Source: Rhizobium sp. PP-CC-3A-592
GTDB lineage: Bacteria > Pseudomonadota > Alphaproteobacteria > Rhizobiales > Rhizobiaceae
Assembly (NCBI RefSeq): GCF_003217095.1
Contig: NZ_QJSR01000002.1
Location: 806,001-870,000, forward strand
DNA: 64,000 nt
Direction of reading: 5' to 3'
The notes beneath the pieces are model-generated. The model worked only from the letters and a program-made list of their open reading frames with translations. It was not told where the DNA came from and ran no database searches. A program made the position numbers and the translations under genes. Numbering within the stretch: the first letter of the stretch is position 1; the number at the start of each line of letters is the position of its first letter. Shown here one piece after another: positions 1 to 64,000 of the stretch.

Positions 1-125
1 GTGTCTGGATCGTCCCCATATGTGCCTGGACCCTGCTTTTACGGCTCCGCTTTCCGGGCGAAGACGACAAAAGACATCAAACTTGAGGGCGCGGTTCGAA
101 TATCGTTGCAGTGGAATGGAACGGG

Positions 126-153
126 CTTAAAATCGCTGCGAGACACACTATCT
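126..153 (+). promoter_or_regulatory. Candidate promoter of clpS-clpA
   Basis: A CTTAAA box at 126-131 and a CTATCT box at 148-153 are separated by 16 bases. They resemble the alphaproteobacterial housekeeping or heat-shock pattern CTTGAM-N16/17-CYTATNT. They lie about 65 bases before the clpS start, a suitable distance. The match is imperfect and rests on inspection only. Confidence 0.3.
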
Positions 154-218
154 GATGTGTCATGGAATGGTCGCAATGGGCTCCCAAGTTTTGCGACCCC
201 ACGAGGGAATGAAGACGA

Positions 219-569
219 ATGATCGCTCTGCCGATCCGGATGGCCAAGAGTGGCGATGGGAATGGTGATTCCAATCGTGGTACCTCGGTCATTACCCGGA
301 CGAAGACACAGACCAAGAAGCCGAGCCTGTACCGCGTGCTGCTTCTCAACGACGACTACACGCCGATGGAGTTCGTGATCCACGTGCTGGAGCGTTTCTT
401 CCAGAAGGATACCGAGGCGGCGACACTGATCATGCTGAGTGTCCACAATCACGGCGTCGGGGAATGCGGCGTCTTTACCTACGAAGTCGCCGAAACCAAA
501 GTGACGCAGGTGATGGATTTCGCCCGCCAGCATCAGCACCCGCTGCAATGCGTCATGGAAAAGAAATGA
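219..569 (+). CDS. clpS: ATP-dependent Clp protease adaptor ClpS
   Basis: 116 aa cytosolic adaptor that hands N-degron substrates (proteins with bulky N-terminal residues) to ClpAP. A variable, charged N-terminal tail of about 33 residues precedes the compact ClpS core, which starts at [16 protein letters not shown] and contains the conserved [10 protein letters not shown] loop and the downstream helix and strand ending CVMEKK. The length is normal for the rhizobial form with an extended N-terminus. The ATG at 219 has a GAGGG 11 bases upstream; an internal ATG eight codons in is a possible alternative. clpA follows after 9 bases and its ribosome-binding site overlaps the clpS stop, so the two are almost certainly co-transcribed and coupled. 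Confidence 0.96.
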
Positions 570-578
570 GGATCCGAC

Positions 579-3092
579 GTGCCAACATTTTCAACAAGCC
601 TTGAAAAGGCGCTGCACCAGGCTCTCACGCTGGCCAACGAGCGCCACCACGAATATGCGACACTCGAACACCTGCTGCTGGCGCTGATCGACGATGGCGA
701 TGCGGCTGCCGTCATGGGCGCCTGCAACGTCAACCTCGATGCCTTGCGCAAGACGGTGTCGGACTATGTCGACAACGAACTCGGCAACCTGATCACCGGC
801 TATGACGAGGACTCGAAGCCGACCGCCGGCTTCCAGCGCGTCATCCAGCGCGCAGTCATCCATGTGCAGTCTTCCGGCCGCGAGGAAGTGACGGGCGCGA
901 ACGTGCTCGTCGCCATCTTCGCCGAGCGGGAAAGCCATGCGGCCTATTTCCTGCAGGAGCAGGAGATGACGCGCTACGACGCCGTCAACTTCATCAGCCA
1001 CGGCATCGGCAAGCGGCCGGGCGCTTCGGAAACGCGCACGCCGCGCGGCGCCGAGGATACCGACGAGGCGCCGAAGGCGTCGCGCGACCAGGACGAGGGC
1101 GGCCCCAAGAAGCCGCAGGATGCCCTGACCGCCTATTGCGTCAATCTCAACGAGAAGGCCAAGATCGGCAAGATCGACCCGCTGATCGGCCGCCACACCG
1201 AGGTCAACCGCACGATCCAGGTCCTGTGCCGTCGTTCCAAGAACAACCCGCTCTATGTGGGCGATCCGGGCGTGGGCAAGACGGCGATCGCCGAAGGCCT
1301 TGCCAAGCGCATCGTCGAGAAGAAGGTGCCGGAAGCGTTGCAGGACGCGACGATCTTCTCGCTCGACATGGGCACGCTGCTGGCCGGCACCCGCTATCGC
1401 GGTGACTTCGAGGAACGTTTGAAGCAGGTCGTCAAGGAGCTCGAGGAGTATCCGGGCGCCGTGCTGTTCATCGACGAGATCCACACCGTCATCGGTGCGG
1501 GTGCGACGTCGGGCGGTGCCATGGATGCGTCGAACCTTCTGAAGCCGGCGCTGTCGTCCGGCGCGATTCGCTGCATCGGCTCGACCACCTACAAGGAATA
1601 TCGCCAGTTCTTCGAAAAGGACCGGGCGCTGGTGCGCCGCTTCCAGAAGATCGACGTCGTCGAACCGACCATCGACGACACGATCGAGATCATGAAGGGC
1701 CTGAAGCCCTACTTCGAGGACTATCACAAGCTGAAATACTCGAACGAGGCCATCAAGTCCGCCGTCGAGCTGTCGGCCCGCTACATCAATGACCGCAAGC
1801 TGCCGGACAAGGCGATCGACGTGATCGACGAGACCGGTGCGGCCCAGATGCTGCTGCCGCTCAACAAGCGGCGCAAGCTGATCACCGAGAAGGAAATCGA
1901 GGCGACCATCGCGACGATGGCGCGCATTCCGCCCAAGACCGTTTCGAAGGACGACGAGACCGTTCTCGCCAACCTCGAAAAGGAACTGCGCTCGGTCGTC
2001 TACGGGCAGGACCTCGCGATCGAGGCGCTGTCCTCGGCCATCAAGCTGGCGCGGGCAGGCCTTCGCGAGCCGAACAAGCCGATCGGTTCCTACGTCTTCT
2101 CCGGCCCGACGGGCGTGGGCAAGACGGAGGTTGCCAAGCAGTTGGCCGTCTCGCTGGGCGTGGAACTGCTGCGGTTCGACATGTCGGAATATATGGAACG
2201 CCACACGGTCTCGCGGCTGCTCGGCGCACCTCCCGGCTATGTCGGCTTCGACCAGGGCGGTCTGTTGACCGATGGCATCGACCAGCATCCGCATTCGGTT
2301 CTGCTGCTCGACGAAATCGAGAAGGCGCATCCGGACCTGTTCAACATCCTGCTGCAGGTCATGGATCATGGCCAGCTGACAGACCACAACGGCAAGAAGA
2401 TCGACTTCCGCAACGTCATCCTGATCATGACGACCAATGCGGGCGCGTCCGACATGGCCAAGGCCGCTTTCGGCTTCGGCTCGTCCAAGCGCGAGGGCGA
2501 GGATGTGGAGGCGCTGAACCGCCTGTTCACGCCCGAGTTCCGCAACCGTCTCGATGCGGTGATCCCGTTCGGCTCGCTGCCGACGCCGGTCATCCATCAG
2601 GTCGTGCAGAAGTTCGTGATGCAGCTGGAAACCCAGCTGTCGGAACGCAACGTCACGTTTGACCTGCACGAGGATGCGATCGCCTGGCTGTCCGACAAGG
2701 GCTACGACGAGAAGATGGGCGCCCGCCCGCTGTCTCGCGTGATCCAGGAGCACATCAAGAAGCCGCTCGCCGAGGAGATCCTGTTCGGCAAGCTGAAGAA
2801 GGGCGGCGTCGTCAAGGTCACCGTCGGTCTGAAGCCGGACGGCAAGAAGGGGCTCATCCTCGAGACGATCTCGGAGACGGCCCGCATCAAGCCGAAGGCC
2901 GAGGTGGAGCAGAAGCCCCGCAAGCCGACCAAGGCCGCCAAGGCCGCCGAAATGGAAACCGTGGGTGCCGACACCGGGCCGAAGCCGAAGAAGGCGAAGT
3001 CCGACGACACGGACGCGACCGCGGCCAAGGATGCCGGCGCCGACGCCGCGCCCCGCAAGGGCCGGACGGTTCCGAAGGTGCCCCGGAAGTAA
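579..3092 (+). CDS. clpA: ATP-dependent Clp protease ATP-binding subunit ClpA
   Basis: 837 aa AAA+ unfoldase that feeds substrates, including those delivered by ClpS, into ClpP. The N-terminal ClpN repeat domain covers about residues 1-145. AAA domain 1 has Walker A GDPGVGKT near 228-235 and Walker B VLFIDEIHT near 296; AAA domain 2 has Walker A GPTGVGKT near 509, then the C-terminal D2-small domain. The start is GTG at 579, preceded by GAGGA at 568-572 which overlaps the clpS stop. After about residue 765 there is an extra low-complexity tail of roughly 70 residues rich in Lys, Ala, Pro and Asp that E. coli ClpA lacks. A strong terminator follows 24 bases after the stop, so the operon ends here. 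Confidence 0.97.
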   Translation: MPTFSTSLEKALHQALTLANERHHEYATLEHLLLALIDDGDAAAVMGACNVNLDALRKTVSDYVDNELGNLITGYDEDSKPTAGFQRVIQRAVIHVQSSGREEVTGANVLVAIFAERESHAAYFLQEQEMTRYDAVNFISHGIGKRPGASETRTPRGAEDTDEAPKASRDQDEGGPKKPQDALTAYCVNLNEKAKIGKIDPLIGRHTEVNRTIQVLCRRSKNNPLYVGDPGVGKTAIAEGLAKRIVEKKVPEALQDATIFSLDMGTLLAGTRYRGDFEERLKQVVKELEEYPGAVLFIDEIHTVIGAGATSGGAMDASNLLKPALSSGAIRCIGSTTYKEYRQFFEKDRALVRRFQKIDVVEPTIDDTIEIMKGLKPYFEDYHKLKYSNEAIKSAVELSARYINDRKLPDKAIDVIDETGAAQMLLPLNKRRKLITEKEIEATIATMARIPPKTVSKDDETVLANLEKELRSVVYGQDLAIEALSSAIKLARAGLREPNKPIGSYVFSGPTGVGKTEVAKQLAVSLGVELLRFDMSEYMERHTVSRLLGAPPGYVGFDQGGLLTDGIDQHPHSVLLLDEIEKAHPDLFNILLQVMDHGQLTDHNGKKIDFRNVILIMTTNAGASDMAKAAFGFGSSKREGEDVEALNRLFTPEFRNRLDAVIPFGSLPTPVIHQVVQKFVMQLETQLSERNVTFDLHEDAIAWLSDKGYDEKMGARPLSRVIQEHIKKPLAEEILFGKLKKGGVVKVTVGLKPDGKKGLILETISETARIKPKAEVEQKPRKPTKAAKAAEMETVGADTGPKPKKAKSDDTDATAAKDAGADAAPRKGRTVPKVPRK

Positions 3093-3115
3093 ACGCGGGC
3101 GATAGAGAACGAGAG

Positions 3116-3142
3116 ATGCCGGGCCCTGTGCCCGGCATTTTT
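3116..3142 (+). terminator. Rho-independent terminator after clpA
   Basis: A perfect 9-bp GC-rich stem (ATGCCGGGC at 3116-3124 with GCCCGGCAT at 3130-3138) has a 5-base loop and is followed at once by a T-run. It closes the clpS-clpA unit. Confidence 0.9.
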
Positions 3143-3169
3143 GTTTGTTGGAGGCGTGCTGAAGACCCG

Positions 3170-3240
3170 CGTCGTCCTGCGCGGGCCTGTCCCGAGCATC
3201 TGCAACGGATTGATTTCATTGCGGTCAGCAGTTTCTCGGC
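3170..3240. repeat. Decayed copy of the 86-bp palindromic mosaic repeat (family B)
   Basis: This resembles the left part and centre of the complete copies at 11577-11662 and 32389-32474: a palindrome around CGGGCCTGTCCCGAGCATC, then the TCTGCAACGG...TCAGCAG centre. The right palindrome is absent. It sits in the clpA to MFS gap (3093-3334), which otherwise holds only the clpA terminator. Confidence 0.65.
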
Positions 3241-3334
3241 AATTTGGCGCAGCGCGAAACCGGCGCCAATGGCAATGCCTTCGTTTTGTCGCGGCGGCTC
3301 CGAAGACGTGGGCCTCCGGACTGTATATCCCCGT

Positions 3335-4540
3335 CTACCGAACCGCCTCGATCACCCCTGCGTCACCCTTCCTTGCCCATTCGGTCAGCACGAAAGCGAC
3401 GATGCCGGCGAGGGCGAGGGCTGTGGCGAGGGTGAAGAGGGTTCCGTCGTAGAACCGGCCGAAGAGTGTGGCGAAGAGGGCGGAGACGAGGCTGGAGCCG
3501 GAGGCGATGAGGGAGGCGCCGAGGCCGGCCATGTTGCCGAGCGAGCGCATGGCCATGGCGTTGAGATTGCCGAAGAGGATGCCGATGGCAAAGAAGGCGG
3601 GGAAGGCGGACAGCAGGAAGAGGGCGAGCGGTGGTTTGCCGGACCAGAAGGCGGATGCCGCAAGCATCGCCAGTCCGGCTGCGATGAGGCCGGCATAGCC
3701 GGCGCGTGCCATCGCCTCCATGCCATAGCGGGAGACGCATCGCGCATTGACGAAGGAGGCGAGGCCGACGCCCACGGCAAGGAGCGCGAAGTAGAGCGGG
3801 AAGGTTTCGGCGATACCGTAAATGTCGAAGAAGAGATCGGCGGCGGTCGCGAGATAGAGGAGCTGCGCGCCGAAGACGAGGCCGGTCGCGAGGATGAGGA
3901 GCACCACGCGGCGGGATGCGAGGATGCGGCCGGCGTTCGCCAGGAGGCTTTTCGGGCGGAGGGGAATGCGGCGGGCCGGGGGCAGCGTTTCGGGTTGGCG
4001 ACGGAAGAACCAGATGCCGAGGAGGGCCGCGATGGCGAGGTAGGCTGCGAAGATGGCGCGCCAGCCGGCCAGCATCATCAGGCCTTGCGCCAGAAGCGGC
4101 GCCAGCATGGGCACGAGGATGAAGAGCGTGAACATGAAGGACAGGATGCGCGCCATGGGATCGCCCTCGAACTGGTCGCGGATCATCGCGCGCGTGGCGA
4201 TCTTCGGACCGGCCACGCCGATACCCTGCAGGATGCGGCCGAGCACCAGCATGGGAAGCGATGTCGACTGGAGGGCGACGAGGGTGCCCACGGCATAGAG
4301 GCCGAGGCCGAGAAGGAGCGCCTTGCGACGCCCGATGGCGTCCGACAGGGGCCCGAGGAAGAGCTCGCCGATGGCCATGCCGAAGATGAACAGCGCGATG
4401 ATGGACTGGGTGGAGAGCGGCGGCGCGGCGGCCATCTCCATCCCGATCCGGCGGAGCGCCGGCAGGAGGCCATCGATGCTGAGCGCCGTGAGGGAGGTCA
4501 GGCAGGCGTAAAGGACGATCCGCTCGCGCAGGCTGGTCAT
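3335..4540 (-). CDS. MFS transporter, Bcr/CflA (multidrug efflux) type
   Basis: 401 aa inner-membrane protein of the major facilitator superfamily, DHA1 group. About twelve hydrophobic segments are visible. The cytoplasmic motif A between TM2 and TM3 reads GPLSDAIGRRKALLLG, and motif C-like glycines follow in LGRILQGIGVAGP, which is typical of drug/H+ antiporters of the Bcr/CflA subfamily. The ATG at 4540 has GAGAGGA upstream on the minus strand. It is a single leftward gene convergent with clpA. The substrate cannot be told from sequence; bicyclomycin or other drug export and sugar or amino-acid efflux are all possible within this family. Confidence 0.88.
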   Translation of the reverse strand: MTSLRERIVLYACLTSLTALSIDGLLPALRRIGMEMAAAPPLSTQSIIALFIFGMAIGELFLGPLSDAIGRRKALLLGLGLYAVGTLVALQSTSLPMLVLGRILQGIGVAGPKIATRAMIRDQFEGDPMARILSFMFTLFILVPMLAPLLAQGLMMLAGWRAIFAAYLAIAALLGIWFFRRQPETLPPARRIPLRPKSLLANAGRILASRRVVLLILATGLVFGAQLLYLATAADLFFDIYGIAETFPLYFALLAVGVGLASFVNARCVSRYGMEAMARAGYAGLIAAGLAMLAASAFWSGKPPLALFLLSAFPAFFAIGILFGNLNAMAMRSLGNMAGLGASLIASGSSLVSALFATLFGRFYDGTLFTLATALALAGIVAFVLTEWARKGDAGVIEAVR

Positions 4541-5175
4541 GGGTGTCCTCTCGGGCGGGATGGCGGTTGCAGGTTGGGTGACCTGTGCGGGCTGGGCCAG
4601 ACGGCTGTCAAGGTCATCCGGGATTTTGGGGTATCGTAAACCCTATGCCGTTCTTGCCGTAGCGGGAACACGGGGACATGCAAATCTCTGAGGGGATGGC
4701 AGCCATACTGCCGGCGAAACGCTGCGTGGATTTCTAGCGATGAGATGTCACGAGCGGCCAACCACCCTCCGTCATCCCGGACTTGATGCGGGATCCAGCG
4801 ACCTCACATCCGTCAGGTCGGAAGAGTTTTTTCAGCCCACAAGACGTGTGCTGGCTGGATCCCGGATCAAGTCCGGGATGACGGGGAGGTGGATGGGTAG
4901 TCCCTTCAGGATCGCACTTTTGCAGAAAGAGCCTTTTCTGTATGGACCTTGTCGCGAGGTGCCGCATCGCATCGGGAGGGAGATGCCGTCCCGCTTTCCT
5001 GTTGGATGCGGCGCTGTATCGGTTGCGCTTTTCGGGCGTGGCTTACGTGGTCGTCGACCGGCGCTGCGTGACAGGAATGGCTTGACGGGGGATGGTCGTC
5101 GCGCCATCTGGTCCGGCATAGAGATTCAGGCACCGTTTGCAGCCGAGAAGGCGGGGCGGGTGCGGGAAGGGCGGC
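4541..5175. other. Gene-poor spacer between divergent MFS and azlC genes
   Basis: About 635 bases without a supported gene. It holds mosaic repeat copy A1 (4766-4889). The rest must contain the divergent promoters; a TTGACG box at 5082-5087 with a poor CATCTG box 17 bases further on (5105-5110) is the only azlC promoter candidate I see. Reading frames crossing the region translate the palindromes and look spurious. Confidence 0.6.
4766..4889. repeat. Mosaic palindromic repeat, family A, copy 1
   Basis: About 124 bp. The two ends are long inverted repeats (each about 33 bp, starting CCTCCGTCATCCCGG and ending in the complement), and the core contains a smaller dyad around CTCACATCCGTCAGGTC. 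Copies 2 (7396-7517) and 3 (35384-35506) carry the same core in the opposite orientation. The form matches rhizobial intergenic mosaic elements (RIME type): palindromic and non-coding. Confidence 0.85.
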
Positions 5176-5922
5176 GTGGCTTACTTCAGGGATGATGGTA
5201 GCGAGGGAACGGCGGGGTTCTGGTTCCTGAAGGGCATGCAGGGCATTTTCAGCCTGCCGGCGGCGATCCTGTTGATTTCCTTCGTCGGCTTTACGGCCTT
5301 CGCGCAGCAGTCGGGCGTGCCCGTCGATCAGGCGGTGTTCATGACGGGGATCGTCTGGGCGCTGCCGGCAAAGCTCATTCTCGTGGGCTCGATCCAGTCG
5401 GGGGCCAATCTTTTCGCGGCCTTCGTGGCGGTGACGCTGTCGTCGATCCGGCTGATGCCGATGGTGGCGGCGCTGATCCCCGAGATTCGCGCGGAAAAGA
5501 CCCGCACCTGGGTGCTGCTGATCGTCTCCCACCTGATCGCGGTGACGGCCTGGGTCATGGCGATGGAGCGCGTGCAGCATGTGCCGCGGGTGCACCGGGT
5601 CTCCTATGTGCTGGGCCTTGGCTTGACCCTCGTGCTCGCCAATATGCTCGTGGTCGGCGTGCTCTACCAGTATGTGGCGGAGTTTCCGCCGATCGTTGCC
5701 GGTTGTCTGTTCTTCCTGACGCCGGTCTATTTCCTCGCCTCCATCTGGAGTTCCGGGCGGCATCCGGTCATCCATATCGCGCTGGTCGTCGGCCTGCTGC
5801 TCGGGCCGTTTGCCACGCTGTATGCGCCGGATTTCGATCTGCTCCTCTCCGGCATCGTCGGGGGGACGCTCGCCTGGGGGCTCGACGTGCTGCGGCGCCG
5901 GCGGCTGGAGGCACGGGTTTGA
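5176..5922 (+). CDS. azlC: AzlC family branched-chain amino acid exporter, large subunit
   Basis: 248 aa integral membrane protein of the AzlC family, the large partner of a two-subunit exporter for branched-chain amino acids and analogues (LIV-E class). Conserved features are the N-terminal GFWFLKGMQGIFSLPAAILLISFVG stretch (given in part), the small-residue loop QSGVPVDQAVFMTGIVWALPAKLI, and about six hydrophobic segments. The family name is secure; the substrate is inferred. I chose GTG at 5176, preceded by GGGAAGG, because codons upstream of it are not conserved-looking. The azlD partner follows after a 17-base tandem repeat. Confidence 0.85.
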   Translation: MAYFRDDGSEGTAGFWFLKGMQGIFSLPAAILLISFVGFTAFAQQSGVPVDQAVFMTGIVWALPAKLILVGSIQSGANLFAAFVAVTLSSIRLMPMVAALIPEIRAEKTRTWVLLIVSHLIAVTAWVMAMERVQHVPRVHRVSYVLGLGLTLVLANMLVVGVLYQYVAEFPPIVAGCLFFLTPVYFLASIWSSGRHPVIHIALVVGLLLGPFATLYAPDFDLLLSGIVGGTLAWGLDVLRRRRLEARV

Positions 5923-5998
5923 GAGGCCCGGGTTTGATGGGGGCTCGGGTTTGATGGGGGCCCGGGTTTGATGGGGGAATGGGTTTGATGGGGGAATG
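5914..5998 (+). repeat. 17-bp tandem repeat spanning the azlC stop and the azlD start
   Basis: The word CGGGTTTGA with its flanking G-rich sequence recurs with 17-base spacing: TTTGA occurs at 5918-5922 (first unit, shorter spacing), 5933, 5950, 5967 and 5984. The first unit contains the azlC stop codon and the last lies just before the azlD ATG. Each unit carries a TGA and a G-run, so the array also supplies the G-rich ribosome-binding region of azlD. Confidence 0.85.
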
Positions 5999-6001
5999 GG
6001 C

Positions 6002-6346
6002 ATGAACTGGCAACCGGATGCCTGGGGCTACGTGTTCATCGCGATTGCCGGGTTTCTGGCGACCGACATCTGGCGGTGGCTCGGCGTCGTCGCCGGGCGG
6101 CGGCTGCGGGAGGATTCCGAGGTCCTCAACTGGGTGCGGGCGGTGGCGACCGCGCTGGTGGCGGGCGTCGTCTCCAAGCTCATCGTGTTTCCCACGGGCG
6201 TTCTGGAAAGCTCGCCGCTCTGGCTGCGCGTCGGGTCGATTGCGGTCGGCGCGCTTGCCTTCTTTCTGGGGCGGCAGGTGCCGGCCATCGGCATCGCCGC
6301 GGCCATCGCCTTTCTGGGGGCGGGGCTCTATCTTCTCGGGTTCTGA
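6002..6346 (+). CDS. azlD: AzlD family branched-chain amino acid exporter, small subunit
   Basis: 114 aa with four hydrophobic segments, the expected size and topology for AzlD, the small subunit that works with AzlC. It begins MNWQPDAWGYVFIAIAGFLATDIWRWLG. ATG at 6002 is preferred over the in-frame ATG at 5996 because the GGGGG run of the preceding tandem repeat then sits at Shine-Dalgarno distance. It follows azlC by 79 bases made only of tandem repeat, so the two genes are probably one operon whose spacing can change with repeat number. Confidence 0.85.
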   Translation: MNWQPDAWGYVFIAIAGFLATDIWRWLGVVAGRRLREDSEVLNWVRAVATALVAGVVSKLIVFPTGVLESSPLWLRVGSIAVGALAFFLGRQVPAIGIAAAIAFLGAGLYLLGF

Positions 6347-6367
6347 CACGAGATAAGCGGAGGCCCT

Positions 6368-7372
6368 ATGGCCAGAGACACCTCAGGTATGATCGACGGG
6401 CGGATGCCGCGTCGGGATGCGGGCGATGGCCGTCTGCTTCAGCGTCCGGCCTCGGGGCCCGGGCGGGCGGTGCTCTGCCTTCGCTGGCTGGTGCTGGCCG
6501 CGCTCGGCGTGCTGCTCGTCGTCGTCAATCCGCTGGCGGACCGGGCGGCGCAGTATAATCGGGACGTCACCATCGGCAGCACGGCGCTCTACGGCACGCT
6601 GCGGGTGATGAACTCGGTGATGAGCGTCGCCAAAGATGCGGATGTGACCGGCGGGGTCGGGGTGGCCTCGGTCACCGCGAGCCCGGGACAACTGCTGCAG
6701 CCGGTGACGAACACGATCGACCGGATGGCCGACCTGCTCTTCTGGCTCGCCATCGTCTCGGGCGTGCTGTCGACGTTGTTCCTGCCGGTCGCCAAGGTGG
6801 CGGCCATCGGGCTCGCCGGCGTGTCGCTGCTGCGCGCATGTGTCAGCCTCACGCGACGCCGGCTGCCGCGCTCTGCGGAGCGGCTGGCGCATGCGGTGCT
6901 GACGCTCTGCCTGCTGGGTGCGGTCGTGCTGCCGCTGTCCTATGCCATCGCCTTCCACGCCGGCGCGCGGATGACGGACGATGCCTGGCAGGGCGCGACC
7001 GTCGTGTTCGACCGGATCAATGCGGATTACGATGCGGAGGCCGTCGGGCAGATCGATGCGCTCCGGGACAGCCACGTGCCCGCCGTTCCGCAAGCCGCAC
7101 CGGATACGAGTTTCCTCGGGCGGCTCGGATCGGCGGTCGATCAGTCGCAATCGGCGATCTCGGGCACGGTCTCGGCGGCCTCCGGGCTGGTGACGTCGCT
7201 GACGGAGGGCGTTGCGTCGAAGACCAAGGTCATCACCGACGGCATCGCGATCTCGTCCGACCTGTTCACGGCCTCGATCGCGATTGCGGTTTCCTACCTC
7301 GTGAAGATTCTCGTCATGCCGCTGCTGATTCTCGGCGCGGCGCTGTTTTTAATGCGGGCGGCGTTTCGGTAG
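6368..7372 (+). CDS. Membrane protein of unknown function downstream of azlCD
   Basis: 334 aa; I do not recognise the family. Hydrophobic segments fall near residues 35-55, 122-157 (probably two helices), 175-198 and 308-332. A periplasmic or cytoplasmic loop of about 110 residues between the third and last segments is rich in Ser, Ala and Thr (FLGRLGSAVDQSQSAISGTV and on). It starts at ATG 6368 with a GGAGG just upstream, 21 bases after azlD, so it is likely translated from the same transcript. A role connected with amino-acid export is only suggested by position. Mosaic repeat A2 begins 23 bases after its stop. Confidence 0.7.
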   Translation: MARDTSGMIDGRMPRRDAGDGRLLQRPASGPGRAVLCLRWLVLAALGVLLVVVNPLADRAAQYNRDVTIGSTALYGTLRVMNSVMSVAKDADVTGGVGVASVTASPGQLLQPVTNTIDRMADLLFWLAIVSGVLSTLFLPVAKVAAIGLAGVSLLRACVSLTRRRLPRSAERLAHAVLTLCLLGAVVLPLSYAIAFHAGARMTDDAWQGATVVFDRINADYDAEAVGQIDALRDSHVPAVPQAAPDTSFLGRLGSAVDQSQSAISGTVSAASGLVTSLTEGVASKTKVITDGIAISSDLFTASIAIAVSYLVKILVMPLLILGAALFLMRAAFR

Positions 7373-7395
7373 GGCGGAAGGACACGGTCTATTTC

Positions 7396-7517
7396 CCTCC
7401 GTCATTCCGGGCTTGACCCTGAATCCAGCCAGCACACGTCTGTGGGCTGAAAAGACTCTTCCGACCTGACGGACGTCAGGTCACTGGATTCCGGGTCAAG
7501 CCCGGAATGACGGAGGG
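7396..7517. repeat. Mosaic palindromic repeat, family A, copy 2
   Basis: About 122 bp with long terminal inverted repeats (CCTCCGTCATTCCGGGC... and its complement ending ...ATGACGGAGG) and an internal dyad GACCTGACG/GTCAGGTC. Its right flank (ATCGCACCGTTGCGGAAA) resembles the right flank of copy 1 (ATCGCACTTTTGCAGAAA), although the cores are inverted relative to each other. Confidence 0.88.
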
Positions 7518-7561
7518 GGATTTTTCTGGCCTCCAGAATCGCACCGTTGCGGAAATGGACG

Positions 7562-7595
7562 GTTGCAGATGCTCGGGACAGGCCCGAGCATGACG
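7562..7595. repeat. Half copy of the 86-bp palindromic repeat (family B)
   Basis: Only one palindrome arm remains (GATGCTCGGGACAGGCCCGA, then GCATGACG), preceded by the family TTGCA word. It lies 3' of the HIT gene in the convergent gap and could act as a transcription stop for both sides. Confidence 0.6.
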
Positions 7596-7618
7596 AAAGA
7601 GAGCGTGGGGCGGCTTCC

Positions 7619-8041
7619 TCAGCCCAATGCGGCGCGGAGTTTTTCGGCGTTGGCCTTCAGGATGTCGCCGTCTTCCATGGTGCCGGAATGGGCGCGCATG
7701 GGCTGGCCTTCGTGGCGGGGGATGATGTGGAAATGGAGGTGGAAGACGGACTGGCCGGCAGGGGCTTCGTTGAACTGCATGATGGTGATGCCGTCGGCCG
7801 CGAAGGCCTTTTTGGAGGCGACGGCGAGTTTTTGGACGGCGGCGATCAAGGCGGGCAGGGTGGCGGGGTCGGCGTCGAGCAGGTTGCGCGAGGGGGATTT
7901 CGGCACGACGAGTGCGTGGCCGTCGGCCTGCGGCATGACGTCCAGGAAGGCGATGACGGCGTCATCTTCGTAGACCGTGTGGGAGGGGATCTCGCCGCGC
8001 AGGATCTTTGCGAAGATGTTGTTGGTGTCGTACTGGGTCAT
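7619..8041 (-). CDS. HIT family nucleotide-binding protein
   Basis: 140 aa histidine triad protein of the Hint branch. The signature HLHFHIIPRH (His-x-His-x-His) near the C-terminus is intact, and the N-terminal region NIFAKILRGEIPSHTVYEDD is typical. Family members hydrolyse nucleoside phosphoramidates or bind nucleotides; the physiological substrate is unknown. The start at 8041 (MTQYDTNN) has AAGGGA upstream; the longer frame is not conserved-looking. It is the last gene of a leftward set after the DUF482 protein, 19 bases apart. Confidence 0.9.
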   Translation of the reverse strand: MTQYDTNNIFAKILRGEIPSHTVYEDDAVIAFLDVMPQADGHALVVPKSPSRNLLDADPATLPALIAAVQKLAVASKKAFAADGITIMQFNEAPAGQSVFHLHFHIIPRHEGQPMRAHSGTMEDGDILKANAEKLRAALG

Positions 8042-8060
8042 GAGAGGTCCCTTGTAAATT

Positions 8061-9269
8061 TCAGGTGTCGGATTCCACGTCCTGCCGCTCGCCCTTCCGG
8101 AAGGGGCTGTGCTCGGTGAGGATGTCGCCCATGGCTTCCACATCGAGGCGTTCGCGCTCGAGATAATCGGCGACCGCATGTTTCAGGCCGGGATGCGTGA
8201 AATAGTGGGCGGAGTGGGTGGTCACGGGGAGGTAGCCGCGGGCCAGCTTGTGTTCGCCCTGCGCGCCCGCTTCGACGCGCTTCAGGCCGCGCGAAATCGC
8301 GAAATCGATGGCCTGGTGGTAGCAGACCTCGAAATGCAGAAAGGGGTGATCCTCGATCGCGCCCCAGTGGCGACCGTAGAGGGCATCGCCGCCGATGAAG
8401 TTGATGGCGCCGGCGATGTAACGTCCCTCGCGCTTGGCCATGACGAGGAGGATGTCGTCGGCCATGCGCTCGCCGATCAGCGAATAGAAGGCGCGGGTGA
8501 GGTAGGGGCGGCCCCATTTGCGGCTGCCGGTGTCCATGTAGAAGCGGAAGAACTGGTCCCAGATCTCTTCGGTCAAGTCCGCGCCGGTCAGCCAGTCCAC
8601 GGTGATGCCGTTTTCGAGCGCCGCGCGGCGCTCCTTCTTCAGCGCCTTGCGCTTGCGGGAGGCGAGCGTCTCCAGGAAATCGTCGTGGCTGGCATAGTTG
8701 TCATTGGTGAAGTGGAATTGCTGGTCGGTGCGGTGCAGAAAGTCTGCATCCTCGAAGGTTGGGATTTCCGCTTCGGGCACGAAGGTGACGTGGGCGGAGG
8801 AGACCCTGTGGCGCTTGGCAAGCTCCGTCAGGCCCGCCGCCAGCGCCATCTGCACGGCTTCCGGCGCGAAGGGCTCGGATGTCGCCAGCAGGCGCGGGCC
8901 GGTGGCCGGCGTGAAGGGCACGGAGCTCTGGAGTTTCGGGTAATAGCGCCCGCCTGCCCGCTCCAGTGCATCGGCCCAGCCGTGGTCGAAGACATATTCG
9001 CCCTGGCTGTGGTTCTTCAGGTAGCAGACGAGCGCGCCGGCCAGCGCGCCGTTGCCGTCCTCCATCAGCAGATGCTGGCCGAGCCAGCCGGTCTCGGCCG
9101 TGGCCGAGCCGGAGTCCTCGAGCGCCGAGAGATAGGCGTGGGAGACGAAGGGGTTGAAGGGCACCTCAGGGGTGCTTGAGCCCTTCGACGTGCCGATGAG
9201 GCGATCCCAGGCGGCCTTGTCGATGTCCTTGAACGACGTCTCGATGCGGATGCTGACTTCGTCTGCCAT
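8061..9269 (-). CDS. DUF482 / COG3146 GNAT-like acyltransferase family protein
   Basis: 402 aa soluble protein of the DUF482 (COG3146) family, related in fold to GNAT and FemAB-type transferases. Recognisable parts are the N-terminal NPFVSHAYLSALEDSGS segment, the middle KRKALKKERR patch, and the C-terminal YGRHWGAIEDHPFLHFEVCY and KLARGYLPVTTHSAHY blocks that are diagnostic of the family. The biochemical substrate is not established. The start is 3 bases from the upstream glycerophosphodiesterase stop and the gene is clearly within a ridA-ugpQ-this-HIT operon. Confidence 0.88.
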   Translation of the reverse strand: MADEVSIRIETSFKDIDKAAWDRLIGTSKGSSTPEVPFNPFVSHAYLSALEDSGSATAETGWLGQHLLMEDGNGALAGALVCYLKNHSQGEYVFDHGWADALERAGGRYYPKLQSSVPFTPATGPRLLATSEPFAPEAVQMALAAGLTELAKRHRVSSAHVTFVPEAEIPTFEDADFLHRTDQQFHFTNDNYASHDDFLETLASRKRKALKKERRAALENGITVDWLTGADLTEEIWDQFFRFYMDTGSRKWGRPYLTRAFYSLIGERMADDILLVMAKREGRYIAGAINFIGGDALYGRHWGAIEDHPFLHFEVCYHQAIDFAISRGLKRVEAGAQGEHKLARGYLPVTTHSAHYFTHPGLKHAVADYLERERLDVEAMGDILTEHSPFRKGERQDVESDT

Positions 9270-9272
9270 GCG

Positions 9273-10055
9273 TCAGGCCACCAGATCCCCGGTTGAACGC
9301 GGCCGCGGCTCGAAGCCCTCGAAGGTCATCTGGTCGGCATGGAGGAAGGTGTGGTCCGCGGCCGCCTCGTCGCGCACCGTCCAGGTGATCACGGTCCGGC
9401 CGATGTCGCGCTGGGCCGAGATGAAGGGGTTCGGCAGGTGGCCATAGTGGTAGGAGATGAAATCGAGGCCGAGCGCCATGGCTTCCTCGTGCAGCGCGAA
9501 CTCCTCCGGCCGTGCGCCTTCGGCGGTGAGGCCGAGGGGGAAGCGCGATTCGAGCGCCTTCAGGTCCTTGAGCAGCCAGTGGTCGAAGCTCATCAGCGCG
9601 ACCGGGCCGCTATAGCTTTCGAGGATATCGACCACGGAATCGGCAAAGCCCTCGTCGTCGCCCTGGCGGCCCTTCAGCTCCAGCACCAGGGGCACGCGGC
9701 CCTTGACGAGGCGCAGGAGCTGGGAGAGCGAGGGGATGCGGTCGGACGTGTTGCCGATGGAGAACAGGCCGAGTTCGCCCACGGTCTTCACGCGGATATC
9801 GCCCTCGACGCCGCAGAGGCGCTTCATGTCGTCATCGTGGAAGACCACGGGCACGCCGTCCGCCGTATATTGCAGGTCGCACTCGATGGCGTAGCCGTGA
9901 TCGATGGCGCGCTGGAAGGCGGAAATGGTGTTTTCCCAGATGGCATTGTTCATGTCGTGGTAGCCGCGATGGGCGACCGGCTGGGCCTTGAGGAACGAAG
10001 AATCCTTGGTCTGAGAAAGCGCGGGGTTCTGAGAAAGTGCGGGCATCTTCGTCAC
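9273..10055 (-). CDS. ugpQ: Glycerophosphodiester phosphodiesterase, cytosolic UgpQ type
   Basis: 260 aa TIM-barrel GDPD enzyme that hydrolyses glycerophosphodiesters to glycerol 3-phosphate and an alcohol. The signature is present: AHRGYHD...ENTISAF, ECDLQYTADGVPVVFHDDD, and the later LVLELKG. No signal peptide is evident, so it should be cytosolic like UgpQ; the gene symbol is by analogy. GTG at 10055 overlaps the ridA stop (GTGA), implying translational coupling; the in-frame ATG at 10046 is an alternative. The N-terminus has a duplicated PALSQ(N/T) motif encoded by a short direct repeat. Confidence 0.85.
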   Translation of the reverse strand: MTKMPALSQNPALSQTKDSSFLKAQPVAHRGYHDMNNAIWENTISAFQRAIDHGYAIECDLQYTADGVPVVFHDDDMKRLCGVEGDIRVKTVGELGLFSIGNTSDRIPSLSQLLRLVKGRVPLVLELKGRQGDDEGFADSVVDILESYSGPVALMSFDHWLLKDLKALESRFPLGLTAEGARPEEFALHEEAMALGLDFISYHYGHLPNPFISAQRDIGRTVITWTVRDEAAADHTFLHADQMTFEGFEPRPRSTGDLVA

Positions 10056-10519
10056 GCGATCTCGATGACGGCGTCGATCTCGACGGCGGCGTTGAAGGGC
10101 AGGCCGGCCATGCCGACCGCGGCGCGGGCGTGGACGCCGGCTTCGCCGAGGATGGTGACGATAAGGTTCGACGCGCCGTTCATGACGAGGTGCTGGTCGG
10201 TGAAGCCCGGGGCCGAGGCGATGAAGCCGTTGAGCTTGACGATGCGGCGGATGCGGCCGAGATCGCCGTCGAGTGCGGCCTTTGCCTGGGCGAGCACGTT
10301 GATGGCGCAGAGTTCGGCGGCGCGCTGGGCGGCGGTGACATCGACGTCAGCGCCGACAAGACCGAGCACGGCAACCTTGCCGTTTTCCATCGGCAGCTGT
10401 CCGGAAATATAGAGGTGCTGGCCGCTGATGACGAAGGGGACGTAGTTTGCGGCCGGGGCGGCGGCAACCGGCAGGGTGATGCCGAGCTGTTCGATGCGGG
10501 CTTCGATTTCTGCGGACAT
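10052..10519 (-). CDS. RidA family protein (enamine/imine deaminase-like)
   Basis: 155 aa YjgF/YER057c/UK114 family protein of the longer subgroup. It begins MSAEIEARIEQLGITLP and contains YISGQLPMENGKV and the C-terminal GLPFNAAVEIDAVIEI region. Canonical RidA uses an Arg in a C-terminal RVEVD-like motif; here the matching position reads FNAAVEID, so deaminase activity is uncertain. Start at 10519 was preferred because GGAGA lies upstream on the minus strand. It is the first gene of the leftward operon, divergent from eipB across 142 bases that must hold both promoters. Confidence 0.82.
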   Translation of the reverse strand: MSAEIEARIEQLGITLPVAAAPAANYVPFVISGQHLYISGQLPMENGKVAVLGLVGADVDVTAAQRAAELCAINVLAQAKAALDGDLGRIRRIVKLNGFIASAPGFTDQHLVMNGASNLIVTILGEAGVHARAAVGMAGLPFNAAVEIDAVIEIA

Positions 10520-10661
10520 GGATGTCTCCGGACAATATTGTATTCTCATGGGGAATGCGTCATGCACTTCATTGTGCGTTGCGGCGGAAACCGATCCGCC
10601 GCCCCGCTTTCGACGCATGCTTCAATATAGCATCGCGCGTCGATCCAACAGGAGCAGTTGA

Positions 10662-11504
10662 ATGTTTCGTTCAGGCATGACCCGATCCGTCGTCGTATCC
10701 GCAGCACTTCTGGGGACGACGGTGGTCGGGACGGGGAACGCCACGGCGAACATCCTGGTTCCGCATCGTGCCGTCTACGATCTCGAGCTGAAGGATTCCT
10801 CCGAGCGCTCGGGCATTTCCAGCATGTATGGCCGCATGGTCTACGAGTTCAACGGCTCGGCCTGCGATGGCTATACGGTGAGCTTCCGCTTCGTGACCAA
10901 GGTGGATACCGGCGAGGACGTGCGGCTGACGGACCAGCAGACGACGACCTTCGAGGACCTGAAGACCGGCAATTTCCGCTTCCTCACGCGCTCCTTCACC
11001 GACGAGAAGCTGGACAAGGAAGTGCGCGGGCTCGCCCATGACGCCAAGGACGGCGTGACGGTGGACCTGACGGCGCCTGACAAGCGCGAGGTTGCGCTGG
11101 CCCACAGCCTGTTTCCGACCGAGCACATGCTCGAAGTGATCGACCGCGCCAAGCGCGGCGACAAGATCTTCGAATCGCGGATCTTCGACGGCTCCGACAG
11201 CGGCGACAAGACGCTGGTGACGACGACGCTGGTCGGCGCGCAGCACAAGCCGAAGGCCGGCGACGAGGACGCGGATGTCGGCAAGGCCGGCGTGATGGCG
11301 CAAAAGCCGTTCTGGCCGGTGACGATCTCCTACTTCAACGACGAGGCGACGGGAGACGCCGTACCGATCTACCGCATGGCGTTCAAGCTCTATGAGAACG
11401 GCATCACCCGCGACCTGACGATGGATTACGGCGACTTCGTGCTCAGCGGCAAGCTGGCCAATCTCGAAATGTTCAAGCCGGGCGGCGAGGGCACCTGCAA
11501 GTAG
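10662..11504 (+). CDS. eipB: Cell envelope integrity protein EipB (DUF1849)
   Basis: 280 aa periplasmic protein of the DUF1849 family. In Brucella EipB forms a spiral-like beta barrel held by one disulfide and is needed for envelope integrity and stress resistance. Here a signal peptide covers about residues 1-29 (basic start, hydrophobic core, ATA-N end) and the mature chain starts near ILVPHRAVYDLEL. Two conserved cysteines are at 68 (GSACDGY) and 279 (GTCK), matching the known disulfide pair. ATG at 10662 has AGGAGC upstream. The gene stands alone, divergent from ridA. Confidence 0.92.
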   Translation: MFRSGMTRSVVVSAALLGTTVVGTGNATANILVPHRAVYDLELKDSSERSGISSMYGRMVYEFNGSACDGYTVSFRFVTKVDTGEDVRLTDQQTTTFEDLKTGNFRFLTRSFTDEKLDKEVRGLAHDAKDGVTVDLTAPDKREVALAHSLFPTEHMLEVIDRAKRGDKIFESRIFDGSDSGDKTLVTTTLVGAQHKPKAGDEDADVGKAGVMAQKPFWPVTISYFNDEATGDAVPIYRMAFKLYENGITRDLTMDYGDFVLSGKLANLEMFKPGGEGTCK

Positions 11505-11576
11505 GTCCTTCTGGGGGTCGAGGATAGGAAATCCTCATGCTTTCAGTCTGTTGACCCGGTGGTGGGTGCTCTCTTT

Positions 11577-11662
11577 CGTCATCCTCGGGCTTGTCCCGAG
11601 GATCTGCAACGGTTCGAATTCGGTGAGATCAGCAGATCCTCGGCACAAGGCCGAGGATGACG
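11577..11662. repeat. 86-bp palindromic mosaic repeat, family B, copy 1
   Basis: Two hairpins flank a unique centre: left CGTCATCCTCGGGCTTGTCC with its complement, centre GATCTGCAACGG...TCAGCAGATC, right CCTCGGCACAAGGCCGAGG, ending in GATGACG. The complete copy at 32389-32474 has the same 86-bp length. The form fits the rhizobial RIME-type elements. It lies between eipB and the rpsB leader and may terminate eipB transcription. Confidence 0.88.
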
Positions 11663-11806
11663 TCCCCGGAAAAACGTTGTTTGCCACCAATTCGAAGTTT
11701 CGCGCCTTTTTCCTTGATATTCGCGGCGTCCCGCTGTATGGCGGGCCGCATTCCACACGTGGGGTCTGGGACGTTTCGGGAGACATCCGTTGCGTTCCGC
11801 CCGGTG

Positions 11807-11826
11807 GCACCATCATCGGATGGTGC
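11807..11826 (+). promoter_or_regulatory. Hairpin in the rpsB leader
   Basis: A perfect 8-bp stem (GCACCATC at 11807-11814, GATGGTGC at 11819-11826) with an ATCG loop precedes TGTTTTCC, 41 bases before rpsB. It could be an attenuator or an S2 autoregulatory structure, as rpsB leaders often carry regulatory RNA. No experimental equivalent is claimed. Confidence 0.4.
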
Positions 11827-11867
11827 TGTTTTCCCCACGGAGGTTCAACCGGAAAAGGATAAACGGC

Positions 11868-12644
11868 ATGGCATTGCCCGATTTCAGCATGCGCCAGCTT
11901 CTTGAAGCTGGTGTTCACTTCGGCCACCAGACTCACCGCTGGAACCCGAAGATGAAGCCCTACATCTTCGGCGAACGTTCCAACGTTCACATCATCGACC
12001 TTGCACAGACCGTGCCCATGCTGTCGCGCGCCCTTCAGGCCGTCAGCGACACGGTTGCCAAGGGCGGCCGCGTTCTCTTCGTCGGCACCAAGCGCCAGGC
12101 GTCGGAAATCATTGCCGACAGCGCAAAGCGTTCGGCCCAGTATTACGTCAACGCCCGCTGGCTCGGCGGCATGATGACCAACTGGAAGACGATCTCCAAC
12201 TCGATCCAGCGCCTGCGCAAGCTCGACGAGATCCTCGCGTCCGACGCTTCGGGCTTCACCAAGAAGGAACGCCTGAACCTCGAGCGCGAGCGCGAAAAGC
12301 TCAACCGCGCGCTGGGCGGTATCCGCGACATGGGCGGCGTTCCCGACCTGATGTTCATCATCGACACCAACAAGGAGTCGATCGCGATCGAAGAAGCCAA
12401 GCGTCTTGGCATCCCGGTCGTCGCCGTCATCGACTCGAACTGCGATCCGGACCAGATCGACTACGCGATCCCCGGCAATGACGACGCTTCGCGCGCCATC
12501 TCGCTCTATTGCGACCTGATCGCCCGTGCAGCCCTCGACGGCATCGCCCGTCAGCAGGGTTCGTCCGGCCGCGACCTCGGCGCGTCTGCCGACCTGCCGC
12601 TCGAGCCGGCTCTGGAAGAAGAAGCCGTCGCCACCGACGCCTGA
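11868..12644 (+). CDS. rpsB: 30S ribosomal protein S2
   Basis: 258 aa protein of the small ribosomal subunit, needed for S1 binding and initiation. It begins [20 protein letters not shown] and contains the family blocks [20 protein letters not shown] and [15 protein letters not shown], with the expected length. ATG at 11868 has AAAAGGA upstream; the longer frame upstream is leader RNA. It opens the long rightward cluster that continues with tsf, pyrH and frr. Confidence 0.98.
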
Positions 12645-12699
12645 TTACCAAGCACGATCATTGGCGGCACCGGAGCGGTGCCGGCCAGGATTGACCGAA

Positions 12700-12743
12700 C
12701 GGGGCCGTTTGCGACTGATGAAGTGGGCGGCCCCGCTTCTTTT
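12700..12743 (+). terminator. Possible terminator or attenuator between rpsB and tsf
   Basis: An 8-bp stem CGGGGCCG (12700-12707) / CGGCCCCG (12728-12735) with a 20-base loop is followed by CTTCTTTT. The loop is long, so it may cause partial termination rather than a full stop. The rest of the 248-base rpsB-tsf spacer shows nothing else clear. Confidence 0.5.
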
Positions 12744-12892
12744 CGAGGATACCGCCACAGCGCGGGTCCACATCGGGTGAGACTGTTCATCACGATGTCA
12801 TCCTGAGGGGGCACACCCTCACACACTTTCCGGCAAACGCCGCTCGACCGTATCTGAGCGCACCGGACGAGACACAGAAAGAGGCCAAGACG

Positions 12893-13819
12893 ATGACGAC
12901 CATTACTGCAGCAATGGTGAAGGAACTGCGCGAGAAGTCCGGCGCAGGCATGATGGATTGCAAGAAGGCGCTGGGCGAAACCAACGGCGACATGGAAGCC
13001 GCGATCGACTGGCTGCGCGCCAAGGGCATCGCCAAGGCCGACAAGAAGTCGGGCCGCACGGCCGCCGAAGGCCTGATCGGCATCACCAGCGCCGGCACCA
13101 AGGCCGTCGTCATCGAAGTCAACTCCGAGACCGACTTCGTCGCCCGTAACGACGCCTTCCAGGAACTGGTCCGCGGCTTCGCCAAGGTCGCCGTCGACAC
13201 GGACGGTTCGGTCGATGCGATCAACGCCGCCACCTATCCCGCGACCGGCAAGTCGGTTTCCGACAGCATCAAGGACGCGATCGGTACGATCGGCGAGAAC
13301 ATGACGCTGCGCCGTGCAGCCCTGCTCTCCGTCGAGGACGGCGTCGTCTCGACCTACATCCACAATGCGGTGGCCGACGGCCTCGGCAAGCTCGGCGTGC
13401 TCGTGGCTCTGAAGTCCACCGGCGACAAGGATGCCCTGAACGCCATCGGCCGCCAGGTCGCCATGCACATCGCCGCGACCAACCCGCTCGCCATCCGCTC
13501 GACGGAAGTCGATGCTGCGGTTGCCGAACGCGAACGCAACGTGTTCATCGAGCAGTCGCGCGCGTCGGGCAAGCCGGACAACATCATCGAAAAGATGGTC
13601 GATGGCCGCATGCGCAAGTTCTTCGAAGAAGTCGCCCTGCTCAGCCAGTCCTTCGTGATGAACCCCGACCTCACGGTCGAGGCTGCCATCAAGGAAGCCG
13701 AAAAGACGGTCGGCGCGCCGATCGAAGTCACGGGCATGGCCCGGCTCCTGCTCGGCGAAGGCGTCGAGAAGGAAGAGAGCGACTTCGCAGCCGAAGTGGC
13801 CGCCGTCGCCAAGGGCTGA
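12893..13819 (+). CDS. tsf: Translation elongation factor Ts
   Basis: 308 aa guanine nucleotide exchange factor that recycles EF-Tu. The N-terminal UBA-like domain reads [20 protein letters not shown] and is followed by the EF-Ts signature [17 protein letters not shown], then the paired core domains with [14 protein letters not shown]. The length is normal for the family. ATG at 12893 follows an AAAGAGG stretch. It lies downstream of rpsB in the usual order. Confidence 0.98.
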
Positions 13820-13844
13820 TTCTTCTTCGGCTTTGCGCAAATCG

Positions 13845-13877
13845 GAAGGGCATCGCGTGGACAACGCGGTGCCCTTC
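13845..13877 (+). terminator. Stable hairpin after tsf
   Basis: A 13-bp stem (13845-13857 with 13865-13877, one G-T pair) and a 7-base loop lie 26 bases after the tsf stop. No T-run follows, so it may be an RNA-stability element or a weak terminator rather than an intrinsic stop. Confidence 0.5.
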
Positions 13878-14012
13878 GTGTATCCGGCTGGACGCCATTA
13901 GCGTCGATCCGGTGGACTGATCGTCCGGAAGCGATGCAGCCTCTGCGGGTGCCGTATGCTTGATCCAAACAGCGCGCCGGACGACCGGACGCGCGCCACG
14001 ACAGGAGTGACG

Positions 14013-14735
14013 ATGTCGGCCGAACCGCTGTATAAACGCGTACTTTTGAAAGCCTCCGGCGAAGCGCTGATGGGCGATCAGGGGTTTGGCATCGACGTGA
14101 CCGTTGTCGACCGGATCGCCTCCGACATTGCCGCTGCACGCGCCATGGGCGTCGAGGTGGGTGTGGTCGTCGGTGGCGGCAACATCTTTCGTGGTGTCGC
14201 CGTGGCGTCCAAGGGTGGCGACCGCGTGACGGGCGACCATATGGGCATGCTGGCGACCGTCATCAACGCGCTGGCGCTGGCGACCTCGCTGCGCAAGCTC
14301 GATATCGACACGGTGGTCCTATCGGCCATCGCCATGCCGGAGATCTGCGAGAGCTTCTCCCAGCGCGCGACGCTCTACCACCTGTCGCTCGGCCGCGTCG
14401 TGATCTTCGCCGGCGGCACGGGCAACCCGTTCTTCACCACCGATTCGGCCGCGGCACTGCGTGCCGCGGAAATGGGGGCCCAGGCGATCTTCAAGGGCAC
14501 GCAGGTGGACGGCATCTACTCGGCCGACCCCAAAAAAAACCCGAACGCGACCCGCTTCGAGCGGCTGACGCATAGCGAAGTGCTCGACAAGGGCCTTGCC
14601 GTCATGGACGTTTCCGCGGTGGCGCTCGCGCGCGAAAACAGCATTCCGATCATCGTCTTCTCGATCCACGAGAAGGGCGGGTTCACCGACATCCTGACGG
14701 GCGGCGGCCGCGCCACCATCGTCACCGACAACTGA
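14013..14735 (+). CDS. pyrH: UMP kinase
   Basis: 240 aa bacterial UMP kinase of the amino-acid kinase family (UMP + ATP to UDP). It begins MSAEPLYKRVLLKASGEALMG, has the glycine-rich VVVGGGNIFRG loop, and the nucleotide-binding GTGNPFFTTDSAA and DPKKNPNATRFE segments. ATG at 14013 has AGGAG five bases upstream; the upstream extension of the frame is not conserved-looking. It is followed by frr after 57 bases. Confidence 0.98.
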   Translation: MSAEPLYKRVLLKASGEALMGDQGFGIDVTVVDRIASDIAAARAMGVEVGVVVGGGNIFRGVAVASKGGDRVTGDHMGMLATVINALALATSLRKLDIDTVVLSAIAMPEICESFSQRATLYHLSLGRVVIFAGGTGNPFFTTDSAAALRAAEMGAQAIFKGTQVDGIYSADPKKNPNATRFERLTHSEVLDKGLAVMDVSAVALARENSIPIIVFSIHEKGGFTDILTGGGRATIVTDN

Positions 14736-14792
14736 AACGGCAGGGATCTCGCAGAAAGCGGGATCGCACGGGCCGAGCACGGAGCAGAGAAC

Positions 14793-15353
14793 ATGAGTGA
14801 AGGTATCGACCTCAACGACCTGAAGCGCCGCATGGATGGCGCGATCGCTGCGTTCAAGAACGACATCGCCTCGCTGCGGACGGGACGGGCTTCGGCCAAT
14901 GTTCTCGATCCGGTGATGGTCGAAGCCTATGGCTCGCGCGTCCCCCTGAACCAGGTCGCCAACATCACGGTGCCCGAGCCGCGCATGCTGGGCGTGTCCG
15001 TCTGGGATCGCTCCATGGTGAGCGCCGTGGACCGGGCGATTCGCGAATCGAATCTCGGCCTGAACCCGATCATGGACGGCCAGACGCTGCGCATTCCCCT
15101 GCCGGAGCTCAACGAAGAGCGTCGCCGGTCGCTGGTGAAGGTGGCGCATGATTACGCCGAAAAGAGCAAGGTTGCGATCCGCCACGTCCGTCGCGACGGC
15201 ATGGACAACCTGAAAAAGGCGGAAAAGGACGGCGCGATCGGCCAGGACATCAGCCGCATCCAGTCGGAAAAGGTCCAGAAGATGACCGACGATATGATTT
15301 CCGACGTTGATCGCTTGCTCGTCGATAAGGAAAAGGAAATCATGCAGGTCTAG
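14793..15353 (+). CDS. frr: Ribosome recycling factor
   Basis: 186 aa factor that with EF-G splits post-termination ribosomes. The family pattern [39 protein letters not shown] and [19 protein letters not shown] is complete, and the length is exactly typical. ATG at 14793 follows GGAGCAGAGAAC. The pyrH-frr-uppS order is the standard one. Confidence 0.98.
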
Positions 15354-15397
15354 TCTGCATACTGCGTTTTCTCCCCTTCCGCGAAGTCAGGCCGTCC

Positions 15398-16177
15398 ATG
15401 TCCGATCCGTCCGCCAGAACGCTTCCCCTCCATGTCGCCATCATCATGGACGGCAATGGCCGTTGGGCCGCCCGGCGCGGCCTGCCGCGGACCATGGGGC
15501 ACCGCAAAGGCGTCGAGGCCGTTCGCGAGACGGTGCGTGCGGCCGGTGAGCTCGGCATCCGCTACCTCACGCTCTATGCGTTCTCCTCGGAGAACTGGAG
15601 CCGGCCGGAACCGGAGGTCAACGACCTCATGGGCCTGCTGAAGGTGTTCATCCGCCGGGATCTGGCGGAACTGCACCGCCAGAACGTGCGGGTCCGCATC
15701 ATCGGCGACCGCTGGAACCTGCGCAGCGACGTGCTGCCGCTGCTCTTGGAGGCCGAGGAGACGACGCGCAACAATACGGCGATCACCGTCTGCATCGCCT
15801 TCAACTACGGCTCGCGCGACGAGATCGCCCGGGCCATGCAGTCGCTGGCCGTGGATGTGGCCGAGGGACGGCTGAGCCCCGAGCAGATCACGCCGCCGCT
15901 GATCGCCAGCCGGCTCGATACGGCCGGCATGCCGGATCCCGATCTCGTGATCCGCACCAGCGGCGAGGAGCGGCTCTCCAACTTTCTGCTCTGGCAATCC
16001 GCCTATTCGGAATTCGTCTTCATGCCGGAGTACTGGCCCGACTTCGACCGGACGATGCTGATGCGCGCCATCGACATCTATCGGCAACGCGATCGGCGTT
16101 TCGGCAATGTCGCTCCGGCCTCTGCCGCCGCCTCGTCCGCCACCCCGCCTCCGGCCAGCCTTGCGGTCGGTTCGTGA
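15398..16177 (+). CDS. uppS: Undecaprenyl diphosphate synthase (cis-prenyltransferase)
   Basis: 259 aa enzyme that condenses isopentenyl-PP units to form C55-PP, the lipid carrier for peptidoglycan and O-antigen. The catalytic motif [10 protein letters not shown] has the Mg-binding Asp at residue 18; [11 protein letters not shown] and the C-terminal [15 protein letters not shown] are also present. The last 25 residues form a variable Ala/Pro/Ser-rich tail. It overlaps cdsA (stop TGA shares its A with the cdsA ATG), so translation is coupled. Confidence 0.97.
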
Positions 16178-17004
16178 TGGGCCGCGAACTCCAGCTTCGA
16201 ATCGTTTCCGGCATCGTGCTGGCCGCCGTCGCACTCGGCGACACCTGGATCGGCGGTCCGGCCTTTGCCATTCTCTCGGCCATCATCGGGCTGGCCGTCT
16301 GGCATGAATGGTCGAGCATGACGCGGATCGCCGAGGGCGATCGTGGCGCCTACTTCGCCGGCTGGGGCGTGCAGGCGGTCGTCGCCGTTCTCATCATCGG
16401 CGGTGGCGACGAATATGCCTTGCCGGTTCTCATTCTCGCGTCCATCGCCGCCATCGTCTGGTCGCGATTCCATGGGCGCGGCTGGTGGCTGCCGGGGGGC
16501 GTCGCCTATGCCGGGATGACGACGATCTCGCTCGCGACCATCCGCGACGACACGCAGGTCGGCTTCGTCGCCATGCTCTTCGTCTTCGCGGTGGTCTGGG
16601 CGACCGATATCCTCGCCTTCTTCTTCGGCCGCGCCATCGGCGGCCCGAAGCTCGCGCCCGGCATCTCGCCCGGCAAGACGTGGTCCGGCGCCATCGGCGG
16701 CGCGGTCTCGGGCGTCGTTGCGGGAACGGCCGTCTACGCCTCGTACTTCTCGCTCGAGGATGCGCGCATCCCGCTGGTCGCGCTCGTGCTGTCGATTGCC
16801 AGCCAGTGCGGCGATCTGTTCGAATCCTATGTGAAGCGCCGGTGCGGCGTGAAGGACAGCGGCCGCATCATTCCGGGGCATGGCGGCGTCTGGGACCGGG
16901 TGGACGGGCTGGTGGTCGCCTGTTTCGCGGCGCTGATCATCGCGCTCGGGGAGGCCATGACGGGCGCCGGCGGCAAGATCGGCTCGTTGCTTCTGGGGCT
17001 CTGA
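16177..17004 (+). CDS. cdsA: Phosphatidate cytidylyltransferase (CDP-diglyceride synthase)
   Basis: 275 aa inner-membrane enzyme that makes CDP-diacylglycerol from phosphatidic acid and CTP, the branch point for membrane phospholipids. About eight hydrophobic segments are seen, and the C-terminal signature SYVKRRCGVKDSGRIIPGHG with GGVWDRVD is intact. ATG at 16177 ([12 protein letters not shown]) overlaps the uppS stop; the GTG one codon earlier is possible. Next gene is rseP after a 221-base spacer containing tandem repeats. Confidence 0.96.
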   Translation: MGRELQLRIVSGIVLAAVALGDTWIGGPAFAILSAIIGLAVWHEWSSMTRIAEGDRGAYFAGWGVQAVVAVLIIGGGDEYALPVLILASIAAIVWSRFHGRGWWLPGGVAYAGMTTISLATIRDDTQVGFVAMLFVFAVVWATDILAFFFGRAIGGPKLAPGISPGKTWSGAIGGAVSGVVAGTAVYASYFSLEDARIPLVALVLSIASQCGDLFESYVKRRCGVKDSGRIIPGHGGVWDRVDGLVVACFAALIIALGEAMTGAGGKIGSLLLGL

Positions 17005-17145
17005 GGTCATGATGACGATCAGGCGGGCCGGGGCGGTGGCGGGCCCGCAAAAACGTGATTTCGCGGCCATATCGCATTGCATGCGCCACCTCTATAAGAC
17101 GGAGCTGCCGGGCTTGCTTCCAAGGGTGCGCTTGGCGCCAGCTTT

Positions 17146-17212
17146 CGACGATCTCGCTCGCCTCCGGCGACCTCGCTCGCTTTCAGCGACCTAGCCCGCC
17201 CTCCGGCGACCT
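17146..17212. repeat. Degenerate ~20-bp tandem repeat before rseP
   Basis: Three to four imperfect copies of a CTCGCTCGCCTCCGGCGACC-like word run from 17146 to 17212 and end 14 bases before the rseP start. The last unit brings the region close to the rseP ribosome-binding site (AAGGA). Confidence 0.7.
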
Positions 17213-17225
17213 GACAAGGACGACA

Positions 17226-18380
17226 ATGACCTACCTGGCCGATCTCCTCCATCTTTTCGTGGGCTATATCGTCCCGTTTCTTCTGGTCCTGACTCTGCTC
17301 GTCTTCGTGCATGAAATGGGCCACTACCTCGTCGGGCGCTGGTCGGGCATCAAGATCGTCGCCTTTTCCATCGGCTTCGGGCCGGAGCTCGTCGGCTTCA
17401 ACGACCGGCGTGGCACGCGCTGGAAGTTCTGCGCCATTCCGCTCGGCGGCTACGTCAAGTTCTATGGCGACGAGGATGCGGCAAGCACACCGGATTACCA
17501 GGCGCTCGAGGGTCTTTCGGCCGAGGAGCGCGGGCGAACCTTTCTGGGTGCGGCGCTCTGGAAGCGCGCGGCGACGGTCGCTGCCGGTCCGATCGCCAAT
17601 TTCATCCTCGCCATCGTCATCTATGCGCTGCTGTTTTCGGCCTATGGCAAGCCGATCGCCGATCCCGTCGTGTCCGAGGTGAAGGCAGGCAGTGCGGCGG
17701 CCGAATCGGGCATTCGGCCGGGCGACCTGCTCGTCTCCATCGACGGCTCCACCGTCACGACCTTCGACGACGTGCGCCGCTATGTGGGCGTGCGCCCGGA
17801 AATGCCGATCGTCGTGGAAATCCGCCGCGACGGGCAGCTGCTGGAGGTGCCGATGGTGCCGAAGCGCACCGAGATCACCGACCAGTTCGGCAACAAGATG
17901 GAAATGGGCATCATCGGCATCGTGACGAACCAGGAGAGCGGCAATTTCCGCCTGCAGAGTTTCGGTCCGCTGGAAGCGATCGGGCAGGGCGCCGTGGAAA
18001 GCTGGCATATCGTCACCGGCACCTTTGCCTATATCGGCAATCTCGTCACCGGCCACATGAAGGCCGACCAGCTCGGCGGGCCGATCCGCGTGGCGCAGGC
18101 CTCGGGGCAGATGGCGACGCTCGGCGTTGCCGCCGTGCTGCAGCTTGCCGCCGTTCTCTCGGTCTCGATCGGTCTTCTCAACCTGATGCCGGTCCCGGTG
18201 CTCGATGGCGGGCACCTGATGTTCTATGCGATCGAGGCCATCCGCGGCCGTCCGCTCGGCCCCTCCGCCCAGGACATCGCCTTTCGCATCGGCTTTGCCA
18301 TGGTGCTGATGCTGATGGTTTTCGCCACCTGGAACGATATTTCCTCGCTTGTCGGACGAATGAGCGGCGCGGTTGGCTAA
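17226..18380 (+). CDS. rseP: RIP metalloprotease RseP (site-2 protease)
   Basis: 384 aa zinc intramembrane protease that performs regulated proteolysis of anti-sigma factors and signal-peptide remnants. The first TM helix carries HEMGH (His29, Glu30, His33). A periplasmic PDZ domain (about residues 130-220, with AAESGIRPGDLLVSIDG) follows, and the C-terminal LMPVPVLDGGHLMFYAIE motif supplies the third zinc ligand. ATG at 17226 has AAGGA upstream; an upstream in-frame extension runs through the tandem repeat and is rejected. The position between cdsA and bamA is conserved. Confidence 0.96.
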   Translation: MTYLADLLHLFVGYIVPFLLVLTLLVFVHEMGHYLVGRWSGIKIVAFSIGFGPELVGFNDRRGTRWKFCAIPLGGYVKFYGDEDAASTPDYQALEGLSAEERGRTFLGAALWKRAATVAAGPIANFILAIVIYALLFSAYGKPIADPVVSEVKAGSAAAESGIRPGDLLVSIDGSTVTTFDDVRRYVGVRPEMPIVVEIRRDGQLLEVPMVPKRTEITDQFGNKMEMGIIGIVTNQESGNFRLQSFGPLEAIGQGAVESWHIVTGTFAYIGNLVTGHMKADQLGGPIRVAQASGQMATLGVAAVLQLAAVLSVSIGLLNLMPVPVLDGGHLMFYAIEAIRGRPLGPSAQDIAFRIGFAMVLMLMVFATWNDISSLVGRMSGAVG

Positions 18381-18428
18381 AGGTTAAGGAAGAGGCGCTA
18401 AACAGGGGCAAGGCTTCTCTTCAAAGGT

Positions 18429-18457
18429 TTGATTAGAAACGATTTGTTTACGATAAT
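18429..18457 (+). promoter_or_regulatory. Candidate promoter of bamA
   Basis: TTGATT (18429-18434) and GATAAT (18452-18457) are exactly 17 bases apart in an AT-rich island of the 233-base rseP-bamA spacer. This would give bamA-lpxD-fabZ-lpxA-lpxI-lpxB its own promoter with a leader of roughly 150 bases. Confidence 0.5.
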
Positions 18458-18613
18458 TCTTGTCAGTAGTGGCCGTTCAGCCACGGTGGGAATTGAAGTA
18501 AACGGAAATTAACGTGCTACCTTGCTTGTATGAGAAAAGCGGGTAAAACGGCAGGCATGACCGGAGTCGGCACGAGTTCGCCGCGGGACATTGGAAGAAG
18601 GTAAGATCAGAAC

Positions 18614-20956
18614 ATGAAGGCTGGTTCAAAGTTTTTGAACGCGGTGTCGGCGGTTGCGCTGTCTGCAGGGATTGTCGCGTCTGGAACTGGCGTCGTCGTT
18701 CTTGCCAGTGCGTCTGTCGCTGAAGCTGCGACGATCCGTCGTATCGACGTTCGCGGCGCAACGCGCGTCAGCGCCGAGACGGTTCGCTCCAACATCACCA
18801 TCGTTCCCGGCCAGGAGTTCACCAACAGCGACATCGACGCTTCGGTGAAGCGCCTGTACGCCACGGGTTACTTCTCCAATGTCAGCATCAACGTTTCCGG
18901 TGGTGCGCTGGTCGTGTCCGTCAGCGAGAACAACCTGATCAATCAGGTGGTCTTCAACGGCAACCGCAAGATCACCGACGAGAAGCTGGCTGCGGTCGTC
19001 AAGACCCGTTCGCTGGGCGCCTATAGTGAGGCGACCGCGCAGGCCGACATCCAGTCGATCAAGGATGCCTATGCCGGCATCGGCCGCAACGACGTGACCG
19101 TGACCGTTCAGACGGCGCCGATCGCGGAAGGGCGCATCAACGTGGCCTTCGTCGTCAACGAAGGCGACCGGACCAAGATCCGCTCGATCAACTTCGTCGG
19201 CAACAACGCCTACAGCGATGGCCGTCTGCAGGGCGTCATCTCCACCAAGAAGTCCGGCATCCTGTCCTTCCTCAACCGGAAGGACGTCTACAATGCCGAC
19301 AAGCTGCGTGCCGACGAGGAGCAGCTTCGCCAGTTCTATTACAACCGTGGCTATGCCGACTTCCGTGTCGTCAGCTCCGATGCCGTTCTCGACGAGACGG
19401 CGAACGAGTACACGGTGACGATCACGATCGAAGAAGGCGAGCGCTACGACTTCGGTGCCGTCAATGTCGAATCGACCGTCGAAGGCATCAATGCCGAGGA
19501 ACTGAAGGGTCTGGTCCAGAGCCGTCAGGGCACGATCTACAAGGCCAAGGACGTTCAGGAAACGATGTCGGAGATCTCCAAGCGCGTCGCCGCGCAGGGG
19601 TATCCCTTCGCCCGCGTCACGCCGCGCGGCAACCGCGACTTTGCGGGCCGCACGATCGCCGTCGATTATCTCGTCGACCAGGGTGAGCGCGCCTATATCG
19701 AGCGCATCGAAATCCGCGGCAACACCCGCACGCGCGACTACGTCATCCGTCGCGAATTCGACATGAGCGAAGGCGACGCCTTCAACCAGGAAATGATCGC
19801 GACGGCCAAGCGCCGCCTCGAAGCGCTCGGGTACTTCTCGACCGTCAACATCTCGACCCAGGCCGGCACCGCGTCCGACCGCGTGGTCGTCATCGTCGAC
19901 GTGCAGGACCAGTCGACCGGTTCGTTCGGCATCGGCGCCGGCTACTCGGCCGGCAATGGCGGCGGCTTCCTCGTGGAAGCCTCGATCGAGGAAAAGAACT
20001 TCCTCGGTCGTGGCCAGTACATCCGCGTTGCAGCCGGTCGTGGCGAAGACAGCAAGACCTACAACGTCTCGTTCACCGAGCCCTACTTCCTCGGCTATCG
20101 CCTGGCAGCCGGCTTCGACGTCTTCAAGAACGAGAACGACTTCAACGACGACAACTACAGCTACGAGGATCAGGGCTTCAGCCTGCGCGTCACCGCGCCG
20201 ATCACCGAGCGCCTGTCGTCGACTCTGCGCTACAACTACACGGAACTCGACTACCATGCGTCGGACGACGAGCTGGCCGACCTGTCGTCGCCCTACCGTC
20301 GCGTCGTGAACTTCTCGCCATGGACGCGTTCGTCGATCTCCAACTCGTTCACCTACAACTCGCTCGACGACGCCCAGCTGCCGCATGAAGGCATCCTGGC
20401 GACGGCGACGCAGGAATTTGCCGGCCTCGGCGGTACGTCCGACTTCTACAAGCTGACGGCCAAGGCCAAGTGGTACTACACCGTGAACGACGATGCCGAC
20501 GTGATCGCGTCGCTGTCGGCCGGTGCCGGCCATGTTGTCGGGACGGGCGGCGAGATGGAAGTGTTCGACCAGTTCCAGATCGGCAGCAGCGAAATCCGCG
20601 GCTTCGAGCGGAACGGTATCGGTCCGCGCAGCCGCGAATATGGCGATGCGATCGGTGGCACGACGTACTTCACGGCTTCGGCCGAGGCGACGTTCCCGCT
20701 GCCGGGCGTTCCGCGCGATGCGGGCTTCCGTGGCGCCGTCTTCGCAGATGCCGGCACGCTGTACGGCAACGACGTCAGCACCCGCGCCAGCGACCGCATC
20801 GTCGGTACGGACGCGTCGCTGCGTGCATCGCTCGGCGTCGGCCTGCTGTGGGCTTCGCCCTTCGGTCCGCTCCGCGTCGATTACGCGGTTCCGATCGCCA
20901 AGGAAGATTACGACAAGGTGCAGAACATCAAGTTCGGTATTTCGTCGAATTTCTGA
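18614..20956 (+). CDS. bamA: Outer membrane protein assembly factor BamA (Omp85)
   Basis: 780 aa central component of the BAM complex that inserts beta-barrel proteins into the outer membrane. A signal peptide covers about residues 1-38 (ends SVAEA). Five POTRA domains follow (for example [57 protein letters not shown]), then a C-terminal 16-strand barrel with [16 protein letters not shown] and a final Phe (ISSNF), the usual BAM signal. ATG at 18614 follows GGAAGAAGG. Codon use is uniform with neighbours. Confidence 0.97.
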
Positions 20957-20966
20957 TATCGGCAGT

Positions 20967-20993
20967 CCAGAACTGCATGCCAAACTGTTCTGG
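20967..20993 (+). promoter_or_regulatory. Hairpin overlapping the lpxD ribosome-binding site
   Basis: CCAGAAC (20967-20973) can pair with GTTCTGG (20987-20993). The GGAG Shine-Dalgarno of lpxD occupies 20992-20995, so folding would partly hide it. This could tune lpxD relative to bamA. No data beyond base pairing. Confidence 0.4.
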
Positions 20994-21003
20994 AGTCTGG
21001 CCC

Positions 21004-22074
21004 ATGGATGTTAACTGGTTTTTCCCGCCGCATGACGGGCTCCGCCTGAGTGATCTGGCGGAGCGCATCGGCGCTTCCCTGCAGGACGAGACGGTCGGTG
21101 ACCGGATCGTTTCGTCCGTCGCCCCGACCTATCGGGCCGGCCCTCGCGACATCTGCTACATGCTGCAGCGGCGGTATCGTGACGAGTTCACGACCTCGCA
21201 GGCAGCGGCCGTGATCTGCGACGAAAGCGTCGCGTCGATCGTGCCGCCGCATATTCCAGTGCTGCTCGCGAAATATCCCCACACCGCCTTCGCGCTGGCC
21301 GGCGCCATCTTCCATCCCGAAGCGCTGCGTCCGATCCAGAATCTCGGCGGACAGAGCGGCATCTCGCCGGCCGCCTTCGTCGATCCCACGGCTCGACTGG
21401 AGGACGGCGTTGACATCGAGGCCACGGCCGTGATCGGGGCAGGGGTCGAGATCGGCTCCGGCACGCGCATCGCCGCCGGCGTCGTCATCGGCCCGGGCGT
21501 GCGGATCGGCCGGGACTGCACGATTTCGGCCGGTGCGACGATCCTCTGCTCGCTCGTCGGCAACAATGTCATCATCCACCCCGGCGCCCGTATCGGGCAG
21601 GACGGTTTTGGCAATGCGCCGGGTCCGCGCGGCGGCATGATCAAGATCGTGCAGATCGGCCGCGTCATCCTGCAGGATCATGTGGAGATCGGCGCCAACA
21701 CGACGATCGATCGCGGTGCGATGGACGATACGGTCATCGGCGAGGGCACGAAGATCGATAATCTCGTGCAGGTCGGCCACAACGTCCGCATCGGGCGCCA
21801 TTGCGGCATCGCGGCGAAGGTCGGCATTGCCGGCAGCACGCGCATCGGCGACGGCGTCATGATCGGCGGCGCGGCGGCCATCAACGGACACATCACGATT
21901 GGCGACCGCAGCCAGATCGGCGCGATGAGCGGCGTGGCCGCGGACGTGCCGGCTGGCGAGCGGTATGGCGGCATTCCCGCCCGCCCCATGCGCGACTTCC
22001 TGCGGGAAGCGGCGGAGATCGCGGCACGGGCCAACTTAAGAAAGCGTAAGACGACGACGGGAGACAAGCAATGA
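21004..22074 (+). CDS. lpxD: UDP-3-O-acylglucosamine N-acyltransferase LpxD
   Basis: 356 aa lipid A enzyme that adds the N-linked hydroxyacyl chain to UDP-3-O-acyl-glucosamine. An N-terminal uridine-binding domain is followed by a left-handed beta-helix of hexapeptide repeats (for example [20 protein letters not shown]), with the catalytic-type His in [21 protein letters not shown] at 21004 (MDVNWFFPP) has GGAG at good spacing. It shares ATGA with fabZ, so translation is coupled. Confidence 0.97.
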
Positions 22075-22583
22075 GCGACACCCCAATGGGCGACACCCCC
22101 ATGTACGACACCCCCATGGGTGACAGGGGGGCAACCGTTCTCGGCACGGCCGACATTCGCGAGATCATGAAGCTCTTGCCCCACCGCTATCCGTTTCTGC
22201 TGGTCGACAAGATCATCGAGATCGACAGCGACAATTCGGCGATCGGCATCAAGAACGTCACGGCGAACGAGCCGCATTTCACGGGCCACTTTCCCGACCA
22301 GCCGATCATGCCCGGCGTTCTGCTGATCGAAGGCATGGCCCAGACGGCGGGCGCGATCTGTGCGCGCAAGACGGCCACCGGCAGCAATCTCGTCTACTTC
22401 ATGACCATCGACAATGCGCGCTTCCGCAAGCCCGTCGTACCGGGCGACCGGGTCGAGTATCACGTGGTCAAGCAGAAGCAGCGCGGCAGTATCTGGAAGT
22501 TTCATTGCGACGCCAAAGTTGACGGGCACCTCGTCGCGGAAGCGGATATCGGCGCGATGATCATCAGCAAGGACGAAGCCTGA
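22071..22583 (+). CDS. fabZ: 3-hydroxyacyl-[ACP] dehydratase FabZ
   Basis: 170 aa hot-dog fold dehydratase that feeds fatty-acid elongation and balances it against lipid A synthesis. The catalytic His73 (in HFTGHFP) and Glu87 (in LLIEGMAQT) are present. The N-terminus is unusual: residues 1-18 are a repeated (M)-x-DTP unit encoded by a short tandem repeat (22071-22124) with in-frame ATG codons at residues 1, 6, 11 and 16. The family core begins near residue 22, so translation could start at any of these. ATG at 22071 overlaps the lpxD stop. Confidence 0.96.
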
Positions 22584-22584
22584 C

Positions 22585-23397
22585 ATGATTGCCGAGAGCG
22601 CCAAGGTTCATCCGTCCGCCGTCATCGAGGACGGGGCCGTCATCGGCGAGAACGTCACCATCGGCCCGTTCTGCCATGTCGGTGGCCTGGTGGAGCTTGC
22701 CGACGATGTCGTGCTGATGAGCCATGTGGTGGTCATCGGCCGCACGAGCGTCGGTCGGGGAACGCGGATCTTCCCCTCGGCGGTGATCGGCGGCGACTCG
22801 CAGAGCGTGCATCACAGCGCGGTCGATACCCGGCTCGTGATCGGCGAGAACTGCACGATCCGCGAGGGCGTGACCATGAACACGGGCACCGTGGAGCATG
22901 GTGGGCTGACCTCCGTCGGCGACAACAACCTGTTTCTCGCCTATGCGCATGTGGCGCATGACTGCCGGCTGGGCAGCAACATCATCCTGTCCAACAATGT
23001 GATGCTGGCCGGCCATGTCGTGGTCGAGGACCGGGCGATCCTCGGTGGCGGTTCGGCCGTGCACCAGTTCACGCGCGTTGGCCGGCAGGCCTTCGTCGGC
23101 GGTCTCTCGGCCGTCAGCTATGACGTCATTCCCTATGGCATGCTGAACGGCAATCCGGGCATTCTCTCAGGGCTCAACGTCGTGGGCATGTCGCGTGCCG
23201 GCCATGACAAGGCGGTCATCCATCAGGTGCGCCGCGCCTACAAGTCCATCTTCGAGGGCACCGGCTCGGTTCGCGCCAATGCGGCTGCGATCCGCGACGA
23301 TTATCTGGATTGCGCGCCGGTCATGGAAATTCTCGATTTCATCGGCGCGGACAGCGACCGCGCGCTCTCGTCCCCCACCCGGGGAAAGAAGGGCTGA
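22585..23397 (+). CDS. lpxA: UDP-N-acetylglucosamine acyltransferase LpxA
   Basis: 270 aa enzyme for the first step of lipid A synthesis (acyl-ACP + UDP-GlcNAc). Hexapeptide-repeat beta-helix from residue 1, the catalytic His in AYAHVAHDC, and a C-terminal helical domain with [14 protein letters not shown]. It starts 2 bases after the fabZ stop. Length and order match the family. Confidence 0.97.
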
Positions 23398-23402
23398 GCG
23401 CC

Positions 23403-24293
23403 GTGCCGGGCCAGAGCCCGGAAGCGCCTCGAGACCGCAAGGGTCGGGGCCGTCTGGCGATCATTGCCGGCGGCGGTCGTCTGCCGCATCACGTCGCGGA
23501 TGCGGCGCGGGCGCATGGCGAAAATCCCTATATCATCGCGCTGACGGGCGAGGCCGGAGACGGCTGGGGCGGCTATGACAGCTGCACGCTCGGCATCGGC
23601 AATTTTCGCGAGATCAGCGCGACGTTCCGAAACGAAGGCATCGACCGGGTCGTGCTGTCCGGCGGCGTGCAGCGGCGGCCGGAATGGCGGGATATCCGCC
23701 CGACGCTGAAGACGCTGTCGCGCGTGCCGGCGGTGCTGAAGACGCTGATATCCGGCGGCGACGATGCCGTGCTGAAGATGGCGATCGCGCTGATCGAGGC
23801 AAGCGGCGCGCGGGTCATCGGCGTACAGGACATCGTGCCGGAGCTCCTGGCCGAGATCGGGCCGATCGGGCGGATCTCGCCCAATGACGATGACCAGCGC
23901 GATATCGCAGCGGCAACGGCGGCGGCCAATGCGCTGGGCACGCTCGATGTCGGGCAGGGCGCCATCGCGGTCGGCGGACGGGTCGTGGCACTCGAGGGAC
24001 CCGAGGGCACCGATGCGATGATCGCACGCGTGGCGGCCCTGCGCCGCGACGGACGGATTTCGCAACGCCGCCGTGGCGTGCTGGTCAAACTCTGCAAGCC
24101 ACAACAGGACCTGCGTGCCGATCTGCCCTCCATCGGGCCGTCGACGGTCGAGAGTGCGCTGGCGGCGGGGCTTGCGGGCATTGCCGTGGAGGCCGGCCGG
24201 GCGCTTGTTCTGGAGCGGGCGGCCACCATCGATCTGGCCGACCGTTCGGGCCTGTTCGTGACCGGGCTCGATCGGGCTCTGCCGGTTTCCTGA
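23403..24293 (+). CDS. lpxI: UDP-2,3-diacylglucosamine pyrophosphatase LpxI
   Basis: 296 aa DUF1009 enzyme that cleaves UDP-2,3-diacylglucosamine to lipid X in most alphaproteobacteria, replacing LpxH. It begins with an N-terminal fold containing LAIIAGGGRLPHHVADAARA, and the C-terminal catalytic domain has LPSIGPSTVESALAAGLAGI. GTG at 23403 (5 bases after lpxA, with GAAGGG upstream) is preferred to the longer frame that overlaps lpxA by 88 bases. A second candidate hydrolase of the LpxH type lies at 42335-43174. Confidence 0.94.
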   Translation: MPGQSPEAPRDRKGRGRLAIIAGGGRLPHHVADAARAHGENPYIIALTGEAGDGWGGYDSCTLGIGNFREISATFRNEGIDRVVLSGGVQRRPEWRDIRPTLKTLSRVPAVLKTLISGGDDAVLKMAIALIEASGARVIGVQDIVPELLAEIGPIGRISPNDDDQRDIAAATAAANALGTLDVGQGAIAVGGRVVALEGPEGTDAMIARVAALRRDGRISQRRRGVLVKLCKPQQDLRADLPSIGPSTVESALAAGLAGIAVEAGRALVLERAATIDLADRSGLFVTGLDRALPVS

Positions 24294-24395
24294 ACCTTCG
24301 GACGCGGCACGGGTCCCGGTCTTCCGGCGGATGGTAACATTGTGACGGACGGCGGGCGCGCTGTCGTTCCGCCAGCGTTTTTTCGAGGAGGGTGC

Positions 24396-25622
24396 ATGCC
24401 GAAACAGAACACGCCGGGTCCGATCAAGGTTGCGGTCATTGCCGGCGAGGTCTCCGGGGATCTGCTCGGCGGGGATCTGATCCGGGCCCTGAAGGACCGT
24501 GTCGGGTCGGTCTCGCTCATGGGCGTGGGCGGCGAGGCGCTGGAGGGGCAGGGGCTGGTCTCGCTGTTCGATTATTCCGAACTCTCGATCATGGGCATCT
24601 CGCAGGTGCTGGCCCGTCTGCCGAAGCTCTTGCTGCGCATTCGCCAGACGGCGCAGGCGATCGTCGCCGCGAAGCCGGATGTGCTCGTCATCATCGACAG
24701 TCCCGACTTCACCCACCGCGTGGCCAAGCTGGTGCGGGCCTCGCTGCCCGACCTGCCGATCGTCGATTACGTCTGCCCCAGCGTCTGGGCGTGGAAGCCG
24801 GAGCGGGCGCTGCGGATGCGGCCCTATGTCGACCATGTCCTCGCCGTCCTGCCGTTCGAGCCGGAGGCGATGGAAATGCTGGGCGGGCCGCCGACGACCT
24901 ATGTCGGGCACCGGCTGGCCTCGGACGCGGATGTGCTGGCGGTGCGCGCGGCGCAATGGGCGCGGGGCGAGGCGCGCAGTCAGGCGCTTGAGAGCCGCGG
25001 GGCGGAGGCTGGAGGCGAAGAGGCGCCGCGAACGTGCCTTATCCTTCCCGGTTCGCGCGGCTCCGAAATCGCACGGCTGCTGCCGGTGTTCCGGGAGGCG
25101 GTGGAGATCCTCGCGAAGCGCACGCCTGCATTCCGCTTCGTGTTGCCGACCGTGCCGCGGCAGGCCGAGCATGTGCGGGAGATGGTGCGCGACTGGCCGG
25201 TCGGCGTCGAGGTGCTGGTGGGGACGCCCGCCAAGTGGCAGGCGTTCGCGCAGGCCGATGTCGCCATGGCGGCCTCCGGCACCGTTATTCTGGAGCTCGG
25301 CCTTTGCAGCATTCCCGTCGTGTCGACCTACAAGGCGGACTGGCTGATCCGGATGATGCACAAGCGCATCCGCATCTGGACGGCCAACCTGCCGAACCTG
25401 ATCGCCGACTATGTGATCGTGCCGGAATATTTCAACGAATCGATCCGGCCCGGCGCGCTCGCCCGCTGGATGGAGCGGCTCGCTCTCGACATGCCCGAGC
25501 GTCGCGCGATGATCGGCGGCTTCGATACGGTGTGGGACATCATGCGCACCGACGTGCCGCCCGGCGAGCGGGCGGCCGAGGTCGTGCTCGAGACGATGGC
25601 GGCGAAGGCTTCGCGCCTCTAG
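24396..25622 (+). CDS. lpxB: Lipid-A-disaccharide synthase LpxB
   Basis: 408 aa GT19 glycosyltransferase that joins lipid X and UDP-2,3-diacylglucosamine into the lipid A disaccharide. Blocks seen: VAVIAGEVSGDLLGGDLI, IIDSPDFTHRVA, YVCPSVWAWKPER, LPGSRGSEIARLLPVF and AMAASGTVILELGL. A Gln/Glu/Ala-rich insertion near residues 180-200 is unusual but in frame. ATG at 24396 has GAGGAGG upstream. It is the last gene of the cluster; its TAG stop overlaps the first bases of repeat C1. Confidence 0.96.
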   Translation: MPKQNTPGPIKVAVIAGEVSGDLLGGDLIRALKDRVGSVSLMGVGGEALEGQGLVSLFDYSELSIMGISQVLARLPKLLLRIRQTAQAIVAAKPDVLVIIDSPDFTHRVAKLVRASLPDLPIVDYVCPSVWAWKPERALRMRPYVDHVLAVLPFEPEAMEMLGGPPTTYVGHRLASDADVLAVRAAQWARGEARSQALESRGAEAGGEEAPRTCLILPGSRGSEIARLLPVFREAVEILAKRTPAFRFVLPTVPRQAEHVREMVRDWPVGVEVLVGTPAKWQAFAQADVAMAASGTVILELGLCSIPVVSTYKADWLIRMMHKRIRIWTANLPNLIADYVIVPEYFNESIRPGALARWMERLALDMPERRAMIGGFDTVWDIMRTDVPPGERAAEVVLETMAAKASRL

Positions 25623-25721
25623 AGTCTGTCAGGTTCATTCTGAACCAGCCAGACTCTGGATTCCCTTGTTGTCGTTTGTCTCTTCGGGATAACCGGATTC
25701 CACTTATCCCTGACAAACTGT
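25621..25721. repeat. 101-bp intergenic repeat, family C, copy 1
   Basis: 101 bp, matching at the same length the element at 51463-51563 with about nine-tenths identity by eye. The ends form an inverted repeat (AGAGTCTGTCAGG... and ...CCTGACAAACTGT, two mismatches) and inner dyads GGTTCATTCTGAACC and GGGATAACCGGATTCC...TATCCC are present. It begins inside the lpxB stop codon and ends 6 bases before the gph stop codon, so it fills the whole convergent gap. Confidence 0.88.
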
Positions 25722-25727
25722 AGCGGA

Positions 25728-26459
25728 TCAGTGCTTGTCGGCCAGAAGGCGCTCGATGAGATCGGGCGTCAGTTCAGTGAAATGGGTGATGACGACGGTC
25801 GGATCGAGGGTTTCCACGGCGACGTCGGAATAGCCGAAGGGGACGGCGATGGAGGGGATGGCGGCGTTCTGGGCGACGAGGATGTCGTTGCGGCTGTCGC
25901 CGATCATCACCGCGCGCCCGGGCGTTCCACCGGCAAGGCGGATGGTGGCGAGCAGATGCTCGGCATGGGGCTTGCGCACGTCGAACGTATCGCCGCCGGT
26001 GATCGCGGCAAAGCGGGCGGTGAGGCCGAGGGTTTCGAGCAGCGTCCGTGCGAGCATTTCCAGCTTGTTGGTGCAGACAGCCAGCAGGTAGCCGGCGTCC
26101 GACAGCCGGTCCATCGCATCGAGCACGCCGGGATAGGGCATGGAGGCGCCGGGCATCGTGGCGTGGTAATGGGCGACGAATTCCTTCATCTGCCAGGCGA
26201 GATCGTCCTCGCTCAGCGGCTTGCCGCGCAGCTTGAACGTCCGCTCGATCATGGCCTGTGCGCCGTGGCCGACGAGATGGGTCAGGTCGTCATAGCCGAC
26301 GGCCACGAGGCCCGCCTGCGTGACCGCGTGATTGAGGCTCGTGACGAGATCGGGCGCGGTATCGACCAGCGTGCCGTCGAGGTCGAAGACGATGGTGGCG
26401 GGGGCCAAGGAGCTGGATGAGGGGGAGCTGGATGAGGGGGCGCTGGATGAGGGGGACAT
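25728..26459 (-). CDS. gph: Phosphoglycolate phosphatase-like HAD hydrolase
   Basis: 243 aa haloacid dehalogenase family phosphatase. Motif I TIVFDLDGTLVDTAPDL, motif II as TNK (CTNKLEM), motif III Lys (RKPHAEHL) and motif IV MIGDSRNDILVAQNA are all present, fitting the CbbY/Gph group that dephosphorylates 2-phosphoglycolate; the exact substrate is inferred. The first 17 residues are a Ser/Pro run encoded by three 15-bp tandem repeats directly after the ATG at 26459, and the family core starts after it (LAPATIVFDLDGT). A TTG at residue 18 is an alternative start. Confidence 0.88.
   Translation of the reverse strand: MSPSSSAPSSSSPSSSSLAPATIVFDLDGTLVDTAPDLVTSLNHAVTQAGLVAVGYDDLTHLVGHGAQAMIERTFKLRGKPLSEDDLAWQMKEFVAHYHATMPGASMPYPGVLDAMDRLSDAGYLLAVCTNKLEMLARTLLETLGLTARFAAITGGDTFDVRKPHAEHLLATIRLAGGTPGRAVMIGDSRNDILVAQNAAIPSIAVPFGYSDVAVETLDPTVVITHFTELTPDLIERLLADKH
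26410..26454. repeat. 15-bp tandem repeat at the 5' end of gph
   Basis: Three exact or near-exact units of GAGCTGGATGAGGGG (26410-26424, 26425-26439, 26440-26454) lie directly after the gph start codon on the minus strand, where they encode (S)SPSS units. The 15-base unit keeps the frame whatever the copy number. Confidence 0.9.
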
Positions 26460-26692
26460 GGGGGCGCGGCCTTTGCGGGTCTGGAGTCCGGGTCTGATGT
26501 TTGCCTGCCGGGGTATGCGACCGCGGGCCGAAATGCAATCTGTCTCGGTTCGACGGCGATCGGTCAGGCGCCTGATGGGGCACGTTCGGCGGGGGTGTTC
26601 GCGCCGGGGGCTTTCCTCTGTCGCATGGGCCGTGTAAACCTCCGGGCGGCCGGGCCTGCCCGGACCAAGGGTTCAACGGGAGACAGCGGCGC

Positions 26693-27397
26693 ATGGATGC
26701 CCGCCACATGAAGATCAAGGCCGCCGAGGCGGCGCTCGCGCATGTCGAGGACGGCATGCGGCTCGGGATCGGCACCGGCTCGACGGCCGAAGAGTTCATT
26801 CGCCTGCTGGCCGAGAAGGTCGCGGACGGTTTTCGCATCGAGGGCGTTCCGACATCCGAGCGCACGGCGCGGCTGTGCCTCGACCTCGGCATTCCCCTGC
26901 GCTCGCTGGACGAGCTGCCGGAACTGGACCTGACGATCGACGGCGCCGACGAGGTCGATCCCAACCTCAACCTCATCAAGGGCGGCGGCGGGGCGCTCCT
27001 GCGGGAGAAGATCGTGGCATCCTCCTCGGCGCGGATGATCGTCATTGCCGACGAGAGCAAGGTCGTCGACACGCTCGGCGCCTTCAAGCTGCCGATCGAG
27101 ATCAACCCTTTCGGGCAGAAGGCGACGCTGATCGCCATCGAGAAAACCGCCGCGCGGCTGGGGCTTACAGGCGATCTCACCTTGCGCAGTTCCGGCGACG
27201 GGCTGTTCGAGACGGACGGTGGACATCTGATCGTGGATGCATCTTTTGGCCGCATTCCTGATGCAGATGCGCTGGCGCGCGAGCTGAACGGACTTCCGGG
27301 CGTGGTCGAGCACGGCCTCTTCATCGGCATGGCTTCTCTGGCGATCATCGCCGGCGAGGCGGGTGCCAGGGTTATGACGAGCGCACGATCGACCTGA
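26693..27397 (+). CDS. rpiA: Ribose-5-phosphate isomerase A
   Basis: 234 aa pentose-phosphate enzyme (ribose 5-phosphate to ribulose 5-phosphate). Family motifs: [39 protein letters not shown] and the C-terminal [13 protein letters not shown] at 26693 follows GGGAGAC; an ATG five codons later is possible. About 230 bases separate it from the divergent gph start. Confidence 0.97.
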
Positions 27398-27465
27398 TCC
27401 CTCTTCCCATTTACCGGACGCGTCGAACCGGCGCGACGCCCAAGAACACACAGGAGCTTTTTCGC

Positions 27466-28020
27466 ATGAACAGATTTGCAGGCCGGGTCCGCGTCTTGAC
27501 CGCCTTCGTCCTTCTCGCCACCACGGCACCGGCAGCCTTTGCGCAGGACGTGACGGAAGACCACCTGAAGGCCGCGCGCGCCGCCATCTCCGCCATCGGT
27601 GCCACCGACAATTTCGACAACATCCTGCCGAACCTCGCCGAGCGCCTGAAGGCCAACCTGATCCAGTCCTCGCCGAACTATCAGGACCTGATCTCCTCGA
27701 CCATCGACGCCAAGGCGCTGGAACTGGCCGGCCGCCGCGCCGATCTGGAGCGGGAAGCCGCGACCATCTATGCCAAGACCTTCACCGTGGAACAGCTGAA
27801 CGCCATCAGCGCCTTCTACCAGTCGGAAGCCGGCAAGAAGCTGCTGAACGACGGCCCGATCGCGTCGCGGGAAATGCTGAAGGCGGCCGACATCTGGGCG
27901 GCCGGCGTTTCGCGCGACCTGAACGCGGAAGCCACCAAGGCGCTGCAGGCAACGCTTGCCCCGCCGGCTGACGCCGCCGGCCAGGCCCCGACGGCACCCG
28001 CACCCGCACCAGCCCCCTGA
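27466..28020 (+). CDS. DUF2059 family exported protein
   Basis: 184 aa. A signal peptide (residues 1-26, ending AAFAQ) is followed by a helical DUF2059 domain, seen in MLNDGPIASREMLKA-like and FTVEQLNAISAFYQSEAGKKLL segments. The C-terminal 25 residues are a Pro/Ala tail (PTAPAPAPAP). It is probably periplasmic; function unknown. It follows rpiA after 68 bases and ends at a strong terminator. AGGAG lies upstream of the ATG. Confidence 0.88.
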   Translation: MNRFAGRVRVLTAFVLLATTAPAAFAQDVTEDHLKAARAAISAIGATDNFDNILPNLAERLKANLIQSSPNYQDLISSTIDAKALELAGRRADLEREAATIYAKTFTVEQLNAISAFYQSEAGKKLLNDGPIASREMLKAADIWAAGVSRDLNAEATKALQATLAPPADAAGQAPTAPAPAPAP

Positions 28021-28054
28021 GGCTCGTCGCCCGATCGTCCTGACGACGTCTTCG

Positions 28055-28086
28055 AGCCCTCCGGACCTTCCGGGGGGCTTTTCTTT
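28055..28086 (+). terminator. Rho-independent terminator after the DUF2059 gene
   Basis: An 11-bp stem AGCCCTCCGGA (28055-28065) / TCCGGGGGGCT (28069-28079, one G-T pair) with a 3-base loop is followed by TTTTCTTTT. Confidence 0.9.
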
Positions 28087-28191
28087 TGTCGGCCCGGCGC
28101 CCTATATCATGGGTATGCCAACGGGCAGCGCCGGACGTGACCGCGCCGCGCCCATGCGCATCTAAAATCTTCTCGGTCCCCGGAGCCTTCC

Positions 28192-29580
28192 ATGACATCT
28201 TACGATTATGATCTCTTCGTCATCGGCGGCGGGTCCGGCGGGGTGCGCAGCGGCCGCGTTGCGGCGTCGCTCGGCAAGAAGGTCGCGATCGCCGAGGAAT
28301 TCCGCTATGGCGGCACCTGCGTCATCCGCGGCTGCGTGCCGAAGAAGCTCTACGTCTATGCCTCGGCGTTCTCGACCGATTTCAAGGATGCCGAAGGCTT
28401 CGGCTGGACGGTCGGGGAGACATCCTTCGACTGGCACAAACTGGTGGCGGCCAAGGAAGCCGAGATCACCCGGCTGGAAGGGCTCTACCAGAAGGGGCTC
28501 GCCAACGCCGGCGCGGATATTTTTCACACGCGAGCGGAGCTGGTCGGGCCGAACAGCGTCAAGCTGATCTCGACCGGCCGGATCGTGACCGCGGAGCGGA
28601 TCGTGATCGCGGTCGGCGGACGTCCGGCCCCGCACGCGGCGCTGCCGGACCATGAGCTGACGATCACCTCCAACGAGGTGTTCGACCTGCCCGAACTGCC
28701 GAAATCCATCCTGATTGCCGGCGGCGGCTATATCGCCGTGGAGTTCGCCAACATCATGCACGGGCTCGGCGTCGAGACGACGCTGATCTATCGCGGCAAG
28801 CAGATCCTGTCGCGGTTCGACAAGGACATGCGCGAGGGCCTGCAGAAGGCCATGACCGACAAGGGCATCCATATCCTCTGCGAGGACATCATCGAGACCA
28901 TTTCGGATGCGCCAAGCGGTGGGCGGCTGGTGACGACGCTGAAAGGCGAGATCCTGACGGTGGATCAGGTGATGCTGGCGCTCGGCCGCGTGCCCAACAC
29001 GGAAGGCCTCGGGCTGGAGGCTGCGGGCGTGAAGACCGACCATCAGGGGGCGATCGTCGTGGACGCGTTCTCGCGCACCAGCGCCCCGGGCGTCTATGCG
29101 CTGGGGGACGTGACCAACCGCGTGCAACTGACGCCGGTCGCCATCCATGAGGCCATGTGCTTCATCGAGACCGAGTACAAGGGCAACCCGACCTCGCCCG
29201 ACCACGAGCTGATCGCCACGGCCGTGTTCTCCCAGCCGGAAATCGGCACTGTGGGCCTGTCGGAGGACGAGGCGGCGCGCACGCTGTCGGACGTCGAGAT
29301 CTACCGGACGGAGTTTCGGCCGATGCGCGCGACGCTGTCGGGCCGCTCCGAGAAGACGATCATGAAGCTGGTCGTGAATGCGGAGAACCGCAAGGTGGTC
29401 GGCGCGCATATTCTGGGCCCGAGCGCCGGTGAGATGGCGCAGCTTCTGGGCGTCTCGCTGAAGGCCGGCGTCACCAAGGACGATTTCGACCGGACGATGG
29501 CGGTGCATCCCACCGCATCGGAAGAGCTGGTGACGATGTATGCGCCGAGCTACCGGCTCCGCAACGGCGAGCGGGTGTAG
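28192..29580 (+). CDS. gor: Glutathione-disulfide reductase
   Basis: 462 aa FAD and NADPH-dependent disulfide reductase that keeps glutathione reduced in the cytosol. N-terminal FAD-binding GGGSGGVRSGRVAASLG, redox-active disulfide GGTCVIRGCVPKK, NADPH-binding GGGYIAVEFANIMHGLG, and the C-terminal dimer-interface HPTASEELVTMY with the catalytic His-Glu. Start at ATG 28192 with GGAG just upstream. The 3' end overlaps a small opposite-strand gene by 31 bases. Confidence 0.96.
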   Translation: MTSYDYDLFVIGGGSGGVRSGRVAASLGKKVAIAEEFRYGGTCVIRGCVPKKLYVYASAFSTDFKDAEGFGWTVGETSFDWHKLVAAKEAEITRLEGLYQKGLANAGADIFHTRAELVGPNSVKLISTGRIVTAERIVIAVGGRPAPHAALPDHELTITSNEVFDLPELPKSILIAGGGYIAVEFANIMHGLGVETTLIYRGKQILSRFDKDMREGLQKAMTDKGIHILCEDIIETISDAPSGGRLVTTLKGEILTVDQVMLALGRVPNTEGLGLEAAGVKTDHQGAIVVDAFSRTSAPGVYALGDVTNRVQLTPVAIHEAMCFIETEYKGNPTSPDHELIATAVFSQPEIGTVGLSEDEAARTLSDVEIYRTEFRPMRATLSGRSEKTIMKLVVNAENRKVVGAHILGPSAGEMAQLLGVSLKAGVTKDDFDRTMAVHPTASEELVTMYAPSYRLRNGERV

Positions 29581-29783
29581 AGCCCGATCGGCTTCGCCCG
29601 GCGTACCGGCTTCGATGGTCGGGAGCGATGCCGGGTGAGGGCCGCAAGAAGCGGCACGATCCAGCGCAGGCCATCCCAGGCGGTGTCGTCGAGCGGATCG
29701 GCGAAGGCGTCGGTCGTCCGTTTGCCGTACGCTCTGGTGTTTCGACGGCCTGTCAGGGCGAGGATCAGAAGCTGGTCGCGCAT
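29550..29783 (-). CDS. Small hypothetical basic protein
   Basis: 77 aa, starting MRDQLLILALTGRRNTRAYG. It has no family I recognise: a short hydrophobic N-terminus, an acidic middle (TTDAFADPLDDTAWDG), a hydrophobic stretch (GLRWIVPLLAALT) and a very basic C-terminus. The case for a real gene is the strong AAGGAGAG ribosome-binding site at good spacing before ATG 29783 on the minus strand and its placement in an otherwise empty gap. Its 3' end overlaps gor by 31 bases. The remaining 178 bases to the LysR gene show no other feature. Confidence 0.45.
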   Translation of the reverse strand: MRDQLLILALTGRRNTRAYGKRTTDAFADPLDDTAWDGLRWIVPLLAALTRHRSRPSKPVRRAKPIGLYTRSPLRSR

Positions 29784-29961
29784 GGGGCTCTCCTTCTCAA
29801 GGTGCGTGATCGGGAGATAGCCGTCGGCCACGCGCGATCGTAGACGCGGGAATGAAAGGGGCGTTTCATTCTTGCAGGGAGGCCGCCTTTCGTCTTGGTG
29901 CTATAAGCGCACGATAGCGGGGCTCGGGCGGGGATGGTCACGCGCGCAACGGGGACGGACG

Positions 29962-30822
29962 ATGGACGAGACGGCCTGGGACGAACTGCAACTCTTCCTG
30001 CATGTGGCGATGGCGGGTGGCCTGAGCGCCGCCGCCGTGCGCACGGGCCTCAGCGCGCCGACGATCGGGCGGCGGATCCTGGCGCTGGAGAAGTCGCTCG
30101 GCCGGTCGCTGTTCGAGCGCAGCCAGCAGGGCTACCGGCTTGCGCATGACGGCGAGATCCTGCTCGACCATGTCCGCGCCATGCAGGCGGCAGCCGACGG
30201 CATCGCCGGCTGGCGGTTCGAGTTTCCGATCGTGACGCTGGCCGGCGACAGCTGGATGGCCGGGTTCATGGCCGACCATATCGATGTGCTGCGGGGCCCG
30301 TCGGATCGCTTCCAGCTCTGCTGCCGGGACACGACCGAGGAACTGGCCTTTCGCGGCGTGGATGTCAGCCTGCTTCCCAAGGCGCCGGCCGGCGGCAATG
30401 TCGCGGCCTTGCGATCGATCGGCATGCGCTATGCCGTCTATGCCGCGCGGCAGGCGCCGGCGGAGACGCGGGGGCGATGGATCTCGATGTCCACGGATAC
30501 GGCGCGACGGGCGCCGGAGCGCTGGGTCTTCGAGAACCATGAGGCCGACATCCACACCTGGACGACGAGCTTCGACCTTCTTCACCGGCTGGTGCGCAAT
30601 GGGGCGGGGCGTAGCCTGATGCCGGTCTTCGTGGGGGATGCCGATCCGGAACTGGAGCGGATCGGCGAACCCGTCGCAGCGCTCGATCATGCGCTCCATA
30701 TCGTTAGCCACGACGACGAGCGGCATCGCCCCGAGGTGCGGCTGGTGATCGAGCGTCTGGCGGCGCTGCTCAAAGCCAAGGCAGGCCTGTTTTCCGGGCA
30801 ATCCGTCATGGCGCCGGCCTGA
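29962..30822 (+). CDS. LysR family transcriptional regulator
   Basis: 286 aa. An N-terminal winged helix-turn-helix (ELQLFLHVAMAGGLSAAAVRTG, SAPTIGRRILALEKSLGRSLFER) is followed by a co-inducer domain that is shorter than usual. The start ATG 29962 was chosen because the HTH begins 8 residues later. The target is unknown; the neighbours are gor and a DAHP synthase, with no divergent partner in the classical arrangement except the small gene at 29550-29783, whose start lies 178 bases away. Confidence 0.88.
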   Translation: MDETAWDELQLFLHVAMAGGLSAAAVRTGLSAPTIGRRILALEKSLGRSLFERSQQGYRLAHDGEILLDHVRAMQAAADGIAGWRFEFPIVTLAGDSWMAGFMADHIDVLRGPSDRFQLCCRDTTEELAFRGVDVSLLPKAPAGGNVAALRSIGMRYAVYAARQAPAETRGRWISMSTDTARRAPERWVFENHEADIHTWTTSFDLLHRLVRNGAGRSLMPVFVGDADPELERIGEPVAALDHALHIVSHDDERHRPEVRLVIERLAALLKAKAGLFSGQSVMAPA

Positions 30823-30919
30823 GCGTCAGGCACGGCGAACGCCGGGGCGGCCGCGGCCGACAGGGCCGGCGACGGGCTTTGCAAGCGGCATCTTAACGTC
30901 TATAAGCCCGCATCGAAGA

Positions 30920-30969
30920 GGGCGCCGGAGGAGGCGCCCCGTGCGACGAGGCCCGCCGATTGAGGCGGG
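30920..30969 (+). promoter_or_regulatory. Two tandem hairpins in the aroG leader
   Basis: GGGCGCC (30920-30926)/GGCGCCC (30933-30939) with a GGAGGA loop is followed by CCCGCC (30952-30957)/GGCGGG (30964-30969) with a GATTGA loop. They end 19 bases before the DAHP synthase start. They could be a leader RNA for aromatic-pathway control or a terminator of the LysR gene (no T-run). Confidence 0.4.
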
Positions 30970-30988
30970 ACCGTGAAAGGCGATCGAG

Positions 30989-32368
30989 ATGGCACAGAAC
31001 TGGACACCGACCAGCTGGAGGCAGAAGCCTATCAGCCAAGTTCCCGACTTCCCGGATGCATCCGTCCTGGCGGCGACCGAGGCGCAGCTTGCGACCTATC
31101 CGCCGCTCGTCTTTGCCGGTGAAGCGCGCAACCTGAAGAAGGCGCTTGCCAATGTTTCCGAAGGCCGCGGCTTCCTGCTGCAGGGCGGCGACTGCGCCGA
31201 GAGCTTTGCCGAGCACGGCGCCGACACGATCCGCGACTTCTTCCGCGCCTTCCTGCAGATGGCCGTGGTATTGACGTTCGGCGCGCAGCAGCCGGTCGTC
31301 AAGGTCGGCCGTATCGCCGGTCAGTTCGCCAAGCCCCGCTCGTCCAACATCGAGCGGCAGGGCGACATCGAACTTGCCAGCTATCGCGGCGACATCATCA
31401 ACGGCATCGACTTCACGCCCGAGTCGCGCATTCCGAACCCGGAGCGCCAGATCATGGCCTACCGCCAGTCGGCCGCGACCCTGAACCTGCTGCGCGCCTT
31501 CGCGATGGGCGGTTACGCCAATCTCGACAATGTGCACCAGTGGATGCTGGGCTTCGTCAAGGACAGCCCGCAGGCCGAGCGCTACCGCAAGCTCGCCGAC
31601 CGGATTTCCGAAACGATGGACTTCATGAAGGCCATCGGCATCACGCCGGAGACGAACCCGTCGCTGCGCGAGACCGATTTCTTCACCAGCCACGAGGCCC
31701 TGCTGCTCGGCTACGAACAGGCGCTGACCCGCGTCGATTCGACCTCGGGCGACTGGTATGCGACGTCGGGCCACATGATCTGGATCGGCGACCGCACGCG
31801 CCAGCCGGACCATGCCCATGTCGAATATTGCCGCGGGATCAAGAACCCGATCGGCCTGAAGTGCGGTCCGTCGATGACGGCCGACGGGCTGATCGAACTG
31901 ATCGATATCCTCAACCCTGCCAACGAGGCCGGCCGGTTGACGCTGATCTGCCGCTTCGGCCACGACAAGGTTGCCGAGCATCTGCCGCGGCTCATCCGCG
32001 CCGTGCAGCGCGAAGGCAAGAAGGTCGTCTGGTCCTGCGACCCGATGCATGGCAACACGATCACGCTCAACAGCTACAAGACGCGGCCGTTCGAGCGGAT
32101 CTTGAGCGAGGTGGAAAGCTTCTTCCAGATCCACCGTGCCGAAGGCACGCATCCGGGCGGTATCCACATCGAGATGACCGGCAACGACGTGACGGAATGC
32201 ACGGGCGGTGCCCGGGCGCTCTCGGGTGCGGACCTTGGCGACCGTTACCACACCCATTGCGACCCGCGCCTCAACGCCGACCAGGCGCTGGAGCTGGCCT
32301 TCCTGCTCGCTGAGCGGATGAAGGGCGGACGCGACGAGAAGCGGATGCTCGTCAACGGCTGGGCGTAA
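30989..32368 (+). CDS. aroG: 3-deoxy-7-phosphoheptulonate synthase, class II
   Basis: 459 aa DAHP synthase of the plant-like class II (AroA-II) type, the first step of the shikimate pathway (PEP + erythrose 4-phosphate). Landmarks: [17 protein letters not shown] with the metal-binding Cys, [39 protein letters not shown] and [18 protein letters not shown]. Length typical. ATG at 30989 follows AAAGGCG. The gene symbol follows common rhizobial usage. Confidence 0.95.
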
Positions 32369-32388
32369 GCGGCCGCAATCCTCTCCTC

Positions 32389-32474
32389 CGTCATGCTCGG
32401 GCTTGTTCCGAGCATCTGCAACCGATTGATGTGGTTGACGTCAGCAGATCCTCGGCACAAGGCCGAGGATGACG
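32389..32474. repeat. 86-bp palindromic mosaic repeat, family B, copy 2
   Basis: Same length and organisation as the copy at 11577-11662; left hairpin CGTCATGCTCGGGCTTGTTC with its complement, right hairpin CCTCGGCACAAGGCCGAGG, ending GATGACG. It sits 21 bases after the DAHP synthase stop, in the gap before the convergent DUF1003 gene. Confidence 0.88.
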
Positions 32475-32570
32475 TTTCACTGAAAGAGCTGTGTGTCAGC
32501 GGCTTGGGGCCGGAGAGCGATCTCTGGCCCTTTTGCTTTTTGGTTGCGGCTTCGGTTCGATGGACGAGCC

Positions 32571-33116
32571 TCAGTTGCGCCTGTTCTCGTAGGCTTCGAG
32601 CCGGTCGTGGAGGCGGGCGATGTTGGCCTGGAGGATGGCGATTTCCTTGAGGAGGACGTCGTCGATCTTGTGGTGCAGGGAGATCAGTTCGATCTCCGAC
32701 TTGAGGTTCACTTCATAGTCCTTCGAGGCATTCAGCCGGTCCTTGGCGGCCTCGCGGTTCTGCGACATCATGATGACCGGCGCCTGCAGGGCGGCGACCA
32801 TGGAGAGGACGAGATTGAGGAAGATGAAGGGGTAGGGATCGAAGGCTTCGCTCTGGGTGAGGAGGAGGGTGTTCACCAGCGCCCAGGCGGCCAGGAAGAC
32901 GAGAAAGCTGATGATGAAGGCCCAGGAGCCGCCGACGCGGGCGATCTGGTCGGCGAGGCGGTCGCCAAAACTCTGGCTCGCGACGAAGCTGGCATTGACG
33001 TCCTCCGACAGCGTCTGGCGTGCATGCGCTCTCCCGAGCACGCGGCGCTCGACCGCGCCGAGCGCTGCCGCCGGCTTGTTGAAGAGGCGGTGCGAGATAT
33101 CTTCGATGGTGGCCAT
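32571..33116 (-). CDS. DUF1003 membrane protein
   Basis: 181 aa. The DUF1003 core has two TM helices in a hairpin (SWAFIISFLVFLAAWALVNTLLL, then PFIFLNLVLSMVAALQAPVIMMSQNR) followed by a C-terminal coiled-coil-like helix (EIELISLHHKIDDVLLKEIAILQANIARLHDRLE). Function unknown. Start at 33116 (MATIEDISHRLF) was chosen over a longer frame that lacks conserved features; GGAG lies upstream. It is monocistronic and divergent from the chemoreceptor gene. Confidence 0.88.
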   Translation of the reverse strand: MATIEDISHRLFNKPAAALGAVERRVLGRAHARQTLSEDVNASFVASQSFGDRLADQIARVGGSWAFIISFLVFLAAWALVNTLLLTQSEAFDPYPFIFLNLVLSMVAALQAPVIMMSQNREAAKDRLNASKDYEVNLKSEIELISLHHKIDDVLLKEIAILQANIARLHDRLEAYENRRN

Positions 33117-33366
33117 GCGGGCTCCGGGGTCCTGAAACGCTCTATGAGAGCGATACCGCCCTGTTTTCGGCGAAACTGTGTCGTTTCGCGGCAGGGTGTA
33201 AAAGTGGGGCAAATGCGGAAGGTAAGTTAAGTCTTAGTTATTCGTTTCCGCGCTAAAAATGAAACCGCGCGATGTGCGAAACTCCCCTATGCGCCTTGCC
33301 GGACATCATGTCCTCCCGCTCCTTACCTGTCTTTGCGCGGTGATGCGCTTCACCGGAGTTTTTCGC

Positions 33367-35265
33367 ATGTCGTTTCAAAATCTTTCCATCCTGAAAAAGG
33401 TCGGGCTGGTCGTCCTCGTGATGGGACTGTCCTCTGCCGCCATCGCCGCCGTGGGCATACGGGGCATCGCAGCGCTGGAGGAGACGATGGTTTCCGTCGG
33501 TGCGCGCGAGGAGGTCGCCCGCGAGGCGATGGATCTGCGGGTCGACGTCATCTCGATCAGCCGCATGACCTACCAGCTGGCCGCGGAGCCCGCCAAGGCG
33601 GCGGATGTCCGCACCGAGGCCGCGCGGCGCCAGAGCGAGATGCTGGCGCGCCTGCCGAAGATCGAGGCTGCCGCCGACGCGACGCAGAAGGCCCAGATCA
33701 AGACGGTGGAAGAGAAGCTCACGTCCTATTTCGCCACGATCGATGCGATGGTGGACGCGGCAGCCGCACCCGGCGCCGACACCGCCTCCATGGCCGGGCC
33801 GCTCGGCCTGGCGCTCGATGCGCAGAAGGCGGTGACCGCTGCGGTCAAGGTTTACAGCACCTATTCCGGCGATGCGCTGGCGGCCGCCCGTGCCGAGGCC
33901 CTGCAAAGTTCGACCACGACCATGTTTGTTGCGATCGGCGCGGCCATTGCCGCCATCGCACTTGGCGGCTTCGTCAGCCTGCTCGTCGCACGCCGCGGTA
34001 TCGTGGCCCCGGTTCGCGAAATGACCGGCGTCATGCGCGAGCTGTCCGAGGGACGGCTGGATGTCGGCACGATGGACACCACGCGCCGCGACGAGATCGG
34101 CGAGATGGCGCGGGCGCTCGACGTCTTCCGCCGCAACGCCCTCGCCATGCGGGACATGAAGGCGCAGGAGGCGGCCCTGCAGGCGAGCAGCAGCGACCTC
34201 CAGTCGAGCATCGCCTCCGTCGTTGCCGCGGCTGTCGCCGGCGACTTCACGGCGCGCATCGATCGCGATTACGGATCGCCCGACCTCAACCGCTTTGCCG
34301 CCAGCGTCAATGAACTGGTCGGCAGCGTGGACCAGGCGATCGCCGAGCTTCGCCGCGTCATCGAGGCGCTGTCGCAGGCGGACCTGACGCAGAGCATGAA
34401 CGGTCGGTTCCAGGGCGCGTTCGGCGAACTGCAGGCCAATGTCAACGCGACGATGGTGACGCTGCGTTCCACCATGGAAAGCGTGCGCGGCGCGGGCTCG
34501 ACCATTTCGGAAAGCTCGGCGGAGCTGAGCGGGGCGGCGAACGACCTGTCGAAGCGCACCGAGCAGCAGGCCGCGGCGCTGGAAGAGACGGCGGCGGCCC
34601 TCGACGAGATCACCGCCACGGTTCGCACGGCCTCCATGCGGGCGAACGAAGCGCAGGACATGGTGCGCGAGACCAAGGCCAGCGCCGAACGGTCCGGCGC
34701 CATCGTGCGCAGCGCGGTCGATGCCATGGGACGGATCGAGGACTCCTCCAGCCGTATCGGGCAGATCATCGGCGTGATCGACGAGATCGCCTTCCAGACC
34801 AACCTGCTCGCGCTGAATGCCGGTGTGGAAGCGGCGCGCGCCGGGGAAGCCGGTCGCGGCTTTGCCGTCGTCGCGCAGGAAGTCCGCGAGCTTGCCCAGC
34901 GTTCGGCCAATGCCGCCAAGGAGATCAAGACGCTGATCAGCGCCTCGGCTTCGGAAGTCGAGGGCGGCGTGACGCTGGTGCGCTCCACCGGCACGGCGCT
35001 GCTGGAGATCGAGAAGCTGGTCAATCAGGTCAATGGTCATGTGGAGAGCATCGCCACGGCCTCGCGCGAGCAGGCCACGGCGCTGGGCGAGATCAACACC
35101 TCCGTCAACCACATGGACCAGATGACGCAGAAGAACGCCGCCATGGTGGAAGAGACGACGGCTGCCAGCGAGACCCTCGCCGACCAGAGCCGCCAGTTGC
35201 AACAGCTCCTCGCCCGCTTCCGCCTGGAGCAGGGGTATGAGGCCGGAGCCCGCCGCGCGGCGTGA
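33367..35265 (+). CDS. Methyl-accepting chemotaxis protein
   Basis: 632 aa transmembrane chemoreceptor. TM1 about residues 10-30, periplasmic four-helix-type sensor about 31-183, TM2 about 184-206, HAMP following ([26 protein letters not shown]), then a second HAMP-like segment ([24 protein letters not shown]) and the cytoplasmic signalling tip with [21 protein letters not shown] and [19 protein letters not shown]. The C-terminus lacks a CheR-tethering pentapeptide. ATG at 33367 has GGAG upstream. No che genes are nearby, so it is an orphan receptor; ligand unknown. Confidence 0.94.
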
Positions 35266-35383
35266 GGTCTGGCGAGAGCCGACGGGATGAGAGGGGTGGG
35301 GCGTGATGTCCGCACCCCTTTTGCTTTTCGGGAAGGTCCCGCCTCGCGGAGCCGGCCAACCATCTGACGGAGGGCCTATCCAT

Positions 35384-35506
35384 CCTCCGTCATTCCGGGC
35401 TTGACCCGGAATCCAGCCAGCACACGTCTGCGGGCTGAAAAGACTCTTCCGACCTGACGGACGTCAGGTCGCTGGATCCCGGATCAAGTCCGGGATGCCG
35501 GGAGGG
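35384..35506. repeat. Mosaic palindromic repeat, family A, copy 3
   Basis: About 123 bp in the convergent gap between the chemoreceptor and LTA-synthase-like genes. Core orientation matches copy 2 (7396-7517). The left end starts CCTCCGTCATTCCGGGCTTG and the right arm ends in ATCAAGTCCGGGATGCCGGG, with one change that weakens the outer pairing. Confidence 0.85.
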
Positions 35507-35550
35507 AGGAAAAGCTCCGCGAAAACAGCGCCCGACGCCGGTCCCGCCGA

Positions 35551-37482
35551 TCACATCACCGGCTGCGGAAACAGCTCTGCGTGGGTTTCGAAGAAGCGGT
35601 CTGTGCCGTAGCGTTTGCCGAACATCATGTCGTGCTGGAGGAAGCGGTAGTCGCGCAGCACGGAAGGGATCTTCTTGTTGCGGGACCAGGCTTCGGTGTC
35701 CTTGCCGGCGGCGTCGACGAGCATGTAGCGGTCGACGACGTGGTAGCGGTTGAAGACGTCGCCGAGGAAGGCGGTGTAGTAGGGGTGCTCGAAGCCGCCG
35801 GTCTTCAGAATCTGGTAGGAGAGGAAGGCCGGGCTGATGGTGCCGACGTTCTTCACCGGGCCGGTCTTGTTCGACCAGATGACCAGCGGCGTCTCGTGGC
35901 TCGCCGCCATCTGCTCGGCCGTGCCTTTGCGCGACGCGGTGACGTCGGGCATGTAGCCGGTGGAGGTGTAGACGGTGTTCAGCGGCGGCAGGTGGTCGCC
36001 GAAGAGCACGATGATCGTCTCGCGGTCGCGCTCCTTGGCCCAGTCCATCAGCATCTTCAGGCTGTCGTCGGCTTCCTTCACGCCCTGCGCATAGGTTTCC
36101 AGCACCTGCCGGTCGTTCTCCGGCAGGTTGCCTTCGACCTTGATGGTGTTGTGCGCATAGCGGTTGGCCTCGTAGGGGCCGTGGCCCTGCAGCGTCACCG
36201 TGAAGAAGAAGAACGGGTCGCGCAGCTCGTCGGCCTGGCGCATGATCTCCTTGGTCAGGGATTCGTCGGAGGTGAAGATGCCGCGCTTTTCCATGGGCGG
36301 CAGGTTTTCCTCCGAGCGGAACTGCTCGAAGCCGAAGGACTTGTAGACGGCGCTGCGGTTCCAGAACCAGCCCTGAAACGGGTGGACGGCGCGCGCGACA
36401 TAGCCTTCGCCGCGGAAGAAGGTGGCGAGCGAGGGGATCGGGTTGCGGATGTACTGCTGATACGGAATGCTGCCATAAGGCAAAAACGCGTTCGAGAAGC
36501 CGGTCAGCGCCTCGAACTCGACATTGGCCGTCATGCCGCCGAACTCGGGAGAGAACACGTCGCCGGACTGCATTTCGCGGATCGTCGGCATCGGATCCGG
36601 CGTGAGCTTCACGTTCGGCAGGCGGGTCGGATCCCAGAAGGACTCGCTCATGAGGACGATGACGTCGGGCTTGCCGCGATGCGACGTGCCGGCGGGCACC
36701 GGCTCGGTCGGGATCGCATCAATGGCGTTGGCCATGTAGCCGGGAGGGGCCGCGACATTCGCCATCGGCAGGTTCAGCACGAAAGCGAGCGTGAAGCCGT
36801 TGTGGCGGTAGTTTTCGGTCTGGTCCCACATGATGGGGATGATCTGCAGCCGGTCGCGCACCCAGGAGAACTGGTTGTAATCCATCAGGTGGTAGAAGCC
36901 GCCGAGGAGCGGCAGGGCGACCGCAAGGCGCGCAATGCGCTGGCGGCGCGTGAGCCGGGGGAACCGGCGCCAGGCGTGGCGGATGAGCCAGGTAAGGCCG
37001 GCCAGCGACAGGACGAGGCCGACGGCGATACAGATTGCGGTTCCCGGGCGATCGCGCACCAGAACGGGCATCAGCTCCAGAATCTGGCGGCCGAACAGGA
37101 AGTCGGTGGGATAGAGCGGATCGGAGAGGAAGATCTGCTTCTGGCGCGTGACGAGCGCCGGGACCAGCGCCAGAGGGGCGATCAGGACCAGCCCGTATTC
37201 TGCGCGGCCGACGATGGCGTCGATGGCGAGAAAGAGCAGGAAGAAGACGAAGGCCGTGACCAAGGCCGGGCGGGCGGGATCGAGGAAGAAGGCGGAGGCT
37301 TCGGCTGCCGAATTGCGGGCGATCCACTCGACGATGAAGATCAGCGAGACCGCGAGCAGGAACGAGACGACGATGCCGCGGACGTTGGACAGGGTCTTCG
37401 ACGGACGCAGGTCCTGGACCGCTGTCGGTCCATAGACGTCCACGGAGGGTTTGACGTTCACGGCTGACTGAAAACTCGCCAT
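35551..37482 (-). CDS. LTA synthase / OpgB-type phosphoglycerol transferase
   Basis: 643 aa inner-membrane protein. About five TM helices in the first 220 residues are followed by a periplasmic sulfatase-fold catalytic domain: MSESFWDPTRLP with the metal-binding Glu, NVEFEALTGFSN with the putative catalytic Thr, and LFGDHLPPLN with the metal-binding Asp-His. In rhizobia related enzymes such as CgmB put phosphoglycerol on cyclic beta-1,2-glucans, so that is the best guess, but not proven. ATG at 37482 has GGGAG upstream. It stands alone. Confidence 0.88.
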   Translation of the reverse strand: MASFQSAVNVKPSVDVYGPTAVQDLRPSKTLSNVRGIVVSFLLAVSLIFIVEWIARNSAAEASAFFLDPARPALVTAFVFFLLFLAIDAIVGRAEYGLVLIAPLALVPALVTRQKQIFLSDPLYPTDFLFGRQILELMPVLVRDRPGTAICIAVGLVLSLAGLTWLIRHAWRRFPRLTRRQRIARLAVALPLLGGFYHLMDYNQFSWVRDRLQIIPIMWDQTENYRHNGFTLAFVLNLPMANVAAPPGYMANAIDAIPTEPVPAGTSHRGKPDVIVLMSESFWDPTRLPNVKLTPDPMPTIREMQSGDVFSPEFGGMTANVEFEALTGFSNAFLPYGSIPYQQYIRNPIPSLATFFRGEGYVARAVHPFQGWFWNRSAVYKSFGFEQFRSEENLPPMEKRGIFTSDESLTKEIMRQADELRDPFFFFTVTLQGHGPYEANRYAHNTIKVEGNLPENDRQVLETYAQGVKEADDSLKMLMDWAKERDRETIIVLFGDHLPPLNTVYTSTGYMPDVTASRKGTAEQMAASHETPLVIWSNKTGPVKNVGTISPAFLSYQILKTGGFEHPYYTAFLGDVFNRYHVVDRYMLVDAAGKDTEAWSRNKKIPSVLRDYRFLQHDMMFGKRYGTDRFFETHAELFPQPVM

Positions 37483-37624
37483 GGCCGGCTCCCTTCACAA
37501 ATTCTTCGCATGACTGTCATACCGATGTCATGTTGAACAGGGGATGAATGTGCTTTCCCACGCACAAGGCCCGTGATTTCATGGTTTTCGGCGGGGTGTT
37601 GCATTCCCGCGCGGAGGAGACGGC

Positions 37625-38452
37625 ATGCGCAGTTCGGTCGAGATATTCACTGTGGAAACAGGCGAGACGCGGGTGGTCTGGCAGACGGACCGGCTGGTTG
37701 AGGCGCCGAATTTCACGCCCGGCGGCGACGGCCTGATCGTCAACGGCGACGGCCGGCTCTGGCGTCTCGGTCTCGATGAACGAGAGCCGGAGATGATCGA
37801 CACGGGCTTTGCCGACAGACTGAACAACGACCATGGCGTTTCGCCGGATGGATGGCTGCTTGCGATCAGCGACAAGACGGAATTCGGGAAGTCGGCGATC
37901 TACACGCTGCCGATCGGTGGCGGCACGCCGACGCTCGTGACACGGAACCTGCCCTCCTACTGGCATGGCTGGTCGCCGGACGGCAAGCGGCTGACCTATT
38001 GCGGCATTCGCGACCAGGTGTTCGATATCTATACGATTGCCGTCGATGGCGGCGAGGAGACGCGCCTGACGCAGGGCGAAGGGCGCAATGACGGGCCGGA
38101 TTATTCCGCCGACGGGCGCTGGGTCTATTTCAACTCCAGCCGGTCTGGCCGCATGCAGATCTGGCGTGTGCCAGCGGCGGGCGGGCCGGCGGAACGCATC
38201 ACCGACAGCCCCTATGGCGACTGGTTTCCGCATCCCTCGCCGGATGGCCGCAGCGTCCTCGTCATTTCCTATGACGGCGATGTGTTCGACCATCCGCGCG
38301 ACCTGACGGTGCGGCTGCGGCTGATGGACCCTGACGGCGGCAACGCCCGGGACCTGTTCGAGCTCTTCGGCGGGCAGGGCACGATGAACGTGCCGAACTG
38401 GTCTCCGGACGGGAAGAGCTTCGCCTTCGTCCGCTATGCGCCGGTGTCGTAA
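37625..38452 (+). CDS. TolB-like beta-propeller (PD40) protein
   Basis: 275 aa built from about six WD40-like PD40 repeats, each with a SPDG/SADG-type turn: HGVSPDGWLLAIS, HGWSPDGKRLTYCG, PDYSADGRWVYFNSS, PHPSPDGRSVLVIS and PNWSPDGKSFAFV. No signal peptide is visible, so despite the TolB-like repeats it is probably cytosolic. ATG at 37625 follows GGAGGAG. Function unknown; related proteins are often linked to glycan or cell-envelope loci. Confidence 0.88.
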   Translation: MRSSVEIFTVETGETRVVWQTDRLVEAPNFTPGGDGLIVNGDGRLWRLGLDEREPEMIDTGFADRLNNDHGVSPDGWLLAISDKTEFGKSAIYTLPIGGGTPTLVTRNLPSYWHGWSPDGKRLTYCGIRDQVFDIYTIAVDGGEETRLTQGEGRNDGPDYSADGRWVYFNSSRSGRMQIWRVPAAGGPAERITDSPYGDWFPHPSPDGRSVLVISYDGDVFDHPRDLTVRLRLMDPDGGNARDLFELFGGQGTMNVPNWSPDGKSFAFVRYAPVS

Positions 38453-38461
38453 GCGCCTGTC

Positions 38462-39703
38462 TCAGTTCGTCTGCTGCTGCTGGTAGCCGGGGCCTGCGGG
38501 GTGGTGCAGGTCGATGGAGGATTCCTCGGCCGGCAGGAAGGAGGGGCCGACTTGGCGGACGCGGTTTGCTTTGGGGTCGTAGGGCCGCTCGTTGACGGCG
38601 GGCAGCGATGTCTCCGCCGGTGCCGTGGACGGCAGGAACACTTTCGGGGCGGCAGGCTCCGGGGCCGTGGGTGCGGCCGTGGCGGATTGCGGCTTCGTGG
38701 TGATGGTGACCACGGCTTTGTCGGATGGGGTGCTCATGCGGGGAGCGGGTGCATCGCCGGGCAGGGTCGAGAAGCCGGAGCCCGGGTTCGTGGCGGCCGA
38801 TTGCGACGGAATGCGGCAGCCGCACTGGCTGCGGGCGGCGGGGCTTCCGCTCTTGTAGGCGAACGCCGTTGGCAGATCGGTATAGGGGCTGCCGGTGCTG
38901 GCCGAGATCATATCCTGCGTCTCGCCGGTCAGCGGATGATAGTAGAGTTCGGTCGTCGCCCCCGGGCAGCGGGCGCTGCAGGTTTGCGCATCGCGCTCGA
39001 AATCGTCCGGCGTGGCGTTGGCGGAGATCGGGAAGAACGAGCCGTCGCATTTGCGCACGCACATGGTGCGCAGCGGGCCATCCTGCGTCAGGAGATGCAG
39101 GTTGGGGGCGGACAGGTCCGTTATCGGCGGCTCGGACACAGGGCCATCGGAAGGCCCCCTCAGGCTCGTCTCTTCGCTGCCGATCGGCGGAAGGTCGGCG
39201 ATGATGTTGCGAAAGCGGCGGGGTTCGGATGCATCCGGGCCCGAGACGGACGCGCTGACGAGATCGCTGTCGACCGCCTCGCAGCGATTGGCCTGCAGGG
39301 CCACCAGCACGCGGCGACGGGCGGCGTCATCGTCCGAGCCCGCAATCTCTTCCGCGCGGTGCGCTTTCAGCTCCGCGAGATCTTCGCTGATGGCGGCGAT
39401 GCGGTTGTCGAGGTCGGCGCAGGCCTCTTCGTTGTCACCATTGATGACGGTGACGCTGTCCGTGCTGCAGCCGAGCGCCCGCTGCTGGCTGCGCGCACTG
39501 CGAAGCTCCAGATTCTGCCGCGTGATGGCGCCGGTGACATTGCGCTGACGGGTATCGTCATAGCCGCTGTCGTTCGACATCGTCTCGGGCAGGTCGGCGA
39601 GGCGCGCAAACAGCCTGTCGCAGAGCGGAGAGGCTTCGGCACCCGCTGACAGGCACAGGAGCGGCGCGAGCAATGCGGCCATGGACACTCTGCGGATACT
39701 CAA
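38462..39703 (-). CDS. DUF2865 family exported protein
   Basis: 413 aa. A signal peptide (residues 1-24, ending GAEA) precedes a coiled helical region and the DUF2865 core MCVRKCDGSFFPISANATPDDF...AQTCSARCPGATTELYYH, which contains four conserved Cys. The C-terminus is a disordered Thr/Pro/Ala region ending in Gln (GYQQQQTN). Start TTG at 39703 was chosen for its signal peptide; an ATG seven codons later is also possible. Function unknown. Confidence 0.85.
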   Translation of the reverse strand: MSIRRVSMAALLAPLLCLSAGAEASPLCDRLFARLADLPETMSNDSGYDDTRQRNVTGAITRQNLELRSARSQQRALGCSTDSVTVINGDNEEACADLDNRIAAISEDLAELKAHRAEEIAGSDDDAARRRVLVALQANRCEAVDSDLVSASVSGPDASEPRRFRNIIADLPPIGSEETSLRGPSDGPVSEPPITDLSAPNLHLLTQDGPLRTMCVRKCDGSFFPISANATPDDFERDAQTCSARCPGATTELYYHPLTGETQDMISASTGSPYTDLPTAFAYKSGSPAARSQCGCRIPSQSAATNPGSGFSTLPGDAPAPRMSTPSDKAVVTITTKPQSATAAPTAPEPAAPKVFLPSTAPAETSLPAVNERPYDPKANRVRQVGPSFLPAEESSIDLHHPAGPGYQQQQTN

Positions 39704-39850
39704 ACGTCGCCTGCCTCGGTGGGAATGTCCGGCCTCCCGGAGAGACCGATAAGATCCGCGCCCTCGGGAAGCGCGGATAAGACGATATCATAGACGCTTT
39801 GCATCTCTCTGCAACGCGCCGCGCGATCACATTCGCGCGGCCAGAACGGT

Positions 39851-42163
<2,313 letters not shown>

Positions 42164-42276
42164 CGCGTCAGTACCCTCTTTCAGAACGGGGTTCTTCTGG
42201 CACGAATTCGCCGGTGCGTACAGTTCGCGGCTCAGGTTTTGGCAGGCTTCTCACATTCACGTGTTGTGTTGTCATG

Positions 42277-42299
42277 CTCCTGAAACAGGAGTCTGTTTT
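42277..42299 (+). promoter_or_regulatory. Short hairpin with T-run in the maeB/phosphoesterase divergent gap
   Basis: CTCCTG (42277-42282) pairs with CAGGAG (42286-42291) over an AAA loop and is followed by TCTGTTTTC. It lies 36 bases before the phosphoesterase start and could act as a weak attenuator. The 171-base gap must also hold both divergent promoters, not resolved by eye. Confidence 0.3.
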
Positions 42300-42334
42300 C
42301 ACGAATGGCAGGATCTGAAACCCGGAGAGGACAC

Positions 42335-43174
42335 ATGGACCAGAGAGTGAGCGAGCCTGCCGTCCGGCATTTCCGGACCCTGTTCATTTCCGACGTGCAT
42401 CTGGGCTCCAAGGCCGCAAAGACCGATTACCTGCTCGATTTCCTGCGCCTGCACGATGCCGATACGATCATCCTCGTCGGCGACATCGTCGATGGATGGC
42501 GGCTGAAGCGCTCCTGGTACTGGCCGCAATCCTGCAACGACGTGGTGCAGAAGCTGCTGCGCAAGGCCCGCAAGGGAACGCGGATCATCTATATCCCCGG
42601 CAATCACGACGAATTTCTGCGAGCCTTTCCCGGTATGCATTTCGGCGGCATCGAGGTGGCCTCGCGCCATATCCACGAGAGTGCGGACGGACTGCGCTAT
42701 CTCGTGCTGCATGGGGACGAGTTCGACGTGGTCGTGCGCAATGCCCGGCTGCTCGCCTATCTCGGCGACTGGGCCTACGACACGGCGATCGTCATCAATA
42801 TCGGGCTCGCCGCCGTGCGCCGCCGGCTCGGCATGCCCTACTGGTCGTTTTCGGCCTGGGCGAAGCAGCAGGTCAAGCACGCCGTCAACTTCATCGGCGA
42901 ATTCCAGACCGTCGTCGCTGCGGAAGCGCGCAAGGCCGAGGCGGACGGTGTGGTCTGCGGGCATATCCACCATGCGGTGATCGAGGATATCGGCGGCATC
43001 CGCTATATGAATTCCGGCGACTGGGTGGAAAGCTGCACGGCGATCGCCGAGCATGCGGACGGGCGCATGGAGCTGCTCACCTGGAACGTGCTGGCCGGCG
43101 CACCGCAGCCCGCAGAGGACAGCAGCGAGGCGCAGGCTCTGGTCGGTTCGTTTCTCGCGCGGCACGCCGCCTGA
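42335..43174 (+). CDS. LpxH-like metallophosphoesterase (UDP-2,3-diacylglucosamine diphosphatase family)
   Basis: 279 aa calcineurin-like phosphoesterase of the COG2908 group. All metal motifs are present: ISDVHLGS, VGDIVDGW, GNHDEFLRAF, VLHGDEFD and CGHIHHAVIED. COG2908 includes LpxH, but a true LpxI already lies in the lipid A cluster, so this may be a paralogue with another substrate. ATG at 42335 after GAGGAC is preferred to the frame start at 42305. The next gene encodes an MFS protein 84 bases on. Confidence 0.85.
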   Translation: MDQRVSEPAVRHFRTLFISDVHLGSKAAKTDYLLDFLRLHDADTIILVGDIVDGWRLKRSWYWPQSCNDVVQKLLRKARKGTRIIYIPGNHDEFLRAFPGMHFGGIEVASRHIHESADGLRYLVLHGDEFDVVVRNARLLAYLGDWAYDTAIVINIGLAAVRRRLGMPYWSFSAWAKQQVKHAVNFIGEFQTVVAAEARKAEADGVVCGHIHHAVIEDIGGIRYMNSGDWVESCTAIAEHADGRMELLTWNVLAGAPQPAEDSSEAQALVGSFLARHAA

Positions 43175-43258
43175 GCCGGGTCGCTTCCGGAAAGAGCCGG
43201 TGACGGCAAGCTACCGGGTTTCCGGGACAGGTTCGCACTGGCGCGGTCTACCCGGGGC

Positions 43259-44539
43259 ATGATAACCGGCAGGATCGACATCAGGTCATCCCGAATGGAT
43301 TCTTCCTCTTCGCCAAGGTTCCCTGACTCTTCGTCAAGGGTCCGCGAGCCGGCGCCGCCGTCGCGATTCGTGGCGCGGATCGCATTGCTCTTCAGCGCGC
43401 CGCTGTTCATCAACGGCTTTGCGCTGCCTTTCTTCCCGGTCTGGCTGGCGTCGCTGTCGTTCGACGCAGCGCAGATTTCGGTGATCCTGGCGGTCCCCAT
43501 GTTCGTGCGGGTGTTCTCGGCGCCGGTCGCGGGCATGATCGCGGATGCGCTGGGTGAACGGACGCGGCTGCTGCTCTGGTCGGCCGGGCTGTCGCTGCTG
43601 ACGGCGCTCGGGCTGTTCGTGTCCCACGCGTTCTGGGCGGTGCTGGCCATCTACACGCTGCAGGGCGTGGTCTATTCGCCCTATGTGCCGATCGTCGAGG
43701 CGGTGGCGCTGACCGGTGTTCGGCGCTGGGGCTTCGACTATGCGCGGATGCGGCTGTGGGGCTCCATCGCCTTCATCTGCGCGACGATGATCGGCGGCGC
43801 GCTGATCAGCCGTTTCGGCGCGATGATGGTGCTGCCGGCGATGACGGTGGGCTTCGTCGCCATGGTCGCGGTCACGTTCCTTGCGCCGCGCGTCGGGGCG
43901 CCGCGGCGTCCCTCCACGCTGACGACGCTGGCCGACCCGCCGCCGAAGGCGCTGCGCGCGCCCGACATCCAGATGCTGCTGATGGGCGTCGGGCTCGTGA
44001 ACGGCAGCCACGGCATGCTGTTTGCGTTTTCGGCGCTCTACTGGACGAGCATCGGTTTTTCGGGGACGGAGGTGGGACTGCTCTGGAGCGCCGGCGTCGC
44101 GGCGGAGATCGCCATGTTCGTCGCCGCCAAGGTGATCCTCGTGCGGGTCAGCCTCTGGGCGATGATCTTTTCGGGCGCGGGGCTTGCCATTCTGCGCTGG
44201 CTCGTCTTTCCGCTCGATCTCGGCTTCTGGGGCACTTTCGCGCTGCAGTGTTCCCACGCCTTCACCTACGCCATCATGCATACCGGCCTGCAGACCATGC
44301 TGGTGCGTCGCGTGGCCGAGCGGCAGGAGACGGCGGCGCAGGGGCTTTACTTCTTCTATACGGGTATCTTCACGGCGCTCTGCACCTTCGTCTCCGGCAT
44401 CTTCTACGGCTGGTTCGGCGTGCACGGCTTCCTGTCCATGGCGGTCGCCGCCTTCATCGGCTTTGCGCTTCTCATCGCCGCCTGGACGCTTCAGCCCCAG
44501 AGTTCCGGCTCCAGCGGCATGAGCAGCGAGCCTTCGTAG
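43259..44539 (+). CDS. MFS transporter, phenylpropionate-permease-like (MFS_1_like)
   Basis: 426 aa with about twelve TM helices starting near residue 37. The pattern FINGFALPFFPVWLASLSFDAAQIS at the start, MIADALGERTRLLLWSA after TM2 and WGSIAFICATMIGGAL matches the HcaT-like subgroup. Substrate unknown. Start is uncertain: ATG at 43259 or the in-frame ATG at 43295, neither with a strong ribosome-binding site; the residues before the first helix are Ser/Pro/Arg-rich and disordered-looking. The last 49 bases overlap the convergent epimerase gene. Confidence 0.85.
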   Translation: MITGRIDIRSSRMDSSSSPRFPDSSSRVREPAPPSRFVARIALLFSAPLFINGFALPFFPVWLASLSFDAAQISVILAVPMFVRVFSAPVAGMIADALGERTRLLLWSAGLSLLTALGLFVSHAFWAVLAIYTLQGVVYSPYVPIVEAVALTGVRRWGFDYARMRLWGSIAFICATMIGGALISRFGAMMVLPAMTVGFVAMVAVTFLAPRVGAPRRPSTLTTLADPPPKALRAPDIQMLLMGVGLVNGSHGMLFAFSALYWTSIGFSGTEVGLLWSAGVAAEIAMFVAAKVILVRVSLWAMIFSGAGLAILRWLVFPLDLGFWGTFALQCSHAFTYAIMHTGLQTMLVRRVAERQETAAQGLYFFYTGIFTALCTFVSGIFYGWFGVHGFLSMAVAAFIGFALLIAAWTLQPQSSGSSGMSSEPS

Positions 44540-45471
44540 CGCAGGCCCGGCTCGCGGTCGCGCGCAAGCAGCAGCGGGCCGTCGAGGTCGACGAAGGCAG
44601 CACCCTGCGCGACGAGGGCCGCGGGCGCCATGGCAAGCGATGTGCCCACCATGCAACCGACCATGACGTCGAGGCCGAGTGCGCGGGCCCGATCGCGCAT
44701 GTCGAAGGCGTGGGTGAGGCCGCCGGTCTTGTCGAGCTTGATGTTGACGGCATCGTAGCGGCCGGCGAGGTGATCGAGATCGGCGATGGTGTGGACGCTC
44801 TCATCCGCACAGACGGGGACTGGCCGGGGCACGCGGGCGAGGATCTCGTCATGGCCCGCCGGCAGCGGTTGCTCGATGAGCGCGACGCCCGCTTCCTCGC
44901 AGACGGCGAAATGCGCGGAAAGGTTGTCGTCCGTCCAGCCTTCGTTGGCATCGAGGATAATGATCGATTCGGGGGCGGACCGCCGGACCGCGCGGATGCG
45001 GGCGGCGTCGTCCGCGGTGCCGACCTTGACCTTGAGGACGGGCCGGAAGGCGGCTTCCGCCGCACGGGCCGCCATCGTCTCGGCGTCGGCGAGCGAGATC
45101 GTGTAGGCGGTGACGAGGGGCTGCGGCAGGGGCAGGCCGGCGAGCTGCCACACGGGCAGGGCGCTCTTCTTCGCCTCCAGGTCCCACATTGCGCAATCCA
45201 CCGCATTGCGGGCCGCACCCGGCGGCATGATGCGGGCGAGTTCGGCCCGGCCGATGCCGCGCTCGATCGCGTGACGGCAGGCCTCGATGGCCGCGACGAC
45301 GCTTTCGATCGTTTCGCCATAGCGGGCATAGGGCACGCATTCGCCGATGCCGTTCGTCACGCCCTCCCGCAGGCGGCAGGTGACGACGGAGGCTGCCGTT
45401 TTGGAGCCTCGCGAAATGGTGAAGTGCCCGGCGATCGGAAAATGCTCGACGGTGATCTCAAGCGTGGTCAT
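44491..45471 (-). CDS. Dipeptide epimerase (L-Ala-D/L-Glu type, enolase superfamily)
   Basis: 326 aa TIM-barrel enzyme of the muconate-lactonizing subgroup. Catalytic pieces: KVKVG (KxK acid/base Lys), DANEGW, IEQPL and ADES for the metal-binding Asp/Glu/Asp triad, NIKLDKTGG for the second Lys, and DLDGP near the C-terminus that marks the dipeptide epimerases. It likely recycles murein-derived L-Ala-D-Glu. ATG at 45471. Its 3' end overlaps the MFS gene by 49 bases on the other strand. Confidence 0.9.
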   Translation of the reverse strand: MTTLEITVEHFPIAGHFTISRGSKTAASVVTCRLREGVTNGIGECVPYARYGETIESVVAAIEACRHAIERGIGRAELARIMPPGAARNAVDCAMWDLEAKKSALPVWQLAGLPLPQPLVTAYTISLADAETMAARAAEAAFRPVLKVKVGTADDAARIRAVRRSAPESIIILDANEGWTDDNLSAHFAVCEEAGVALIEQPLPAGHDEILARVPRPVPVCADESVHTIADLDHLAGRYDAVNIKLDKTGGLTHAFDMRDRARALGLDVMVGCMVGTSLAMAPAALVAQGAAFVDLDGPLLLARDREPGLRYEGSLLMPLEPELWG

Positions 45472-45655
45472 CTGCGTATAGCCTTTCCGAAACGATGCAG
45501 AGGTGGGAACGTGGCATCGACATCACGGTCGTCAACTGCCTGTCGTCGCGATTGCCCTCGGCGTCTTTTCCATCGGTGACATCGTTAACGCCAGTCGCTA
45601 TGAGTGTTGGAAGATCGCTACCGATGCAACCTTTGCCCAGAGAATTTAGAACCGC

Positions 45656-46819
45656 GTGACCAAAACTCTCGTCAAGACTGAAGCGACCGTCGAGCGCGAC
45701 GATTCCGGCGAGAAGGGGGACACGGTCTATCGTTTCGGCGGTAACTGGCGCGCCTCCGGCCTGCCCTCCGTGGTGAAGCGCCTGGACGAAATGGCCAAGC
45801 CTGCCGGCGGGCCGCAGGGCGCGCAAGTCCGATTCGACCTCTCCGACATCACCGCCATGGACACGGCCGGCGCCTGGATCATCCGCCGCTTCATGACGAA
45901 GCTGGGCGGTGACGATGCGGTGACGCTGGATGGCGGCAATGCCGGCTATCTCGAACTCGTGAAGGCGCTGCCGGCCGAACTGCGCGAACCGCAGGCCGAT
46001 AACGGCCCGCCGCGCACGCTTGCCGACAAGGCGTTCCAGCCCGTCGGCAAGGCCGTGCTGGCCATGTGGGACGATACGGTCGCGGCCATGTACATCGTCG
46101 GCTCCGCCGTTCGCGGCGCGCAGCTGAAGGTCGGCCGCCACAGCGGTCTGTCGCCAGCCGCCATTGTCAACCAGATCGATCGCATGGGTGTGCAGGCCGT
46201 GCCGATCGTCGCCCTGATGTCGTTCCTGATCGGCGCGATCATCGCGCAGCAGGGCGCCTTTCAGCTGCGTTATTTCGGCGCCGAACTCTTCGTGGTCGAT
46301 CTCGTCGGCATTCTGCAGCTGCGTGAAATCGGCGTGCTCCTGACCGCCATCATGATCGCCGGCCGCTCCGGCAGTGCGATCACGGCCGAAGTCGGCTCGA
46401 TGAAGATGCGCGAGGAGATCGATGCCCTGAAGGTAATGGGCCTGAGCCCCATCGGCATCCTCGTCTTCCCGCGCCTCGTCGCTCTCACCATCGCCCTGCC
46501 GCTTCTCACGATCATCGCCAATTTCGCGGCGCTTTCGGGTGCTGCCCTGGTGGTCAACATCTATTCCGGCATCACGCTCGACACCTTCCTCGCCCGCCTG
46601 CAGGAGGCGGTCGATTTCTCCTCCGTGCTCGCCGGTATGATCAAGGCGCCGTTCATGGCGCTGATCATCGGCATCGTCGCCTCCGTCGAAGGCATGAAGG
46701 TCGGCGGCAGTGCCGAATCGCTCGGCAAGCATGTGACGCAATCGGTGGTGAAATCGATCTTCGTGGTCATCCTCATCGACGCCCTCTTCGCCATCTTCTA
46801 CTCGGCGATCAATTTCTGA
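45656..46819 (+). CDS. mlaE: MlaE-type ABC transporter permease with STAS domain
   Basis: 387 aa inner-membrane permease of the MlaE (PF02405) family for retrograde or anterograde phospholipid transport. An N-terminal STAS-like domain (residues about 1-110, VRFDLSDITAMDTAGAWIIRRF) is fused to a five- to six-helix permease with QLREIGVLLTAIMIAGRSGSAITAEVGSM and IDALKVMGLSPIGILVFPR. Start GTG at 45656. It opens a four-gene unit mlaE-mlaF-mlaD-lipoprotein. The fusion of STAS and permease means that a separate MlaB is not needed. Confidence 0.94.
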   Translation: MTKTLVKTEATVERDDSGEKGDTVYRFGGNWRASGLPSVVKRLDEMAKPAGGPQGAQVRFDLSDITAMDTAGAWIIRRFMTKLGGDDAVTLDGGNAGYLELVKALPAELREPQADNGPPRTLADKAFQPVGKAVLAMWDDTVAAMYIVGSAVRGAQLKVGRHSGLSPAAIVNQIDRMGVQAVPIVALMSFLIGAIIAQQGAFQLRYFGAELFVVDLVGILQLREIGVLLTAIMIAGRSGSAITAEVGSMKMREEIDALKVMGLSPIGILVFPRLVALTIALPLLTIIANFAALSGAALVVNIYSGITLDTFLARLQEAVDFSSVLAGMIKAPFMALIIGIVASVEGMKVGGSAESLGKHVTQSVVKSIFVVILIDALFAIFYSAINF

Positions 46820-46833
46820 TGGAGGCGACAGCG

Positions 46834-47712
46834 ATGCAGACCGCCGACAATGCACAGGACACGACGCCCAGCCCAGCGAAGGGTAAGGGCGATCGCGAGA
46901 TCATCCTGTCCGTCAAGGACCTGACGGTCGCCTTCGGCACGAACGTCGTGCTGGATGCGCTGAACCTCGATATCTACCGGGGCGAGATCCTCGGCTTCGT
47001 CGGACCTTCCGGTACCGGCAAGTCGGTGCTGATGCGCACGGTGCTGCGGCTTCTGCCGCGCCGTTCGGGCAAGATCGAGATCCTGGGCGCCGAGTATGAC
47101 GCGGTGAGCGACGAGGAGCGCGTGGAACTCGACACACGCCTCGGTGTGCTGTTCCAGCATGGCGCGCTGTTCTCCTCGCTGACGGTGAAGGAGAATATCC
47201 AGGTTCCGATGCGGGAATATCTCGACCTGCCGCAGGAGATCATGGACGATCTGGCGCGGCTGAAGATCGAGCTGGTCGGCCTTGCACCGGAAGCGGCCGA
47301 CAAATTTCCCTCCGAGCTTTCGGGCGGCATGATCAAGCGCGCCGCGCTTGCGCGCGCGCTGGCGCTCGATCCCGACCTCGTCTTCCTCGACGAGCCGACC
47401 TCGGGTCTCGACCCGATCGGTGCCGCCGAGTTCGATGAATTGATCGCGCGGCTGCGGGACACTCTTGGACTGACTGTGTATATGGTGACTCACGACCTCG
47501 ACAGCCTGTTTTCGGTCTGCGACCGCATTGCGGTTCTCGGGAACAAGAAAGTCATGGTGGAAGGGACGATCGAGGACATGCTCGCCTCCGACGACGACTG
47601 GGTGCAGTCTTATTTCCGCGGCAAGCGGGCGCGCTCGATCGTGCGCGACGATGGCCACGACCTGCACCATCACGATCCGAACGCGCCGCGGCGCGACGAG
47701 AGCAGCCGGTAG
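46834..47712 (+). CDS. mlaF: MlaF-type ABC transporter ATP-binding protein
   Basis: 292 aa cytosolic ATPase partner of MlaE. Walker A GPSGTGKSVLM, signature LSGGMIKRAALARALAL (given as the first 17 residues), Walker B DLVFLDEPTSGLD and the switch His (THDLDSLF) are intact. A His-rich tail (GHDLHHHDP) follows. ATG at 46834 is preferred since GGAGG lies 8 bases upstream; the ATG at 46819, which overlaps the mlaE stop, is the alternative. Confidence 0.95.
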   Translation: MQTADNAQDTTPSPAKGKGDREIILSVKDLTVAFGTNVVLDALNLDIYRGEILGFVGPSGTGKSVLMRTVLRLLPRRSGKIEILGAEYDAVSDEERVELDTRLGVLFQHGALFSSLTVKENIQVPMREYLDLPQEIMDDLARLKIELVGLAPEAADKFPSELSGGMIKRAALARALALDPDLVFLDEPTSGLDPIGAAEFDELIARLRDTLGLTVYMVTHDLDSLFSVCDRIAVLGNKKVMVEGTIEDMLASDDDWVQSYFRGKRARSIVRDDGHDLHHHDPNAPRRDESSR

Positions 47713-47805
47713 GACAACGAAAAGAGCGGGCGCGCAAGCTGACCGGTTTTAAAAATTTCAGACAGTTCTAATTAGGCCCGCGCGGCCACAGGGTAGACGC
47801 CAAAG

Positions 47806-49176
47806 ATGGAAACCAAAGCCAATTACACGATCGTCGGGTTCTTCACCATCGCCGTGATCGTCGCCGCCTTCGGGTTCGTCTACTGGATGTCCCAGTTCGG
47901 ACGCGGCGGCGAGATGGTCGAGCTGGTCGTGAGCATTCCCGGCTCTGCCAACGGCCTGAGCGTCGGTTCGCCGGTGCGCTTCAACGGTATTCCCGTCGGC
48001 AGCGTCCGCAGCCTCGCGATCAATGCCAACGATCCGCGCTATTCGGTCGCCGTGACGGAAGTTTCGGCCGATGCGCCGGTGCTGACCTCCACCAAGGCCA
48101 CGCTCGAAGTGCAGGGCCTGACGGGTGCTGCCTATATCGAGCTCAGCGGCGGCAACAAGGGTGAGCCGAGCATCCTGCGCAAGGCGATTGACGAGGGCAC
48201 CTCGGCCCAGATCCAGGCCGACCAGTCGAGCGTGACCAGCCTGCTGGCAACCGCCGACAAGATCATGGACCGCGCCAATGACGCCATCGGCGATATCCAG
48301 GGCTTCGTCTCCGACGTGCGCGGACCGCTGACCGGCACGATCACCAATGCCGAACGCTTCTCGAAGTCGCTTGCCGACAATTCGGAGGGTATCGACCAGT
48401 TTCTCGAAAGCGTGAGCGCGCTTTCGACCTCCATCAACAGCGCCGCCGAGAAGCTCGATTCGACGCTGACCTCTGCTGACGCGCTGGTGAAGTCGGTCAA
48501 TCCGCAGGACGTGAACCGCATCGTTTCCAACGTCGCGCGGATGAGCGACGAGCTGTCGGCAGCATCCGCCGGCGTGTCCGATACGATCGCGACGATCCGC
48601 AAGACCGCCGAGACCTATGAGCGCTTCGGGGCGAATGCGACCACCACGCTCGCCAAGGTCGATTCGCTGCTGGGCGCCGTCGATTCGCAGAAGGTGGGCA
48701 ACGTCATCAACGACGCCTCTGTCGCCAGTGCCGACGCCCGCCGCGCCATCTCGACCTTCGCGTCGCTGGCCGACAGCGTGCGCGAGCGGCAGCCGGAGAT
48801 CGACCAGACGATTACCGACGTGACGCAGATGGCCAACAAGCTGAACGCGGCGTCCAGCCGTGTCGATGGCATCCTCGTCAAGCTGGACGGCTTCCTCGGC
48901 GACGCGGATGCGCCCGGTATCTCGCAGGACGCACGCCAGACGCTGGCCTCGTTCCGCAGCGTGGCCGACAATATCAACGCCCAGATCGGCCCGATCGCAA
49001 ACAACCTGAAGCGCTTCACCAGCTCCGGCCTGCGCGACATCGAGGCGCTGGTGGACGATACCCGCCGCACCGTGCAGTCGCTCGACAGCACCATCTCGAC
49101 CTTCGACAAGAACCCGCAGCGGCTTCTGTTCGGCGGCGAGACGGTGAAGCAGTATGACGGGCGCACGCGTCGCTGA
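47806..49176 (+). CDS. mlaD: MlaD-type MCE domain protein
   Basis: 456 aa. A single N-terminal TM helix (YTIVGFFTIAVIVAAFGFVYW) is followed by an MCE domain (about residues 35-120: VSIPGSANGLSVGSPVRFNG, VQGLTGAAYIELSGG) and a long helical C-terminal region (about 130-430) rich in Asp, Ser and Thr, predicted to form extended coils. MCE proteins form hexameric rings that carry lipids across the periplasm; this one is longer than E. coli MlaD. ATG at 47806. A 93-base spacer separates it from mlaF. Confidence 0.94.
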   Translation: METKANYTIVGFFTIAVIVAAFGFVYWMSQFGRGGEMVELVVSIPGSANGLSVGSPVRFNGIPVGSVRSLAINANDPRYSVAVTEVSADAPVLTSTKATLEVQGLTGAAYIELSGGNKGEPSILRKAIDEGTSAQIQADQSSVTSLLATADKIMDRANDAIGDIQGFVSDVRGPLTGTITNAERFSKSLADNSEGIDQFLESVSALSTSINSAAEKLDSTLTSADALVKSVNPQDVNRIVSNVARMSDELSAASAGVSDTIATIRKTAETYERFGANATTTLAKVDSLLGAVDSQKVGNVINDASVASADARRAISTFASLADSVRERQPEIDQTITDVTQMANKLNAASSRVDGILVKLDGFLGDADAPGISQDARQTLASFRSVADNINAQIGPIANNLKRFTSSGLRDIEALVDDTRRTVQSLDSTISTFDKNPQRLLFGGETVKQYDGRTRR

Positions 49177-49212
49177 GGCTTGATAAAGGCTACATGCGAT
49201 TCGGATAAAGGC

Positions 49213-49241
49213 GGGACCGGCCAAGGTTTATGGCCGATCCC
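49213..49241 (+). other. Hairpin between mlaD and the lipoprotein gene
   Basis: An 11-bp stem GGGACCGGCCA / TGGCCGATCCC with one mismatch and a 7-base loop, 36 bases after mlaD. No T-run follows, so read-through into the next gene is plausible. The remaining bases of this 230-base spacer show nothing recognisable. Confidence 0.45.
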
Positions 49242-49406
49242 ACGCCCTGCGAGACGCGCCTCGCACGAGGTATTGGACGAGAAGCGTGACATGACTGCAC
49301 AGGTTGTCGCTTTTCCGCGCTGCACGTGATGCGACGGAGGCGTTTCGCCCTTGTCTTGTTCAAGTCGCTGCTTAGATTGCTCCCCATCAATAAGGGTCAT
49401 GGCTGA

Positions 49407-50018
49407 ATGTTTCCGGACGTCAACGGTACTGGTAAATCGCGTTTCCTCCGGGCTTTGGCTCTTCTTCTCGTGGCAGCACCGCTTGGCGCCTGCGCGGGGA
49501 AGCCGAATAACGACACCTATAGCCTGTCGTCCGTCCCGTCCGTCGAGGGACCGGCCGCGACATCCAAGCAAATTCTCGTGCCCGAGCCGACGGCGCTGAA
49601 GGCGCTCGACAGCGACCAGATCGTCATCCGGCTTTCGGGCTCCGAGCTGCAGTATCTCGCGAAATCGCAGTGGGGCGACCGCCTGCCGCGCATGGTGCAG
49701 TCAAAACTGGTTCAGGCGTTCGAGAACAGCGGCAAGGTCGGCGGCGTCGGCAAGCCGGGCGAGGGCCTCGCCATCGACTATCAGGTCGTGACCGAAATCC
49801 GCTCCTTCGAGGTGGACACGACCGGGTCGCGTACCGCGGTGGTGGAGATTTTCGCGAAGATCGTCAACGATCGCAACGGCACCGTCCGCGCCCAGAAGGC
49901 CTTCCGCGCCACGGTTCCCGTCTCGGGCACCGGCGCACCGGCCTATATCAAGGGGCTCGACGGAGCTGGCGCCAAGGTGGTGGCCGATATCGTCCGGTGG
50001 ACGCTCACGGCGATCTGA
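49407..50018 (+). CDS. ABC-type transport auxiliary lipoprotein
   Basis: 203 aa, PF03886-like (PqiC/ABC_trans_aux) family. A signal peptide ends in the lipobox LGAC (Cys29), so it should be lipidated and face the periplasm, probably on the outer membrane. The core DTYSLSSVPSVEGP and GDRLPRMVQSKLVQAFENS are typical. It is probably the outer-membrane partner of the Mla transporter encoded immediately upstream. ATG at 49407 has AAGGG upstream. Confidence 0.88.
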   Translation: MFPDVNGTGKSRFLRALALLLVAAPLGACAGKPNNDTYSLSSVPSVEGPAATSKQILVPEPTALKALDSDQIVIRLSGSELQYLAKSQWGDRLPRMVQSKLVQAFENSGKVGGVGKPGEGLAIDYQVVTEIRSFEVDTTGSRTAVVEIFAKIVNDRNGTVRAQKAFRATVPVSGTGAPAYIKGLDGAGAKVVADIVRWTLTAI

Positions 50019-50039
50019 GACCGGATCTTCTTTATCAAC

Positions 50040-50078
50040 AACGGCTGCAGGGCGATCGCTCTGCAGCCGTTGTCGTTT
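50040..50078 (+). terminator. Terminator of the mla operon
   Basis: An 11-bp perfect stem AACGGCTGCAG (50040-50050) / CTGCAGCCGTT (50061-50071), whose loop can itself pair (GCGATCGC), is followed by GTCGTTT. It closes the operon 22 bases after the stop. Confidence 0.8.
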
Positions 50079-50142
50079 CAGGTGGAAGCGAAAGATCCGA
50101 CGCGACGCGGTAACTCCGCGTATCTGTCCGCAGCGTTCGCTT

Positions 50143-50424
50143 TCACGTCCGTATCTCGGGAATCGTCATCTGGTTGACCACCTCGTCGACACCCTCGACG
50201 GACGTGGCCGCTTCCACGGCGCGGTTGGCTTCCTCAGGCGAACTGATGAAGCCGGAGAGGACGATGGTGTTGCCGCGGGAGACGACGCTGACGTCGCTGA
50301 CGTCGATGTCCCGCATGGCCGCCAGCGTATCGGCCACGCGGGTTTCCAGATCTGCCGGCTGGTTGGCTGCCGCATCGCCCGGGTCCGTACCGAAGAACGT
50401 CCGTTCCTTGTACACCATCGTCAT
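50143..50424 (-). CDS. Small BON domain protein
   Basis: 93 aa. The BON fold (about residues 27-90, LETRVADTLAAMRDIDVSDV, GNTIVLSGFISSPEEANRAVE, VNQM) fills nearly the whole protein, with no signal peptide, so it is probably cytosolic or membrane-associated rather than exported. BON domains bind lipids or small ligands. ATG at 50424 has AGGAG upstream. It lies downstream of hemF on the same strand with an 89-base gap; the convergent mla terminator is nearby. Confidence 0.85.
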   Translation of the reverse strand: MTMVYKERTFFGTDPGDAAANQPADLETRVADTLAAMRDIDVSDVSVVSRGNTIVLSGFISSPEEANRAVEAATSVEGVDEVVNQMTIPEIRT

Positions 50425-50513
50425 TGCTCCTCTGATCCCGTGCTCTTGCACGGACGAACAACGTCGATGGCGCCGATTGGTTGCGATCGGCCCCGAGTAG
50501 CGCCGACGGGCGC

Positions 50514-51425
50514 TCAGGGGTAGCGAACGACCGGCGGGAGCGAGGAGAGGATCGAGTCGACATTGCCCCCGGTCTTCAGACCGAAGATGGTGCCGCGGTC
50601 GTAGAGCAGGTTGAATTCGACATAGCGCCCGCGCCGGACGAGCTGCTCGTCGCGATCCTCTTCCGTCCAGGGATTGTTGAAGTTCGAGCGGACGATCTTC
50701 GGGTAGAGCATGGCGAAGGCGCGGCCGATATCCTGGGTGAAGGCGAAGTCCGCTTCCCAGCCGCCCTGTTCGTCGGGCGAGTGCAGCCAATCGTAGAAAA
50801 TGCCGCCCGTGCCGCGCGGCTCGTTGCGGTGCTTCAGGAAGAAGTATTCGTCGCACCACGCCTTGTAGCGGGCATGATCGGCCACCGCATGACGGCCGCA
50901 GGCGATCTCGAGACCCTTGTGGAAGAGGATCGTATCCGGATCGGTCATGACACGGCGTCGGTCGAGCACGGGGGTAAGGTCGGCGCCGCCGCCGAACCAC
51001 TGGCTGGTGGTCACGACCATGCGCGTGTTCATATGCACGGCGGGCACATTGGGGTTTACGGGATGGGCGATCAGCGAAATGCCGGATGCCCAGAACCGGG
51101 GGTCTTCGGTCGCTCCGGGGATCTGCGCGCGGAATTCCGGCGAGAACTCGCCATGGACGGTGGAAGTGTGTACGCCGACCTTTTCGAAGACGCGTCCCGC
51201 CATCATCGACATGACGCCGCCGCCACCTTCGCCGCCATCGCGCTGCCAGGGTTTTCGCTCGAAACGGCCCGGAGGCTCGTCGGCGAGCGGACCCGTGAGA
51301 TCGTTCTCGATGGCCTCCAGGGCAGCGCAGATCGTGTCGCGCAGGCTCTCGAACCAGGCGCGGGCGCGAAGCTTCTTGTCCTCGATGTCGTCGGGCAGGC
51401 CGGGTGGCAGGTCGGGTCGTTCCAT
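50514..51425 (-). CDS. hemF: Oxygen-dependent coproporphyrinogen III oxidase
   Basis: 303 aa cytosolic haem-synthesis enzyme converting coproporphyrinogen III to protoporphyrinogen IX with O2. Strong family blocks: [52 protein letters not shown]-like ([20 protein letters not shown]) and [22 protein letters not shown] at 51425 with GAGGA upstream is preferred. The longer start at 51458 would put its ribosome-binding site inside repeat C2, whose end lies 5 bases away, so the repeat marks the promoter side of this gene. Confidence 0.94.
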
Positions 51426-51462
51426 CGCGGCAGTCCTCGGTGCGTGGCGTTCGGTCATTTCC

Positions 51463-51563
51463 AGAGTTTGTCAGGTTCATTCTGAACCAGCCAAAGTCTC
51501 GATTCCTTCGTCGTCGTTTGTCTCTTCGGGATAACCGGATTCCCCTTATCCCTGACAAACTCT
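51463..51563. repeat. 101-bp intergenic repeat, family C, copy 2
   Basis: Exactly 101 bp, like the copy at 25621-25721. The terminal inverted repeat is perfect over 13 bp (AGAGTTTGTCAGG ... CCTGACAAACTCT). The inner dyads are the same as copy 1. It lies upstream of hemF and so inside, or at the edge of, the hemF promoter region. Confidence 0.9.
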
Positions 51564-51757
51564 AGACCATTTCGGTGACGAGCGGAATTACAGGGTCGGC
51601 CTATCCTGTTGTTTTACCGGATTTGCCTCGGTGTCTGCACCCGCTCCCGGAGGAGGCCCGTCTTCCCCGAACGTGCGTGATTCGACTCGCAAAAATGCGA
51701 CGCGGTGCTTATCTTATTCCCCGCACCGTATCTCTCCGGATGACGAAAGGGCGTGGC
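51564..51757. other. Spacer between repeat C2 and the 86-aa gene
   Basis: 194 bases with no supported gene. Longer frames crossing it translate poorly. It must carry the promoter of the 51758 gene and possibly hemF regulation; I see no clear boxes. Confidence 0.5.
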
Positions 51758-52018
51758 ATGGCAAGACCTCCGGCACCTCCATCGCTCGATGGCCTGAAGC
51801 GCCAGATCGCGCGGCATCGCGAGCGACGCGCCGAGACCGGTGGCAGCCTGTTCGTCCGCGAAACCTTCCTGCTCGACCGCCCCGCCGCCCGGGAGAAGGC
51901 GCAGGAATGGTTCGAGCATTTCCCAAAAGCCGCCTATTGGACCGAGGTCGAGAGCTGGCGTCAGCTCGAGGGCGATCGGATCGAGTTCACCATGCGCCGG
52001 CTGCCGACGGCGGACTAG
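51758..52018 (+). CDS. Small hypothetical protein
   Basis: 86 aa, beginning MARPPAPPSLDGLKRQIARH and ending FTMRRLPTAD. It is basic at the N-terminus and has an amphipathic helix (REKAQEWFEHFPKAAYWTEVE). No family is recognised. ATG at 51758 has AAAGGG upstream and the codon use is like that of its neighbours, so it is probably real. It overlaps trmL by 4 bases in a convergent arrangement. Confidence 0.65.
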   Translation: MARPPAPPSLDGLKRQIARHRERRAETGGSLFVRETFLLDRPAAREKAQEWFEHFPKAAYWTEVESWRQLEGDRIEFTMRRLPTAD

Positions 52019-52482
52019 CCCGGCGACAGATCGGGCGACGTCTGCCGCAGGGCTTCGCCCGTGATCATTGCCACCGACATGGCAAGGTTGAGCGAGCGTT
52101 GGCCTTCCACCATGGGAATGATGATGCGTGCATCCGCTGCTGCATGGACCGTGTCCGGTACGCCGGCACTTTCGCGGCCGAAAAGCAGCGTATCTCCGGG
52201 CGCGAATGTGAAGCGGGTATAGGGCTGGGCCGCCTTGGTGCTCGCCAGCACCAGACGCCGGCCGTCGCGCTGGCGCGCTTCCTCGAACGACAGCCAGTTG
52301 ACGTGCCGCGCCAGCGTAACCGAGGCGATATAATCGAGGCCGGCGCGCTTCAGGTTCCTGTCCGACAGGTCGAAGCCGGCGGGCTCGATGATGTCGACGC
52401 CGAGGCCGAGGCAGGCGGCAAGGCGCAGGATGGTGCCGGTATTGCCGGCGATATCGGGCTGGTAGAGGGCGATGCGCAGCAT
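52015..52482 (-). CDS. trmL: tRNA (cytidine/uridine(34)-2'-O)-methyltransferase TrmL
   Basis: 155 aa SPOUT-class methyltransferase that 2'-O-methylates wobble position 34. Family pattern: ALYQPDIAGNTGTILRLAACLGLGVDIIEP, LLFGRESAGVPDTVHAAAD and RIIIPMVEGQRSLNLAMSVAMI, the trefoil-knot S-adenosylmethionine site. Length is typical. ATG at 52482 is close to the preceding rightward leader region; the gene is leftward and stands alone. Confidence 0.93.
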   Translation of the reverse strand: MLRIALYQPDIAGNTGTILRLAACLGLGVDIIEPAGFDLSDRNLKRAGLDYIASVTLARHVNWLSFEEARQRDGRRLVLASTKAAQPYTRFTFAPGDTLLFGRESAGVPDTVHAAADARIIIPMVEGQRSLNLAMSVAMITGEALRQTSPDLSPG

Positions 52483-52631
52483 GCGAGCCGGTTACGGCAT
52501 CCGTGCCGAATTGGCAACAGCGGCGAGCCGGTCTTCCGGCGCGGCGAAAAAAGCCGTCATGCGATCTGGTGCGGGCCTGAAAAATTGGTTAAGAGGTTGC
52601 CAGCGCCCACACGAACCGTACGGAGGATTGC

Positions 52632-52703
52632 ATGGATATCTCAGTGACCGTCAACCTCCGGGTGACCTGGCTCCGATCCCTTCGGACCGCATCTCACCCC
52701 TGA
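52632..52703 (+). CDS. Candidate leader peptide (upstream ORF) before the ABC exporters
   Basis: 23 codons (MDISVTVNLRVTWLRSLRTA and SHP) with a strong GGAGG five bases before ATG 52632 and a TGA at 52701-52703. It is isolated in the 459-base region before the exporter gene at 52942, where no other ORF is plausible. Arg, Val, Leu, Ser and Thr predominate. Translation of short leaders often controls drug-exporter or Mg-transporter genes, but the role here is inferred. Confidence 0.45.
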   Translation: MDISVTVNLRVTWLRSLRTASHP

Positions 52704-52871
52704 CCGGTTCGCGCCGCTTCTTCTCCGTTTCCGGATATTCCAGCGCCGCTCGCCAAGGTCTGATCGTGCTTTTCCCGGCATCGATCTCCGTGACGTCAGC
52801 CTGACGCCCATCGCGGCTTCGTTATCCCGAATGCGGACGCTTCCGCCTTCCCAACGCCCTCTTTCTCGCCG

Positions 52872-52910
52872 CGATCCCTGGGGATGACCGTTTCCGGTCG
52901 TCATGGATCG
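52872..52910 (+). promoter_or_regulatory. Composite stem-loop in the leader of the first ABC exporter
   Basis: CGATCC (52872-52877) pairs with GGATCG (52905-52910), enclosing GACCG (52886-52890)/CGGTC (52895-52899) with a TTTC loop. A short T-run follows further on, before the GGAG ribosome-binding site of the 52942 gene. Together with the 23-codon ORF upstream it would make a plausible attenuator. Confidence 0.4.
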
Positions 52911-52941
52911 CTCCGGAATCTCCTGTTTTTGGAGTCTGATC

Positions 52942-54798
<1,857 letters not shown>

Positions 54799-54828
54799 GG
54801 CGCTTCGGGTCTCTCGGACTCGGTGGGT

Positions 54829-54988
54829 GGGGCTGCCCCTCACCCTAGCCCTCTCCCTGCGCGCGGGAAGAGGGGACGCGGTTGCGGTATCTCGTTTCCG
54901 TTGTGGCTTGTTCGCGACGTGCCGTGGCTCGCTTGTGGTCTCTTCTCCCCGCCTGCGGGGAGAAGAGACCGGCAGGCAGATGAGGGGC
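54829..54988. repeat. REP-like palindrome between the two ABC exporter genes
   Basis: About 160 bp bounded by CCCCTCA (54835-54841) and its complement TGAGGGG (54981-54987). The right half holds a perfect 14-bp stem GTCTCTTCTCCCCG / CGGGGAGAAGAGAC (54938-54951 with 54956-54969) with a 4-base loop. It fills most of the 293-base spacer between the two exporter genes. The form is that of common rhizobial GC-rich intergenic palindromes. Confidence 0.75.
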
Positions 54989-55091
54989 TGGCCGCATCAG
55001 GAAACATATCGTCTGATCATGGACGGAATTTAACGCGCCCCGGCGGCCCGTGTGCATTGTCGTGACACGCTCGGCGCGTATATTCCAGCCC

Positions 55092-56960
55092 ATGTTCCTG
55101 CGCCCCGTCTTCCGCTTCTTCGAAACCTGGATCCAGCCCTTCGCATACCGCGAGGCCTTGCAGCCGCCGCGGGGGCTTCTCGGGTTTATCTGGTTCTATA
55201 TCGCCCAAGCCAAGGCGCCGTTCATTGCCATGCTGGTGCTCGGCGGCCTGAGTGCGGCGATCGAGGCGGCGCTGTTCTGGTTTGTCGGGCGGCTCGTGGA
55301 TATTCTGGCGACGGTCGATCGCGCTGCCGGATGGGAGGGGTTGCTGGCGACGCATGGGCGGGAGCTGGTGGGGATGCTGCTCCTCATCGGCATCGTCAGG
55401 TTCGTCGTGACACTTGTCATGGCGCTGGTCGATCAGCAGATCATTACCCCCGGTTTCTACAATCTGGTGCGCTGGCAGTCCTATCTGCATGTCGCGCGGC
55501 AGTCGGTGTCCTTCTTCCAGAACGATTTTTCCGGGCGCATCGTCACCAAGGTGTGGTCCGGGGGCCAAGCAGCCGGCGACGTGGTGACCTCGCTGATGGA
55601 GAGCGTCTGGTTCGTCGGGATCTATTCGGTCTCGACACTGGTGCTGGTCGGACAGCTCGACCTGACGATGGCGGTGGTGGTGTTCGTCTGGCTGGTCGTC
55701 TTCTCAGGCCTCGCGCGCTATTTCGTGCCGCGCATCCGGGCGCATTCCAAGGAGACGGCGGAAGCGTCTTCGATGCTGTCGGGCCGCATGGTCGATGCCT
55801 ATTCGAACATCCAGACGCTGAAGCTGTTCGGTCGCGACGAGGAAAACGACCGCTACATGCGCGACGGCTTCGACACCTTTCAGGCGACGACGCTGCGGTT
55901 TACCCGGTTCATCACCGGCGTGCGCGCCTCGATGGCGCTCCTGTCCGGCATCATGATCGTGACGATGGCAGCCCTTGCCGTGCACCTGTGGCTGGCCGGG
56001 GCGATCAGCTCCGGCGCCGTGGCGTTTACGCTGGCACTGGTTCTGCGGCTGAATTTTCTGCTGTCGCGCATGATGGTGCAGTTCAACGGCATCATGCGCA
56101 ATATCGGTACGATCCAGAATGCGGCCGACATGATCGCCCAGCCGATCGACCTCGTCGACAGGCCGCAGGCGCCCGATCTCTTGGTGCGCCAGCCGGGCAT
56201 CGCGTTCGAGGGGATCCGCTTCCACTATGGGCGCGAGAAGGGTGTCATCGACGATCTGTCGCTGACGATCCAGCCGGGTGAGAAAGTCGGTATCGTCGGG
56301 CGTTCGGGCGCCGGAAAATCGACGCTCGTCAACCTGCTGCTGCGCTTCTACGATCTCGAAGGCGGGCGCATCACGATCGACGGGCAGGATATCGCCGGCG
56401 TGCGGCAGGAATCGCTGCGGGCGCAGATCGGCATGGTCAGCCAGGATACGTCGCTGCTGCACCGCTCCATCCGCGACAACATCCTCTTCGGACGGCCGGA
56501 CGCCGACGACCAGGCGCTGCGGCTGGCCGCCGAACGGGCGGAGGCGCTGGCCTTCATCGAGCGGCTGGAAGATCAGCGTGGGCGCACCGGCTTCGACGCG
56601 CATGTGGGCGAGCGCGGCATCAAGCTCTCGGGCGGGCAGCGCCAGCGTATCGCCATTGCCCGTGTCATGCTGAAGGACGCGCCGATCCTCGTTCTCGACG
56701 AGGCGACGTCGGCGCTCGATTCGGAGGTTGAGGCCGCTATTCAAGATAATCTGGACGCGCTGATGAAGGGCAAGACCGTGCTGGCCATCGCCCACCGCCT
56801 CTCGACCATCGCCGCGCTCGACCGGCTGATCGTGATGGATGCCGGCGCGATCGTGCAGGATGGGACGCATGCGCAACTGCTCGCTGAGAAGGGGCTCTAT
56901 GCCGAGCTCTGGTCGCGCCAGTCGTGTGGTTTTCTTGCCCGGGATGACGCCGCGCCGTAA
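55092..56960 (+). CDS. ABC exporter, fused permease and ATPase (second of two paralogues)
   Basis: 622 aa, same architecture as the gene at 52942: six TM helices (about 40-330), Walker A GRSGAGKSTLV, signature LSGGQRQRIAIARVM, Walker B LVLDEATSALD and H-loop AHRLST. Segments such as DFSGRIVTKVWSGGQAAGDVV and TSLLHRSIRDNI match the paralogue closely. ATG at 55092 (MFLRPVFRFFE) is preferred over the longer frame. Ancestral gene duplication is the simplest explanation. Confidence 0.9.
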   Translation: MFLRPVFRFFETWIQPFAYREALQPPRGLLGFIWFYIAQAKAPFIAMLVLGGLSAAIEAALFWFVGRLVDILATVDRAAGWEGLLATHGRELVGMLLLIGIVRFVVTLVMALVDQQIITPGFYNLVRWQSYLHVARQSVSFFQNDFSGRIVTKVWSGGQAAGDVVTSLMESVWFVGIYSVSTLVLVGQLDLTMAVVVFVWLVVFSGLARYFVPRIRAHSKETAEASSMLSGRMVDAYSNIQTLKLFGRDEENDRYMRDGFDTFQATTLRFTRFITGVRASMALLSGIMIVTMAALAVHLWLAGAISSGAVAFTLALVLRLNFLLSRMMVQFNGIMRNIGTIQNAADMIAQPIDLVDRPQAPDLLVRQPGIAFEGIRFHYGREKGVIDDLSLTIQPGEKVGIVGRSGAGKSTLVNLLLRFYDLEGGRITIDGQDIAGVRQESLRAQIGMVSQDTSLLHRSIRDNILFGRPDADDQALRLAAERAEALAFIERLEDQRGRTGFDAHVGERGIKLSGGQRQRIAIARVMLKDAPILVLDEATSALDSEVEAAIQDNLDALMKGKTVLAIAHRLSTIAALDRLIVMDAGAIVQDGTHAQLLAEKGLYAELWSRQSCGFLARDDAAP

Positions 56961-56986
56961 CCCATGTCGTTAGGGCTTACGGGCCG

Positions 56987-57934
56987 TCAGGGCTTGCGGA
57001 AGGCGAAGTCGGCGACGAGGCCGTAATGGTTGGAGCCGTAGTCCCGATCCAGACGGTTCACCGAAAGCGGCACGAGCGGCGGGCGGCTGTAGATGTGATC
57101 GATCGCGACGCCGAGACCGGTATCGGCAAGCTGCACGGGCCATGTCGCCGGTTCGCGCGGCACGGTGCGCAGGCGCAGGTGGCGCAGCATCGTCTGCATG
57201 TCCGGCGCAATGGTGCCGGAGTTGAAGTCGCCGGAGAGCACCAGCGGTTCCGTGGTGTTGCGCATGAAGGCGGACAGGCGATCGAGTTCCTTCATGTGGT
57301 AGTTGTCGAAGAAGGGTTTCGACAGATGCGCTGCCACCATGCGGAAGGCGCCGCCGGGCGCCGAGATGCGCGCCGACATCACCCGGTCCTTGCGCAGGTC
57401 GCTGAGGTCGCCGATGGAGACGTCAAGCATCGGATGTTTCGAGAACATCAGGAGATCGCAGGTAGGTGTCCGTTCGCCACAGCCGAGCCGGTAGGGATAG
57501 GCGGCTTCGAGCCGCTGCAACTGCATGAACAGCGGCGCACCCTCCAGAATGACGGCGACATCCGCATCCGACGCCATCAGCATGTCGGCGACATCCGTCG
57601 CGCCCTCGAGATTTTCCGACAGCATATTGAACGAGATGATCCTGAGGCTCGAACCGGCGGCGAGGTCGGCTGCCGTCGCGTCGATGGCGAACTCGCGTTT
57701 CATGAAAACGGAATGTCCGGCGAGGGCGAGGGACACGACCAGGAACAGCAGGCTCGTGCGGCTGCGGGTGACGACGAACGACGCGAGCATCACCATCGCG
57801 ATCGCCATCGCCGCATGGGTCTGCATGCTGTTGAGCAGCAGCAGCGGCCACACTGTGCCGAGATAGCGAAGGGCGCAGAGGACGAGGCCGAGGGCTGCAA
57901 GGGTATTCAGGATAATGGCAAGGGTCTTGCGCAT
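56987..57934 (-). CDS. Endonuclease/exonuclease/phosphatase family membrane protein
   Basis: 315 aa. Two or three N-terminal TM helices (residues 5-25, 37-55, 60-75) anchor an EEP-fold catalytic domain with RIISFNMLSENL, VILEGAP, LVLSGDFNSG, AIDHIYS and YGSNHYGLVADF. The catalytic Asp/Asn/His residues appear intact. It probably faces the periplasm. ATG at 57934. Divergent from petA across a long gap that contains an operator-like palindrome 53 bases upstream of this start. Confidence 0.85.
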   Translation of the reverse strand: MRKTLAIILNTLAALGLVLCALRYLGTVWPLLLLNSMQTHAAMAIAMVMLASFVVTRSRTSLLFLVVSLALAGHSVFMKREFAIDATAADLAAGSSLRIISFNMLSENLEGATDVADMLMASDADVAVILEGAPLFMQLQRLEAAYPYRLGCGERTPTCDLLMFSKHPMLDVSIGDLSDLRKDRVMSARISAPGGAFRMVAAHLSKPFFDNYHMKELDRLSAFMRNTTEPLVLSGDFNSGTIAPDMQTMLRHLRLRTVPREPATWPVQLADTGLGVAIDHIYSRPPLVPLSVNRLDRDYGSNHYGLVADFAFRKP

Positions 57935-58398
57935 GCAGGGGCTCTCTTTGCCGATCCGGATGCATGGCCGGTACCATGAAGAGGGGAATGCTGCAATGCA
58001 GCATTAGCGCTACGGCATGTTTGATCGTCAGCAAGGATTTTTGCTGGGTTCAGGCCGTATTTCCGGGCGTCGGGCGCTGCGCGTTCGGCATCAGGGCAAC
58101 ACCCGCGACAAAGCGTCACGGCCTGACGTACGCAAGGCTGCCCTGCGGCATTTGCAAGGCTGGACATGCAAGTTTATCAAGCATAGAACCCGGGAATGGC
58201 TCGGGAATCCGGAGCAGCGTCGCGCTGCCTATGGACCGGGCGGGGAGGCCCGGGGGGAAGCGGGATTAAATTGCGGCGAGCCGGTCTCGCCTTATTGATT
58301 TGGCGCCGTTCTTTCGCTCAACTGCGGAAGGACAGAACCGGCGTCGGGGACGCGTGGGCGGCTTTCTCAAGCTGCCGGGTTGAGAGGATGATGAGGCC
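57935..58398. other. Long divergent spacer between the EEP gene and petA
   Basis: 464 bases without a supported gene. It contains the 19-bp palindrome at 57987-58005. Reading frames through it have no conserved features. It should hold the promoters of the EEP gene and of petABC. Confidence 0.55.
57987..58005. promoter_or_regulatory. 19-bp operator-like inverted repeat
   Basis: AATGCTGCAATGCAGCATT: a perfect 9-bp inverted repeat with a single central base, 53 bases upstream of the EEP start on the minus strand. The size and symmetry suit a dimeric repressor or LuxR-type activator. No regulator can be assigned. Confidence 0.5.
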
Positions 58399-58977
58399 GT
58401 GAGCGAACACCAGACAACAAGCGACACACCGAGCGAGCCGACGCGCCGCGACTTCCTGTATCTGGCAACCGGCATGGCCGGTGCGGTCGGCGTTGCGGCG
58501 GTCGCCTGGCCGTTCATCGACCAGATGCGGCCGGATGCCTCGACGCTGGCGCTCGCCTCCATCGAGGTCGACGTGTCAAGCCTGCAGCCGGGCATGTCGC
58601 TGACGGCGAAATGGCGGGGCAAGCCGGTCTTTATCCGCAACCGGACGGAGAAGGAAGTGGAAGAGGCGAAAGCCGTTCAGCTCGCCGACCTCAAGGACCC
58701 GGTCGCGCGCAATGCCAATATCGCGGCCGACGCGCAGGCAACCGATCTCGATCGCTCGGCCGGCGAGGGCAAGGAAAACTGGATCGTGATGATCGGCTCC
58801 TGCACCCATCTCGGCTGTGTTCCGCTCGGCCAAGCCGGCGATTTCGGCGGATGGTTCTGTCCCTGCCATGGCTCGCACTACGATACGGCGGGCCGCATTC
58901 GAAAGGGTCCGGCGCCGATGAACCTCGCCGTGCCCAACTTTGCGTTCACATCCGATACAGTCATCAAGATCGGTTGA
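58399..58977 (+). CDS. petA: Ubiquinol-cytochrome c reductase iron-sulfur (Rieske) subunit
   Basis: 192 aa. A Tat-type N-terminus ([25 protein letters not shown]) serves as membrane anchor; the Rieske cluster ligands are Cys135 and His137 (CTHLGC) and Cys154 and His157 (CPCHGSH). It passes electrons from ubiquinol to cytochrome c1. Start GTG at 58399. Followed by petB after 14 bases and petC, the standard bc1 operon. Confidence 0.96.
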
Positions 58978-58991
58978 GGGGGATTGCCGAT

Positions 58992-60263
58992 ATGAGTGGG
59001 GAACATTCAACCTATACGCCGACGACGGGACTGGAAAAGTGGGTGGATTCGCGGCTGCCGCTGCCGCGGCTGGTCCATGACAGCTTCATTTCCTATCCCG
59101 TTCCGCGCAACCTAAACTACGCCTATACCTTCGGTGCCATGCTGTCGGTGATGCTGATCATCCAGATCGTCACCGGCATCGTGCTGGCCATGCATTACGC
59201 CGCCGACACCACCGTCGCGTTCAATTCGGTCGAGAAGATCATGCGCGACGTGAACCATGGCTGGTTGCTGCGCTACATGCATGCCAACGGCGCCTCGTTC
59301 TTCTTCATCGCCGTTTACCTGCATATCGGTCGCGGGCTTTATTACGGCTCCTACAAGGCGCCGCGCGAAATCCTCTGGATTCTCGGCGTGGTCATCTACC
59401 TGCTGATGATGGCGGCGGGCTTCATGGGCTACGTGCTTCCCTGGGGGCAGATGTCCTTCTGGGGCGCGACGGTCATCACCGGCTTCTTCTCCGCCTTCCC
59501 GCTCGTCGGCGAATGGATCCAGCAGTTCCTGCTCGGCGGCTTTGCCGTGGACCAGCCGACGCTCAACCGCTTCTTCTCGCTGCATTACCTGCTGCCCTTC
59601 ATGATCGCCGGCGTCGTCGTGCTGCATGTCTGGGCGCTGCATGTGACCGGCCAGACGAACCCGACCGGTGTCGAGGTGAAGACCAAGACCGACACGGTTC
59701 CGTTCACACCCTATGCGACCCTGAAGGACGCGCTCGGCGTGTCCGTCTTCCTGCTCGTCTACGCCTGGTTCGTCTTCTACATGCCGAACTTTCTCGGCCA
59801 TCCGGATAACTACATCCCGGCAAACGCGCTGAAGACGCCCGCCCATATCGTGCCGGAATGGTACTACCTGCCGTTCTACGCGATGCTGCGCGCCATCACC
59901 TTCAATGTCGGCCCGATCGACTCGAAGCTCGGCGGCGTGCTCGTGATGTTCGGGGCGATCATCGTCCTGTTCTTCCTGCCCTGGCTCGACACGTCGAAGG
60001 TTCGCTCGGCGGTCTATCGACCCTGGTACAAGCTGTTCTTCTGGATCTTCGTCGTCAACGCCATCCTTCTCGGCTGGCTCGGCTCGCGCCCGGCGGAAGG
60101 CGCCTATGTGGTGATGTCGCAGATCGGCACGCTCTACTACTTCGGCTTCTTCCTCGTGATCATGCCGCTTCTCGGCCTGTTCGAGACGCCGCGCCGCATT
60201 CCGAACTCCATCACCGAAGCGGTGCTGGAGCAGAAGGCCCGCAAGACCCCGGTGGCGGCGTGA
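58992..60263 (+). CDS. petB: Cytochrome b of the bc1 complex
   Basis: 423 aa, eight TM helices. The four haem-ligand His lie in the [23 protein letters not shown] and [20 protein letters not shown] helices, and the Qo motif [13 protein letters not shown] is present. ATG at 58992. The TGA stop overlaps an ATG of petC (TGATG), so translation is coupled. Confidence 0.97.
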
Positions 60264-60295
60264 TGCCGAGAGAAGAGACCAAGGACTCCAAGACG

Positions 60296-61174
60296 ATGAA
60301 AAAGCTGATCACCGGCCTCTTCCTTGCCACCTCTCTTCTTGCCGGCCCCGTGCTGGCGCAGGAGAACGCGCCACACGAGGGCACCACGGCCACCGAAGAG
60401 CATGGCGGGGGAACGCCGCACTTCCCGATCAAGAAGCCGCATCAGGAAGACTGGTCGTTCGCCGGCCCGTTCGGCCATTACGACAAGGGGCAGCTGCAGC
60501 GCGGCCTGAAGGTCTACACGGAGGTCTGTTCCGCCTGTCATTCGATGAACCTTGTCGCTTTCCGCACGCTGGAGGGCCTCGGCTACTCGGAAGCACAGGT
60601 GAAGACCTTCGCCGCGAACTACGAAGTGCAGGACGGGCCGAATGCCGAGGGTGAGATGTACACCCGCAAAGCTGTGGCGTCGGACCATTTCGTCTCGCCG
60701 TTCCCCAATGCCGAAGCCGCCGCTGCGGCCAATAACGGGGCTGCACCGCCGGACTTCTCGCTGATCGCGAAAGCGCGTGGCATCGAACGCGGCTTCCCGA
60801 CCTTCATCTTCGATATGTTCACGCAGTATCAGGAAGGGGGCCCGGACTATATCCATGCGCTGCTGAACGGCTATGAGGAGCCGCCGGCTGGCATGGAGAT
60901 CGCGCAGGGCACGCACTACAACCCCTACTTCGCCAATGCTGCGGCCCTTGCCATGGCCAAGCCGCTGACGGAGGGCCAGGTGACCTATGACGATGGCGCG
61001 CCGCAGACGGTGGAGCAATATTCCCGCGACGTCTCGGCCTTCCTGATGTGGGCGGCAGAACCGCATCTGGAGGAACGCAAGCGCACGGGCTTCATGGTGC
61101 TGATCTTCCTGCTCATCTTCACCGGGCTGATCTATCTGACGAAGAAGTCCGTCTACGCCAGCAAAGAGCATTAA
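60296..61174 (+). CDS. petC: Cytochrome c1 of the bc1 complex
   Basis: 292 aa. A signal peptide (residues 1-21, ending VLAQ) precedes the haem domain with the CSACH motif (Cys78, Cys81, His82), and a C-terminal TM anchor (FMVLIFLLIFTGLIYL) is followed by a short basic tail. ATG at 60296 starts a clean signal peptide; an in-frame ATG at 60263 overlapping the petB stop gives 303 aa and is the alternative. A strong terminator follows. Confidence 0.95.
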   Translation: MKKLITGLFLATSLLAGPVLAQENAPHEGTTATEEHGGGTPHFPIKKPHQEDWSFAGPFGHYDKGQLQRGLKVYTEVCSACHSMNLVAFRTLEGLGYSEAQVKTFAANYEVQDGPNAEGEMYTRKAVASDHFVSPFPNAEAAAAANNGAAPPDFSLIAKARGIERGFPTFIFDMFTQYQEGGPDYIHALLNGYEEPPAGMEIAQGTHYNPYFANAAALAMAKPLTEGQVTYDDGAPQTVEQYSRDVSAFLMWAAEPHLEERKRTGFMVLIFLLIFTGLIYLTKKSVYASKEH

Positions 61175-61227
61175 CCGGGTCGGGGTTCGCCCCGACCGTG
61201 ATGATCGAGTGACGGACGATATTTCAC

Positions 61228-61258
61228 AAAAAATCCCGCAGGTTTGCGGGATTTTTTT
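61228..61258 (+). terminator. Rho-independent terminator after petC
   Basis: A 10-bp stem AAATCCCGCA / TGCGGGATTT (61231-61240 with 61245-61254) with A-rich left and T-rich right flanks. The symmetry allows it to stop transcription from both sides, the convergent small membrane-protein gene included. Confidence 0.9.
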
Positions 61259-61313
61259 ATGGACCGATGCCGATATCCGGTCCTGTGAGAGCGGATGGGG
61301 CCGTTCGCTCGCC

Positions 61314-61550
61314 TTAAGACCAGAAGCGGCGGAAGGATGGCACGGTGTCCGCCTCCGCCTTGCGATAGCCGACGCCGTGGCCGATGAGGAAGCCGGCGAT
61401 ACCGACGAGGCCGAGGAGAAGGACCGTCGAGGACGGGTGTTCGGTCGCCGTCTGGCGGACGGCGGCGGCCTCCGCCTTGACGACGTTCAGGGCCTTGGTT
61501 GCGGTCGGCTCGTGTTCGCGATGGCCTTCGGGCAGGTCGAGGTTGGTCAT
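61314..61550 (-). CDS. Small membrane protein
   Basis: 78 aa starting MTNLDLPEGHREHEPTATKA, with a C-terminal TM helix (STVLLLGLVGIAGFLIGHGVGY) and a basic tail ending FRRFWS. The N-terminal half is an Ala-rich helix (LNVVKAEAAAVRQTATEH), giving the look of a DUF883-like or ElaB-like protein, but I cannot assign it. ATG at 61550 has AAGGAG upstream. Confidence 0.7.
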   Translation of the reverse strand: MTNLDLPEGHREHEPTATKALNVVKAEAAAVRQTATEHPSSTVLLLGLVGIAGFLIGHGVGYRKAEADTVPSFRRFWS

Positions 61551-61617
61551 TGTCTTCTCCTTTGTTCTTTGGGGATCCGGGTGAGCCTCCGCGTCTCGGA
61601 GACCGTTGCTTGTCACG

Positions 61618-61905
61618 TTACCGATTGTTCTCGACATCGAGTTCGATCTGGCGGCGGGCGATCAGTTCGAGGGTTCGGTCGGGGGCGATCCGGTAGACCT
61701 CTTCCCACTCGCCACCGCGATTGTCCCGGAAGCGGTGATTGAAGGTGCTGCCGATCGGCGATTTCATCAGCTTCGTGCGCGGCTGGCCGCCATAGATGAT
61801 GCTGCCGGGGATCGGCTCGATCGGCTGCGCAGGCCCCCCGATGGACGTGCATGCCGTCAGACCGAGCAGGGCGGCGGAAGCGGCGGCAATGGCCAGTCTG
61901 TTCAT
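61618..61905 (-). CDS. Small lipoprotein
   Basis: 95 aa with a signal peptide and a lipobox LTAC (Cys19), so it should be lipidated. The mature part reads TSIGGPAQPIEPIPGSIIYG and ends with a conserved-looking RIAPDRTLELIARRQIELD. Function unknown. ATG at 61905 has GAGAAAG upstream. Together with the small membrane protein it forms a leftward pair. Confidence 0.75.
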   Translation of the reverse strand: MNRLAIAAASAALLGLTACTSIGGPAQPIEPIPGSIIYGGQPRTKLMKSPIGSTFNHRFRDNRGGEWEEVYRIAPDRTLELIARRQIELDVENNR

Positions 61906-62099
61906 GCGGGTCACTTTCTCGACGTGCTGGTTCGATGTGCTCTCCGCCAAACGATCTTCCGGCCGTGATCGTTCCATGCGGTGTCCCTGCCGTCTGCGCT
62001 GGCGGATGCTTTCCGTGAAAACGTCGAAACCCGCCGAACGTATTTCTCGTGCGGCGGGTTTCCAATGAGGGCCGTGGCCAGCCTTCGGTATGAAGAGCT

Positions 62100-64000
62100 T
62101 TAGCTGAAGCGGCCGGCAGCGTGGGCGAGCATGGTGTAGACCTTGCCCGTGTCCGAGGTCAGGTATGTCTGGGTGATCACCCGGTCTCGGTCGTTGCGGG
62201 CGACATCCGCCAGCAACTGTTCGAAATCGGCGATGTAGCGATCGACAGCGGTGCGGAATTCCGCTTCCCGGTCGTATTTCCGCTGAATCTCGTCGAAGGT
62301 CTGCTGGCCTTTCAGCGTGTAGAGGCGGCGCGTGAACACGTCGCGCTCTCCGCGCTGGTAGCGGCGCCAGAGATCGACCGACGCATCATGATCGATCGCA
62401 CGGGCGATATCGACCGAAAGCGAGTTCAGAGATTCCATGACGTGGCGCGGGTTGCGGCTGTCGGTGCTGCGGAGGGCCTGTGTCGGGGAGGCCTGGGTCG
62501 GGGAGGCCTGGGTCGGAGAGGCCTGTGTTGCGGGGGCAGGTGCCGCCTCGGGCCGCAGACGGGCGGGCGCGATCTGCTGCGGCTCCTCCTCGCGGGAGGC
62601 ACCGCGCAGGAGATCGCGCATCCAGCCGGAACCGCCTTCGCGCATGTCATCCTCTGCGGCCGAGGCCGGACGGAGCGGCGAGCGATCGGCAATGCCGACG
62701 CTGCCGCGCAGCGGGGTCTCGGCGGCAGCTGCGGGCCGCTGCTGAGCGACGGGCTCCTGCGGCGGCCGCGCGGTTCTCTGCGGCTGAGGCGATGGTGCGG
62801 CGGTCTGCGGCACTTCCGGCTGAGGACGTGCGGCGGCCTGAGCAGGTGCCTGCGTCGGCTGGGGCTGAACTGACTGGGCCTGCGTCGGCTGAGGACGGGC
62901 CGCCTGGACCGGAGCCGCCTGGACCGGAGCCGCCTGTACCGGAGCCGCCTGTGCCGGTGCGGGTTGTGCCGGTGCGGGTTGTGCCGGTGCGGGTTGTTCA
63001 GCCGTCTCCTGCGGTGCCCGGGCCGCTGCCGGCGCGGGGCGTGGCTGTGCCGGGGCAGCCGAGACCGGCGCCGGATGGCGTTGCGGCATGGACGAACCCT
63101 CGGTCGTTACGACCGTCCGGGCTGGTGCCGCTTCCGCTGCGCGGGCGCCGAGCAGCGTGGTGGGGGCCGCCGGGTATGGCTGCTGGTACGGATTGCCTGC
63201 TGGCGCGGCGGCAACGGCTGCCGGGGCGTAAGACGGCTGGGCCGGGGCATAGGCCGGCTGGGCGGCCTGCGTTGCCATGCGGCCGCGATGTGGTGTCGGC
63301 TCGCCGATTTCAAGCTGGCTGGAGGAGCGGCCGACGATGTCAGACAGTTCCTGCAGGGCCTTGATCTGCTCGGACACGGCGCGGCGCATGACGGCCGCAT
63401 TTTCCTTGGCTTCTTCCGGCAGGTCGAAGGCACCGCGCTTCAGTTCGGCGCGGGTCATGTCGAGTTCGCGACGGATCTCCTCGCCGGAGCGGCGGATCTC
63501 GTCGGTGGCGCCGGCAAAGCGGGCAATGGCCTCGTCCACGGACTGGCGGATCTGCTCGCGCATCTTGTCGGACACTGCGTCGGACCGCTTGCCCGTCTCG
63601 TCGAGCAGGCCGTCGATCTCGGAGAGCGAGGCACCGACACTGCCGCGCAGGCGGGCGGCAACCTCACCGGCGCGATCTTCCGCACGGGCAAAGGTGCGAT
63701 CGACGGAGGCCCCGGCGGTATCGGTTGCCGCGGCGATGGCGTCACGCATCGCTTCGCCGGCGGTGCGGGTACGGGTTTCCGCTTCGCCAAGCGTGCGATC
63801 GACATCGGAAATGGCGCGCTGGACGCCGTCGCGCAGGGTCCCTGCGACCTGGCCGGAGCGCTCTTCCGTGCGGGCCAGAAGCTGATCGACCGACTGTTCG
63901 GCGTCCTGGCCGGCATGGGCCAACGCATCGCGCATGGCGTTTGCCGCCGTCTGCGTGCGCTCTTCCGCATCGGTGAGGATGCGGCCGACCTCGCTGAAGG
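62100..64000 (-). CDS. Giant coiled-coil protein, growth pole ring (GPR/RgsE)-like, C-terminal part, 5' end beyond the window
   Basis: The frame is open from 62100 to the window edge (over 630 codons visible), so the start lies outside. From the N-terminal side: long heptad-type repeats of about 36 residues (for example ARTEERSGQVAGTLRDGVQR, AEDRAGEVAARLRGSVGASL) like those called apolipoprotein- or kinesin-like; then an Ala/Pro/Gln low-complexity linker with perfect short repeats (QPAPA, QAAPV, QASPT); then a conserved-looking C-terminal domain of about 120 residues beginning near RNPRHVMESLNSLSVDIARA. The family resemblance is to the rhizobial growth pole ring protein, a scaffold at the growing pole; this identification is an inference from architecture. 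Confidence 0.75.
   Translation of the reverse strand, partial: FSEVGRILTDAEERTQTAANAMRDALAHAGQDAEQSVDQLLARTEERSGQVAGTLRDGVQRAISDVDRTLGEAETRTRTAGEAMRDAIAAATDTAGASVDRTFARAEDRAGEVAARLRGSVGASLSEIDGLLDETGKRSDAVSDKMREQIRQSVDEAIARFAGATDEIRRSGEEIRRELDMTRAELKRGAFDLPEEAKENAAVMRRAVSEQIKALQELSDIVGRSSSQLEIGEPTPHRGRMATQAAQPAYAPAQPSYAPAAVAAAPAGNPYQQPYPAAPTTLLGARAAEAAPARTVVTTEGSSMPQRHPAPVSAAPAQPRPAPAAARAPQETAEQPAPAQPAPAQPAPAQAAPVQAAPVQAAPVQAARPQPTQAQSVQPQPTQAPAQAAARPQPEVPQTAAPSPQPQRTARPPQEPVAQQRPAAAAETPLRGSVGIADRSPLRPASAAEDDMREGGSGWMRDLLRGASREEEPQQIAPARLRPEAAPAPATQASPTQASPTQASPTQALRSTDSRNPRHVMESLNSLSVDIARAIDHDASVDLWRRYQRGERDVFTRRLYTLKGQQTFDEIQRKYDREAEFRTAVDRYIADFEQLLADVARNDRDRVITQTYLTSDTGKVYTMLAHAAGRFS

Follow-up and report, generated by a model that had tools for sequence, protein, structure and literature searches.

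The window, a stretch of 64,000 nucleotides from Rhizobium sp. PP-CC-3A-592 (genome G000, family f1), carries a pair of ABC exporter genes on the forward strand that are preceded by a short upstream open reading frame (uORF), and thereby raises the question of whether, and by what kind of mechanism, this uORF governs the exporter operon. A first-pass annotation had read the arrangement as a leader-ORF control element, and comparison with related leaders indicates that this reading is probably correct. We slightly favour, at somewhat better than even chances, a uORF-dependent attenuator in the 5' leader of the exporter operon.

The exporter operon and its surroundings

The first exporter (TMD-NBD, 618 aa) was originally called from 52903. 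The actual start probably lies at 52942, given the conservation of MFGWFE-like N-termini among the orthologues and a GGAG sequence ahead of this position, such that the gene extends from 52942 to 54798 (+ strand). The second exporter, likewise of the TMD-NBD type, occupies 55092-56960 (+ strand) with a start picked by eye, and family searches for it ran from 55098. Both proteins carry the Pfam domains ABC_membrane and ABC_tran. No match to MsbA or another named NCBIfam exporter was obtained (best MsbA score 346.2 bits, cut-off 602), and both proteins stay below the curated cut-off of each of the 25 NCBIfam families among the matches listed. The gap between the two genes (54835-54975) contains inverted repeats, e.g., CTTCTCCCCGCCTGCGGGGAGAAG, which we take to resemble dispersed rhizobial repeats.

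Upstream and divergently oriented lies a tRNA methyltransferase gene (52015-52482, - strand) that is termed TrmL-like only, because its score of 121.7 bits falls under the cut-off of 190.6. Near its start, an interrupted palindrome, GTGCCGAATTGGCAAC, at 52503-52518 is unchanged in six aligned genomes and possibly represents an operator or promoter part of the divergent gene; the form TGCC-N-GGCA occurs within 420 bases in 26 of 98 loci, at varying places. Sequences matching the stretch 52520-52546 occur at other places in G001 and G022, and 52486-52542 is covered by a weak match to naRNA4, far under its cut-off.

A short upstream ORF is conserved ahead of orthologous exporters

The uORF starts with ATG, comprises 23 codons, encodes MDISVTVNLRVTWLRSLRTASHP and ends with TGA (52632-52703, + strand). 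Its Shine-Dalgarno (SD) sequence GGAGG (52622-52626, + strand) is identical in the six aligned genomes of the genus and is separated from the ATG by five bases. The claim of a 23-codon ORF with a good SD ahead of the exporter was thus borne out. At the DNA level the leader is kept in six of seven genomes of the genus, the own one included, and the seventh, G006, has a diverged uORF.

For a wider comparison, 110 orthologous loci were assembled from the best 30 loci of 101 related genomes and from 80 named loci found by a scan with a 14-sequence exporter alignment, the latter being taken among the matches listed (at least 80). As uORF we accepted an ATG-initiated ORF of 10-30 codons with a GGAG-type SD situated within 400 (or 700) bases of the exporter. 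Among the matches listed, a uORF is present by this rule in 96 of the 110 loci within 400 bases (14 are missed) and in 98 within 700 bases, the remaining twelve being L122 and L123, which stem from odd AT-rich assemblies, L026, L031, L032, L034 and L036-L041. A lack of conservation upstream of orthologues, which the first-pass annotation had named as counting against its reading, was therefore not seen. A subset of 98 loci omits twelve of the best 30, namely two close congeners in which the uORF is present and ten more distantly related loci, all of which lack a uORF within 400 bases, two showing one when 700 bases are considered. In this subset the rule is satisfied by 93 of 98 loci vs. 29 of 1960 dinucleotide shuffles (about 1.5%). 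According to another version of the rule 94 of the 98 loci contain a uORF, mostly of 17-18 codons (58/94).

A second collection of 98 further loci, from which L190 (too short) and L142 (partial match) were excluded and in which some close loci are near copies of training loci, relates the presence of the uORF to the identity of the exporter: the uORF occurs in 23 of 24 loci at an identity of at least 68%, in 23 of 33 at 62-68%, in three of 13 at 58-62% and in nine of 28 below 58%, i.e., in 46 of 57 loci at or above 62% and in only 12 of 41 below. Some loci without a uORF by rule carry the leader further upstream, as found with the covariance model described below. In G024 (L033), a 19-codon uORF is located about 480 bases before the exporter, ahead of an ORF of 101 residues without Pfam match.

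The peptide itself is a different matter. Over 39 independent pairs, pN/pS amounts to 0.69 in the uORF frame vs. 1.03 and 0.79 in the other two frames; in the same pairs it is 0.58 for codons 2-7 (bootstrap 0.39-0.94) and 0.75 from codon 11 to the end. From these values we conclude that the peptide is constrained at most weakly, while SD, start and stop position are kept. A conserved stalling peptide is therefore unsupported. The exact peptide pattern was not found outside the genus, the single match among 297 genomes being the own genome, and three short matches in G061 were rejected as they reside inside a repetitive coding region.

A -10-like box, GTTAAGA (52588-52594, + strand), recognized by conservation only, precedes the uORF. 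A TA dinucleotide is present between -44 and -37 relative to the uORF ATG in 99 of 102 leaders, vs. 6-25 of 102 in eight other windows of 8 nt. Ahead of the exporter ATG there is no fixed counterpart of this box, TA occurring in 7-22 of the 102 leaders across twelve 8-nt windows from -104 to -9. A scan of the window for the sigma-70 consensus yielded no promoter, an outcome that says little for this bacterial group. Judged from the position of the box, we infer that transcription starts at about 52599-52604, i.e., approximately 30 bases before the uORF ATG. A transcription start downstream of the ORF, which the first-pass annotation had also named as counting against its reading, is not what the comparison indicates; instead, a conserved ORF with initiation signals lies between the exporter gene and a promoter that is identified through conservation only.

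Two helices embrace the start and the stop of the uORF

Comparison of the leaders pointed to two helices, P1 and P2, on the forward strand. The 5' arm of P1 (AGCG..C.CGAACCG, 52602-52618) is located just 5' of the uORF SD, with its edge at the presumed transcription start, and pairs with a 3' arm that begins at the uORF stop (52705-52718). In the six aligned genomes of the genus the last pair of P1 is lost in four and a further pair in one. P2 (52621-52660) is formed by the SD region (52621-52630) and uORF codons 7-10 (52652-52660). As P1 and P2 involve the stop and the SD of the uORF, they constitute a predicted fold which any ribosome engaging the uORF has to remodel.

Helices were evaluated by comparing pairing energies within species with those of cross-species chimeras, expressed as z, and the uORFs of the 98-locus subset served for the training, blind-scan and sliding tests, the latter supplemented with further loci. 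Among 77 non-redundant training leaders, P1 reached z -5.6 and P2 z -3.9, and six other pairings gave values between -1.1 and +1.3. In a blind scan of 1041 window pairs across 41 diverse leaders, P1 ranked first (z -5.4), followed by a hairpin upstream of the exporter (z -4.7). Fifteen pairs, some of them from overlapping windows, fell below -3.5 and two exceeded +3.5, so the scores are distributed more widely than normal ones. Sliding windows over 61 leaders placed the maximum of P1 at the stop (z -4.4 and -5.6; elsewhere -1.6 to +1.1) and that of P2 at codons 6-12, where energies reach about -11 to -12 kcal/mol (z -3.3 and -3.4) vs. -3.8 to -7.5 kcal/mol outside this region.

A held-out set of 36 leaders, non-redundant with respect to the training leaders and to each other, was drawn from 58 further loci with uORF. 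Here, P1 was recovered with z -5.5 (a value not reached in any of 5000 permutations; z -2.7 with narrower windows), covariation of P2 was weak (z -1.8) and a hairpin at -78 and -36 before the exporter gave z -3.0. Controls scored -0.6, +2.7 and -2.5, the last one concerning the P1 5' arm against a stretch further downstream, and are therefore not perfectly quiet. Permutation z-scores are inflated by sequence relatedness, against which the sliding windows, the held-out leaders and controls with natural genes serve as guards. The latter are 52 ordinary genes of the same loci with GGAG-type SD: at least six uninterrupted pairs between the SD and codons 5-14 are present in 89 of 102 uORFs vs. eight of the 52 ordinary genes.

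P1 is maintained by changes on both sides in different lineages (CGAACCG/CGGTTCG, AACGCC/GGCGTT, AACACC/GGTGTT, AACCCG/CGGGTT and TCGAGA/TCTCGA), its register shifts between leaders and it is weak in some of them. P2 persists when its place relative to the reading frame shifts, e.g., in L019, L028 and L035 (judged by eye). In an alignment fitted with the covariance model (78 matches), which leans towards the structure, 78.8% of cells pair vs. 71.6% in shuffles and at most 55% in slid versions, and 76 cells are changed on both sides vs. 35 in shuffles. Nine model pairs show double changes, which is not clearly above the 7.7 in shuffles, and for P2 the fitted alignment contains only three doubly changed cells, its SD side hardly varying. 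On the evidence of these comparisons, the RNA structure of the leader is better conserved than the peptide.

A covariance model links the leader to the exporter operon

The check by covariance model that the first-pass annotation had suggested was carried out with a model built from 33 leaders. Across 121 whole genomes of the family it identified one site each in 37 genomes (E ≤0.01), and 35 of these 37 sites are located upstream of the exporter on the same strand within about 750 bases, the exceptions being G025 and G362. By handle, seven of the 37 matched genomes contributed to the model, and further ones may be nearly the same as named genomes. The only strong site of the own genome is the leader (67.5 bits), the next one scoring 19.9 bits. 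Taken together with the comparisons above, this ties the uORF, the -10-like box, P1 and P2 to the exporter operon as judged from sequence conservation. In more distant family members the leader is situated some 300-740 bases from the exporter and was for this reason missed by the first uORF rule. Several of these loci (L242-L246, L249, L250, L253 and L254) have a small, probably related ORF, called at about 105-180 codons, that separates leader and exporter; a motif like KL.AWAL..G.R.P..RRG.LPDVD recurs in such intervening ORFs of distant family members, and three examples gave no Pfam match.

The model is not fully sensitive within the family, since it missed G035 with its visible uORF. In a sample of 199 genomes from the order, matches are confined to G000 and two others. 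Beyond the family the model is not fully specific, given matches in G168, G586, G541, G538 and G301. The sites in G168 and G586 and two in G541 were judged to be coding or chance matches; the match in G301 comprises a TTG-start uORF ahead of another ABC exporter, and that in G538 (L263) a leader ORF with several histidine codons before a hisS-like gene (named by eye).

One order-wide match, in G238, precedes an ABC-F gene (NCBIfam ribo_prot_ABC_F, 254.9 bits for a fragment, cut-off 380). In the neighboring family f6, seven of 23 ABC-F relatives have a uORF by rule, G575 being a further case by eye. ABC-F uORFs of 22-29 codons were noted in L268, L274, L277, L278, L283 (upstream of the match) and L266, and five of the seven share the peptide pattern R-x-R/C-G-P-V-x-A-L. 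Unlike that of the exporter leader, the ABC-F leader peptide seemingly is conserved. We regard the link to ABC-F as a lead for a translation-stress signal and not as evidence for the window.

The region between uORF and exporter

The composite hairpin of the first-pass annotation exists at 52871-52911 (+ strand; outer stem GCGATCC/GGATCGC, inner stem GATGACCG/CGGTCGTC) and begins, as claimed, approximately 168 bases after the uORF. It is specific to the genus and unsupported as the working part of the leader: the outer stem is kept in the genus, and of the six aligned genomes G002 and G003 do not possess the inner stem and G004 has it broken. With half of the aligned genomes affected, we rejected this hairpin as a general switch. 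Nor does it lie just before the exporter start, as had been stated, since with a start probably at 52942 it ends about 30 bases earlier. As a whole, the region 52590-52960 folds better than dinucleotide shuffles (z -2.6; two of 100 shuffles as good).

Closer to the gene, a small hairpin, CTCC/GGAG (52920-52934, + strand), covers the exporter SD (GGAG, 52931-52934). This brings up classical translation attenuation of the ermC or toiL type, in which a ribosome stalled on the uORF, e.g., at its start codon, would re-pair the region of the exporter SD and thereby switch exporter translation. Such a mechanism would accord with the hairpin being intact in five of the six aligned genomes, with the 77 training leaders, in which pairing of the exporter SD surpassed cross-species pairing at z -4.8, and with the proximity of uORF stop and exporter ATG (median 150 bases in 102 leaders). 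Against it, pairing in the held-out leaders is no better than between species (z +1.8) and the leaders of distant lineages reside at the larger distances given above. Furthermore, masking a modeled ribosome footprint on the uORF, be it at the start, the middle or the stop, alters the predicted accessibility of the exporter SD by about 0.01 on average in 57 leaders; with the footprint at the start codon, accessibility rises by more than 0.15 in six and falls by as much in two of them. Prediction therefore lends no support to the exporter SD being released as in ermC or toiL, the hairpin is doubtful as the switch and we consider classical translation attenuation unlikely. The layout proposed by the first-pass annotation holds with regard to uORF, initiation signals, RNA stems and conservation.

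The uORF is followed by a pyrimidine-rich, G-poor tract (52717-52735, + strand) that is rut-like or resembles a weak U-tract and was recognized by composition across 102 leaders. From stop+18 onward, eight bases show G reduced to 0.12 and T raised to 0.42. In 95 of the 102 leaders C/G increases from the stretch before the uORF to the one after it, and the density of YC per 100 is 18.6 after the uORF vs. 11.1 before it; with similar values within the uORF (17.7) and at the exporter start (18.0), a rut-like composition predicts only weakly. A weak local hairpin termed T1 (predicted, 52705-52708 pairing with 52713-52716, + strand) would be an alternative to the P1 3' arm. In the window it consists of four pairs and a poor U-tract, and a consensus scan of the window detected no intrinsic terminator. 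Terminator-like hairpins near the P1 3' arm with a score of at least 20 are found in 44 of 102 leaders, a frequency of 0.43 vs. 0.21 in dinucleotide shuffles, and comparable ratios are obtained for two further stretches of these leaders. The chimera test for T1 resulted in z -0.8 to -1.9. T1 is doubtful as an intrinsic terminator, since its roughly two-fold enrichment is not special to its place.

A translation-status attenuator as the preferred reading

The element most likely is a translation-status attenuator, for which translation of the uORF, the controlled step, its sign and the signal are inferred. We commit to a control of read-through by uORF translation because release of the exporter SD is unsupported and because a G-poor tract and, in part of the leaders, a terminator-like hairpin follow the uORF. 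Transcription would begin about 30 bases 5' of the uORF. Without a ribosome the leader would be closed, with P2 hiding the uORF SD behind the uORF's own codons and P1 clamping the 5' segment of the leader onto the stop region. A ribosome starting or finishing the uORF would have to open both helices, and the open or closed state of the domain would set how much RNA polymerase reaches the exporter. The affected step would most likely be termination in the pyrimidine-rich stretch, either by Rho or, in some species, by a weak hairpin competing with P1. As to the sign, we have chosen the version in which poor translation of the uORF allows P1 to form and favors the exporter, and brisk translation opens P1 and favors termination. 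Stalling at the start codon, which has been suggested for some uORFs that sense antibiotics, may be involved; it could do without conservation of the peptide.

Three further explanations have to be weighed. P1 and P2 might together form a stable domain at the 5' terminus, which shields the mRNA or serves as a binding site for a protein or small RNA, translation of the uORF mattering only in that it opens this domain. Control would then concern RNA stability or a ligand site. The location of the P1 5' arm at the presumed 5' end of the transcript and the better conservation of structure than of peptide would agree with this, but the recurring GGAG-type SD, ATG and stop at P1 are needless for a pure protein or RNA ligand site, and Rfam offered no match at gathering score, neither for 52400-53100 of the window, where two matches stayed far below the cut-off, nor for 12 other loci. 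We judge such a domain to be improbable.

Still less probable is that the uORF represents a self-contained small gene or small RNA, complete with a terminator, and that the exporter is separately promoted and beyond its control. The terminator-like hairpins in 44 of 102 loci would suit this explanation; on the other hand, 35 of 37 model matches combine leader and exporter on a single strand, the peptide sequence is barely constrained and the -10-like box that is fixed before the uORF in 99 of 102 leaders is without counterpart before the exporter. Very improbable, finally, is an amino-acid attenuator of the trp/his type sensing charged tRNA, or a peptide whose nascent chain would arrest ribosomes in response to a single drug: many peptides contain R-L-P, R-F-P or R-L-R near codons 8-10, which are reminiscent of macrolide arrest motifs, but inspection of the peptides by eye revealed neither a run of one regulatory codon nor a cluster of codons for a sensed amino acid, the frequent R-L-P is explained by RNA pairing because it moves with P2 when P2 shifts in frame (by eye), and pN/pS speaks against a conserved peptide near an arrest site, weak constraint still being allowed.

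For the translation-status attenuator, a bolder version appears possible though doubtful, namely a general sensor of translation capacity with a new architecture, in which the peptide would be irrelevant, P2 would lock the uORF's own SD, P1 would clamp the stop to the 5' end and ribosome traffic alone would switch. Throughout much of the Rhizobiaceae it would be a regular part of one exporter operon, and in a neighboring family ABC-F genes for ribosome protection may be served by related leaders. On this reading the module would act, in bacteria living in soil or associated with plants, as a portable reporter of antibiotics directed at the ribosome. A conserved stalling peptide is what often reveals leader ORFs that monitor translation. 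Searches relying on the peptide would miss the present class, because the peptide drifts while the RNA that hides the start and clamps the stop is kept; inside the family, the covariance model recovers roughly one such element per genome. It looks like the leader could tie exporter production to ribosome performance, which provides an exporter pair without curated name with a testable signal, translation stress, and makes available a system in which to study how transcription could be controlled by nothing but ribosome traffic.

Comparison with known leader ORFs

No report of this leader was found in the literature; the profiling tables for Sinorhizobium meliloti (PMC10117765) were outside the search and may hold the uORF. 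That study reports eleven novel ORFs from 5'-UTRs as well as seven from transport operons (PMC10117765). The trpL/peTrpL system of S. meliloti likewise features a translated leader ORF in a rhizobial 5' leader, but it is an amino-acid attenuator whose 14-codon ORF is leaderless and precedes another gene, and the cited passages do not mention a fold like P1/P2 (PMC10117765, PMC7298713).

Leader ORFs before resistance or efflux genes are shared with ermC (PMC2965389), vmlR, cplR and vga(A) (PMC12121999) as well as msrD. According to the cited section, several drug-inducible leaders are thought to stall ribosomes at the start codon, for which a conserved peptide is not needed (PMC12121999), and by analogy such stalling fits the exporter leader, too. 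What distinguishes the latter from the ermC and ABC-F leaders is that its conserved part is the RNA around the uORF SD and stop. The uORF in the whiB7 leader of actinobacteria, as portrayed there, is comparable in preceding a resistance gene and in responding to many translation stresses (PMC12121999). It differs by lineage and by its downstream gene, a regulator there and an exporter here, and the likeness is drawn without RNA structure.

From the portions of the literature cited, the closest working analogue seems to be toiL, the uORF in the topAI-yjhQP leader of Escherichia coli, which senses at least five classes of ribosome-targeting antibiotics with involvement of Rho termination (PMC12121999). 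Both are short uORFs whose translation status is proposed to reshape the leader RNA without one fixed arrest site. In toiL, as described, the uORF pairs with the ribosome-binding site of the downstream gene (PMC12121999), whereas in the window P2 would hide the uORF's own SD and P1 would close the whole uORF. Gene and lineage differ as well, and a switch acting on the exporter SD is unsupported by prediction.
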